A DNA stretch of 41,641 nt from a bacterium. Lineage in GTDB: Bacteria > Myxococcota_A > UBA9160 > SZUA-336. A program made the translations under genes and the position numbers. This document shows positions 1 through 41,641 of this stretch, in pieces. Location: assembly GCA_024226335.1 (NCBI GenBank), contig JAAELY010000545.1, forward strand, positions 74,523-116,163. The letters run 5' to 3'. Position 1 is the first letter of the stretch, and the number at the start of each line of letters is the position of its first letter. Below the pieces are notes generated by a model, which did not search any database, had not been told where the DNA came from, and saw nothing but the letters and a program-made list of their open reading frames with translations.

Positions 1-741
1 AACTCGTACTCGGGTCTAGCCGCGTGCGCGACCGGTTTCGTGCTCGAGAATCAGGTATTGATCATCAGCGGCTCGCTGGTCGGCGCATCGGGAATCATCC
101 TGACCAATATCATGTGCAAGGCCATGAATCGCTCTCTGGCCAATGTGATCTTCGGAGCCTTTGGCGCAGCAGCCGAGGGAGCCCCGGCGCAGGTCACGGC
201 CTCGGGCGGCGCGGTCAAGAGCGGCTCCGCAGACGACGCCGCCGTGATCCTGGACGCCGCACGCTCGGTCATCGTGGTTCCGGGCTACGGGCTTGCGGTC
301 GCACAGGCCCAGCACGTCGTGCGCGAACTCTCCGACGCCCTCACCGAACGCGGCGTCGACGTGAAGTACGCAATCCACCCAGTCGCCGGTCGCATGCCCG
401 GGCATATGAACGTTCTGCTCGCCGAGGCCGACGTTCCCTACGAGCAATTAGTGGAAATGGAGGAAATCAACCCGTCCTTCCCGCGCACCGATGTGGCGCT
501 GGTGATCGGAGCGAACGACGTCACCAATCCCGACGCGCGCGAGAACACCAGTAGCCCGATCTACGGAATGCCGATCCTCGAAGTCGACCGTGCAAAGACC
601 GTCATGGTCTGTAAACGCAGCATGAATCCCGGCTTTGCCGGCATCGACAATCCACTCTACGGACTGGATCAGACGATGATGCTATTCGGAGATGCGAAAT
701 CGATGGTGGAGTCGGTCATTGGATCTCTGAGAGAGCTATAG
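1..741 (+). CDS. pntB: NAD(P) transhydrogenase subunit beta, 3' part
   Basis: This is the C-terminal 246 residues of the beta subunit of proton-translocating transhydrogenase, an inner-membrane enzyme that drives hydride transfer between NADH and NADP+. The reading frame is open from base 1, so the gene starts outside the window. The first visible residues (NSYSGLAACATGF) lie in the last membrane helices, ending near the family segment IMCKAMNRS. The cytoplasmic NADP(H)-binding domain III follows, with GYGLAVAQAQ, HPVAGRMPGHMNVLLAEA, VIGANDVTNP, KRSMNPGFAG and MLFGDAK, all hallmarks of PntB. The C-terminus is complete. The alpha-subunit genes are expected just upstream, outside the window. 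Confidence 0.97.
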   Translation, partial: NSYSGLAACATGFVLENQVLIISGSLVGASGIILTNIMCKAMNRSLANVIFGAFGAAAEGAPAQVTASGGAVKSGSADDAAVILDAARSVIVVPGYGLAVAQAQHVVRELSDALTERGVDVKYAIHPVAGRMPGHMNVLLAEADVPYEQLVEMEEINPSFPRTDVALVIGANDVTNPDARENTSSPIYGMPILEVDRAKTVMVCKRSMNPGFAGIDNPLYGLDQTMMLFGDAKSMVESVIGSLREL

Positions 742-764
742 GACTCACGGGCCGGTCGGATATA

Positions 765-790
765 CACCGGGTCGCAGCAGCGACCCGGTG
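765..790. terminator. hairpin between convergent genes
   Basis: A perfect 11-bp stem (CACCGGGTCGC at 765-775, its complement at 780-790) closes a 4-base loop, AGCA. It fills the 60-bp gap between the ends of pntB and the leftward TPR lipoprotein gene. There is no clear T-tract on either side, so it may be a bidirectional terminator or an mRNA 3'-end stabiliser. The structure is seen directly; the function is inferred from its position. Confidence 0.65.
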
Positions 791-801
791 ATGATTCCGG
801 C

Positions 802-1698
802 CTATTCCGACGGGTCGGGATCTTCGATCTTGATCTCGAGATCCTTGCGTTCGTCGTAGATCTTCTTCAACTCGCGACGCCGCTCCATCTCGAGCTGGAG
901 CTGTTTTCGAACCGTGTCCTGGTCGAGTTCACGCGTTGCAACCTCGCGCCGCATCTTCTTGCAAGCTCCGACCATGTGAGGGCCGCAGGTCGGATTGGCG
1001 CAGCACACTGCTGCGAAGTCCTCGAGACTCTCCATCGGCTTGGGCAGCTTCGCCGTATCCCAGGTATCCGCGAAGCCGGGCGTCAGCTCTGCGGCCATGT
1101 CGAAGATATCGCGCGCTTCCACCATATCCCCGCTCTTCCAGGCGGCTAGAAGCTCGATGCGCTCGATCTCCGAGTGAGTCGCCCCCATTTTTCGGCCTCG
1201 GTCGACCAGACGTCGCGCGTCGCTCAACCGACCCATGTAGACGTAAATATGGGCGAGGTTGGTATAGAGGTGGGGATCCATGCGCTCCCGTGGACCGCGT
1301 TTGGCCAGGCGCAGAGCGGTCCGAAAACTCTCCAGCGAGGCGTCCATATCGCCCTGGTACGCTTTGATGATGCCAAACCACGTGTGCGGGAGGTGGGACT
1401 CGGGATCCTTCTCGGTCGCGACAATCAACTCTTCCTGGGCGCGATTCAGGTTCTCCGTGTAGGCGAGCTGATCGCCCTCGTCGATCGCCGAACGCGCCTT
1501 GCGGTAGTAGGCCGCGGCAAGTTCCAGGCGTACGTCGACATTGTCCGGATTCTTGACCTTGAGATCCTCGAGCACCTTGGCGGCTTCATCGACGTTGCCG
1601 TGCTTCATCTGCTCTTTCGCTGTGTACAGGCTGGGTCCACAGGCGAGCACTGCGGCAAGCGCAGCCAGGAGGATGAGCTGGAGCGGCAATTGAGTCAT
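802..1698 (-). CDS. TPR-repeat lipoprotein
   Basis: A 298-residue exported lipoprotein. A short N-terminus and hydrophobic stretch (residues 4-19) end in the lipobox V-L-A-C with Cys20. Residues about 28-215 form tandem tetratricopeptide-like helices (for example NVDEAAKVLEDL, GDMDASLESFRTAL and GRLSDARRLVDRG), a fold used for protein-protein contacts. A cysteine cluster follows (C232, C233, C238, C246). The tail is a highly charged, probably helical region rich in E, K and R (255-298). The ATG at 1698 is chosen because it gives a proper signal peptide and is preceded by GAGGAC. The gene lies 22 bp behind the M18 aminopeptidase gene, probably in one operon. The partner protein is unknown. Confidence 0.85.
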   Translation of the reverse strand: MTQLPLQLILLAALAAVLACGPSLYTAKEQMKHGNVDEAAKVLEDLKVKNPDNVDVRLELAAAYYRKARSAIDEGDQLAYTENLNRAQEELIVATEKDPESHLPHTWFGIIKAYQGDMDASLESFRTALRLAKRGPRERMDPHLYTNLAHIYVYMGRLSDARRLVDRGRKMGATHSEIERIELLAAWKSGDMVEARDIFDMAAELTPGFADTWDTAKLPKPMESLEDFAAVCCANPTCGPHMVGACKKMRREVATRELDQDTVRKQLQLEMERRRELKKIYDERKDLEIKIEDPDPSE

Positions 1699-1720
1699 GG
1701 CGTAGGTGTCCTCTTTGGGT

Positions 1721-3019
1721 TCATGATCCGGCGAAGAAGCTGCGCAGAACTCGAACCATGGGTTCGACGTCCGCGGCTCCCGCCATTTCCCGGCAGGAGT
1801 GCATGGAGAGCATGGGATTGCCGACGTCGACGGCCGGAATTCCAACGCGAGCCGCGCTGATCGGGCCGATCGTCGAGCCGCACGGCATATCGTTGCGACT
1901 TGTGAAATCCTGGGGCTCGATTCCCTCGTTCTTGCACAGCGAAGCGAACACACCCGCGGTGGCGGAATCGGTGGCATAGGCCTGGTCGACGTTGGTCTTG
2001 ATGACAGGCCCCCGTCCGATCACGGGCCGGTGTCCCGGTTCGTGCTTGTCGGCGTAGTTCGGGTGTACGGCGTGCGCCATATCGGCCGAGATCAAGAGCG
2101 AACGCGCGCGGGCGCGCGCCAGACCTTGTTGCGCATCCCGCTTGAAACCCGTCACGCAACGCTCCATCGAATCGAGCAGGAAAGTCCCGGCAGCGCCTTG
2201 CGCACTGCGACTCCCGACCTCCTCGTGATCGTAGAGGATGATCATCGAGGTCGACGCCGCGTTGCTCTTGCCCGAAAGCAACGCTGAAAGGGCAGCATGG
2301 CACGAAGCCAGATTGTCGAGCCTCGGTGCATGGATGAAGCTCTCGTCGATCCCCGCCAGCGACGCGGCCTGTGTGTCGTAGAGCATGAGATCGAACGCCA
2401 GGATATCGTCGACGTGGGCATCGGCGATCTCCTGTGCGCGAAGTTCCCGAACGACGAGTTCGGCCAGTCCCGGTGCACCCTCGAGTCCGCTGATCGGCAG
2501 GCTGTGTTTCTGCGAGTTGAGCTTGAGCCCCTGATCGCGAATCTCCCGATTCAAATGGATCGCCAGATTGGGAATCCGCACCAGCGGTCTACCGAAGTCG
2601 ATCGACACCGCGTGCGGTCCATCGGAAGCCTGAAGGGTGACACGCCCGGCGATCGACAGGTCCCGATCCAGCCAGGTGTGCAGGAGCAGTCCTCCGTAGG
2701 TTTCGACCGCAAACTGGCTATAGCCGTGAGCATTCACATCGGGCCGTGGGCGCAAGCGCAGATTTGGCGAATCGGTGTGTGCGCCCACGATGCGAAAACC
2801 GGCTTCCGCTGGAGATTCGCTGCCAATCTGCACCGCCATCAGACTGCCGCCATTGCGCACTACGTAGCGACGATCTCCGGGGGAGAGCGTCCAGAGATCC
2901 GCCTCACTGGCAGCTCGATAGCCTTCGGCTTCGAGCCGGCGAAGCGACTCCAGCACCGCGTGAAAGGGCGTGGGGGACGCATCGATGAAGTCGAGCAGAT
3001 CGCTTACGAGGGCAGACAT
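1721..3019 (-). CDS. apeB: M18 family aminopeptidase
   Basis: A 432-residue cytosolic zinc aminopeptidase of family M18 (aspartyl aminopeptidase type), which trims N-terminal residues from peptides. The expected metal and catalytic positions are present: H81 in GAHTDSP, D234 in APRLDNLAS, E266/E267 in YDHEEVGS, D313 in SADMAHAVHPN and H407 in SMHSCREM. Length and end-to-end motif order match the family, so it looks intact. It is the first gene of a leftward pair with the TPR lipoprotein. Substrate preference cannot be read from the sequence. Confidence 0.95.
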   Translation of the reverse strand: MSALVSDLLDFIDASPTPFHAVLESLRRLEAEGYRAASEADLWTLSPGDRRYVVRNGGSLMAVQIGSESPAEAGFRIVGAHTDSPNLRLRPRPDVNAHGYSQFAVETYGGLLLHTWLDRDLSIAGRVTLQASDGPHAVSIDFGRPLVRIPNLAIHLNREIRDQGLKLNSQKHSLPISGLEGAPGLAELVVRELRAQEIADAHVDDILAFDLMLYDTQAASLAGIDESFIHAPRLDNLASCHAALSALLSGKSNAASTSMIILYDHEEVGSRSAQGAAGTFLLDSMERCVTGFKRDAQQGLARARARSLLISADMAHAVHPNYADKHEPGHRPVIGRGPVIKTNVDQAYATDSATAGVFASLCKNEGIEPQDFTSRNDMPCGSTIGPISAARVGIPAVDVGNPMLSMHSCREMAGAADVEPMVRVLRSFFAGS

Positions 3020-3044
3020 GGCTCAGAACGTAGCGAGAGGCTCG

Positions 3045-3075
3045 TTTACTCGCCCGGCAGCGTCCGGGGTAGAAT
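3045..3075 (+). promoter_or_regulatory. candidate promoter for the acyl-CoA synthetase gene
   Basis: A TAGAAT hexamer (3070-3075, 5 of 6 to the sigma-70 -10 consensus) lies 19 bp after TTTACT (3045-3050, 4 of 6 to TTGACA). The start codon is at 3125. The spacer is longer than the ideal 17, so this is a tentative call. Confidence 0.35.
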
Positions 3076-3078
3076 GGC

Positions 3079-3104
3079 TTCGGAGCCGTATGCAATGCTC
3101 CGGA
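3079..3104 (+). other. 5'-leader hairpin before the acyl-CoA synthetase gene
   Basis: CGGAGC (3081-3086) pairs with GCTCCG (3097-3102). The stem extends by one T-G and one T-A pair, and the loop is 10 bases. It sits just upstream of the strong ribosome-binding site (AGGGAGG, about 3111-3117) and could be the first structure in the transcript. Its role is unknown. Confidence 0.4.
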
Positions 3105-3124
3105 AGTGACAGGGAGGGACAAAC

Positions 3125-4684
3125 ATGACCACGATTGCGACCAGCGCCGAGAAGTTTCCAGACCGACCCGCAGTGATCTTCGGCAACGGAGAGTTCACAG
3201 AGACCTATCGGGAACTCGAACAGCGCTCGCGGCGAATCGCCCACGCCTTGAGTTCCGCCGGCCTCTCGCACGGGGACTGCATTGCTGCGTTGATCGGAAA
3301 CTGCAACGAGTTCTTCGATGTGTACTGGGCCTGCCACCGCACGGGGCTGTACTTCACACCCGTCAACTGGCATCTGCAAGAAGATGAGATCCAGTACATT
3401 GTCGACAACTGCGATGCAGACGTATTGATCGCCAGTGCAGAATTCGCGCAGATCGCCAGCCGGGTCGCGCAGCGTGTTCCGCGGGCGAAGATCCTCATCT
3501 CTGTCGGCGGTGAGATCGAAGGCTTCGAAACCCTGGAATCCTTCGTCTCCGGTGCTCCCGAAGACGAACCCCTCGCCGAAGAACTCGAAGGCTCGGTCAT
3601 GTTGTATTCCTCGGGAACAACGGGCAAGCCAAAGGGCGTTCGCCGTGCGCTCCCGAGGGTCCCGGCAGGTGATCCAGCGACGAACATCGCCGCAATCGGG
3701 ATGATGGGCATGTTCGGCATCAGCGAAGATGACCGCTATCTGTCACCGGCCCCGCTCTATCACGCGGCGCCGCTCGCGTTTTCGGCGGCACAACATCGAC
3801 TGGGCGCAACGGCCGTCATCATGCGCCGTTTCGACCCCGAAGAAGCGCTTCAGCTCATCCAGGAGCAGAAAATCAGCGCGTCGCAGTGGGTTCCGACGCA
3901 TTTCCGGCGCTTGCTTCAGCTTCCCGAGGAAACGCGAAACAAGTACGACGTTTCGAGCTTGAAGGTCGCAGTTCACGCTGCAGCCCCCTGCCCTGTCCCG
4001 ATTAAACTGGAAATGATCAAGTGGTGGGGTGAAGTGATCGTGGAGTACTACGCGGGTACCGAGGGTGGCGGCACGCTGATCCGCTCCGACGAGTGGCTCG
4101 AACACAAGGGATCGGTCGGGCGGCACTGGTCGGGCGGTACCATCCACCTACTCGATGAGGACGGCGGGGAAATCCTGAAACCCGACACAGAGGGTGCAAT
4201 CTACTTCGAAGCCCCCGCCGTAGCCGAGGCTCGTTTTCGATATCACAAGGATCCGGAAAAGACCGACAAGACCTATCGCGGCGACCTGTTCACAATCGGA
4301 GACATCGGCTACGTGGATGCGGACGGCTATCTGTACCTGACCGACCGCCAGTCGAACATGATCATCTCGGGTGGAGTGAACATCTACCCGCAGGAAACGG
4401 AAAACCACCTGATCATGCACCCCAAAGTCGACGACGTGGCCGTGATCGGTGTGCCTAGCGAAGAAATGGGCGAAGAGGTCAAGGCCGTCGTCGTACCCGT
4501 TTCCGGCAGCAAGACCGGACCGGCCCTGGAAGCCGAGTTGATCAAGTTCTGCCGCGATTCGATCGCGCATTACAAGTGCCCGCGCACCATCGACTTCGCA
4601 ACCGAAGTACCGCGCACCGAGACCGGCAAGATGGCAAAGCGACGCCTGAAAGAACGCTACTGGGGCAAGGACCGCAAGATCTGA
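3125..4684 (+). CDS. acyl-CoA synthetase (AMP-forming)
   Basis: A 519-residue member of the ANL adenylation superfamily, which activates a carboxylic acid as acyl-AMP and transfers it to CoA. The P-loop-like motif YSSGTTGKPKGV is at 161-172, followed by the adenine-binding YYAGTEGG (about 308), D393 in the GDIGYVDADGYLYL segment, TDR with R408, the hinge region and the catalytic lysine K502 in PRTETGKMAKR. The FadD3/FadD13-like layout suggests a medium, long-chain or ring-derived acid, but the substrate is not determinable. The start has AGGGAGG about 7 bases upstream. It stands alone on its strand and is convergent with the DsbA-fold gene. Confidence 0.93.
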   Translation: MTTIATSAEKFPDRPAVIFGNGEFTETYRELEQRSRRIAHALSSAGLSHGDCIAALIGNCNEFFDVYWACHRTGLYFTPVNWHLQEDEIQYIVDNCDADVLIASAEFAQIASRVAQRVPRAKILISVGGEIEGFETLESFVSGAPEDEPLAEELEGSVMLYSSGTTGKPKGVRRALPRVPAGDPATNIAAIGMMGMFGISEDDRYLSPAPLYHAAPLAFSAAQHRLGATAVIMRRFDPEEALQLIQEQKISASQWVPTHFRRLLQLPEETRNKYDVSSLKVAVHAAAPCPVPIKLEMIKWWGEVIVEYYAGTEGGGTLIRSDEWLEHKGSVGRHWSGGTIHLLDEDGGEILKPDTEGAIYFEAPAVAEARFRYHKDPEKTDKTYRGDLFTIGDIGYVDADGYLYLTDRQSNMIISGGVNIYPQETENHLIMHPKVDDVAVIGVPSEEMGEEVKAVVVPVSGSKTGPALEAELIKFCRDSIAHYKCPRTIDFATEVPRTETGKMAKRRLKERYWGKDRKI

Positions 4685-4702
4685 GCCTTTCCACCAGGCC
4701 CG

Positions 4703-5293
4703 CTAAGCTTTCTGAAGGTAGTGCCGCACCAGTTCGAAGCGATCGTTTCCCCAGAACATCTCGCCACCGACAAAGATCGTCGGTACGCCAAACACTCCCT
4801 TTCGAATGGCGTCGTTCGTCTCCCGTTCGAGGCGATCGGTCAGAGCGTCCGAAGTCGCCCGCTGCATGACGGTGTCCACGTCGAGATCGGCTGAGCGAAT
4901 CAATTCCTGCAGTACGGTTTCATCGGAAAGATCGCGGGCTTCGGCCCAGCGGGCGCGATAGGTCGGATAATGGAACTCGCGAAAACGTCCCATGTCCTGG
5001 GCCACGAGAGCGATCTTGAGGGCGAGTCTCGTCGAGGTCCGGCGCAACCTGGCGGCGTCGGGCGAAATCTCGGCGCCCACTAATTCGGCCCAGTGCCGGA
5101 TGTCGTTCCGGGCGTTGTCCTGCTTGCGCCCCCCCAGCTCCGGGTATTTTCCCGCTCCGGGCTCGGCGAGCGAAACGAGATGCACGGGGCGAAAGTCGAT
5201 CTCTGCTCCAAGGTCCTGGAAATGCGCCTCCACTCGACAGCTGCCGATATAGGCCCAGGGGCACGCGTAGTCGAAATAGAACGGAATTCGCAT
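4703..5293 (-). CDS. DsbA-fold oxidoreductase / 2-hydroxychromene-2-carboxylate isomerase-like
   Basis: A 196-residue thioredoxin-fold protein of the DsbA/kappa-GST/HCCA isomerase group. The N-terminal active-site region reads DYACPWAYIG, with one cysteine at position 11, so a CxxC pair is missing. The C-terminal GVFGVPTIFVGGEMFWGNDR contains the cis-proline loop and the FWGNDR ending typical of NahD-like isomerases and FrnE-like proteins. There is no signal peptide, so it is cytosolic. It could be a glutathione-dependent isomerase or a monothiol oxidoreductase; sequence alone does not decide. Its ATG lies head to head with the serine hydrolase gene, leaving very little room for two promoters. 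Confidence 0.85.
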   Translation of the reverse strand: MRIPFYFDYACPWAYIGSCRVEAHFQDLGAEIDFRPVHLVSLAEPGAGKYPELGGRKQDNARNDIRHWAELVGAEISPDAARLRRTSTRLALKIALVAQDMGRFREFHYPTYRARWAEARDLSDETVLQELIRSADLDVDTVMQRATSDALTDRLERETNDAIRKGVFGVPTIFVGGEMFWGNDRFELVRHYLQKA

Positions 5294-5343
5294 TGGTCAC
5301 CCCCGATTGTGATTCTACGGCCAGAATACAGCATTCTCCCCCT

Positions 5344-6453
5344 GTGGATCCGAACTTCACAGAACTGCGCCAGGAGATCCAGCGACAGGTCTCAGAGGGA
5401 ATCCGCCCGTCGGTCCAGGTGGCCGTCAACTGGCGGGGGAAACTGGTTTTCGATGAAGCCTGCGGTGAGGGTGCGACCCCGGAGTCGAGCTATCTGCTCT
5501 GGAGTGCGACCAAGCCGTTGATCGCGATCGCACTCCTTCAGCTCGTGGAAGAAGGAGCTGTCGACCTGGATGATCGCATCGACCGGACAATCCCGGAGTT
5601 CGGTCAGAACGGAAAAGAGCGCGCCACGCTCGTGCACCTGCTCTCCCATCGCGGTGGATTCCCGGACAACTCTCCGAGTGTGCGCCGAGAACTCTGGAAG
5701 CACGCGCGCGACTGGAACGCGGCACTCGACTTCGTCTGCAAGATGAAAGCGGCCTGGAAGCCGGGCAGCGATCGTGGCTACCACCCGATGTCGGGCTGGT
5801 TCGTAGTTGGTGAGCTCATCCGACGCCTGGATGGACGTGAACTGCCCCACTCCTTGCGCGAGCGTGTTCTCGATCCGCTGGGTATTTCGGAAGACGGCTT
5901 CTGCCTGGGGGAACCCGAGAAGCTCCTGGCAGCGCCGATGACGGTGCATACCCGGGACGAACGCGGAGCTCCGCGCCAGAGCGAAGCCGACTACTTCAAC
6001 GACCCGCTCACCCACGCCGCGGTGATCCCCGGAGGTGGCGGAATCGCCCGAGCCCGCGATCTGGTGAAATTCTACCGCGCGCTTCTGGACGGCGGCCAGG
6101 GCGCGAAGTCCCGAATCCTGAAATCCGAAACCGTGCGGCTCGCCACGTTCCCTCACGCGGTCGGCATCCCCGATCGTACTTTCCTGCGAGACGTCCCCTG
6201 GGGACTGGGCTTTCATCTCAAACACGTGAGACCGTCTCTCGATGACTGCGGCACGCTTGCGACTCCCGGAACGTTCGGCCACGGCGGCCACTTTCTGGTC
6301 AACACCAGTTGGGCCGATCCCGGCAGGGATCTGGCGTGCTGCATTCTGGCGAACGGCCTGAGCGAATCCCGGCTCGGCATACGCTCGGTCCGCGCGCTAT
6401 CCGACGCTGTACACCGCGCCATCGACCGGGCAGTCGCTGGCGCGCAAGAGTAG
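5344..6453 (+). CDS. serine hydrolase, class C beta-lactamase-like fold
   Basis: A 369-residue penicillin-binding-protein-like hydrolase (Pfam Beta-lactamase family), acting as an esterase or peptidase. The nucleophile motif is SATK (S54, K57 counting from the GTG start). The tyrosine region reads GYHPMSG (Y146), and the usual KTG triad is replaced by HGG (313-315), as in esterase-type members. No signal peptide is visible, so it is probably cytosolic. The frame is also open from a TTG at 5293, which would overlap the divergent gene by one base. I prefer the GTG at 5344 because family homology begins just after it, but neither start has a convincing Shine-Dalgarno site. AlgH follows 10 bp later. 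Confidence 0.85.
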   Translation: MDPNFTELRQEIQRQVSEGIRPSVQVAVNWRGKLVFDEACGEGATPESSYLLWSATKPLIAIALLQLVEEGAVDLDDRIDRTIPEFGQNGKERATLVHLLSHRGGFPDNSPSVRRELWKHARDWNAALDFVCKMKAAWKPGSDRGYHPMSGWFVVGELIRRLDGRELPHSLRERVLDPLGISEDGFCLGEPEKLLAAPMTVHTRDERGAPRQSEADYFNDPLTHAAVIPGGGGIARARDLVKFYRALLDGGQGAKSRILKSETVRLATFPHAVGIPDRTFLRDVPWGLGFHLKHVRPSLDDCGTLATPGTFGHGGHFLVNTSWADPGRDLACCILANGLSESRLGIRSVRALSDAVHRAIDRAVAGAQE

Positions 6454-6463
6454 ACTGACCTCG

Positions 6464-7024
6464 ATGAGCGAACAGAAGATCGCGCCGGGACTGCTCCTGG
6501 CCATGCCGCAACTCCAGGATCCGAATTTCCAACGCAGCGTCGTGCTGATGGTGCAGCACGACAGCGAGATGAGTCTGGGGCTGATCTTGAATCGGCCGTC
6601 TGAAACGACGGTCACCGAGATACTCGGTGCGATGGGCATCCCCTGGAGGGGAGATACGGATGATCTTGTCTGGGAAGGAGGTCCCGTCATGCCCGAAACT
6701 GGTTGGCTCCTGCACACCCGGAGCAAAAACGTCCCCCCGGGCGATGGCACCCTGGAACTCCTGGCGGGAATCTCGCTGACGACATCGCCGGAAAATCTGC
6801 AATTTCTGGCGCAGCAACCGCCGGCCCACGTTCGCTTCCTGATGGGGTACGCAGGCTGGGGAGCCGGTCAACTCAGTGCCGAACTGGTAGAAGGCGCGTG
6901 GCTCGCGATCAAAGCAACCCGCGAACTGATCTTCGAGACCGAACCCGACGTCATGTGGGAATCCGCACTGGCGTCGATCGGCGTGGACCCGGGGTCGCTC
7001 TTTCCCGGGCAGGGCGTGCACTGA
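6464..7024 (+). CDS. algH: YqgE/AlgH family protein
   Basis: A 186-residue protein of the UPF0301/AlgH family, named from alginate regulation in Pseudomonas but of unclear molecular function. Family landmarks are present in order: PGLLLAMPQLQDPNFQRSVV, LGLILNRPS, WEGGPVMPE, RFLMGYAGWGAGQLSAEL and GAWLAI. The length is usual for the family. It is probably cotranscribed with the upstream serine hydrolase gene (10-bp gap). Its stop lies 2 bp from the stop of the convergent epimerase gene. Confidence 0.95.
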   Translation: MSEQKIAPGLLLAMPQLQDPNFQRSVVLMVQHDSEMSLGLILNRPSETTVTEILGAMGIPWRGDTDDLVWEGGPVMPETGWLLHTRSKNVPPGDGTLELLAGISLTTSPENLQFLAQQPPAHVRFLMGYAGWGAGQLSAELVEGAWLAIKATRELIFETEPDVMWESALASIGVDPGSLFPGQGVH

Positions 7025-7026
7025 AA

Positions 7027-7941
7027 TCAGGCGCGCTGGAGCTCTTTGCGCAAGGCCGATTCGAGGTCGGAGAAGTGGAAGTGATGGCCGCTATCCCGGG
7101 CGCGTTTCGCCGCGACTCGAACGCCCCCGAGCATCAACGCGGGCCCCATCTCACCGGCCAGCGCACGAATCGCGAATGCAGGCACACTGAAGAGCGTAGG
7201 GCGACGCAACACGGCGCCCAGGACTCGTGTGAACTCCGCATTCGATACGGGTTCGGGAGCTACCGCATTGAGCGGACCCGACAGCTCTTCGGTCGATAGC
7301 GCGTGCCGCAGCAATCCCACGACGTCGTCCAGATGAATCCAGCTCATGTACTGCTGGCCGCCACCTAGCTTGCCACCGAGTCCCAGGCCGAACGGGATGC
7401 GCAGGTTCGCCAGCAACCCTCCCTTGCGCGACAGCACCAGGCCGATGCGCAGATTGACGACGCGAATTCCCGCGTCTCGGGCCGGCCGGGTTTCGGCCTC
7501 CCAGGCGATACAGACCTCGGGCAAGAAACCGCTGCCAGGTGAACAATCTTCGTCCATCCAGTTCGACTGGCGATCGCCGTAGTAGCCGATCGCCGAAGCC
7601 GAGACGAGTACGCGGGGTTTGCGTTCCAGGCCGGCTAGCGTTTCGCAAATCAGCCTCGTACCGCGCCTTCGGCTTTCGAGAATGCGCGACTTGCGGGCCT
7701 GGTTCCAGCGTCCGCCGGCGATGGACTCCCCGGCGAGGTGCACGACGGCATCGACCCCCTCGAGTGCCGCCGCATCGATCTCGCCCTTTTCGGGATCCCA
7801 GTAGACGTCAGGATCCCGGGCGTGACTCTTGTCGCGCACGAGCCGCTGAATCTGCACGGGCTCCGACGCAAAGGATTCGCTCAGAGCCGTACCGATCAGT
7901 CCACTCGAACCGCTGATCGCGATGCGCTCTGAAAAACTCAT
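7027..7941 (-). CDS. TIGR01777-type NAD-dependent epimerase/dehydratase
   Basis: A 304-residue extended short-chain dehydrogenase of the YfcH/SDR39U1 group. The N-terminal nucleotide-binding motif is ISGSSGLIGTAL (GSSGLIG at 11-17). VVHLAGE, SASAIGYYG, WMDEDCSPGSGFLPEVCIAWE and MSWIHLDDVV are typical of this subgroup. The C-terminal DUF1731-like part (LRRPTLFSVPAFAIRALAGEMG) is present. The true substrate is unknown for the family. The ATG at 7941 lies 2 bp after the acylphosphatase stop; a GTG at 7953 would add four residues and overlap that gene. It is the last gene of the selD operon. Confidence 0.92.
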   Translation of the reverse strand: MSFSERIAISGSSGLIGTALSESFASEPVQIQRLVRDKSHARDPDVYWDPEKGEIDAAALEGVDAVVHLAGESIAGGRWNQARKSRILESRRRGTRLICETLAGLERKPRVLVSASAIGYYGDRQSNWMDEDCSPGSGFLPEVCIAWEAETRPARDAGIRVVNLRIGLVLSRKGGLLANLRIPFGLGLGGKLGGGQQYMSWIHLDDVVGLLRHALSTEELSGPLNAVAPEPVSNAEFTRVLGAVLRRPTLFSVPAFAIRALAGEMGPALMLGGVRVAAKRARDSGHHFHFSDLESALRKELQRA

Positions 7942-7943
7942 GC

Positions 7944-8258
7944 TCAATTCCACACACTGAAGTCCGAAAACTCATCTTGGGGAATTTCCTCGACCACCTC
8001 CACGCGATCCACGCGCGAAAACTGCGAGCCTCTGCGCACAAAGCCGAGCGCCTCTTCGACTGCACCGGCCAGACCCTCGATCAACACCTCGACACGTCCG
8101 TCGGGCAGGTTGCGCACCCAGCCGGTTACACCGAGGCGACGAGCTTCGCGCTCCGTCGAACCGCGATAGAAGACACCCTGCACGCGTCCGGACACGAACA
8201 CGTGCACCCGACGCTGCGTCCGACGAGCAACCTCCGACGCGTTCCCTTCAAACGCCAT
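7944..8258 (-). CDS. acyP: acylphosphatase
   Basis: A 104-residue small cytosolic enzyme that hydrolyses acyl phosphates. The signature block GRVQGVFYRGSTEREA contains the phosphate-binding arginine (R32), and GWVRNLPDGRVEV contains the catalytic asparagine (N50). The ending DFSVW is typical. The start ATG overlaps the selD stop codon by one base (TGATG), which suggests translational coupling. A GTG one codon upstream is an alternative start. The residues before position 15 are not conserved family sequence. Confidence 0.96.
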   Translation of the reverse strand: MAFEGNASEVARRTQRRVHVFVSGRVQGVFYRGSTEREARRLGVTGWVRNLPDGRVEVLIEGLAGAVEEALGFVRRGSQFSRVDRVEVVEEIPQDEFSDFSVWN

Positions 8259-9313
8259 CACTCAGATCCCGTCCGGGTCACCTCGAGATGACCCGGATCA
8301 GCCGATATCATCTCTCCGATGCTCGCCACACAGGGCGTGCCCCGTCGCGCAAGCTCGTCCCTGAGCAGGGATTCGTTCTCGGGCGCAATACTGAGCAGCA
8401 GCCCACCAGAGGTCTGGGCATCGCACATCAACAACTGCTCGACTTCGCTCAACGCATCGTCCCAGCGAGTGTGGGGAGAGACGTATTCCAGGTTGCGCTT
8501 GCTCCCCCCCGGAACGAGACCTTGATCGGCGAGAGATCGCGCGAATGAGAGCAACGGTACCGCCTGACTGTTGAGCCTCGCACCCAAACCGGATCCGAGC
8601 GCCAGGTTGTGCAGATGCCCCAGCAGGCCAAAGCCCGTGACGTCAGTTGCGGCGGTAGCGCCGGCCGCGAGCGCGGCATCGCGTGCGTCGCGATTCAGCG
8701 TCGACATGATGCGGACCACGTCGTCCAGATCTTCACTCGAAAGCTTGTCGCCCTTGATGGCCTGCGCCGCTATTCCCATACCGATTGGCTTGGTCAGTAC
8801 GAGACGATCCCCCGCGCGCGCACCGGTCTGCGAGAGCACGTTTTCGGCTTCGACCTTGCCGATCACACAGAGACCGTACTTCAATTCGGGGTCGAGAACG
8901 GTGTGGCCACCGGCGATCGCGCAACCCGCCTCGGCGGCTTTGTCGCGCCCGCCCTGAAAGATGCGAGAGAGGATCGACTTGTCGATGCGATCATCGGGAA
9001 AGCCGCAGATCGCCAGAGCAACCTGGGGCTCGCCCCCCATTGCGTACACGTCAGACAGAGAGTTGGCCGCCGCAATCGCACCGAAAGCCTCGGGGCTGTC
9101 GACGATCGGCGTGATGAAATCGACCGTGAACACGAGCGGCGAACCGGTTTCGGGGCGAAGGAGTGCCGCATCCTCCATGGGCCCGACGTCGGGATCTACC
9201 CACGGATGATCGAATCCTGTGACCTTGCTCAGGACCTGAACCAGGTCCTCGGCTCCCAGCTTGCGGGCTCAGCCCCCAGCGGGAACGAGCTGCGTCAGGC
9301 GAATCTCGCTCAT
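8258..9313 (-). CDS. selD: selenide, water dikinase, selenocysteine-containing (UGA recoded)
   Basis: SelD makes selenophosphate from selenide and ATP. The open frame begins near a methionine at 9178 (EDAALLRPETG), but the in-frame sequence upstream is also SelD. It reads MSEIRLTQLVPAGG, then UGA at 9271-9269, then ARKLG, giving GG-U-AxK at the place where E. coli SelD has GCGCK. The UGA is codon 15 and the conserved catalytic lysine is residue 18. The ATG at 9313 has the strong ribosome-binding site GGGAGGA. Full length is 351 residues including Sec, normal for SelD. Downstream motifs include TVDFITPIVD, NSLSDVYAMGG, GGHTVLDPE, LTKPIG and TDVTGFGLLGH. Known SelD enzymes carry Cys or Sec at this position. 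It heads the selD-acyP-epimerase operon. Confidence 0.95.
9231..9249 (-). promoter_or_regulatory. candidate bacterial SECIS hairpin of selD
   Basis: Read on the minus strand, AGGACCTG (9249-9242) and CAGGTCCT (9238-9231) form a perfect 8-bp stem closing the loop GUU. The loop starts 27 nt after the UGA at 9271-9269. This fits what is known of bacterial SECIS elements: a stem-loop inside the coding region shortly downstream of UGA, a small apical loop and an early G in the loop. It would bind SelB. The structure is seen; the function is inferred. Confidence 0.75.
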
Positions 9314-9330
9314 ACGTCCTCCCGAATTCA

Positions 9331-9343
9331 CCGGAGTATCCGG
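9331..9343. promoter_or_regulatory. CCGGA-N3-TCCGG inverted repeat upstream of selD
   Basis: A 13-bp palindrome, CCGGAGTATCCGG, lies 18-30 nt upstream of the selD start codon. A second arrangement of the same half-sites (TCCGG at 9369-9373 and CCGGA at 9380-9384) lies 25 bp further, in the same divergent selD/trkH gap. Paired half-sites suggest a regulator-binding region. In GC-rich DNA such short repeats also occur by chance. Confidence 0.3.
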
Positions 9344-9433
9344 CGAACACGAGCAACTTAGCATGCCGTCCGGGATGATCCGGAAGTCGCGCATGGGGCG
9401 CGAAGCCGGGGCGCTGGCTACAATCCCGGCCGC

Positions 9434-10885
9434 ATGAATGTGCGTACGGTATTCTGGCTCGTGGGAGTGGTGCTCGCCGCCGTTGCGCTGGCGGAAACTC
9501 CCGCACTCCTGCTCGCGCTTGCGCTCGGTGAAGCGTGGGAGGGGTTTGCGATTTCGATCGGACTCGGCGGTGCCATAGCGCTCGGCCTGCGGCTTTCCAC
9601 GAACCGCGAGGGGCTCGAACTCGATCACCGCGCCGCCATCCTCGCGGTCTCAGTCGCATGGATCTCCTCCTGCGTACTGGGCGCCGTACCTCTGGTGATG
9701 AACCCGGCGGCGCCTCTGAGCGCAATCGATGCATTCTTCGAATCTGCTTCCGGCTTCACGACGACTGGCGCCACCGTGTTGAGCGGTCTCGATACAATGC
9801 CACGCTCGATCCTGCTCTGGCGCTCCCTGATGCATTGGCTGGGTGGCATGGGCATGGTTCTGCTCGGCGTCGCGATTTTCCCGATTCTCGGACTCGGCGG
9901 CATGCAGTTGTTCCGGGCGGAGGCCCCGGGTCCGACCAAGGACAAGCTGACTCCGCGCATCGCTGAAACCGCGAAGATCCTCTGGGTGCTGTACTTCGGT
10001 CTTACCGCCGCGCTGATCGGGCTCTTCCTGGTCGGCGGAATGTCGTTCTTCGACGCGATCTGCCACTCGATGTCGACCGTTTCGACCGGCGGTTTCTCGA
10101 CTCACGACAGATCGATCGCCTACTTCGATTCCTCGTTCATCAACGTAGTGACATCGATCTTCATGTTAGTCTGCGGAATGAGCTTTGCGATCTCGCATCG
10201 CGCACTGACTCAGGGCATTCAGTGGCGCGCCTATCCCGAGCTGCGAGCTTACGTGGGCATCGTCACAGCGGGTGTGCTTCTGATCTCATTCGATCTGCGA
10301 CTCAATATGCCGGAGGAGTTCGGGAGTGCGACTAAAGCGCTCGAACACGCTCTGTTTCAGGCCGCTGCGGTCACCACGACGACCGGCCTGGCGACGCGTG
10401 ACTTCGATCTCTGGCCCTCGCTCTCGCACTCGGTCATCCTCGCACTGTTTTTCGTCGGCGGCATGGCGGGTTCGACAGCCGGCGGCGTCAAGGTGATCCG
10501 CGTGGTGATTCTGGCTCGTCTGGCCGCCTCACAGTTCTTTCGACTGGTGCATCCGCGCGGCGTGGCCGTGGTGAGGCTCGGTGACAAGGCTCTCGACGAT
10601 CAGATCGTCCTGGGCGTGCTGGGTTTCATCGGTATGTGGCTCATCCTCGTACTCGCGGGCACGATGATGATCTCGGCTTTCGGTCACGAGGTAACCACTA
10701 GCTTTTCCGCTGCAGCGGTCACCTTGGGAAACATCGGACCTGGATTTGGTGAGGTCGGTCCATCGCAGACCTACGCGAACTTCGAACCGGGCGCCAAGCT
10801 GGTGATGAGTGCGCTCATGATCCTGGGCCGACTCGAGATATTCTCGGTGCTGGTACTCCTGACACCGGGATACTGGCGCGGCTAG
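9434..10885 (+). CDS. trkH: TrkH/KtrB family potassium transporter subunit
   Basis: A 483-residue polytopic inner-membrane K+ channel-like subunit. The four pore loops are visible as SGFTTTGATVL, CHSMSTVSTGGFSTHD, AAAVTTTTGLATRDFDLWP and TLGNIGPGFG, which supply the selectivity-filter glycines. HWLGGMGMVLLGVAIFPILG and FVGGMAGSTAGGVKVIR are typical TrkH segments. Length matches TrkH. The cytosolic NAD-binding TrkA partner is not in this window. A TACAAT hexamer (9419-9424) 9 bases before the ATG could be a -10 box giving a very short leader, but no -35 box is evident. Confidence 0.96.
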   Translation: MNVRTVFWLVGVVLAAVALAETPALLLALALGEAWEGFAISIGLGGAIALGLRLSTNREGLELDHRAAILAVSVAWISSCVLGAVPLVMNPAAPLSAIDAFFESASGFTTTGATVLSGLDTMPRSILLWRSLMHWLGGMGMVLLGVAIFPILGLGGMQLFRAEAPGPTKDKLTPRIAETAKILWVLYFGLTAALIGLFLVGGMSFFDAICHSMSTVSTGGFSTHDRSIAYFDSSFINVVTSIFMLVCGMSFAISHRALTQGIQWRAYPELRAYVGIVTAGVLLISFDLRLNMPEEFGSATKALEHALFQAAAVTTTTGLATRDFDLWPSLSHSVILALFFVGGMAGSTAGGVKVIRVVILARLAASQFFRLVHPRGVAVVRLGDKALDDQIVLGVLGFIGMWLILVLAGTMMISAFGHEVTTSFSAAAVTLGNIGPGFGEVGPSQTYANFEPGAKLVMSALMILGRLEIFSVLVLLTPGYWRG

Positions 10886-10917
10886 CGGCAACTGGCACGG
10901 ATTCTGCTTCATCTTCT

Positions 10918-10939
10918 TCCCGAGGACAAAACCTCGGGA
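10918..10939 (+). promoter_or_regulatory. hairpin that can hide the ribosome-binding site of the FHA gene
   Basis: TCCCGAGG (10918-10925) pairs perfectly with CCTCGGGA (10932-10939) around the loop ACAAAA. The best Shine-Dalgarno sequence for the next gene, GGGAG (10936-10940), lies in the 3' arm, 7 bases before the GTG start. The hairpin could therefore limit translation, or act as a T-less terminator of trkH. No U-tract follows. Confidence 0.5.
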
Positions 10940-10947
10940 GAAAACGC

Positions 10948-11358
10948 GTGAAAACGGCGCTTCGAGTCGAACGACAGCAGATTCAAGAGCACGAAACTCC
11001 CCAGCGTAAACCCTTTGCTTCACTGGGTGCATTTTCGCTCGGTCAGTTCCTGGCGACCTATCGCGCCGGACTACTGATGCTCGACGGGCCCGCAGCCGGA
11101 ATACGCGTACCTATCGACCAGGAGCGAACCACCCTCGGGCACGGTCCGGGCGTAGATCTGGCACTCGACGACGCGAGCCTGCTCGGGGAATCCGCAGCAA
11201 TCGAATTCAACGGGCAGGGTTTCTCGTTGAGTCCCTCCCGTTTCGCGCAATCTGCGCTCCTGGGTCGCACTTCGCGCAAACTGCGCGACGGGGAGCGCTT
11301 TCGCATTGGCGAAAGAACGATCGAATTCACGCTGCTCGAAAAGGTTCCCGCACCCTAG
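10948..11358 (+). CDS. small FHA-domain protein
   Basis: A 136-residue soluble protein. A 40-residue basic/polar N-terminus precedes a compact forkhead-associated-like domain (about 42-130). GLLMLDGPAAGIRVPID, RTTLGHGPGVDLALDDASL and LRDGERFRIGERTIEF match the strand pattern of FHA domains, which bind phosphothreonine peptides. The usual GRxxxxD motif appears as GHGPGVD, and the conserved S-x-x-H is replaced by SLLGESAAIEF. Phosphopeptide binding may therefore be weak or lost. It starts with GTG. It follows trkH by 62 bp, and its stop overlaps the stop of the convergent gene. Confidence 0.7.
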   Translation: MKTALRVERQQIQEHETPQRKPFASLGAFSLGQFLATYRAGLLMLDGPAAGIRVPIDQERTTLGHGPGVDLALDDASLLGESAAIEFNGQGFSLSPSRFAQSALLGRTSRKLRDGERFRIGERTIEFTLLEKVPAP

Positions 11359-12128
11359 GGAGATCCGAACGAGCCTGTTCCGGAGAGAATCCAGAAAGTA
11401 CCCGACGCGACGAGCTGCAGACTGGCGTTGTCCCAGCCGTGCGGCGACACGGCCTCGACCAGGGTGCACAGGCACGCGATCCCCACCAGCGCTCCGAACC
11501 ACGCGGCCGGCTTCAAACCGGCGAGGAGTTCTGGACCGAGCCACGCCGCTAGTGCGAGTGCGGCGACGCTTGCAACGAATACGGCCAGAGAACCTTCGAT
11601 GCTGCGCTGCGCCTCGAGGCCCCCGAAGCTGGGCACGCGATAGCGATGGCGGCCGAAACGCGTTCCAACGGGTTCGGCGATCGCATCGGCGAGTCCGGTC
11701 ACCAGGTATCCCGCAATCGCACTGGGTCCGAAGAAGAGGTTGCTCAGCAATCCGCCGAGTAGCGTGGCGAAGTATGGAACCAGCACGAAACGACTGCGAT
11801 GGGGTCGATCCGACTCACGCGCGATCGCCTCGTAGAGCAGACCGCCTTCTCCTTGCAGAAGCGCGAAAAAGACCACCAGCGAGGTCGCCGCACCGAACAC
11901 GAAGAGAACGCTCAAACCCCAGAACGCCTGTACGACAGCGGCGTTCACAAGGATCAGGAAGTGGAAGACCTTGCGCGTGTAGCCGGTCTTCCAGCCGCGC
12001 ATACGCTTGAGCCAGCCCGACAGGTACAGCGAGACCGCAGCCCAGACGAGAGAGGGCGGCCCCGCCACGGCAATCTCGATCAGTGTCGGGAAATGCTCTG
12101 AGAAAAACGCGACGACCGGTTCGAACAC
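11355..12128 (-). CDS. dolichol/phytol kinase-like membrane protein
   Basis: A 257-residue polytopic membrane protein with about seven hydrophobic segments. It resembles the polyprenol/phytol kinase group (SEC59, VTE5), CTP-dependent kinases related to CDP-diacylglycerol synthases. Supporting motifs are R52-K53-x-x-H56 in TRKVFHF, the acidic site GLADAIAEPVGTRFGRHRY (D148, E152) and RSIEGSLAVF (E178-G179-S180). The bacterial substrate is unknown; an isoprenoid alcohol is the likeliest guess. It is divergent from dnaJ, and its stop overlaps the stop of the FHA gene. Confidence 0.75.
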   Translation of the reverse strand: MFEPVVAFFSEHFPTLIEIAVAGPPSLVWAAVSLYLSGWLKRMRGWKTGYTRKVFHFLILVNAAVVQAFWGLSVLFVFGAATSLVVFFALLQGEGGLLYEAIARESDRPHRSRFVLVPYFATLLGGLLSNLFFGPSAIAGYLVTGLADAIAEPVGTRFGRHRYRVPSFGGLEAQRSIEGSLAVFVASVAALALAAWLGPELLAGLKPAAWFGALVGIACLCTLVEAVSPHGWDNASLQLVASGTFWILSGTGSFGSP

Positions 12129-12222
12129 AACGCTGAGTTTGCCCCAACCGCGCCGTCGGGGCGAGTCGTGGATCCGGACGGCGAGGATCGTGCACAGCGC
12201 CGGCCTCGGCTACTATCTGGGT

Positions 12223-13134
12223 ATGGACAAGGATCTGTACGCAGTACTCGGGGTTTCGCGCAGCGTCAGCGATGACGAGCTGCGCAAGACCTACCGGAAA
12301 CTCGCGCGCGAGCATCATCCAGACGTCAACCCGAATGACTCGAAGGCAGAAGAGCGCTTCAAGGAGATCTCCTTCGCCTACGAGGTGCTCTCCGACAAGG
12401 ACAAGCGGCGCCGTTACGACGAGTTCGGCATGCAGGGGCTGTCCGAGGGTTTCGATGCAAACCAGGCCCGCGCGTACGAACGCTGGTCGCGCGGCGCGCA
12501 TCGCAGTCCACAGTGGGAACGCGACAGCTCTGGAGTCAATCTGGAAGACCTGCTTTCGGGAATGTTCGGCGGGCGAGCCTCGGCACCCATCCGCGGACAA
12601 GACGCGGAAGGTGAGATTACGATCGATTTCCTCGATGCCGTGCGGGGCGGAGAGGTGCGGGTACAGTTCGCCGGCAAGGGTGCTCTTCGCGTACGCGTAC
12701 CCGCGGGCTCCGATAGCGGCACGAAGGTGCGGCTCAAGGGACAGGGCGAGCCCGGTCCCGGGGGGGCGTCCGGAGATCTGTATCTGACACTGCGCGTGCG
12801 CCCTCACCCGTTCTTCACGCGCGACGGCGCCGATCTCTCGCTGGACGTGCCCGTGACACTACCTGAACTGATCCTCGGTGCGTCGATCGATGTGCCGACC
12901 CCGGATGGACCGGCGAAGATGACGATCCCGAAGGCTTCCTCAAATGGCCAGCGTCTGCGGCTTCGCGGCAAGGGCGCGGTGCGCCGCGGTTCCGATGGGC
13001 GCGGCGACCTGTATGTGCGGCTGGTCGCGAAACTGCCCGATTCGCAGGACGAAGCAATGGAGAAACTGGCCAAGGAAATGGAGCCGCTCTACGGCGACGA
13101 CGACGTACGCCAGCGGCTGAAGGTGGGAAGATGA
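12223..13134 (+). CDS. cbpA: DnaJ-family co-chaperone, CbpA type
   Basis: A 303-residue Hsp40. The J domain (1-65) has the DnaK-stimulating HPD at 32-34 and ends with RRRYDEFG. A short linker (NLEDLLSGMFGG) leads to two beta-sandwich substrate-binding domains (about 125-285) with RVRVPAGSDSGTKVRLKGQG, LYLTLRVRPHPFFTRDG and DGRGDLYVRL. The zinc-finger repeats of classical DnaJ are absent, as in CbpA. The ATG at 12223 gives a J domain that begins immediately. The next gene, a CbpM-like modulator, overlaps by ATGA, which strengthens the CbpA call. Confidence 0.95.
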   Translation: MDKDLYAVLGVSRSVSDDELRKTYRKLAREHHPDVNPNDSKAEERFKEISFAYEVLSDKDKRRRYDEFGMQGLSEGFDANQARAYERWSRGAHRSPQWERDSSGVNLEDLLSGMFGGRASAPIRGQDAEGEITIDFLDAVRGGEVRVQFAGKGALRVRVPAGSDSGTKVRLKGQGEPGPGGASGDLYLTLRVRPHPFFTRDGADLSLDVPVTLPELILGASIDVPTPDGPAKMTIPKASSNGQRLRLRGKGAVRRGSDGRGDLYVRLVAKLPDSQDEAMEKLAKEMEPLYGDDDVRQRLKVGR

Positions 13135-13415
13135 GTTTTTACAGCCGCAAGCAGGTCATCGAAGTTCTCGAAATCGACGATGGCTTCCTGCTTTCCCTCG
13201 AGAGCGAAGAGATCATCGCTCAGGATGCCCCACCCGACGCTACTGGAGATTTCTCTGAGCGCATGCTGGAACGCGCACGAGTTGCTCAAAACCTGGTGAG
13301 GGATCTCGACGTGAATCTCGCGGGAGTTGCCGTGATCGTGCGACTGCGGGAAGAGATGTCGCAACTACACCATCGCGTGGAGCAACTCGCACAGGAACTG
13401 AGCAGGCGCGGGTGA
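13131..13415 (+). CDS. cbpM: CbpM-like chaperone modulator
   Basis: A 94-residue MerR-fold-like protein. The N-terminal part (FYSRKQVIEVLEIDDGFLLSLESEEI) resembles the helix-turn-helix-like start of CbpM. The C-terminal half is helical with RMLERARVAQNLVRDLDVNLAGVAVIVRLREEM, a pattern shared by CbpM and MerR_2 proteins. CbpM binds the J domain of CbpA and inhibits it. The start overlaps the dnaJ/cbpA stop (ATGA), so expression is coupled. Confidence 0.88.
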   Translation: MSFYSRKQVIEVLEIDDGFLLSLESEEIIAQDAPPDATGDFSERMLERARVAQNLVRDLDVNLAGVAVIVRLREEMSQLHHRVEQLAQELSRRG

Positions 13416-13513
13416 TGTGCCGAGCGGTCGAACGATCGTCGCTCGCCCCAGCGTCACTCTTTTTGCCCTACCTGTAGTAATCTATCGGGCACGCAGATCG
13501 CTTCGGGTGGGTC

Positions 13514-14434
13514 ATGAAAGAGGTCGAGAGACAACGAGCGGCCAACCTATGGGAGCCCTTCGCCCGCAAGTTCCCGCCGATCGCCAAGGCGTGCCACATC
13601 TGGGCGAATCCGACAATCGATTTCAGAAACATCGGTGGGCTGGCTGAACCGAAAGACGAGATCCAGACCTACGCCTGCGCCATCACTGATCCCGAGGTCT
13701 ACAAGCGCTGGGGAACGGCGCCACCCTCGGGCCTGCTCTTGATCGGGCCGTCGGGTTCGGGAAAAACACTTCTGGCCGAAGCGCTCGCCGTGCGCAGTCA
13801 GATGCCCTTCCTGAAAGTCGACGTACCGCGTTTGATGTCGCTGGCGGTGCACGCGGGATCCCAGGTGGGCGCCCTCATGACGACCTGGGGCGAAACCCTC
13901 CAGGAGATGCCGCGCGTGACCGTGCTCTTCGAGGAACTCGACTTCGCGCACGGGATCACCGCAGGCCGCCCCCGACCGGATCTTCCGATGGCGGGGATTG
14001 CGGATTTCCTGATCGAATTGATCGATATGACGATCTCGATCGAGAAGACGCTGACCCTGGCGTCGACGAGCCGGCCCGATGGGATCGCCAGGGATTTCTA
14101 CGCACCGGGCCGATTCGAACGCGTGGTCAGCGTACAGCCCATCTACCCCGACGACGTGATCGAGGCACTTCACCTGCACGCCGGTTATGTAGAGTCGAAT
14201 GCTGGCCGCACTCTCTTCGAGAACCCCGACTGGCCGAAGGTGGTCGAGCAGAACACCGATGCCTCGATAGGCGAATGGGTCCGCATGCTACACGCCGTTT
14301 TGCGCAGCAAGGCGCGTCGCGAAGCCACCGGCGAGGAATCAGGTCTCATCACGACACAAAACCTGCTAGACGAAGTGGACCGCACGAAGATCGTTCAGCG
14401 CGGATTGCCGGTGTCGACTGGCCGATATCTCTAG
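13514..14434 (+). CDS. single-domain AAA ATPase
   Basis: A 306-residue AAA protein. The leader WEPFARKFPPIAKACHIW is followed by the domain start FRNIGGLAEPKDEI, Walker A GPSGSGKT (78-85) and Walker B VTVLFEELD (135-143). The usual Asp-Glu pair is Glu140-Glu141. A sensor-1 region with S186 (STSRPDG) and the arginine-finger block PGRFERVV (R200, R203) follow. A C-terminal helical lid has DASIGEWVRMLHAV. Closest in style to the Cdc48/FtsH/proteasomal-ATPase group, but it lacks a protease or second ring. The client is unknown. It lies 98 bp after cbpM on the same strand. Confidence 0.85.
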   Translation: MKEVERQRAANLWEPFARKFPPIAKACHIWANPTIDFRNIGGLAEPKDEIQTYACAITDPEVYKRWGTAPPSGLLLIGPSGSGKTLLAEALAVRSQMPFLKVDVPRLMSLAVHAGSQVGALMTTWGETLQEMPRVTVLFEELDFAHGITAGRPRPDLPMAGIADFLIELIDMTISIEKTLTLASTSRPDGIARDFYAPGRFERVVSVQPIYPDDVIEALHLHAGYVESNAGRTLFENPDWPKVVEQNTDASIGEWVRMLHAVLRSKARREATGEESGLITTQNLLDEVDRTKIVQRGLPVSTGRYL

Positions 14435-14504
14435 TGTCGGATTCCGAAAAGACGGTCAAGACCATGAGGCGGGTCTCTTAGGTCTCCTGGACAGGACACT
14501 GGCA

Positions 14505-15281
14505 TTGATTCGACTCGAAAGACTGACCAGGCGTTACGGAGACGTCGACGTTGTAAAGGAGCTTTCCCTCGAGATTCCTGAGGGAGAACTGCTGGTTCTT
14601 CTGGGCAGTTCAGGCTGCGGCAAGACGACCACGCTGAAGATGATCAATCGCCTGGTCGAGCCGAGTTCGGGGCGTGTGTACATTGCCGGTGAAGACACGG
14701 CGACTATCGAACCCGCCCAACTCCGGCTGCGAATCGGTTATTGCTTTCAACAGATCGGCCTGTTTCCGCATATGACCGCCGGTGAGAACATCGCTCTGAC
14801 GCCGGGACTGCTTGGCTGGGACGAGCAGCGCACGAGCAAACGCGTTTCGGAACTGCTCGAACTCGTCGAACTCGAACCCGATGTGTTCCGGACGCGCTTC
14901 CCCGATGAGTTGTCCGGCGGACAGCAACAACGCGTCGGAATTGCCCGCGCCCTGGCAGGCCGACCGGAACTCCTGTTGATGGACGAACCATTTGGCGCAC
15001 TCGACCCACTGACGCGCGACACTCTACAGCGCGCCCTGCAGAGCATCCGCTCGGATCTGGGAATCACGACGGTTTTCGTAACACACGATATGGTCGAAGC
15101 CCTGATCCTGGGCGACCGCATCGCAGTGATGAACGCCGGAAGACTGGTTCAGGTGGGAACCCCGCAGGAACTCTTGAACGCACCCGCGGACGAGGAAGTG
15201 TCCCGAATGATGGACACTCCGCGACATCAAGCTGAGCGCGTAGAATCGCTGCTACGCCGAGACCGACCCGTCGATGGCTGA
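14505..15281 (+). CDS. ABC transporter ATPase, OpuC/EgtU type
   Basis: A 258-residue ATP-binding subunit that powers the adjoining permease. It has Walker A GSSGCGKT (34-41), the Q-loop YCFQQIGLFPHMT, signature LSGGQ (136-140), Walker B LLLMDEP (156-162) and the switch histidine H194. The family is quaternary-amine/osmoprotectant ATPases (OpuCA, ProV-like), which includes the ergothioneine importer ATPase EgtUA. The C-terminal CBS domains of many OpuCA proteins are missing. A TTG at 14505 is the only reasonable start. The stop overlaps the permease start by 8 bases. The egtD gene downstream favours an ergothioneine/hercynine role by context only. Confidence 0.9.
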   Translation: MIRLERLTRRYGDVDVVKELSLEIPEGELLVLLGSSGCGKTTTLKMINRLVEPSSGRVYIAGEDTATIEPAQLRLRIGYCFQQIGLFPHMTAGENIALTPGLLGWDEQRTSKRVSELLELVELEPDVFRTRFPDELSGGQQQRVGIARALAGRPELLLMDEPFGALDPLTRDTLQRALQSIRSDLGITTVFVTHDMVEALILGDRIAVMNAGRLVQVGTPQELLNAPADEEVSRMMDTPRHQAERVESLLRRDRPVDG

Positions 15282-16827
15282 GCAACTCGAACTCCTGCCC
15301 GGTTACCTGATGGCGCACCTGGAGCTTTCGCTGGTCGCCTTGCTGATCGGCACATCGATCAGTGTGCCGCTGGGAATCTGGATCACGCGACGCAAGTCTG
15401 TCGCGCAGGGAATTCTGGGTCTGGTCGGCGTGATCCAGACGATCCCGAGTCTGGCACTGCTCGCGCTCATGGTTCCGGCGCTTGCATTGCTCAGCGGTTT
15501 CACCGCATCCGAACTCGGCTTCGAAATCCGCAGCATCGGCTACCTGCCGGCGGTGGTCGCGCTGACGCTGTACAGCATCCTACCGGTTCTCCAGACCACG
15601 GTCGCCGGAATCGATGGTATCGACCCATCGCTGATAGAGGCCGCCCGCGGAGTTGGCATGACCGATCGCCAGAGGCTCCGGCGCGTGGAACTTCCACTCG
15701 CTCTGCCCGTGATCGTGGCGGGATTACGCACGGCAACGGTCTGGGTCGTGGGAACTGCAACTCTGTCGACACCCGTGGGTGCAGCAAGCCTCGGAAACTA
15801 CATCTTCTCAGGTCTACAAACGCGAAACTTCACCGCTGTGCTCGTCGGCTGCGCCGCAGCTGCAGCACTTGCCCTCGTACTCGATCAAACAATCCGCTTG
15901 TTGGAGTCCGGCGTCAGACTTCGCAGACGCCCATTCATCCTGACTTCAGTCACCGTCCTGGCCGCCCTGTACGCGCTCACCGCCGGATCATTGCTTCAGG
16001 GAGCGATCAGCACCTCTAGACCGAGCATCGCAATCGGCTCGAAGACCTTTACGGAGCAGTACATTCTGAGCGAGTTGCTGGTGGGCTGGGTCGAGAACAA
16101 GACCGGACTCGAAGCGCGCACCGTTCAATCACTGGGTTCGACGGTGCTCTTCGATGCACTGCTCAGCGGCGACATCGACATCTACGTGGACTATTCGGGG
16201 ACGATCTGGGCCACCGTCATGAAAGGCGAAGGACGGCCGGGGGCGCGTGAAGATGTTCTCGAAGAAGTCCGCAACTACCTCGCCGACGAACACGGAATCG
16301 TTCTGGCCGCAGCACTCGGCTTCGAAAACACCTACGCCCTGGCCATGCGGTCCGATGATGCGAAACGAAGGGGCATCGAGACCCTGAGCGACCTGGCACC
16401 CGCAGCGAAGCAAATGGAGATTGGTGGAGATTACGAGTTCTTCGTGCGCGCGGAATGGAAAGCTCTCGTGGACACCTACTCCTTTGAATTCGCAAAGAAT
16501 CGGAGCATGGATTCATCGCTCATGTACCAGGCCGTCGCAGAATCCGAAGTCGATGTGATCAGCGCATTCTCGACCGACGGTCGCATTGCGGCGTTCAATC
16601 TGAGCGTGCTACGAGACGATCAGGCGGTGATCCCACCCTATGATGCGATCGTGCTGATCGGCCCGCACGCCGCACGCGAACACCCCGAGCTCACAACTGC
16701 ACTCGCACGCCTGGAGGGAACGATCGACGCAGACGCAATGCGGCAACTCAATCTGAGTGTCGACGGCGATGGTCGTACACCAACAGACGTCGGGCGCGAG
16801 CTCCTAGGTCGCCTGGCGAGCCCCTGA
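15274..16827 (+). CDS. fused permease/substrate-binding protein, EgtUBC/OpuC type
   Basis: A 517-residue fusion. Residues 1-210 form a binding-protein-dependent permease with about six membrane segments and the EAA loop (EAARGVGMTDRQRLRRVELP, 122-141) that docks on the ATPase. One further membrane segment (221-244) leads to a periplasmic OpuAC-type binding domain (about 250-512) that begins IAIGSKTFTEQ and contains DIYVDYSGT and VISAFSTDGRI. The family imports trimethylammonium compounds (glycine betaine, choline, carnitine). The fused architecture is that of EgtU importers for ergothioneine. It overlaps the ATPase gene and is followed 76 bp later by egtD. Confidence 0.9.
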   Translation: MAEQLELLPGYLMAHLELSLVALLIGTSISVPLGIWITRRKSVAQGILGLVGVIQTIPSLALLALMVPALALLSGFTASELGFEIRSIGYLPAVVALTLYSILPVLQTTVAGIDGIDPSLIEAARGVGMTDRQRLRRVELPLALPVIVAGLRTATVWVVGTATLSTPVGAASLGNYIFSGLQTRNFTAVLVGCAAAAALALVLDQTIRLLESGVRLRRRPFILTSVTVLAALYALTAGSLLQGAISTSRPSIAIGSKTFTEQYILSELLVGWVENKTGLEARTVQSLGSTVLFDALLSGDIDIYVDYSGTIWATVMKGEGRPGAREDVLEEVRNYLADEHGIVLAAALGFENTYALAMRSDDAKRRGIETLSDLAPAAKQMEIGGDYEFFVRAEWKALVDTYSFEFAKNRSMDSSLMYQAVAESEVDVISAFSTDGRIAAFNLSVLRDDQAVIPPYDAIVLIGPHAAREHPELTTALARLEGTIDADAMRQLNLSVDGDGRTPTDVGRELLGRLASP

Positions 16828-16838
16828 GCAGGTTTGGC

Positions 16839-16867
16839 TTGACAGCACGGCGCTCAGCTCCGAATAT
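16839..16867 (+). promoter_or_regulatory. candidate promoter for egtD
   Basis: A perfect TTGACA (16839-16844) is followed, after 17 bp, by GAATAT (16862-16867), which has only 3 of 6 -10 consensus bases. The egtD ribosome-binding site GGAGAG (16890-16895) and ATG (16904) come after it. egtD may therefore have its own transcript besides read-through from the transporter. Confidence 0.4.
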
Positions 16868-16903
16868 CCGCGCCCCTATTCTTCCGATTGGAGAGATTCC
16901 CGA

Positions 16904-17884
16904 ATGAACAGTCGTCTCGGCTCTCAGATCCGCGACCACACACCGGCGCGAGATCACACCCTGCGAGAAATCCTGGAGGGCCTCTCGGCGCCGCAAAAGC
17001 GCCTGCCGCCGAAGCTTCTGTACGACAAGCGCGGATCAGAGCTATTCGAGCAGATATGTACGCTCGAGGAATACTATCCGACGCGCACCGAACTGAGCAT
17101 CATGCACAAGCACGGCGCGAAGATCGCGCAGGCCGCAGGCCATGACTGCCTGCTGATCGAATACGGCAGCGGCAGCGGCCTGAAGACACGCATTCTTCTG
17201 AAGGAACTGCTCGAGCCCGTCGGGTACGTACCGATTGACATCTCCATCAGCGCACTCGAAGCACCCGCGCGGGATCTGGCAACACGTTTCCCCACACTGC
17301 CTATTCTGCCGGTGTGTGCCGACTACACTGCGAGCTATTCAATCCCGAGCACACCGAGAACCGCGAAGCGACGCCTGATCTACTTCCCGGGCTCGACCAT
17401 CGGCAATCTGGAGCCGCAGGATGCGCTGGACTTCCTGAGGCACATGAAACTGCAGGCTGGCGAGAACGGCAGGATCCTGATCGGAACGGATCTTCACAAG
17501 GACGCTCGGATTCTCGAAGCGGCCTATAACGACGCTTCGGGAGTCACGGCCGAGTTCGAAATGAACGTCCTGGAGCACATCAATCGCGAGTTCAGTGCGG
17601 AATTCGCTCTGGAACGCTTCGAATACCTTTCGTTCTACAACGAGTCCCTGCGACGGATCGAGATGTATCTGGTCAGTCGCGAAGCGCAGACGGTCCGCGT
17701 CGGTGGGACCGAGATCCGCCTGGAACACGGCGAGCGCATCCTCACCGAGTGCTCGCACAAGTTCTCACCAGAGGACTTCGCCGCACTGGCCAACGAAGCG
17801 GGATTGCAGGTGGAAGAAACCTGGACGGACGAGAACGAGTTCTTCGGAGTCTCTTTCCTGCGCGCTAGCCACAATCCGTCGTAA
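16904..17884 (+). CDS. egtD: L-histidine N-alpha-methyltransferase
   Basis: A 326-residue SAM-dependent enzyme that trimethylates the histidine alpha-amino group to make hercynine, the first step to ergothioneine. EgtD-family landmarks are in order: PPKLLYDKRGSELFEQIC, LEEYYPTRTE (histidine-binding tyrosine region), LIEYGSGSGLKTR (SAM site), YVPIDIS, YFPGSTIGNLEP (conserved Asn), GTDLHKD and NESLRRIEMYLVS (substrate-binding Glu/Ser region). Length is typical and the gene looks intact. EgtB, the sulfoxide synthase expected as partner, is not in this window. The upstream transporter is of the EgtU type. Confidence 0.96.
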   Translation: MNSRLGSQIRDHTPARDHTLREILEGLSAPQKRLPPKLLYDKRGSELFEQICTLEEYYPTRTELSIMHKHGAKIAQAAGHDCLLIEYGSGSGLKTRILLKELLEPVGYVPIDISISALEAPARDLATRFPTLPILPVCADYTASYSIPSTPRTAKRRLIYFPGSTIGNLEPQDALDFLRHMKLQAGENGRILIGTDLHKDARILEAAYNDASGVTAEFEMNVLEHINREFSAEFALERFEYLSFYNESLRRIEMYLVSREAQTVRVGGTEIRLEHGERILTECSHKFSPEDFAALANEAGLQVEETWTDENEFFGVSFLRASHNPS

Positions 17885-17950
17885 GGTCTCGAGAAAAGAG
17901 GCACACAAGAGTGCGCCCTTTCGTGGCCGAAGGCGGTCTTCGCCGGGACC

Positions 17951-19456
17951 TTAGTTGATCGAGGAGATGCGAGTACAGTTGCGCCCGTCCAGCTTTGCCC
18001 GATACAGCTCCTGATCGGCAGCTTCAAACAGCTCCGTGCAGCTTTCCAGACACTTCCCGCACTCACAGATGCTGGCCCCGACTGAAGCGGTGACCTGAAG
18101 AGGACCTTGATTGGTCGTGAACTCCAGCTTCGAGAGCGCCGCACGGATCGCATCGCCGCGCGCCTCCAGTTCGGTGGTCGTCACGTCTGGACAGACGACC
18201 GCGAACTCCTCACCGCCGTAGCGGCATGGCCAGTCCTTTTCCTCGACCGCCCCTGCGATCGTCTGCGCAACCTCGCGCAGCACCTCATCGCCCATCTGGT
18301 GCCCGTACGTGTCATTGACCGCCTTGAAGTGATCCAGATCGATGACCAGGACCCCGAGAGTCGATCCAGAGTTCTTGCAGCGCAGCGCTTCTTCTTCCAA
18401 CGCTTCGTCGAAAAAGCCGCGATTGCGCAACCCGGTGAGCGGATCCGTAGAAGCCTTTAGCGTCAGGTCGTCCTTCTCCGCTTCCAGGGCCTGGTTCTCG
18501 CTGGTCACGGCGTGGACTTGCTCATTGAGTGCCAGGCTCTCGCGAACCAGAAGCTGGGCGGCCTGTGTCGCAATCCCGATCAGTGTGCCCATGTCATTCA
18601 TTTCGAGGTCGAGCGCCTTCGCGGCGTCGGGCAATTGTTGCTGGATCTCCTGTAGCAACTCGGAGCAGACCGCGCCGTCGAAGTCGAAGTAGCGCCCCCC
18701 GAACTCGGTCAGGGTATCGACCCCCGCCTCGAGATGTCCTCCAGAGAGCAGGCGACCACAGATCGATGAGATATGCAGCATCTGCGCCAGATGAATCGTC
18801 TTCGAATCGGCGTCCGGAGCAGCGGATGGATCGTCGTGGATCGCAATCGCGTCGCAGACCACTTCGGGAAGACCCCAGGTCTTGAGCAATTCCCCCCCCA
18901 CCTGCACGCTGGTGACGCCGAGTTCCTGCTTCTCGATCTCGGTGAGCAGTTGAGTGGACTCCCGCCATTTCTGCAGGACTGGCATATACCGATCCGTTGC
19001 ACACTCCGCGAGAATCAGTCGGCCAAAGCCCGCGAGCAGTCCCGCCAGGAAGGCCTCGTCGCAAAGATGCCTGTTGACTCGCTCCGCCAGGACGCGGGCC
19101 CCGAGCGCGGTGGCCGTGGTCTCCGTCCAGTAGCGGCGATAGTCAAAGGCATCCGGCGAACCGCCGGACGAAACACCCAGGACCGAGAACGAGAGGGCCA
19201 GGAGATTGACGCTGCGCAGCCCGAGGGTCATCACTGCTTGTCGAACGCTGGAGATCTCTCGCGGCAGGCCGAACATGCTTGAATTTGCGGTCTTCAAGAG
19301 CTTGGCGACGAGAGCGGGATCCTGACTGAGCACTTCGGCGAGTTCGTCGATATCGACTTCTTCGCACTGGTTCAGCTCGACAATTCGCATGGCGACACCG
19401 GGCGCCGTGGGGAGCTGCTCGGTCTTCTTGAGATCTTCGATCAGCTTGCAGGCCAT
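17951..19456 (-). CDS. HDOD-GGDEF signalling protein
   Basis: A 501-residue cytosolic protein. The N-terminal HDOD domain (about 8-205; QLPTAPGVAMRIVELN, LLKTANSSMFGLPREISSV, AFLAGLLAGFGRLILAE) is a degenerate HD fold used in signalling. A coiled coil (about 305-335) leads to a GGDEF domain with DPLTGLRNR (338-346), DLDHFKAVNDTYGHQMGD and the active-site GGEEF (414-418). It is therefore probably an active diguanylate cyclase making c-di-GMP. The inhibitory RxxD site before GGEEF is not intact (EEKD). The final 30 residues contain ICECGKCLESC, an unusual cysteine cluster within the GGDEF domain. Confidence 0.93.
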   Translation of the reverse strand: MACKLIEDLKKTEQLPTAPGVAMRIVELNQCEEVDIDELAEVLSQDPALVAKLLKTANSSMFGLPREISSVRQAVMTLGLRSVNLLALSFSVLGVSSGGSPDAFDYRRYWTETTATALGARVLAERVNRHLCDEAFLAGLLAGFGRLILAECATDRYMPVLQKWRESTQLLTEIEKQELGVTSVQVGGELLKTWGLPEVVCDAIAIHDDPSAAPDADSKTIHLAQMLHISSICGRLLSGGHLEAGVDTLTEFGGRYFDFDGAVCSELLQEIQQQLPDAAKALDLEMNDMGTLIGIATQAAQLLVRESLALNEQVHAVTSENQALEAEKDDLTLKASTDPLTGLRNRGFFDEALEEEALRCKNSGSTLGVLVIDLDHFKAVNDTYGHQMGDEVLREVAQTIAGAVEEKDWPCRYGGEEFAVVCPDVTTTELEARGDAIRAALSKLEFTTNQGPLQVTASVGASICECGKCLESCTELFEAADQELYRAKLDGRNCTRISSIN

Positions 19457-19564
19457 TCACCCATCCCTACCATCCGTCTCTAGTCCTGTTGAACCGTCGT
19501 CTAGTAGTCATAGGTCGGCGAGGGACTGCCACGCTTGAGCGTCTTCCTCCATCCAACATCCAGG

Positions 19565-20527
19565 TTATGACTCGTCGGGAAAATCCGGCTCGTGAACGCC
19601 TCGAATCGCCTCCTGCATCGCCTGGGCACTCCGCACGTAGAGGATGAACAAGAGGACCGCTGCGAACGCAATGATGAAACCACCCGGAGATGCGGCGAAG
19701 GTGTTGTACAAGCCGTGAAGGACCGCGCCAATTGCGAATCCCAGAAGCATCAAGCCGCGCCGCGATCCGGGATTCGCCACGCCTAGCGCGATGAAGCTGG
19801 CGACGATGCCCGAGAACATCGCATGCAGGAGCGGAAGGGTGATCAAACGGGTGAACTGGACGACGATGTAGTCCTCAAACCCGAAGCTGCCGCGACCGAC
19901 GTTCTCGGCGTAGCCCACCGAATAGGCCATGGCTTCCGAAACGCCAAAGGCAAATCCCGAAACGCAACCGAGAAAGGTGATCTCCTGCGCACTTCCGGGT
20001 TCGCGATTCCGAACGAAGATCCACAGGATCGGCAAGGCCTTTGCCAATTCCTCGACCAATCCGACACCGAACACATAGCCGACGACCCGACCGGCCAGCG
20101 TCGCAGACTGGGTGGTCGCGTAGATCGAACTCACCCCAGGCAAGCGTGAGACGAGCGTGACGAAAAACAGACCTGCGAACGCGGTAAAGAACGAAACACG
20201 CACCAGATCGACCACGCTGATACGTTCTGGCCGGATGAAGAAGTAGATGACGACTCCCCAGATCGTCGCGAAATAGATCCCGAAGATGAACGCGACATCG
20301 CGCAATTCGGGATCGGCCAGTGATGCCCAGCTGATCATGAACAAGGGGAAAAGCGTGAAGAACATGAACCAGCGCACCAGGTCCAGGTTCCACGGCCGAT
20401 CTCGTTTCCAGACCTCGACCGGAACCAGAGTTGAAATTCCGATTCGCCGCAATTGGCGGAACGCACCTTGCCGTCGGCCCTTCTCCTGGTTGCGCTCGAG
20501 CGCTTCTGTCTCGGATTCTTCCGGCAC
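19565..20527 (-). CDS. PrsW-like intramembrane metalloprotease
   Basis: A 320-residue membrane protein with about eight hydrophobic segments after a charged cytosolic N-terminus. The PrsW/CPBP-type motifs are visible: GVGLVEELAKALP with the catalytic EE pair, FAFGVSEAMAYSVGYAE, the histidine of LLHAMFSG and the second histidine region AVLHGLYN. PrsW cleaves anti-sigma factors in Bacillus; the substrate here is unknown. I choose the GTG at 20527 because it has the strong ribosome-binding site GGGGAGGG and does not run into the divergent SDR gene. The frame itself stays open further upstream. Confidence 0.88.
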   Translation of the reverse strand: MPEESETEALERNQEKGRRQGAFRQLRRIGISTLVPVEVWKRDRPWNLDLVRWFMFFTLFPLFMISWASLADPELRDVAFIFGIYFATIWGVVIYFFIRPERISVVDLVRVSFFTAFAGLFFVTLVSRLPGVSSIYATTQSATLAGRVVGYVFGVGLVEELAKALPILWIFVRNREPGSAQEITFLGCVSGFAFGVSEAMAYSVGYAENVGRGSFGFEDYIVVQFTRLITLPLLHAMFSGIVASFIALGVANPGSRRGLMLLGFAIGAVLHGLYNTFAASPGGFIIAFAAVLLFILYVRSAQAMQEAIRGVHEPDFPDES

Positions 20528-20574
20528 GTCCTCGCCCTCCCCTTGTTGCCTCCTGAATCTGCCACAATCCTGCG

Positions 20575-21369
20575 ATGAGTGACGCCGATCTGAAACGATT
20601 GTTCTCCCTGGAAGGGAAAGTCGCCGCCGTAACGGGCGCTTCGAGTGGTCTTGGGCAGCAAGCCGCGCGCGCCATGGCAAGCGGAGGGGCCGCAGTAGGA
20701 TTGATCGCTCGACGCGTGGAGCGATTGGAAGAGCTTGCAGGTCAGCTAGAGACGACAGGCATACGCGCGTGCGCAGCGGCGGCTGATATTACGGATGCGG
20801 AGCAGGCCGCAGTGGCGTTTGATCGGATCGAAGCCGAACTCGGCCCCATCGACATCCTGGTCAACGGGGCGGGCGTGGCACCGGTGGGTCGCGCCGAGAA
20901 GCACACCAGGCAGAAGTGGGATGCGGCGATCGGCCTCAACCTGACTGCCGCCTTCGAACTCTCCCAGCTGATCGCAAACCGCTTGATCGAACGAGGCAGC
21001 GGCGGGCGCATCATTCACATCTCGTCGGCCATCGGCTCGGGCGGAAACCCAGTGCACAGGACCGTGGGTTATGCGGCAAGCAAAGGCGGTCTCGACAATC
21101 TGGTTCGCCATCTCGCGATCGAGTGGGCGCGCCACGACATCGCTGTGAACGCTGTGGCTCCGTCCTATTTCCCGACCGAGATGACCGTCGATCCGAAAGT
21201 CGGCGACGTGGCGCAGGACCAGAAGGACCGCATGCACGTATTCACTCCGATGGGGCGCCTGGGGCGAGAGGGCGAGTTGGACACTGCCCTGATCTTCCTT
21301 GCGGCCCCGGCATCGAGCTTCGTGACCGGCGCGATCGTTCCGGTCGACGGCGGCTGGACCGCCTGGTAG
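20575..21369 (+). CDS. short-chain dehydrogenase/reductase
   Basis: A 264-residue classical SDR. It has the NAD(P)-binding TGASSGLG (20-27), LVNGAG (95-100), the catalytic serines of HISSAIG (S150/S151) and YAASK (Y166, K170). GAIVPVDGGWTAW is the common C-terminal ending. Likely NADP preference from R46/R47 (ARRVERL) is an inference. Gluconate 5-dehydrogenase and FabG-like enzymes look similar, so the substrate is open. It is divergent from the PrsW gene across a 47-bp gap and convergent with the PPOX gene. Confidence 0.93.
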   Translation: MSDADLKRLFSLEGKVAAVTGASSGLGQQAARAMASGGAAVGLIARRVERLEELAGQLETTGIRACAAAADITDAEQAAVAFDRIEAELGPIDILVNGAGVAPVGRAEKHTRQKWDAAIGLNLTAAFELSQLIANRLIERGSGGRIIHISSAIGSGGNPVHRTVGYAASKGGLDNLVRHLAIEWARHDIAVNAVAPSYFPTEMTVDPKVGDVAQDQKDRMHVFTPMGRLGREGELDTALIFLAAPASSFVTGAIVPVDGGWTAW

Positions 21370-21379
21370 TACATCCGCG

Positions 21380-21853
21380 TCAGTAGGTTCCGCCCAGTTT
21401 CGAGTGATCCCAGGAGACGATGCGCTCGGGTTTGACGCGAATCACGACACGCTTTTCGGCGCGACCGATCATCGCCTTGCGCACGTCCGGGTTCGTCTTC
21501 GCATCATCTGGCATTCCAAGGCCGCCGGAGGCGTCGATCAAGGTGTCGATAGCCAGTTCGATATCGTGGATCAGCTCGGCATGCCCGTAGAGCACGACAC
21601 CACTGAGCTCCTCGTACTGGTTACCCGACTCCGACAGGAGACTCACGCGTGGGTCGCGCTCGATATTCAGGATCTTCTGACTGGTGCGGTAGGTCGCCAT
21701 GCGAATCGAAAGATCATCGTCGAGCCCGAACCACATGGGCACCGGATGAGGAAATCCACCCACTCCGTTCGACACGACGGTGATCGTGTGTTGGTTCTCG
21801 AGATATTTGCGGATCTCGTCGTCGGTCATGCGGATCTGATCGCGGCGCGACAT
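21380..21853 (-). CDS. PPOX-class split-barrel flavin/F420 protein
   Basis: A 157-residue pyridoxamine-5'-phosphate-oxidase-fold protein. YLENQHTITVVSNGVGGFPHPVPMWF is the typical first strand pair of this fold, followed by YRTSQKILNIERDPRVSLL and LYGHAEL. Members bind FMN or F420 and reduce diverse substrates. The choice between cofactors is not visible, though the nearby LLM gene is of an F420-linked type. The ATG at 21853 has GGAGGA directly upstream. Confidence 0.88.
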   Translation of the reverse strand: MSRRDQIRMTDDEIRKYLENQHTITVVSNGVGGFPHPVPMWFGLDDDLSIRMATYRTSQKILNIERDPRVSLLSESGNQYEELSGVVLYGHAELIHDIELAIDTLIDASGGLGMPDDAKTNPDVRKAMIGRAEKRVVIRVKPERIVSWDHSKLGGTY

Positions 21854-21951
21854 GGCATTCCTCCGTTTGCTGGAGAGCCATCTTACCCGCTCCGCCCCCT
21901 GGCCGCAGAAGCAGCTTGCGAGGCGGGCGTCGAAGTGGTTCCCTGGGTGAC

Positions 21952-22842
21952 ATGCTGAGCATAGATCTAACCGGGAAGCGGGCCTTCGTGGCCGGGGTCG
22001 CAGATGACGGCGGATTCGGATTCGCCATCGCAAAGAGGCTGGCCGAAGCGGGCGCCTCGGTGTGCGTCGGAACCTGGCCCCCGGCGTATGGGATCTTCAC
22101 AAAGCTCCTGGAACGCCAGAAGATGGCAGAGTCGATGAAGCTCCCAAACGGCGAGACGCTGGTCTTTGAACGCATCTATGCGCTGGATGCCGAATACGAC
22201 ACGCTGGAGCAGGCACCGATCGAGGTACGTGAGAATCGTCGCTACAAATCGCACGCGGACTTCTCGATCCAGGGTGTAGCCGATCGCTTCGTCGCCGACT
22301 TCGGGAATGAGCCGCTCGATATCGTGGTGCACAGTCTGGCGAACGGTCCGGAAGTCAAGAACCCGCTGCTGGAAACCTCACGCGAGGGTTACCTGTCCGC
22401 GATCAGTCAAAGCAGCTTTTCATTCGTCTCGCTGGTGCAGCGTTTCCTGCCCCTCATGCGATCCGATGGGTCATTCCTCTGCCTGAGCTTCATGGCTTCT
22501 GAACGCGTCGTACCGGGCTACGGCGGCGGCATGTCTTCGGCCAAGGCCTCGCTCGAATCCGACACACGCGTACTCGCCTACGAAGCGGGACGGCGACAAG
22601 GTGCGCGGGTGAACTGCATCTCCGCGGGTCCCTGGGCTTCGCGTGCAGCCTCCGCGATCGGCTTCATCGCAACCATGGTCGATTACGTGCGCAAGGCTGC
22701 GCCAATTCAGGACCCGCTGCAGGCGGACGAGGTGGGAACGACCGCGGCCTTCCTTTCGAGTCCGCTGGCGAGTGGCATCACGGGAACCACGGTCTACGTC
22801 GACAAGGGCTTCCACACGATTGGCGTGAGTCCCGACGTGTAG
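21952..22842 (+). CDS. fabI: enoyl-ACP reductase, plastid/chlamydial-type FabI
   Basis: A 296-residue NADH-dependent enoyl-ACP reductase of fatty-acid synthesis. It closely follows the chloroplast/Chlamydia/apicomplexan branch rather than E. coli FabI. Examples are LTGKRAFVAGVADDGGFGFA, the branch-specific insertion around DTLEQAPIEVRENRRYKS, VHSLANGPEVKNPLLETSR, ISQSSFSFVSLVQRFLPLM, PGYGGGMSSAKASLESDTRV and SPLASGITGTTVYVD. Catalytic Y190 and K198 are present. The second conserved tyrosine (Y146 of E. coli) is F180 here. The ATG at 21952 is chosen by alignment; its ribosome-binding site is weak. Confidence 0.95.
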   Translation: MLSIDLTGKRAFVAGVADDGGFGFAIAKRLAEAGASVCVGTWPPAYGIFTKLLERQKMAESMKLPNGETLVFERIYALDAEYDTLEQAPIEVRENRRYKSHADFSIQGVADRFVADFGNEPLDIVVHSLANGPEVKNPLLETSREGYLSAISQSSFSFVSLVQRFLPLMRSDGSFLCLSFMASERVVPGYGGGMSSAKASLESDTRVLAYEAGRRQGARVNCISAGPWASRAASAIGFIATMVDYVRKAAPIQDPLQADEVGTTAAFLSSPLASGITGTTVYVDKGFHTIGVSPDV

Positions 22843-22856
22843 TCCATCCGGTCGCG

Positions 22857-24077
22857 TCAGACGATCTCGTCGACGCGCAGTCTCTGCTCATCTCCGGAGG
22901 ACAGGTCCTTGACCACGACCTTGCCATCGGCCCATTCGTCGGGTCCGACCAGCACCGCGCGTCGGGCACCGGTGGCATCTGCCTGGCGCAGGACTTTTCC
23001 CGGATTCCGGGCCACATAGGGCGATTCACTGGCAATCCCGCGCGCGCGCAACTGACGCACGACCTGGCGCGCCGGGCCCAGCATATCGACACCGATCGGG
23101 ATCACGTAGACATCGAGTCGCGGCGGAGTTTCCGGAATCAGGCCCTTCTCTCGGAGCAACTCGGTAAGCACGACATCACCCATGCCGAAACCCAGCGCAG
23201 GTAGATCGGGTCCCCCCAACGACTTGATCAGGCCGTCGTAGCGCCCCCCGCCCGCAACAGCTCGAAGACTGCGATTGCGGTCGAAGATCTCCCAGACTGG
23301 ACCGGTGTAGTAGGCAAGTCCGCGCACGATGCGGAAATCGGGTTGCATGCAGTCACCAATGCCGAAATCGCGACACGCTTCGAGCACCGGCAGCAGTTCT
23401 TCGGCCCGATCCAGTGGAAAGCTCTCGCACCAGCGCAGGAGTTCGCGAGCTCGCGACTCTCCGAGCTTGTCTTGTAGTCGTCCTTCCGCTTTCGGGTCGC
23501 GTTCGAGCTTGTCGATGATGGCCAGGACATCGGCCTCCTCATCCGGGCCGATCTCGAGTGAGCCGAGCATGCGCGAGAGGAAGCGGCGATCGTTGATGCG
23601 CACGCCAAAATCGTCATCCTGGAGACCCAGGATGCGCAGGGCATCCACCGCAACCGAAATGACCTCGGCGTCCGCGGCCGGTTCACTGCTGCCAACCACA
23701 TCGATGTTCCACTGCTGAAACGCCCGCGACCGGCCGCGCTGGGGCTTTTCGTAGCGGAAGAAATCCGGCGCGCAGTACCACTTGATCGGCTTCGGCAGAC
23801 CGCCCGCACGCGCCGCCACCATGCGCGCGAGTGTCGGGGTCATCTCGGGTCGCAGAGCGACCGGACGTCCACCCTTGTCTTCGAAGGTGTACAACTGGCC
23901 GGCAATTTCATCGCCCGACTTCGCGGTGAACAGTTCCAGCGACTCGAGCACGGGTCCGTCGATCTCCTGGAATCCTGCACTGCGCGCAGAGCGGTGCCAG
24001 GCCGACTCGATCCAGCGTCGCACCGCAAGATCATCGGGAAAGAAGTCCCGGAAGCCGCTCAGAGCCTTGAAACGCAT
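22857..24077 (-). CDS. hisS: histidyl-tRNA synthetase
   Basis: A 406-residue class II aminoacyl-tRNA synthetase charging tRNA-His. Motif 2 appears as YCAPDFFRYEKPQRGRSRAF, with QQWNIDVVG next. The histidine-specific motifs VRGLAYYTGPVWEIFD and AGGGRYDGLIKSLGG follow, and motif 3 is ALGFGMGDVVL. The C-terminal anticodon-binding domain (about 315-406; DVYVIPIG, RQADATGARRAVLVG) is complete. The form is compact, with the GRSREF-like loop of the shorter HisRS branch. It is convergent with fabI (14-bp gap) and divergent from sucA across 209 bp, in which I see no decisive site. Confidence 0.96.
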   Translation of the reverse strand: MRFKALSGFRDFFPDDLAVRRWIESAWHRSARSAGFQEIDGPVLESLELFTAKSGDEIAGQLYTFEDKGGRPVALRPEMTPTLARMVAARAGGLPKPIKWYCAPDFFRYEKPQRGRSRAFQQWNIDVVGSSEPAADAEVISVAVDALRILGLQDDDFGVRINDRRFLSRMLGSLEIGPDEEADVLAIIDKLERDPKAEGRLQDKLGESRARELLRWCESFPLDRAEELLPVLEACRDFGIGDCMQPDFRIVRGLAYYTGPVWEIFDRNRSLRAVAGGGRYDGLIKSLGGPDLPALGFGMGDVVLTELLREKGLIPETPPRLDVYVIPIGVDMLGPARQVVRQLRARGIASESPYVARNPGKVLRQADATGARRAVLVGPDEWADGKVVVKDLSSGDEQRLRVDEIV

Positions 24078-24286
24078 GTGCCGGATCGTAGCAGTCCGTC
24101 GCGCCTGGAGCCGCCACCCAGCTCTCGAAACACGGGCCATACCGCTACACCGCGGCTGCTGGCCGGTCGATACCAAACACCGTCGGCAGCTCCGTCTCGA
24201 AACCCAGGGTGGCCCGTTCATGGACGGGAGAGCGCATTCGTTACCCTTCGGACGGTCGCGGAAGCTGAATCTGGAGGAAGTCCACG

Positions 24287-27148
24287 GTGAGCCATACGAT
24301 TGACCTTCCCGGTGCCCATATCTCGGATACCGAGGCTCTTTCTGAAGACACCGCGAGCCTGTTCAGCGGCGAAAACGGTGCCTGGGTCGAGGCCCTGTAC
24401 GAGGACTTCATTCTCGGCCGCGCGGAAGTGCCCGAGAACTGGCGGCTCGTCTTCGAGTCCCTGAGCCCAGCGGGCAGCGTCTCACATAGCAGCGTCCGGA
24501 CCGCACCCAACGGCGAGACGAATCCCGATCTCGGCGCGCAGAGCGCGAGAACGGACGCACCCAACCAGAACACGGGCGTGGTGGCGCTGGTCAATGCCTA
24601 TCGGACTCACGGCCACCTGATTGCAGATCTGGATCCGCTCGGACGCCGCAACCAGAGCGAGCACCCACTGCTCGACCCGGCGGAGTTCGGCCTGAGCAAT
24701 GAGCAGATGGACCGGCCCACGAGCTTCACTGGCTTCCACGGGCTGCAGGACGGCACGGTCGGCGAGTTGCTCTCAGCCCTGCGCCACACCTTCTGCGGCA
24801 CCTTCGCGGTCGAGTTCACTGAGATGCGCGAAAAGGAGCGACGCGACTGGCTCGCGGAGCGCATGGAGCCCACACAGAATCACCCCGCGTTTTCGAACGA
24901 GGAGCGACGTCGACTGCTCAGCCAGGTCGTCAACGCGGAGCGCTTCGAGCAATTCCTGCACAAGCGGTTCCTGGGGCAGAAGCGCTTCTCCCTGGAGGGT
25001 GGAGAATCCCTGATTGCCGTACTCGACACGATCATCGAAGACGGCTGTGAGCTGGGTTGCGAAGAAGTCGTCATTGCCATGGCGCATCGCGGCCGGCTCA
25101 ACGTCATGGCCCACACCATGGGCATGCCTTATCGCGCGATCATGGCCGACTTCCAGGCCTCTCTCATGCCGGCCAACGCCCAGGGCGCGGGAGACGTGAA
25201 GTACCACCGCAGTTACTCGACCGATCGGCGCACGCGCTGCGGTCGCGGGATCCACCTGTCGCTTTGTCCCAATCCGAGCCACCTGGAATGGATCAATCCC
25301 GTCGCCGAGGGGATGGTCCGCGCGAAGCAGAACTTCCGCGGCGATACCGAGCGCAAGAGCGTGATCCCGGTCCAGATCCACGGCGATTCCGCGTTCACGG
25401 GCCAGGGGATCGTACCCGAGACGCTCGCCCTGTCCGAACTCGACAACTTCTGGACCGGTGGCACGGTCCACTTGATCGTGAACAACCAGATCGGCTTCAC
25501 GACCCTCCCGGAAGACTACCGTTTCACCCGCCATCCCTCCGACATGGCCAAGGTGATTCAGGCACCGGTCTTCCACGTGAATGCCGACGATCCGGAAGCC
25601 TGTGTGCATGCCGCCAAGCTGGCGATCGAATTCCGACAGCGATTCCGCGAAGACGTGATCATCGACATGGTCTGCTACCGGCGCCATGGACACAATGAAG
25701 GCGACGATCCTTCGTACACGCAGCCCCTTCTGTACCAGCAGATCAGGAAACACCCGACGATCGCCAGGACCTACACCGATCGCCTGATGCGGGATGGCGT
25801 GGTGGATCAGAGCAGTGTCGAGAAACTGGAAGAAGAACAGAACCAGCGACTCGAGAATGCTCAAGAGGAGAGTTCAATCCACGTGCAACTGGAGGGTTCA
25901 GAGGGTTACCACGGTCTCTGGTCTGCTCTGGAGCAGGATGCCGAACCCGTGGAAGGGCCCACCCAGGTTTCCCGTGAAGTCGTCGACTCGGTGGGCAAGG
26001 CACTTTCGAGTTTTCCAGAGGGTTTCACTCCGCATCCAAAAATCAAGAAGATGCTCTTACAGCGCAGTGAAGCGATCGCAGCGGGCCGCGGAATCGATTG
26101 GGGAGCGGGTGAGGCTCTGGCATTCGGTTCGCTTCTGATGGAAGGCACCACCATCCGTTTGACCGGACAGGATGCGGAGCGCGGAACCTTCGGACACCGT
26201 CACGCAGTCGTACACGATGTGGAAAACGGCGACCACCACCTCTCGATCAAGAAGCTGGCGGCGAACAAGGCCCGCTTCATCATCTGCAACAGCATGCTCT
26301 CCGAGGCGGCGGTACTCGGTTTCGAATACGGCTATAGCACGGTCGACCCGGGCCGCCTCGTCGTCTGGGAAGCCCAGTTCGGAGACTTCGCGAATACCGC
26401 GCAGCCCATCATCGATCAGTTCATCGCGAGTGGCGAAAAGAAGTGGAGTCGCTCCAGCGGACTGGTCATGCTGCTCCCACACGGATACGAAGGTCAGGGG
26501 CCGGAGCACTCCAGTGCGCGCCCCGAGCGCTTCCTGCAACTCTGCGCAGAGGACAATATCCAGGTAGTGAATCTGACTACACCGGCACAGTACTTCCACG
26601 CGCTGCGCCGACAGATTCATCGGAGCATTCGCAAACCGCTGATCGTAATGTCTCCCAAGAGTCTTCTGCGCCACCCGGCCGCGTCATCCAAAGCCGAGGA
26701 ATTCACTCACGGAAGCTTCAGTCGTGTGATCGACGACCCGGCGTACGAACCGGGCGGACGGGACCCTCAGGAAACACGGCGCGTGGTCCTGTGCACCGGC
26801 AAGGTGTTCTACTCACTCCTGACCGCACGCGAAGATTCCGGTTTCGAAGACGTCGCGCTCATACGCGTCGAGCAACTCAATCCATTTCCGTTCGACGAAA
26901 TTGAGCATGTGCTGTCGCGTTATTCGGCGCGGGACGTCATCTGGGTTCAGGAAGAACCCTGGAACATGGGGTACTGGTCGTTCGTCCACGAGCGCCTCCT
27001 GAGAGCCTTGCCTAAGGGCAAGCGCATCCGCTACACCGGCGCTCAGGAATCCGCCAGTCCGGCCACGGGCTCCTATCGCATCCACGAAGAGCAACAAGCC
27101 GAGTTCATCCGCGAGGCCTTCGCGAAGCGACAACGCAAGAAAGTGTAG
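24287..27148 (+). CDS. sucA: 2-oxoglutarate dehydrogenase E1 component
   Basis: A 953-residue thiamine-diphosphate enzyme of the TCA cycle that decarboxylates 2-oxoglutarate and passes the succinyl group to E2. The E2-docking-type N-terminus (WVEALYEDFILGRAEVPENW) is present. KRFSLEGGESLIAVLD, MAHRGRLNVMAH, the ThDP/Mg region QIGFTT and CYRRHGHNEGDDPSYTQPLLY, and GFEYGYSTVDPGRLVVWEAQFGDF follow. Slightly longer than the E. coli enzyme. It starts with GTG, preceded by GGAGG (24273-24277). No sucB or lpd follows; the next gene is convergent, so E1 is uncoupled from its partners here. Confidence 0.97.
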   Translation: MSHTIDLPGAHISDTEALSEDTASLFSGENGAWVEALYEDFILGRAEVPENWRLVFESLSPAGSVSHSSVRTAPNGETNPDLGAQSARTDAPNQNTGVVALVNAYRTHGHLIADLDPLGRRNQSEHPLLDPAEFGLSNEQMDRPTSFTGFHGLQDGTVGELLSALRHTFCGTFAVEFTEMREKERRDWLAERMEPTQNHPAFSNEERRRLLSQVVNAERFEQFLHKRFLGQKRFSLEGGESLIAVLDTIIEDGCELGCEEVVIAMAHRGRLNVMAHTMGMPYRAIMADFQASLMPANAQGAGDVKYHRSYSTDRRTRCGRGIHLSLCPNPSHLEWINPVAEGMVRAKQNFRGDTERKSVIPVQIHGDSAFTGQGIVPETLALSELDNFWTGGTVHLIVNNQIGFTTLPEDYRFTRHPSDMAKVIQAPVFHVNADDPEACVHAAKLAIEFRQRFREDVIIDMVCYRRHGHNEGDDPSYTQPLLYQQIRKHPTIARTYTDRLMRDGVVDQSSVEKLEEEQNQRLENAQEESSIHVQLEGSEGYHGLWSALEQDAEPVEGPTQVSREVVDSVGKALSSFPEGFTPHPKIKKMLLQRSEAIAAGRGIDWGAGEALAFGSLLMEGTTIRLTGQDAERGTFGHRHAVVHDVENGDHHLSIKKLAANKARFIICNSMLSEAAVLGFEYGYSTVDPGRLVVWEAQFGDFANTAQPIIDQFIASGEKKWSRSSGLVMLLPHGYEGQGPEHSSARPERFLQLCAEDNIQVVNLTTPAQYFHALRRQIHRSIRKPLIVMSPKSLLRHPAASSKAEEFTHGSFSRVIDDPAYEPGGRDPQETRRVVLCTGKVFYSLLTAREDSGFEDVALIRVEQLNPFPFDEIEHVLSRYSARDVIWVQEEPWNMGYWSFVHERLLRALPKGKRIRYTGAQESASPATGSYRIHEEQQAEFIREAFAKRQRKKV

Positions 27149-27178
27149 CTGTGCGACGATTCCCGAAGCGTTTGAAGC

Positions 27179-28591
27179 TCACTCCTCGCGGCTGATCCCG
27201 CGCAAGACATCGTCGATCAGTGAGCGGACCTCGGGTTCTCGGTTGAAACTGATGTGGCTGCCCGCATACCAGGCGATACGCGGCTGTTCCCAGTGGAGCC
27301 AGAGATCGCGCACCTGATCGGGCGGAATCAAGTGATCGGCCGTTCCCGCGAACATGGAACACCGCTCCGTGGGAATCCTTGGTTGTAGAGCCGCCGGACT
27401 GACCACACCCAGGACCGCGGAGATGTCGGCCCACTCGAGTCCCGCATTGACCATTTCGCGAAGCGCCGCAGGCGACACCTGACGACGCACGGCACGCGCG
27501 AGATCAACAGCGGGAATTCCCAGGATGGCACAGGAGAGGTCGCGTTCCAGACTCGCCAGGAGTGCGGTCACCCCGCCGCCGAGCGAGAGTCCGTAGGCAC
27601 CGATCGCTGTAGCACCCTGGCTGCGTATCCAACTCATCAACCTTCGAATGTCCCAAGCAGCCTGTGCATGCGCGTGGATCGTGTTCATGAAGTCGCCGTT
27701 CAGGTATCCGTCGCCACTGCGCAACGCCATCTTGCGCGGACCGTGCAGAGGCAGAACCGGAAAGATCAGATTCAAGCCGTGATCGCGTTGCAGGCGGGCG
27801 GCTTCAAACGCACCGAGATCGATGCGCGGCGTGCCCATACCGTAGCCGTGCACACAGATCAGCCAGGGGCCGGGCCGATCAGAGCGCAGTACCCGCGCGT
27901 ACGCCGTGCGATTCTCCCGGTAGCTCCCCCAGCGATCTCGTCCCGGTTCGCCCTCCTGCACCTCGTATCCGCTGTCGAAGCTGAGTTCCTCGAAGCTGTA
28001 GCCCCAGCGGAGATCCCGCGAGATCAAGCGGGGAGATTCGAGCGCGTCGGGTTCTCGGTGGTATTGCTCGGGCTTGTCGAGCCAGCCTTGCTCTGAGAAG
28101 AAACTCATCGCCGCCTCGATCTCCGCCGCGTGCTGCGGGACCCGAACGCCGAGTGCATCCTGTCGGCGCACGAACATACTGGCCAGGGCCAGTTGATCGA
28201 GACCCACCTTGGTCGCCAGTGTGAGATCGAGTGGTGGTTCGGGCACCCCCGGGAAAAGCGGCTCTCGTCGATGCGCCGTCCAACCCGCCGCTACGAAGCT
28301 GGCAGCTGCCAGTGTCGAGAGCGCGAGTGCATCCCCGATCCCGTCGATCAGGATCAGCGGAAATGCACAGAAAAAGCCGAGCAATGCACCCGACGAAATC
28401 AACTGGGGAGCGCGCAAATCCCCCGGCAGCAGGTAAACCGAAACTGCACCGCCCAATAACAAGCTACCGGGCAGGATCCCGAGCAGAAGTCGAAGCGCGC
28501 CCGATTCACTGCTCCAGACGATCCAGGTCAATCCTGCGAGCAGGGGAATCAGATTCTCGATCGGAAAGGCCGATGCCCGTTCGTGACTCAC
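27179..28591 (-). CDS. membrane-anchored alpha/beta hydrolase
   Basis: A 470-residue protein in two parts. Residues about 10-95 contain three to four hydrophobic helices, so the protein is membrane-bound. The C-terminal part (about 225-470) is an alpha/beta hydrolase with the oxyanion HGYGMG, nucleophile elbow GAYGLSLGGG, acid in FAGTADHLIPP and histidine in YAGSHISF. The substrate is unknown. The GTG at 28591 has AGGAGG 8 bases upstream; a TTG ten codons earlier is less likely. It follows hslO by 31 bp on the same strand and is convergent with sucA. Confidence 0.85.
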   Translation of the reverse strand: MSHERASAFPIENLIPLLAGLTWIVWSSESGALRLLLGILPGSLLLGGAVSVYLLPGDLRAPQLISSGALLGFFCAFPLILIDGIGDALALSTLAAASFVAAGWTAHRREPLFPGVPEPPLDLTLATKVGLDQLALASMFVRRQDALGVRVPQHAAEIEAAMSFFSEQGWLDKPEQYHREPDALESPRLISRDLRWGYSFEELSFDSGYEVQEGEPGRDRWGSYRENRTAYARVLRSDRPGPWLICVHGYGMGTPRIDLGAFEAARLQRDHGLNLIFPVLPLHGPRKMALRSGDGYLNGDFMNTIHAHAQAAWDIRRLMSWIRSQGATAIGAYGLSLGGGVTALLASLERDLSCAILGIPAVDLARAVRRQVSPAALREMVNAGLEWADISAVLGVVSPAALQPRIPTERCSMFAGTADHLIPPDQVRDLWLHWEQPRIAWYAGSHISFNREPEVRSLIDDVLRGISREE

Positions 28592-28622
28592 TGTTGCGCC
28601 TCCTGGCTCACGCCGGTCCAAA

Positions 28623-29504
28623 CTAGGAATCCAGAATCAGCGACCCGATTTCGTCTGGGTCGATGGCGTAGATTTCCGCACAGAACTCGCAACGCACTTC
28701 GAGGTCACCCTCCTGCAGGGCGATTTCCCGAACTTCACTCGCACCCAGGAGCACGACCGCACTCAGAACGCGATCGCGGTCACAGGCGCAGTGAAAGACC
28801 GGCGCGCTGCGCTGCCGTTCTCCCGAACCGATACCGAACAGCAATCGATCGACCATGTCATCGGCACTGGCGCCGGCCCCGACCAGCTCACTGGCGCTGG
28901 GCAACTCGCGAATCGTGTTTTCCAGAATGCTGAGCGTCTCGTCCGATGCGCCGGGAAGCGCTTGCACGAGAAAGCCACCGGCCGCCTCGATCTCATGGGT
29001 CGCACCCACGAACACTCCGAGCGCCAGTGCTGCCTGGACCTGCTCACTCTCGCGCAGATAGTGGACGAGATCTTCCGCAACCTCGCCCGACACGATCGGG
29101 ACGATACCGGTGTACGGCTCGCGCCACGATGGGTGGTAACGCACCACGGCCAGCACGCCTTTCCCGACCGCAGCCCCCACATCGAGCTTGCCCCCGCGCG
29201 GAGGCGGATGTGCCGAGGGATCGTGCACGTAGCCGCGAGCCCGCCCCTGGTTGTCTGCGATCGCGGTCGTCTGGCCCAGAGGTCCGTCACCGCGAAACTG
29301 AAGCTGCAGGGTTTCGTCATCCTCCGCCGCAGCGGCGAGCAACACCGAGCCCATGAGAGCGCGCCCCAGTGCTGCACTCGCGGTCGGAGCGGTCCCGTGG
29401 CGGCGCGCCGCCTCGGCGACCAGCGGTGTACCGACCAGCGCGCGGATCGCCACGCCGCCATCGGCGGAAAGCGTGCGCACCATCTCGCTGGAATCGACCG
29501 GCAT
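28623..29504 (-). CDS. hslO: Hsp33 redox-regulated chaperonin
   Basis: A 293-residue holdase chaperone that is switched on by oxidation. The C-terminal zinc/redox centre is intact: C239-A-C241 in FHCACDRDRV and C272-EF-C275 in RCEFCAEIY, 30 residues apart. Core signatures include LGRALMGSVLLAA, LQFRGDGPLG, ARGYVHDP, GVLAVVRYHP and GGFLVQALPGA. When oxidised, the cysteines form disulfides, zinc is lost and unfolded proteins are bound. There is no clear ribosome-binding site before the ATG. It is the first gene of a pair with the membrane hydrolase, divergent from sppA. Confidence 0.96.
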   Translation of the reverse strand: MPVDSSEMVRTLSADGGVAIRALVGTPLVAEAARRHGTAPTASAALGRALMGSVLLAAAAEDDETLQLQFRGDGPLGQTTAIADNQGRARGYVHDPSAHPPPRGGKLDVGAAVGKGVLAVVRYHPSWREPYTGIVPIVSGEVAEDLVHYLRESEQVQAALALGVFVGATHEIEAAGGFLVQALPGASDETLSILENTIRELPSASELVGAGASADDMVDRLLFGIGSGERQRSAPVFHCACDRDRVLSAVVLLGASEVREIALQEGDLEVRCEFCAEIYAIDPDEIGSLILDS

Positions 29505-29627
29505 GGTAGGCGAAGGTAACTTCTGGCGACGGTCCCGCCCACAGCGTCCGCTCCGTTTCGAGCAGAACCTTCGCGCGGGGCGGAGAGAGTGGATAGACTT
29601 CGGGTGTCATTTATCAGGAGGTTTCCA

Positions 29628-30608
29628 ATGCTCATCTGGCGGATCGCAATCTCATCGGCTGCACTCCTGCTGAGCGGCTGCATCATCTACGCACCGGTCG
29701 ACCTGGGCGCATTGGGCGCCGCCGGAGAAGTCGAAGAATCGACCGTACTCGGCGAGGACGGGCCCAAGCTCGCATTGATCGAGCTGACCGGGCTGATCAG
29801 CGACCAGCCGACCAGCAACCCGATCGGCTTGCGTCCTACCCCGAGTCCGGTTTCGGAGCTGCGATCATGGCTCGACTACGCCGCAGACGATGACGATGTG
29901 GCGGGTCTGCTGCTGCGCATCAACAGTCCGGGCGGAACCGTCTCAGCGAGCGAGACCGTCTACCACGAGCTGACGAGTTGGGCCAGAGAGACGGAGAAGC
30001 CGCTGGTCGCCTACTTCAACGGCATGGCGGCTTCCGGGGGCTACTACGTAGCCATGGCGACAGATGAAGTCATCGCACATCCGACCTCGATCACGGGATC
30101 GATCGGCGTGATCATGCCCGGTCTCAATTTCTCGGAATTGATGTCGCGTTACGGAGTCAAGGACCAGTCGTTCACCAGCGGTGCCTTCAAGGACACCGGA
30201 TCGAGTGTGCGAAACATGCGCGCCGATGAACGCGCGCAGATCGAAGCCGTGATCGACGATCTGTACCGACGTTTCACCGAGGTCGTGGATACGGGCCGGC
30301 CCAAACTCGATCGGGCCGAAGTCGAAAAGCTGGCGGACGGACGCATCTACACGGCGAACCAGGCGCTGGCCGTCGGATTGATCGACGAGATCGGCTACCT
30401 GGAAGACGCAGTCGAGGCACTGGAAGAGCTGGCCGGTATCGAGGAATCGCAGGTCGTGATGTACCACCGGGCGAATCGAACCAAGGACAATATCTACAGC
30501 CGGCTTCCCGGAGGCCCCGTAGAACTGAATGTGAACCTGTGGCCCTGGAAGTCCACCGGGCTGTCAGCGGGTTTTTACTACCTGTGGCCGCTCGCGCTTC
30601 GACCCTGA
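29628..30608 (+). CDS. sppA: signal peptide peptidase SppA, lipoprotein form
   Basis: A 326-residue S49-family serine protease that degrades cleaved signal peptides. The catalytic serine is S136 in NGMAASGGYYVAMA and the general-base lysine is K188 in TSGAFKDTGS. LLLRINSPGGTVSASE, SITGSIGVIM and ADGRIYTANQALAVGLIDEIG are family hallmarks. This is the short, single-domain form. Its N-terminus is a lipoprotein signal, LLLSGC with Cys18, instead of the usual transmembrane anchor. AGGAGG sits 6 bases before the ATG. Confidence 0.93.
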   Translation: MLIWRIAISSAALLLSGCIIYAPVDLGALGAAGEVEESTVLGEDGPKLALIELTGLISDQPTSNPIGLRPTPSPVSELRSWLDYAADDDDVAGLLLRINSPGGTVSASETVYHELTSWARETEKPLVAYFNGMAASGGYYVAMATDEVIAHPTSITGSIGVIMPGLNFSELMSRYGVKDQSFTSGAFKDTGSSVRNMRADERAQIEAVIDDLYRRFTEVVDTGRPKLDRAEVEKLADGRIYTANQALAVGLIDEIGYLEDAVEALEELAGIEESQVVMYHRANRTKDNIYSRLPGGPVELNVNLWPWKSTGLSAGFYYLWPLALRP

Positions 30609-30667
30609 CCTGCCTGAGGCGGGTTGCGCAGTCGATCGACCGCGCCGGCAATCAGCAGCTGAAATAA

Positions 30668-30708
30668 CGAGACCCGGAAACGGCATTTTGCGCCGTCGCC
30701 GGGTCTCG
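30668..30708. terminator. strong hairpin between sppA and the acyl-CoA dehydrogenase gene
   Basis: CGAGACCCGG (30668-30677) pairs perfectly with CCGGGTCTCG (30699-30708). An inner stem, CGGC/GCCG (30681-30684 with 30692-30695), caps it. It lies between two convergent genes, so it is probably a bidirectional terminator. There is no long T-run. Confidence 0.65.
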
Positions 30709-30728
30709 CGTTCCTGTGGTGTTCGGTC

Positions 30729-31898
30729 CTAACTGAGCTGGGCCGAGGAATAGCCCAGAATCTCGCGGGCGATGATCAGACGCTGGATCTGACCGGTACC
30801 CTCGTAGATGTCGGTGATTCGCGTATCGCGGAACCACTTCTCCAACAGGTAGTCGTGCGAGATGCCCAGGCTTCCCAGGATCTCGAGACAACGCTGAGTC
30901 GCGGTGCGCGAGACCTCTCCACCCTTGGCCTTGGAGATCGACGCCTCGGTGTTGTTTGCCTTGCCTTCACCCGACATCCAGACCGCCTGCAGAGTATTGA
31001 GCATGCCGACCTCGACGTCGGCCTCGATCTCGATCAGCTCCTGCTGGATTGCGGAGCGCGAGTGCTGGCCGGCAACCCAGTCGATCTCGACGTCCTCTTG
31101 CGCGAGTACGTCCTTGGTGAAATCGAGCGCCGCCTGAGCCATGCCCAGACCGATCGCTGCAACACCGGGACGCGTCATGTTGAAGGTCTTCATGACGCCC
31201 TTGAAGCCGCCACCGCCCTTGGACACCACGTCCTCATTGCCACCCAGAAGGTAGTCACGAGGAATACGACAGTCCTTGAAGACCATGGCTGCCGTGTCAT
31301 CGGCGCGGATGCCCAGCTTCTTCTCCTTGTGGGTCACCTCGAAACCCGGGGTGTCCTTCATGACGACGAAACTCTTGATACCGCCGCGGCCCGCGCTCTT
31401 GTCGATCGTCGCCCAGACCACCACGCCCTCACAACGACAACCGGTGGTCACGAAGATCTTCTCTCCGTTGAGCACCCACTCGTCACCATCGAGCACAGCG
31501 GTGGTCTGCACCGCCTTCGAGTCGGAGCCGCAACCGGGCTCGGTGATCGCCATTGCCAGGGTCGTACCGTTCCAACGCGCCTGCTGCTCGTCGGTGCCCG
31601 AGGCCCGCAGGGCGGCGTTGCCCAGCGCACCGCTACCCCGGCGCATGCGCACGGTGTAGTCGCCCCAGGTCTGACCCGCGGAAACCAGCATCGCCAGGCA
31701 ACCCAGGCTGGTGTTGTAGTCATTATGCTCGTACAGGGAGTACGGGTCAGAAGTGGACTTGGCTTCTTCGAGTTCGTCGGGTGCGAACTCTTCCTCGTGA
31801 TCGTCGTAATAGCGTGCATACTTGCGACAGATCAGCGCCTGCTCGCGCACTGCGTCGAGAACCGCCTGATCAGCTTTGGAAAGTGAGAAATCAATCAT
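30729..31898 (-). CDS. acyl-CoA dehydrogenase (catalytic-Glu subunit)
   Basis: A 389-residue FAD-dependent dehydrogenase introducing the alpha-beta double bond in an acyl-CoA. FAD/substrate motifs are ITEPGCGSDS (119-128), WVLNGEKIFVTTG and FNMTRPGVAAIGLG. The catalytic base is E366 in DIYEGTGQIQRLIIAREILG. The N-terminal 60 residues (YARYYDDHEEEFAPDELEEA) are more acidic than in FadE of beta-oxidation. It lies 16 bp behind a second, shorter dehydrogenase gene. The pair suggests a heteromeric enzyme like those of actinobacterial sterol side-chain degradation, which is inference. Confidence 0.94.
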   Translation of the reverse strand: MIDFSLSKADQAVLDAVREQALICRKYARYYDDHEEEFAPDELEEAKSTSDPYSLYEHNDYNTSLGCLAMLVSAGQTWGDYTVRMRRGSGALGNAALRASGTDEQQARWNGTTLAMAITEPGCGSDSKAVQTTAVLDGDEWVLNGEKIFVTTGCRCEGVVVWATIDKSAGRGGIKSFVVMKDTPGFEVTHKEKKLGIRADDTAAMVFKDCRIPRDYLLGGNEDVVSKGGGGFKGVMKTFNMTRPGVAAIGLGMAQAALDFTKDVLAQEDVEIDWVAGQHSRSAIQQELIEIEADVEVGMLNTLQAVWMSGEGKANNTEASISKAKGGEVSRTATQRCLEILGSLGISHDYLLEKWFRDTRITDIYEGTGQIQRLIIAREILGYSSAQLS

Positions 31899-31914
31899 TT
31901 TCTTTCTCCTGAAC

Positions 31915-33024
31915 CTAGAGCGCCGTTACGGCTTCGGTGACCGTAAGCGCGCGCGCGTTGCGATACCACATTTCGACGGGGTAGTCGCGAATGAACCCAT
32001 GGCCGCCGAAGACCTGTAGACCGTTGTCCGCCACCTTCATGGCTTCTCGACGGGTGTAGGTCTGTGCCAGCGTCGTCATACGCGTGGCATCGACACCCTG
32101 CTCGAGCTGACTCGCCGCCTTCCAGATCAGATTGCGCATCGAGTTCACCTCGATGTGCATATCGGCGAGCATGAAGGCAATGACCTGCTTCTGGCCGATC
32201 GGCTGACTGAAAGCAACACGCTCCTGGGCGTAGGGGATCGCCAGTTCCATCATGCCGCGAGCCAGACCCAGCGCGAGCGCCGAAGTGCCGAGGCGAAGCA
32301 TGTTCACGAGGCGCGCGGCGTCGATACCGCCGTCACCACCGAGTCGCAGGCCCTTGGGCACTTCGACCTTTTCGAGTTCGATCGTGGCCATGGGTACGGC
32401 CTGGAATCCGAGTGTCTTCTCGGAAGCACAGCTGATCGTCAGGCCCGATGCATCGCGCGGAACAATGAAGGCGTCCAGACCCTGAATCCCTTCGCGTCCA
32501 CTGCGCGCAACCACCAGGAAGTGGCTGGCGCGATCTCCCAACGGAACGAAGCGCTTCTTGCCGGTGAGCACGAAGGTATCGCCCTTGGGCTCGGCGGTCG
32601 TCTGCATATTGGTTACGTCGAACGTGAAGTTCGGCTCGTGCAGAGCCAGTGAAGCCGTGTGGAATTCGGAGGTCGTGAACAGCGGAAGGAATTCCTTCTT
32701 CTGCTCATCGGTACCGAAATCGATCAGTGGCTGAATGAACAGGCTCGGTGCCATGGCAGCCGTCGCCAGCGGAACGTCTCCCCAGCCCAGTTCTTCGAGC
32801 ACCAATGCGTTGGTGATCGGGGAACGGCCGATGCCGCCACCACCGAACTCTTCGGGGATTCCGCCGTTGACCAGGCCCAGCTCCCAGGTCTTGTCGAGCA
32901 GGTCCTGCGGCAGCTCGGATTTCTCGTCGCAATCGCGCGCGATCTCGCGCAGCTCGGACTGCGCGAACTCGCGGACGGTGTCTCGGATGAGCTCCTGCTC
33001 CTCCGTTAGTCCGAATGAGATCAT
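31915..33024 (-). CDS. acyl-CoA dehydrogenase (shorter partner)
   Basis: A 369-residue acyl-CoA dehydrogenase-fold protein. The helical N-terminal domain (FGLTEEQELIRDTVREFA, GGIPEEFGGGG) and the FAD-contacting QVFGGHGFIRDYPVEMWYR are clear. The C-terminus ends RNARALTVTEAVTAL. The Glu aligns with the catalytic one, but the protein stops five residues later and lacks the usual G-T-x-x-I-Q tail that helps hold FAD. It begins 2 bp after the stop of the HxlR/SCP2 regulator gene and precedes the longer dehydrogenase, so the three form one operon. Confidence 0.92.
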   Translation of the reverse strand: MISFGLTEEQELIRDTVREFAQSELREIARDCDEKSELPQDLLDKTWELGLVNGGIPEEFGGGGIGRSPITNALVLEELGWGDVPLATAAMAPSLFIQPLIDFGTDEQKKEFLPLFTTSEFHTASLALHEPNFTFDVTNMQTTAEPKGDTFVLTGKKRFVPLGDRASHFLVVARSGREGIQGLDAFIVPRDASGLTISCASEKTLGFQAVPMATIELEKVEVPKGLRLGGDGGIDAARLVNMLRLGTSALALGLARGMMELAIPYAQERVAFSQPIGQKQVIAFMLADMHIEVNSMRNLIWKAASQLEQGVDATRMTTLAQTYTRREAMKVADNGLQVFGGHGFIRDYPVEMWYRNARALTVTEAVTAL

Positions 33025-33026
33025 TT

Positions 33027-33743
33027 CTAGTCTCCTGTTGGTTTACGCGAAGGCGTATAGGGTTGGTGGAAATACCATGCGATCGAACCGCCCTGACCAT
33101 CCTTGGTCAGTCGGCCATCGCTGAAAGCTTCACGGTCATCGATCAAGCCAATGGCCAGTAGCGTCCAGTCGCGCGCATCGGCCGTGTAGCGGACGTTCGC
33201 GCGCTCGGCGAAACCCTCGTTCACCCGGCAGGCGCCGTCATTGATCGTCACCGTCCAGACGCCGCCGCCCTTCCCTTTCAGGCGCAGCTCGTAGGTGATG
33301 CGTGCGTCCCGCGCGCGCTCCTCGCGTAGCAGGAAAGGCAGAGACTCGACGACGGTCGCAGCCGTGGTCTCGCGAAACGGACCGGAGCCCTTCATGAAGT
33401 TCTGCACCCACCACAGCGCCATCTCGCGAATCAGCGGCTCCAGTGAATGACCGCGCGGTGTCAGGGCGTAGAGGGAACGATTGCCCTGGGGGACCGACTC
33501 CACCAGCTCGCGCTCGGCGAGCTGACGAAGGCGCGTGCTGAGACTGCGCGGGCCGATGCCGGTGCGTTCGCGCAACTCCTGAAAGCCCCGCGCGCCCCCG
33601 AGAAGATGGCTCACCAGAACCAGGGTCCAGCGTTCACCGATCAAGTCGAGCGCGCGCCCGACCGGGTCGAAGAGCGGACCCGATTCCTCCAGCCCGTCGG
33701 CATCCTCCGTAACCGGAGGAGTCTTGGTGGGTTTCGAAGTCAT
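33027..33743 (-). CDS. HxlR-type regulator with C-terminal SCP2-like domain
   Basis: A 238-residue transcription factor. Residues about 25-110 are an HxlR winged helix-turn-helix: DLIGERWTLVLVSHLLGGARGFQEL, GIGPRSLSTRLRQLAERELV and YALTPRGHSLEPLI. Residues about 120-230 match an SCP2-like sterol/lipid-carrier domain (YELRLKGKGGGVWTVTINDG, then ARDWTLLAIGL). Family knowledge suggests DNA binding plus sensing of a lipid or acyl-CoA. It heads the dehydrogenase operon. A palindrome overlapping its probable -10 box points to autoregulation. Confidence 0.88.
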   Translation of the reverse strand: MTSKPTKTPPVTEDADGLEESGPLFDPVGRALDLIGERWTLVLVSHLLGGARGFQELRERTGIGPRSLSTRLRQLAERELVESVPQGNRSLYALTPRGHSLEPLIREMALWWVQNFMKGSGPFRETTAATVVESLPFLLREERARDARITYELRLKGKGGGVWTVTINDGACRVNEGFAERANVRYTADARDWTLLAIGLIDDREAFSDGRLTKDGQGGSIAWYFHQPYTPSRKPTGD

Positions 33744-33774
33744 ACTTCGAGACCGACTCTACGGAAATCGACAC

Positions 33775-33793
33775 CAGTATACAAATGATACTG
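33775..33793. promoter_or_regulatory. candidate operator/promoter of the lipid-catabolism locus
   Basis: CAGTAT (33775-33780) and ATACTG (33788-33793) form a 19-bp palindrome with a 7-bp spacer, between the divergent regulator and LLM genes. On the minus strand it contains TATACT (33781-33776), 5 of 6 to a -10 box, about 33 bases before the regulator ATG. A second small palindrome, ACTGACAGT, overlaps its right arm (33790-33798). Confidence 0.5.
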
Positions 33794-33931
33794 ACAGTCA
33801 TATCCCAAGAACCAGGACTCTCGAGAGGTCGGGAATCACGCGCTTTTTCAGACACTTGCAACCGACTCAGGCACCCGGACTGCTGGGGGAGTAAGATCGG
33901 AGAACCCGGCTGGAACCGGGCGGAGGAAGGC

Positions 33932-34840
33932 ATGAAAATCGGGATCGGCGCAGGCGCAGACGGGCGAATCGATCTGCTTCTCGGAGAGGCCCGGCGTGCG
34001 GAAGCCGACGGTTTCCAGGCACTCTGGATGCCCAATATCTTCGGACTCGACGCGATTGGGGCCCTGACCGTGGCGGGACACGAGACGAACCACATCGAAC
34101 TGGGCACGGGTGTCGTGCCGACCTACCCGCGCCACCCGATGGCCATGGCCCAGCAGGCCCTGACCGCGCAGGCCGCCTCGGGGGGACGCTTCGTTCTGGG
34201 CATCGGGTTGTCGCACAAGATCGTGATCGAAGACATGTTTGGCATGTCCTACGCGCGACCGGCGCGCCATATGCGCGAGTACCTCGAAGTCCTGTCCCCG
34301 CTATTGCACGGCGAAGGCGTGCAGTTCAAAGGTGAGGAGTACCGGGTTTCGGGGGCGCTTCAGGTGGCAAACGCACCTGCGGTATCGCTTCTGGTCGCGG
34401 CGCTCGGACCGCAGATGCTGCGTCTGGCGGGGAGACTCTCCGACGGAACGATCACCTGGATGACAGGACCCCGGACGCTCGAGAGTCACATCATCCCGAC
34501 GATTTCCAAGGCAGCCCAGGAAGCGGGCCGACCCGGACCGCGCATCGTCGCGGGCTTCCCGGTCGTGGTGACCGATGACGTCGACGCCGCGGGAGAAGCG
34601 GTAAACCGCACACTGCAGATCTACGGTCAACTGCCCTCCTACCGCGCCATGCTCGATCGCGAAGGCGCGCAGGGACCTGCCGACGTCGCGATCATGGGCA
34701 CGGCCGAACAGGTCAGATCACGTTTGATGCATTTGCGCGATATCGGCGTCACCGACCTGAATGCAGCCATCGTTCCGATCAACGGACGCAGCGAGCGAAC
34801 CATGGACCTGCTGACCGAACTAGCGAAGGAAGCCCGATGA
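33932..34840 (+). CDS. LLM-class (F420-type) oxidoreductase
   Basis: A 302-residue bacterial-luciferase-like TIM-barrel protein of the subgroup that commonly uses F420. MKIGIGAGADGRIDLLLGEA, GFQALWMPNIFGLDAI, IELGTGVVPTYPRHPMAMAQQ, GRFVLGIGLSHK and LAALGPQMLRLAGRLSDGTI-like segments are diagnostic of the group. The reaction is unknown. The ATG at 33932 has GGAGGAAGG upstream. A short hairpin (CCCGG 33905-33909 with CCGGG 33916-33920) precedes that site. The stop overlaps the start of the enoyl-CoA hydratase-like gene (ATGA). Confidence 0.93.
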   Translation: MKIGIGAGADGRIDLLLGEARRAEADGFQALWMPNIFGLDAIGALTVAGHETNHIELGTGVVPTYPRHPMAMAQQALTAQAASGGRFVLGIGLSHKIVIEDMFGMSYARPARHMREYLEVLSPLLHGEGVQFKGEEYRVSGALQVANAPAVSLLVAALGPQMLRLAGRLSDGTITWMTGPRTLESHIIPTISKAAQEAGRPGPRIVAGFPVVVTDDVDAAGEAVNRTLQIYGQLPSYRAMLDREGAQGPADVAIMGTAEQVRSRLMHLRDIGVTDLNAAIVPINGRSERTMDLLTELAKEAR

Positions 34841-35634
34841 GCGAACCCGCCGTCCTTTTCGAAGCCAAAGACCATATCGCCGAGATCACGCTGAACCGGC
34901 CGGAAAACCGCAACAGCATGACCAATGACGTCCTGGAAGGTCTGCGCGAAAGCGTCGAGCGAGTTCGCCAGGACCCCGATGTGCGCTGCGTGATCATCAC
35001 CGGTCGAGGAAAGAGCTTCTGCGCCGGTGCGGATTTCAAGAGCGGGGTGCAACGCGATGACGGGAGCGCCGCGGAGTTTCGCTCTCCCAATGAACGCTCC
35101 TTCGCCATGTACTCCCCCTTCCTTTCGATCCTGGACATCGAAGTTCCCACGATTGCCGCGATGCAGGGGCACGCAATCGGCGGTGGGCTCGGACTCGCAA
35201 TCGTCTGCGATATCCGTGTGGCAAACCGCGATTCCAAGTACGGCGCCAACTTCACCCGCCTGGGTCTGCATCCGGGCATGGCCTGCACCTACATCCTGCC
35301 GCGACTCGTGGGCCTGCCGCGCGCTGCAGAACTGCTCTTCGCCGGACGCATCATCGAAGGCAGCGAAGCCGCCGAGCAGGGACTTGCAAACTACGCCGTA
35401 GCGGGTGACGAAGTGCTCGAGAAGTCGCGGGAACTGGCGCGAGAGATCGCGAGTGCGGCGCCGATCGCCGTGCGCTGGACCAAGCGCTCGCTGTACCGCG
35501 GCATCGATTGGGATCCGCGCACTGCGGCCGAGCACGAGGCACACGCACAATCGCGCACGATCGAGACCGAGGACTCCAAGGAGGGCATTCAGGCACTCCT
35601 CGAAAAGCGCGCACCGGTCTTCAAGGGGCGCTAG
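34837..35634 (+). CDS. enoyl-CoA hydratase/isomerase family protein
   Basis: A 265-residue crotonase-fold protein. The CoA-binding and oxyanion regions are clear: RPENRNSMTN, GRGKSFCAGADFK and the GHAIGGGLGLAIVCDIRVA block. Aligned with rat mitochondrial hydratase, Glu164 is kept (E165 in RAAELLFAG), but Glu144 is replaced by F139 in YGANFTRLGLHPG. It may therefore be an isomerase, hydrolase or another crotonase activity rather than a classical hydratase. It is coupled to the LLM gene by ATGA overlap and followed 8 bp later by the ABC1 kinase gene. Confidence 0.92.
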   Translation: MSEPAVLFEAKDHIAEITLNRPENRNSMTNDVLEGLRESVERVRQDPDVRCVIITGRGKSFCAGADFKSGVQRDDGSAAEFRSPNERSFAMYSPFLSILDIEVPTIAAMQGHAIGGGLGLAIVCDIRVANRDSKYGANFTRLGLHPGMACTYILPRLVGLPRAAELLFAGRIIEGSEAAEQGLANYAVAGDEVLEKSRELAREIASAAPIAVRWTKRSLYRGIDWDPRTAAEHEAHAQSRTIETEDSKEGIQALLEKRAPVFKGR

Positions 35635-35642
35635 CGGAACGA

Positions 35643-36971
35643 ATGGGCGCAACGGACGACAGGAAGCGGCGCTCGGCTCGCGTGCCCGAAGGACGTGCGG
35701 AGCGCATTGCGAAGCTGGGTTCGATGCTCGCGGGCATGGCGGGCGAATCCGCACTCGAAGTCCTGCGCCGCGCGACGGGATCCGGGGAAGAGGACACCTC
35801 CGTCCTGTTGACCAAGGCGAACGCCGAACGACTCGTCGATACCCTGGCCGATCTGCGGGGCGCCGCCATGAAGCTGGGCCAGCTCCTCTCGCTTCAGGGC
35901 GACGATGTATTGCCCGCGCGACTGCAGGAGATCCTGGCAGGTCTGCAAAACCAGGCGCACTTCATGCCAGAAACACAGGTGCGTGAGGTACTCGTAAACG
36001 AACTCGGACGCGACTGGGACAAACACTTCGCCGAGTTCGACTTCGAGCCCCTGGCGGCCGCTTCGATCGGACAAGTACACGCAGCCGAGTCCGCGGACGG
36101 CCGCGACATAGTCGTGAAGCTGCAGTACCCCGGCGTCGAGAAGAGTATCGACAGCGACGTCGACAACCTGGCGCTGAGTCTGCGCATGCTGCGCCTGATT
36201 CCGGCTGCAATCGACGTGGATGCGCTGGTTCCTGAACTCAAACGCGGCCTGAGAGAAGAGGCCGACTACAAGCGCGAGGCCGAGAACACCGAAGCCTATC
36301 GCGCGCTGGTCGGTGACGATCCGAGCGTACTCGTACCGCGCGTGCACGCCGATCTGTCGACACAGAGACTCTTGACCAGCGAACGCGTGCGCGCTCTGCC
36401 GATCGAAGACCTGCGCTCCCCCGAGCACACGCGCGAACGCCGCGATCGCATCGGCGAGCGACTCCTGCGTCTCGTCTTCCAGGAGCTTTTCGATTTCCGC
36501 CTGATGCAGACGGATCCGAATTTCGGCAACTATCTGTACGAGCCCAAGCACGAGCGCGTGGCCCTGCTCGACTTCGGCGCCGTGCGCCGACTCTCGAGTG
36601 AATTCACCGACGCCTATCGCGAACTGGTCCTGGCGACGATCGAACGCGACGGCCCAAAGGCAGTTCAGATCGGCGAGCAGATCGGCTTCCTGCGCGGAGA
36701 CGAGGGCGTCGACGCGCGCGCGGCCTTCGTCGATCTATGCGAACAGGTGGCCGAACCCCTGCGGGGCAAGGGAATCTACGACTTCGGCGATTCGGATCTG
36801 CCACGCCGCGTCCGCGAACTGGGCTTGCAGGCGTACACGGAGCGCGGACTCCCGCAGCCACCCGCCGAACTGCTCTTCGTGCACCGCAAGATCGCAGGCA
36901 GCTATCTGCTGCTCGCGCACATCGGATCGCGCGTCAACTGCGAACGACTCGCGCGCAACTGCCTGGCGTGA
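35643..36971 (+). CDS. ABC1/AarF/UbiB-family atypical kinase
   Basis: A 442-residue member of the ABC1 family, linked to ubiquinone biosynthesis and lipid homeostasis. Family motifs: KLGQ (77-80, KxGQ motif), the alanine-rich nucleotide loop AAASIGQVHAA (138-148), the lysine of VVKLQYPGV (K159), TDPNFGN (290-296) and LLDFGAVRRL with D310. No transmembrane tail is evident, unlike UbiB. The ATG at 35643 sits 8 bp after the hydratase stop, with only a weak ribosome-binding site. Its stop overlaps the Tag start (GTGA). Confidence 0.93.
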   Translation: MGATDDRKRRSARVPEGRAERIAKLGSMLAGMAGESALEVLRRATGSGEEDTSVLLTKANAERLVDTLADLRGAAMKLGQLLSLQGDDVLPARLQEILAGLQNQAHFMPETQVREVLVNELGRDWDKHFAEFDFEPLAAASIGQVHAAESADGRDIVVKLQYPGVEKSIDSDVDNLALSLRMLRLIPAAIDVDALVPELKRGLREEADYKREAENTEAYRALVGDDPSVLVPRVHADLSTQRLLTSERVRALPIEDLRSPEHTRERRDRIGERLLRLVFQELFDFRLMQTDPNFGNYLYEPKHERVALLDFGAVRRLSSEFTDAYRELVLATIERDGPKAVQIGEQIGFLRGDEGVDARAAFVDLCEQVAEPLRGKGIYDFGDSDLPRRVRELGLQAYTERGLPQPPAELLFVHRKIAGSYLLLAHIGSRVNCERLARNCLA

Positions 36972-37531
36972 AGGACGAGAAGCGCTGTGCCTGGGCGGGT
37001 TCGGATCCGCTCTATCTGGACTACCACGACCGGGAATGGGGAGTGCCGACTCACGATGACCGCACGCTCTTCGAGTTCCTGATCCTCGAAGGAGCACAGG
37101 CCGGACTGTCCTGGATCACGATCTTGAAGAAGCGCGAGAACTACCGAAAGGCTTTCGCCGACTTCGATCCCGCAAGGATCGCACGCTTCTCCAAAGAACG
37201 ACGCGCCAGGCTGCTGCTGAACGAAGGAATCGTGCGCAACCGCCTGAAGGTGGAATCCGCGGTACTGAACGCGCGGGCGTTCCTGAAGGTCCAAAAAGAG
37301 TTTGGGAGTTTCGATGCGTACATCTGGCGCTTCGTCGACGGCGAACCCAAGAAGAACCGCTTCCGCCGCCAGGGCGATGTTCCGGCCAAGACCCAGCAGA
37401 GCGAACAGATGAGCCGCGATCTGAAGAAGCGCGGCTTCAAGTTCGTGGGCTCGACGATCTGTTATGCCTATATGCAGTCCATGGGACTGGTCAACGATCA
37501 CCTGACCAGTTGCTTCCGCTACGATGTTTGA
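36968..37531 (+). CDS. tag: DNA-3-methyladenine glycosylase I
   Basis: A 187-residue base-excision-repair enzyme removing 3-methyladenine from alkylated DNA. The zinc-snap ligands C7, H20, H178 and C182 and the catalytic Glu (E41, in ILEGAQAGLSW) match E. coli C4, H17, H175, C179 and E38. YHDREWGVPTHDD, GSTICYAYMQSMGLVNDH and the terminal TSC motif are typical. It starts with GTG overlapping the ABC1 stop, so it is translationally coupled. The 84 bp after its stop hold a 10-bp CGTTCGAACG palindrome (37551-37560) and nothing else I recognise. Confidence 0.96.
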   Translation: MKDEKRCAWAGSDPLYLDYHDREWGVPTHDDRTLFEFLILEGAQAGLSWITILKKRENYRKAFADFDPARIARFSKERRARLLLNEGIVRNRLKVESAVLNARAFLKVQKEFGSFDAYIWRFVDGEPKKNRFRRQGDVPAKTQQSEQMSRDLKKRGFKFVGSTICYAYMQSMGLVNDHLTSCFRYDV

Positions 37532-37615
37532 CCGGTTCTAATACTCATCGCGTTCGAACGGAGCGACAATCAGGCGCAGGCAGCGGCGCGAATCATCCCC
37601 AGGAATCGAAGACGC

Positions 37616-38056
37616 TCATTTCTCGAACTTGGCTTCGCACCTTGGAGCGCTCACATCCATCACATCACATGTAATCGAGAGGTTCGCTCGCGCCGACTCG
37701 TGATGACTCGACCACGCGAGGACCCACTCGTCCTCATCGGGAAAGCAGACCGAGACCGATTGCTCGCGATCCGTGAGAACTCCGAGTCTGGCGGCATGCG
37801 ATACTCCCGCGACCCCTCTGCTGTCGGCCGTAAGATCGTACGCGTCTCCATCGCACGTGGCGCCCTGATCGATGAGGATCCGCAACGGGGTACCGCCGAG
37901 TGGATTGCCAGCTGAGAGCGCTTCAACGGCGATCTCCTGATGATGGGGACGACCGTCGAAGGTGAGCGCGGCCACTACGATGAGAAGCGGAATCACACCG
38001 AACACTACGAAGATGGCCAGCGAGCCGTGGCCGGCCGTCTCGTGTACGGACATCAT
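37616..38056 (-). CDS. single-pass exported or membrane protein, unknown
   Basis: A 146-residue protein I do not recognise. A hydrophobic segment (about residues 13-32, LAIFVVFGVIPLLIVVAAL) after a short polar N-terminus suggests a signal anchor. The remainder would lie in the periplasm and contains four cysteines (C68, C104, C130, C140), which could form two disulfides. The sequence is polar and balanced as in a folded domain, without repeats. Two adjacent ATGs (38056, 38053) could serve as start. It is isolated between tag and a methyltransferase gene. Confidence 0.6.
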   Translation of the reverse strand: MMSVHETAGHGSLAIFVVFGVIPLLIVVAALTFDGRPHHQEIAVEALSAGNPLGGTPLRILIDQGATCDGDAYDLTADSRGVAGVSHAARLGVLTDREQSVSVCFPDEDEWVLAWSSHHESARANLSITCDVMDVSAPRCEAKFEK

Positions 38057-38280
38057 GAATTCTCGCCGCCTTTCTGCCGAGTTCCCGTCGATCGGTGGCC
38101 CTTCGTCGAACCGCCCCTGACTTCTGGCGATCCACTATACCCTGTCGACCGCCTCGATTCGGTAGCGGACCAGATGGAGTATGAAAGCAGCGAATGGTGC
38201 AGCGAGACGATCCTGCTAGCCTTCCGGGCGAGATCGATGTTCCGGCAGACGACCCAAGCGGTCGAAACAAGGATGTAAGC

Positions 38281-39018
38281 GTGACCGAGGTCCGGTTCGA
38301 CGAAAAGATTGCTGCACGCTACGACGAGGACTCGCCCCATATGTACCGACCCGAGGTGCTCACTCCGGCGGTCGACTTCCTCGAGGAACTGGCCGGCGGC
38401 GGTGCCGCTCTCGAGTTCGGAGTCGGCACCGGACGAATCGCTCTGCCGCTCAGCGAACGCGGCGTACCCGTGCACGGTATCGACATCTCCGAGCCGATGC
38501 TCGAACAGCTCCGCGCAAAACCGGGTTCGGAGCGGGTCGCGGTCACGGCCGGGGACATCGCACGAACACGGGTCGAAGGCAGTTTCCAGCTCGTCTACCT
38601 GGCGTTCAATACGATCACCAATCTGATCACGCAGGACGAGCAGGTGGCCTGCTTCCAGAACGCGGCCGACTCCCTCGAACCCGGCGGATGCTTCGTCATC
38701 GAAGTCTTCATCCCCGAACTGCGTCGTGTGCCGCCGGGAGAACGCGTGCGAGCGTTCGATGTGGGTCGCACCCACCTCGGCTTCGACGAGTACACCGATT
38801 TCGCGGGCCAGATCCTGTACTCGCACCACTACTGGGTCGACGACGGCGCCCTCCGGACCTTCTCGGCGCCCTACCGTTACGTCTGGCCCTCGGAACTCGA
38901 CCTGATGGCGCGCCTCGCCGGCCTGACTCTGCGAGAACGCTGGGCCGACTGGAACCGCGAGCCTTCCAGCGACGAGAGCAAATCCCACGTTTCGGTCTGG
39001 GAGAAGACGGGGAAGTAG
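38281..39018 (+). CDS. class I SAM-dependent methyltransferase
   Basis: A 245-residue methyltransferase. Motif I, LEFGVGTGRIALPL, is followed by VHGIDISEPMLEQL, GDIARTRVEGSFQLVYLAFNT and LEPGGCFVIEVFIPE, so the Rossmann core is complete. YVWPSELDLMARLAGL near the end is common in this small-molecule subgroup. The substrate is unknown. I choose the GTG at 38281 because homology begins there (VTEVRFDEKIAARYD). An in-frame ATG at 38194 would add 29 low-complexity residues. The 224 bp before the gene hold no clear promoter. Confidence 0.88.
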   Translation: MTEVRFDEKIAARYDEDSPHMYRPEVLTPAVDFLEELAGGGAALEFGVGTGRIALPLSERGVPVHGIDISEPMLEQLRAKPGSERVAVTAGDIARTRVEGSFQLVYLAFNTITNLITQDEQVACFQNAADSLEPGGCFVIEVFIPELRRVPPGERVRAFDVGRTHLGFDEYTDFAGQILYSHHYWVDDGALRTFSAPYRYVWPSELDLMARLAGLTLRERWADWNREPSSDESKSHVSVWEKTGK

Positions 39019-39067
39019 CTCGCCGGTCCAGGATTCGCCCACCGCGGAATCCGAGACACGACAGCGT

Positions 39068-39784
39068 CTACCAGACGCCTGGGACCAAACGGAAGCGAAC
39101 CCGGGCCGCGTACTCTGCGTAGCCGGGGAGTTCGGCACGAAGCGTGCGATCCTCGAGCGCCGTGCGAATCACGAGCAAGAGGACCGCGAGCATGGCCGGA
39201 ACGAAAGACGAGGTCGACCCGAGCATGAGCGGCGTCGAGATCATCCAGGCCGCGAAACCCACGTAGCCGGGGTGGCGCATATAGGCGTAGGGCCCGGTGT
39301 CGATCACGTGATGCCCTTGTTCCGTCTGGATGCGCACCGTCTTTTCAAAGAACGGATTCACGACCATGGACCAGATGGCCAGGGCCCATCCGGGGACGAA
39401 GAAGGCGAGGCCCAGCAGCCACTCGACCCCTGGCGCGCTGGCCTCTCCACTGCGCAGATCCTGTACTGCGACGATATAGACTGCGATCACCGCGGGACCG
39501 AACAGCAACAACCACACCACATCCCAGGACTTCGTCCCCTTGCCCGCACCCAGGCGGGCACGGCGTCGGATCAGCTCGGGGTTCCAGAGCAACACGCACA
39601 CCAGGTTGACAATATAGGTCGCCACGATGATCCCCACGTAGATCCAACCGAGCGTCCACTCCAACCGCGGAGCCATCAGGAAGATGAACCCGGCCAAACC
39701 GATGACTACGGCCGCTACAGCCAGCATGACGAAGGCGGATGGGCCCGAAGCCCGGGAGTCGGTGCGCGTCTCGGTGTCAGCCAT
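39068..39784 (-). CDS. isoprenylcysteine carboxyl methyltransferase-like membrane protein
   Basis: A 238-residue inner-membrane protein with about six hydrophobic segments. It carries the ICMT/phospholipid-methyltransferase C-terminal pattern GPYAYMRHPGYVGF (R170-H171-P172) and LEDRTLRAELPGYAEYAARV. These residues bind SAM and the acceptor in the family. Bacterial members methylate unknown lipid or isoprenoid acceptors, and annotation as NnrU-like is possible. The ATG at 39784 has GAGGAGGG just upstream. It may be the last gene of a leftward group with the MOSC and sulfotransferase genes. Confidence 0.9.
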   Translation of the reverse strand: MADTETRTDSRASGPSAFVMLAVAAVVIGLAGFIFLMAPRLEWTLGWIYVGIIVATYIVNLVCVLLWNPELIRRRARLGAGKGTKSWDVVWLLLFGPAVIAVYIVAVQDLRSGEASAPGVEWLLGLAFFVPGWALAIWSMVVNPFFEKTVRIQTEQGHHVIDTGPYAYMRHPGYVGFAAWMISTPLMLGSTSSFVPAMLAVLLLVIRTALEDRTLRAELPGYAEYAARVRFRLVPGVW

Positions 39785-39833
39785 TTCGTGTCCCTCCTCG
39801 TCTCTCAAATGCGCCATCGCAGGTCGATGTGAA

Positions 39834-40379
39834 CTAGACGGGTCCCAGCGGGTGTGGCGGTCCGGGCGGCACTCCGATCGCAATCGCATCACCGGCATGC
39901 ACGACACCCCCAATCAAAACTACACCCATTACTCCGGCCTTCCGTACCACGATGCCGGTTGCGTCTTTGGACAGGACGTGTTTCAGCAACCCCACCTGAT
40001 ACCTCTCGATCTGCAGGCAGGGGTTCCGAAGACCCGTGACGGCAACGAGGGCATCAGAGCCGAGCTTGAGCACGGCGCCCGTTGGCAGGTTCAGGAGGTC
40101 GACGCCTCGCGTGGTGATGTTCTCCCCGAGATCTCCGGGTTTCACCACATGACCTTGAAGGCCGAGTTCGGAGTGCAGCTCTGCGTGCATCAAGTGGACC
40201 TGACGAAGATTCGGCTGGGATGGATCGACGCTGACACGGGACTGATGCTGAACTCGAGCCCCACAATGCGCGTCCCCGGCTACTCCCAACCCAGCAACGA
40301 GTTCGATTCCGCCCGACACGGCTTTACTGAAAGAGTGGCCCGTAGACTTGTGTACCGCCATGACCGTTGGACTGCTCAT
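39834..40379 (-). CDS. MOSC-domain protein
   Basis: A 181-residue MOSC-fold protein, related to the C-terminal domain of molybdenum-cofactor sulfurase. The domain runs almost the whole length: GVAGDAHCGARVQHQSR, RQVHLMHAEL, PGDLGENITTRGVDL and the conserved cysteine C121 in TGLRNPCLQIERY. Members use a cysteine persulfide or bind the molybdenum cofactor. The partner enzyme is unknown. No clear ribosome-binding site is seen before the ATG. Confidence 0.93.
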   Translation of the reverse strand: MSSPTVMAVHKSTGHSFSKAVSGGIELVAGLGVAGDAHCGARVQHQSRVSVDPSQPNLRQVHLMHAELHSELGLQGHVVKPGDLGENITTRGVDLLNLPTGAVLKLGSDALVAVTGLRNPCLQIERYQVGLLKHVLSKDATGIVVRKAGVMGVVLIGGVVHAGDAIAIGVPPGPPHPLGPV

Positions 40380-40403
40380 GAAAGCGGGAAATCCATTGCA
40401 GAT

Positions 40404-41174
40404 TCAAACTTGGGGCTCGAAGACACCTTCATCAGGCAGAAGATACCCGAATGCGCCGGCTCCACTACGAACGATGGGCACAATCTGGCGAAGCTCATCA
40501 TTCCCAAGGTTCTCCTTCCATCGCCCGAGCCGGTGAATATGATCCGGGCGCGAGTAATATCGAGAGGTCTTGGCCTCTTTGAAATTCTCGTTATTCGTAT
40601 CCTGAACTCTCTCAGACCAGGTAGCGATCCCGGTAGCATTAGCGGCTCGATCTGCTCCAACGTCGGCACAAATCCTCGCCGCGAAGTCACGCGGGTTTGT
40701 GAGCATCTCTTCGAATTGGCAGACCTCGACCAGATCGCTTACCTGGCCGTATCCAACCGAATTGATGTAACTCCAGTGGTGAGCGCAGCGCTCGACAACT
40801 GAGCGTTTCAACCAGTTCTTCCAGTCCGGTGGCCGTGGGTGATGCCCCCAGTTGTCTGCAATTCCGACTCGGAGCGATGCGATTGCGTCGAGTGGATGCC
40901 GTACTTGCCAATAGATCTTCACCGGCTTCGGCAACAACGCCAGCATCGCATCGAGGGGGAAAGAAAGCCCAGGTGTCGACTGAAACTCGTCGCACTCCTT
41001 GGGCACCTTGATGGCAACCGGTGTCGAGAAGGATAGTGCGGCGACGTCGGCGAACGATGGTTCGCTGTAGTAGGTATATGCACCAAGATGCTCGAAGAGC
41101 TCGCTGAAGATCGACGTGCCGCTCCGACCACACCCCAAAATGAGAACATGGCTATACACAGTCCACTGCCGCAT
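40404..41174 (-). CDS. sulfotransferase family protein
   Basis: A 256-residue PAPS-dependent sulfotransferase-like protein. The 5'-phosphosulfate loop is LILGCGRSGTSIFSELF (G14-S21 region), and the 3'-phosphate site is YWQVRHPLDAIASL. A C-terminal HRLGRWKENLG segment resembles the PAPS-binding tail. The acceptor is unknown. The ATG at 41174 puts the loop near the N-terminus as usual; a TTG at 41258 would add 28 residues. The gene and its right neighbour are poorer in G+C than the rest of the window, suggesting transfer or weak selection. Confidence 0.85.
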   Translation of the reverse strand: MRQWTVYSHVLILGCGRSGTSIFSELFEHLGAYTYYSEPSFADVAALSFSTPVAIKVPKECDEFQSTPGLSFPLDAMLALLPKPVKIYWQVRHPLDAIASLRVGIADNWGHHPRPPDWKNWLKRSVVERCAHHWSYINSVGYGQVSDLVEVCQFEEMLTNPRDFAARICADVGADRAANATGIATWSERVQDTNNENFKEAKTSRYYSRPDHIHRLGRWKENLGNDELRQIVPIVRSGAGAFGYLLPDEGVFEPQV

Positions 41175-41269
41175 AACGGATCGGCAATAACCGGCGCTGA
41201 GTAGCGCCGCCGAGATCGCCGAGCCTGTAAAGGTTGATGGACAATGGTACAGCGGCAATTGGAACCAGG

Positions 41270-41641
41270 CTACTCAACGTCTGCTTCATCGGCTTGGGCG
41301 GCGCTGCCAAACGCCTCGTGGAAGTGGATTGAGCCTAACGGAAGTTGACCACGAAGCAGCTTTACCATGAAGAATTCCGATGGCTCGCCCGGCGGAGCAC
41401 TCTCCGGTGATTGCACGAAGCCAAACCGACGATAGTACGCGGGGTCCCCCGTGAGGATGCAACCAACCGCACCGATCTCCGAAATCACTTTCAGTCCGGA
41501 GCGCACTAGCGTCGAACCTATGCCACCCCGTTGAAGAGCCGGAAGAACGGCAACCGGCCCCAGCGCGTACCAGCCGGGAACACCACCTGGTGCCAGGGCT
41601 GGCGAGAACGCGACCTGCCCGACGATCGCGCCATTGAGTTC
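41270..41641 (-). CDS. GNAT N-acetyltransferase, N-terminus cut by the window
   Basis: The last 123 residues of a YhbS-like GNAT acetyltransferase; the frame runs open to the right window edge. The acetyl-CoA pyrophosphate loop is VAVLPALQRGGIGSTLVR, preceded by ALGP. GCILTGDPAYYRRFGF is the typical YhbS-type ending of the fold. The substrate is unknown. It is located 95 bp upstream of the sulfotransferase ATG (11 bp if the TTG start is used), on the same strand. Confidence 0.9.
   Translation of the reverse strand, partial: ELNGAIVGQVAFSPALAPGGVPGWYALGPVAVLPALQRGGIGSTLVRSGLKVISEIGAVGCILTGDPAYYRRFGFVQSPESAPPGEPSEFFMVKLLRGQLPLGSIHFHEAFGSAAQADEADVE

What the first reader, a model, noticed from the sequence alone, without database searches (positions are those of the whole stretch)
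33027..33793. HxlR regulator fused to an SCP2-like lipid domain, with its own palindrome
A winged-helix domain joined to a sterol-carrier-like domain controls two acyl-CoA dehydrogenases and faces an LLM/crotonase operon. The 19-bp palindrome CAGTAT-N7-ATACTG overlaps a TATACT -10-like box. This looks like a one-component lipid or acyl-CoA sensor with a testable operator.
Basis: partly seen in the sequence, partly recalled or inferred. Interest (0 to 1): 0.5.

Follow-up and report, generated by a model that had tools for sequence, protein, structure and literature searches.

The report
Self-controlling switch for acyl-CoA dehydrogenases
A DNA-binding protein with a built-in lipid-carrier-like pocket probably switches its own gene and two fat-oxidising enzymes on and off through a short mirror-image DNA site, and that site and gene trio are kept across a whole class of uncultured bacteria.

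Summary
Window 33027-33743 (-) encodes a 238-aa protein with an HxlR winged helix and an SCP2 domain. CAGTAT-N7-ATACTG lies just upstream and is the only exact copy in the genome. Orthologues occur in 67 of 90 genomes of the class, Myxococcota MAGs. A 17-bp palindrome, AGTATC-N5-GATACT, precedes the gene at 65 of 66 loci. A matrix trained on 58 sites outside the window's family ranks the window site first, 20.8 bits against 8.9 for the next place. Exact consensus sites are almost confined to this promoter: 44 of 46. DNA crystallised with B. subtilis HxlR carries the same half-site, CAGTATC. The downstream acyl-CoA dehydrogenase pair is conserved; its motifs are split between subunits as in α2β2 steroid-type enzymes. 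Best reading: a local autorepressor sensing a bulky acyl-CoA or lipid; the ligand is inferred. In the window the site overlaps the predicted -35, not a -10. The divergent LLM/crotonase genes are not shown to be targets. The wHTH-SCP2 architecture is already known (EspN), so this is a new variant of a known kind.

The parts
33027..33743 (-). HxlR-SCP2 regulator gene, 238 aa, ATG start
   Evidence: ORF; Pfam; model and fold matches
33393..33644 (-). HxlR winged-helix domain, residues 34-117
   Evidence: PF01638, E 2.6e-14
33096..33317 (-). SCP2 domain, residues 143-216
   Evidence: PF02036, E 4.7e-6
33775..33793 (.). palindromic operator CAGTAT-N7-ATACTG; the conserved 17-bp core is 33776-33792
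   Evidence: exact and unique in the genome; conserved at 65 of 66 loci; found first in the window by a matrix trained outside the window's family
33779..33784 (-). predicted -35, TTGTAT, inside the operator
   Evidence: register shared with relatives; weak consensus match, missed by the generic scanner
33756..33761 (-). predicted -10, TAGAGT, 17 bp after the -35
   Evidence: inference
31915..33024 (-). acyl-CoA dehydrogenase a, beta-like: keeps the motifs expected to face FAD-ADP, lacks the C-terminal segment after the catalytic-Glu position
30729..31898 (-). acyl-CoA dehydrogenase b, alpha-like: keeps the catalytic IYEGTG segment

Best explanation
The protein is a one-component transcriptional autorepressor. 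A dimer binds the palindrome AGTATC-N5-GATACT in its own core promoter with its HxlR winged helices and blocks RNA polymerase. This silences a three-gene operon: regulator, dehydrogenase a, dehydrogenase b. The fused SCP2 domain binds a bulky acyl-CoA or lipid, most simply the substrate of the dehydrogenase pair, and this releases the DNA; when the enzyme has consumed the ligand, repression returns. The two dehydrogenases form one composite alpha2-beta2-type enzyme, b carrying the catalytic glutamate and a the FAD-ADP-binding face. Shown: domains, operon conservation, operator conservation and near-exclusivity. Strongly inferred: this protein binds this operator, and binding represses. Inferred only: ligand identity, direction of the ligand effect, dimerisation, enzyme assembly.
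For: Operator upstream of 65 of 66 orthologues, 0.15% of 1320 shuffled regions at the same score; out-of-sample, a matrix from 58 other-family sites puts the window site first at 20.8 bits (next 8.9), and 5 of 5 further class loci score 22-32. 44 of 46 exact consensus sites in 90 class genomes are this promoter, and none occurs in the 21 genomes in which no copy of the gene was found. The site follows the gene, not the divergent neighbour. DNA crystallised with B. subtilis HxlR has the same CAGTATC half-site (PMC7835342 passage). The site sits on the -35 or the -10, as a steric repressor's would. SCP2 fold supported by Pfam and structure matches; SCP2 region as conserved as the winged helix, 31 of 85 against 37 of 95 columns at 90% or more. 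Dehydrogenase pair directly downstream at 65 of 66 loci, with complementary motifs as described for alpha2-beta2 enzymes.
Against: No binding, expression or ligand data. HxlR of B. subtilis activates rather than represses. The crystallised DNA was optimised by its authors and its centre is one base longer than here. The window's promoter hexamers are weak and the generic scanner missed them. Within the window's family the site degrades: L053 scores only 8.2 out-of-sample. Homologues outside the class with the same domains show no AGTATC palindrome.
Confidence: 0.72

Rival explanations
1. The protein is an activator of its own operon (or of both divergent transcripts), as B. subtilis HxlR is for hxlAB.
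For: B. subtilis HxlR is a positive regulator whose DNA binding rises with formaldehyde (PMC7835342 passages); EspN, a wHTH-SCP2 protein, is reported to activate whiB6 in the absence of EspM (PMC11005418 passages).
Against: The operator lies on the -35 or the -10, and several loci carry a second, partial copy 22 bp away covering the other box, a geometry expected to exclude polymerase.
Confidence: 0.12
2. The palindrome belongs to the divergent gene's promoter (LLM in the window, rnpB in most of the class) or to another regulator, and this protein acts elsewhere.
For: The site lies in a divergent intergenic region; rnpB is the usual divergent neighbour, found upstream at 51 of 66 loci.
Against: The site stays with this gene where rnpB is 1-3 kb away or absent, as in all 7 loci of the window's family, and where the LLM gene is absent. 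44 of 46 exact sites are at this gene. The half-site matches DNA crystallised with HxlR.
Confidence: 0.06
3. The regulator is a thiol or electrophile sensor like YodB, HypR or HxlR, and the SCP2 domain is a structural or docking module.
For: Known HxlR/DUF24 proteins sense electrophiles through an N-terminal cysteine (PMC7835342 passages). Cys172 (93%) and Cys194 (95%) in the SCP2 region are conserved among 57 sequences.
Against: The N-terminal cysteine position holds Cys in only 11% of 57 sequences and Asp in the window; the window also lacks Cys194. The targets are acyl-CoA dehydrogenases, not detoxification enzymes.
Confidence: 0.1

Closest known systems
EspN (MMAR_1626 / Rv1725c), mycobacterial wHTH-SCP2 transcription factor (PMC11005418, passages read)
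   Same: N-terminal winged helix and C-terminal SCP2 domain; a transcription factor by genetics
   Different: Regulates whiB6 and ESX-1 rather than an acyl-CoA dehydrogenase operon; the passages read give no operator or ligand; its sequence was not compared here
B. subtilis HxlR (7bzd, 7bzg; PMC7835342, passages read)
   Same: Winged-helix fold (7bze Z 14.2) and the DNA half-site CAGTATC
   Different: About 120 aa without SCP2 domain; formaldehyde sensor through Cys11-Lys13; activator; its crystal DNA has a 6-base centre, here 5
YodB, HypR, QsrR (HxlR/DUF24 family)
   Same: Sequence and fold matches of the winged helix
   Different: No SCP2 domain; they sense through a cysteine that is lacking here (their sensing is from PMC7835342 passages and recall)
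HxlR-SCP2 proteins on plasmids of Deinococcus, Methylobacterium and Sinorhizobium
   Same: HxlR above, and SCP2 above or just below, the Pfam cut-off; 28-30% identity
   Different: Different neighbours (dihydrofolate-reductase-family and VOC genes in the two annotated records); no AGTATC palindrome found upstream of the three
Alpha2-beta2 acyl-CoA dehydrogenases ChsE4-ChsE5 and ChsE1-ChsE2 (PMC11153573, PMC6678751, passages)
   Same: Two adjacent genes that split catalytic Glu and FAD-ADP contacts
   Different: Sequence relation to them was not tested; their PDB entries did not appear in the lists; substrate unknown here

Membership tests
HxlR/DUF24 winged-helix regulators | HxlR domain above the curated cut-off and the matching fold | tested here: met
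   53.3 bits against a cut-off of 20.8; 7bze Z 14.2 over 100 residues
HxlR/DUF24 winged-helix regulators | Binds a palindromic operator as a dimer | tested here: inconclusive
   Conserved palindrome with the half-site of HxlR crystal DNA; dimerisation and binding not tested
HxlR/DUF24 winged-helix regulators | N-terminal sensing cysteine (a feature of the studied electrophile sensors, not of the fold) | tested here: not met
   Cys in 11% of 57 sequences at position 26, Asp in the window; so not filed as a YodB/HypR-type redox sensor
SCP2 domain family | SCP2 domain above the curated cut-off and the matching fold | tested here: met
   27.3 bits against 21.3; 8af3 Z 12.3 over 106 residues, 2yhe Z 14.5
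SCP2 domain family | Binds lipid or acyl-CoA | not testable with these tools
   No ligand prediction or assay available
Alpha2-beta2 heteromeric acyl-CoA dehydrogenases | Adjacent genes with catalytic Glu in one subunit and FAD-ADP contacts in the other | tested here: met
   Motif conservation in 61 a and 56 b full-length orthologues; division as described in PMC11153573. Motif reading by eye, not from a structure
Alpha2-beta2 heteromeric acyl-CoA dehydrogenases | Heterotetramer formation and bulky steroid-type substrate | not testable with these tools
   No complex prediction or assay available

The most novel reading that the evidence does not exclude
A class-wide, dedicated sensor-enzyme module: an HxlR-SCP2 repressor that measures a bulky isoprenoid, sterol-like or branched acyl-CoA with its SCP2 pocket and controls only its own composite alpha2-beta2 dehydrogenase. 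Its operator has hopped by two helical turns (22 bp) between the -35 and the -10, through tandem intermediates, while the circuit stayed the same.
Probability: 0.4. Interest if true: 0.6.

Novelty: new variant of a known kind. Interest (0 to 1): 0.48.

Why it matters
SCP2-fused winged-helix regulators occur in several phyla but are almost unstudied; the one genetic study found in the library (EspN) gives, in the passages read, neither operator nor ligand. Here a sequence-defined operator, a single presumed target operon and a presumed enzyme-ligand pair come together, which makes ligand and mechanism directly testable in vitro. The operator's repeated 22-bp moves at one promoter are also a clean natural example of binding-site turnover.

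Tried and rejected
Palindrome as chance: rejected. Palindrome as a -10 box in the window: rejected in favour of -35 by alignment. LLM/crotonase operon as a co-target: not supported. Of 66 loci, 15 (window included) have any LLM hit at E <= 1e-10 and 4 (window, L049, L053, L054) one at 57% identity or more; in L054 it lies 1.8 kb away. Palindrome as an rnpB element: rejected. YodB/HypR-type N-terminal cysteine: not found. AGTATC palindrome as a rule for all HxlR-SCP2 proteins: not found upstream of three plasmid homologues or of the genome's own paralogue L114.

Technical: one search is a script with an empty seed list; its numbers are void, and one search replaced it. The length-based gene calls were polluted by antisense frames and were replaced by tblastn. 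My tRNA guess for a conserved upstream stretch found no support in 12 loci (two tRNAs, not followed up); in the 5 loci then scanned it is rnpB. One search's hexamer-based labels (23 O1, 41 O2, 1 tie) mislabel at least L055 and L091. The tree with those labels needed 11 changes. For one search I relabelled by start-codon distance; that left out L053, L066, L067, L092, L110 and L113 and set the window's family to O1 by hand, so 60 of 66 rows were counted. The start codons were themselves chosen as the first in-frame start after the operator. Tree and labels were not tested against shuffles.

Not in print: searches of the held library gave no HxlR-SCP2 operator paper; only EspN has the architecture. 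Subscription papers are mostly not held.

Full report
What is there. The window gene at 33027-33743 (-) encodes 238 aa with an HxlR winged helix (residues 34-117) and an SCP2 domain (143-216), both above Pfam's cut-offs. An AlphaFold model from 57 sequences has mean pLDDT 80.9 and pTM 0.65. It matches HxlR proteins (7bze, Z 14.2 over 100 residues, rmsd 2.8) and SCP2 folds: the alkylsulfatase 2yhe, whose C-terminal domain is SCP2-like (Z 14.5 over 107 residues), and human SCP2-L 8af3 (Z 12.3 over 106 residues). The palindrome CAGTATACAAATGATACTG at 33775-33793 is exact and unique in the 5.75-Mb genome; at up to 2 mismatches the pattern gives 45 places against 15 for the reversed control pattern.

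Who else has it. In the order, 7 of 11 genomes (own included) match at E <= 1e-10. In the class, 67 of 90 genomes have one match each at E <= 1e-20, among them 38 of 42 of high quality. A profile search of 377 genomes of the phylum gave 68 hits at E <= 1e-30, all in this class. Record titles from the genome-contig scan are mostly Myxococcota and 'Deltaproteobacteria' MAGs (65 loci, of which some match only the winged helix). I recall the GTDB class as UBA9160; no call names it. One distant relative (L170, 40% identity, a MAG labelled Klebsiella) has no dehydrogenase pair; its best upstream score is 14.7.

The operon. At 66 loci (65 fetched, plus the window; G055 was left out because its hit lies at a contig edge), dehydrogenase a is the next gene on the same strand at 65; the miss, L075, ends at +694. 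One of the 65, L082, is weak (27%). Dehydrogenase b follows at 61 (L082 again weak), and at the other five the contig ends first. Across 61 and 56 full-length orthologues, b alone keeps the catalytic IYEGTG-IQ segment, while a alone keeps the KdR-AF and GGHGF motifs and stops at the catalytic-Glu position (motif meaning recalled). This is the division described for the alpha2-beta2 enzymes ChsE4-ChsE5 and ChsE1-ChsE2, where alpha binds the isoalloxazine and carries the Glu and beta contacts the ADP-ribose (PMC11153573, passages). So a and b are probably one enzyme. Steroid-like substrates are an analogy, not a result.

The operator. A matrix refined on the upstream regions gives AGTATC-N5-GATACT; 65 of 66 loci score over 12 bits against 0.15% of 1320 Markov-shuffled regions. 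That count is in-sample and rests on related sequences, so I made two checks. A matrix from 58 loci outside the window's family finds the window site at 20.8 bits, top of the whole window with 8.9 for the next place; it finds six of the seven family loci at 17.7 or more and L053 at only 8.2, with 14.5 the best of 2100 shuffles. Five of five class loci not among the 66 score 22-32. Information is 1.7 bits per position in the site and 0.1-0.2 in distant flanks. The one miss, L110, has only 33 bp upstream. The strict pattern AGTATYNNNNNRATACT occurs at 46 places in 44 of 90 genomes, with 5 places for the reversed control. 44 of the 46 are this gene's promoter, counting G089 and G062 where the gene runs off the contig; of the other two, one (G062:C168) overlaps a long ORF and one (G068:C44) lies on an AT-rich contig. 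None of the 21 genomes in which no copy of the gene was found has a site. The strict pattern misses the window's own family, whose sites are degenerate at the inner positions.

Promoter anatomy. Two arrangements recur. In the commoner (42 of 60 labelled rows) the operator's right arm is the -10 (mostly TAGATA), usually with a TTG-type -35 17 bp upstream, and the start codon follows 0-9 nt after the operator, so the message is probably leaderless. In the other (18 of 60, window included) the operator covers the -35 (TTGaAT) and a TA-type -10 usually lies 17 bp on. Several loci (among them L061, L079, L083, L089, L093, L100, L101, L109) have a second, partial copy 22 bp away on the other box. 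On the protein tree the two states need at least 7 changes. In the window: -35 TTGTAT at 33779-33784, -10 TAGAGT at 33756-33761, ATG at 33743. These hexamers are weak, and a generic scanner missed them.

Why this protein binds this site. The site keeps company with the gene, not with the neighbour. rnpB is the usual divergent neighbour (found upstream at 51 of 66 loci, 38 of them directly divergent within 350 bp), but the window's family lacks it (0 of 7), and the operator remains. Independently, the DNA that gave the best crystals with B. subtilis HxlR was CAGTATCCTCGAGGATACTG (PMC7835342, methods passage): the same half-site, with a centre one base longer.

Mechanism. Most likely: apo dimer on the operator, polymerase blocked; ligand in the SCP2 pocket releases it; the enzyme removes the ligand. 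Shown by sequence: domains, operon, operator, position. Inferred: binding, repression, ligand, dimer. Redox sensing is less likely: the N-terminal cysteine of the studied HxlR/DUF24 sensors is absent, though Cys172 and Cys194 in the SCP2 region are 93% and 95% conserved (window: Thr at 194).

Known and new. HxlR-SCP2 proteins exist elsewhere (Deinococcus, Methylobacterium, Sinorhizobium), and the wHTH-SCP2 factor EspN has been studied genetically (PMC11005418, passages). The operator, the dedicated operon and the class-wide conservation were not found in the searched library. Hence a new variant of a known kind.

Noticed in passing
Upstream of the regulator in L055-L113 (e.g. L080:7418-7826 -, L087:7280-7713 -): The RNase P RNA gene (rnpB) is the usual divergent neighbour of this operon in the class: 51 of 66 loci, 38 directly divergent within 350 bp; 0 of 7 in the window's family.
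   Followed up: partly
Promoters in L061, L079, L083, L089, L093, L100, L101, L109: Two operator copies 22 bp apart, one on the -35 and one on the -10; the position of the strong copy switches at least 7 times on the protein tree.
   Followed up: partly
L114:6997-7680 (window genome, contig C311): A second HxlR protein with a sub-threshold SCP2 match (19.0 bits, cut-off 21.3) in the window's genome, without the AGTATC palindrome upstream.
   Followed up: partly
L242, about 117 to 101 bases before position 4001: The Sinorhizobium HxlR-SCP2 homologue has a 17-bp palindrome AGTTCA-N5-TGAACT upstream, the same geometry with other letters.
   Followed up: no
window 33935-34840 (+): The divergent LLM-class protein passes NCBIfam TIGR03564 (F420-dependent LLM oxidoreductase; 356.8 bits, cut-off 234.25), which suggests F420 use in this lineage.
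   Followed up: no
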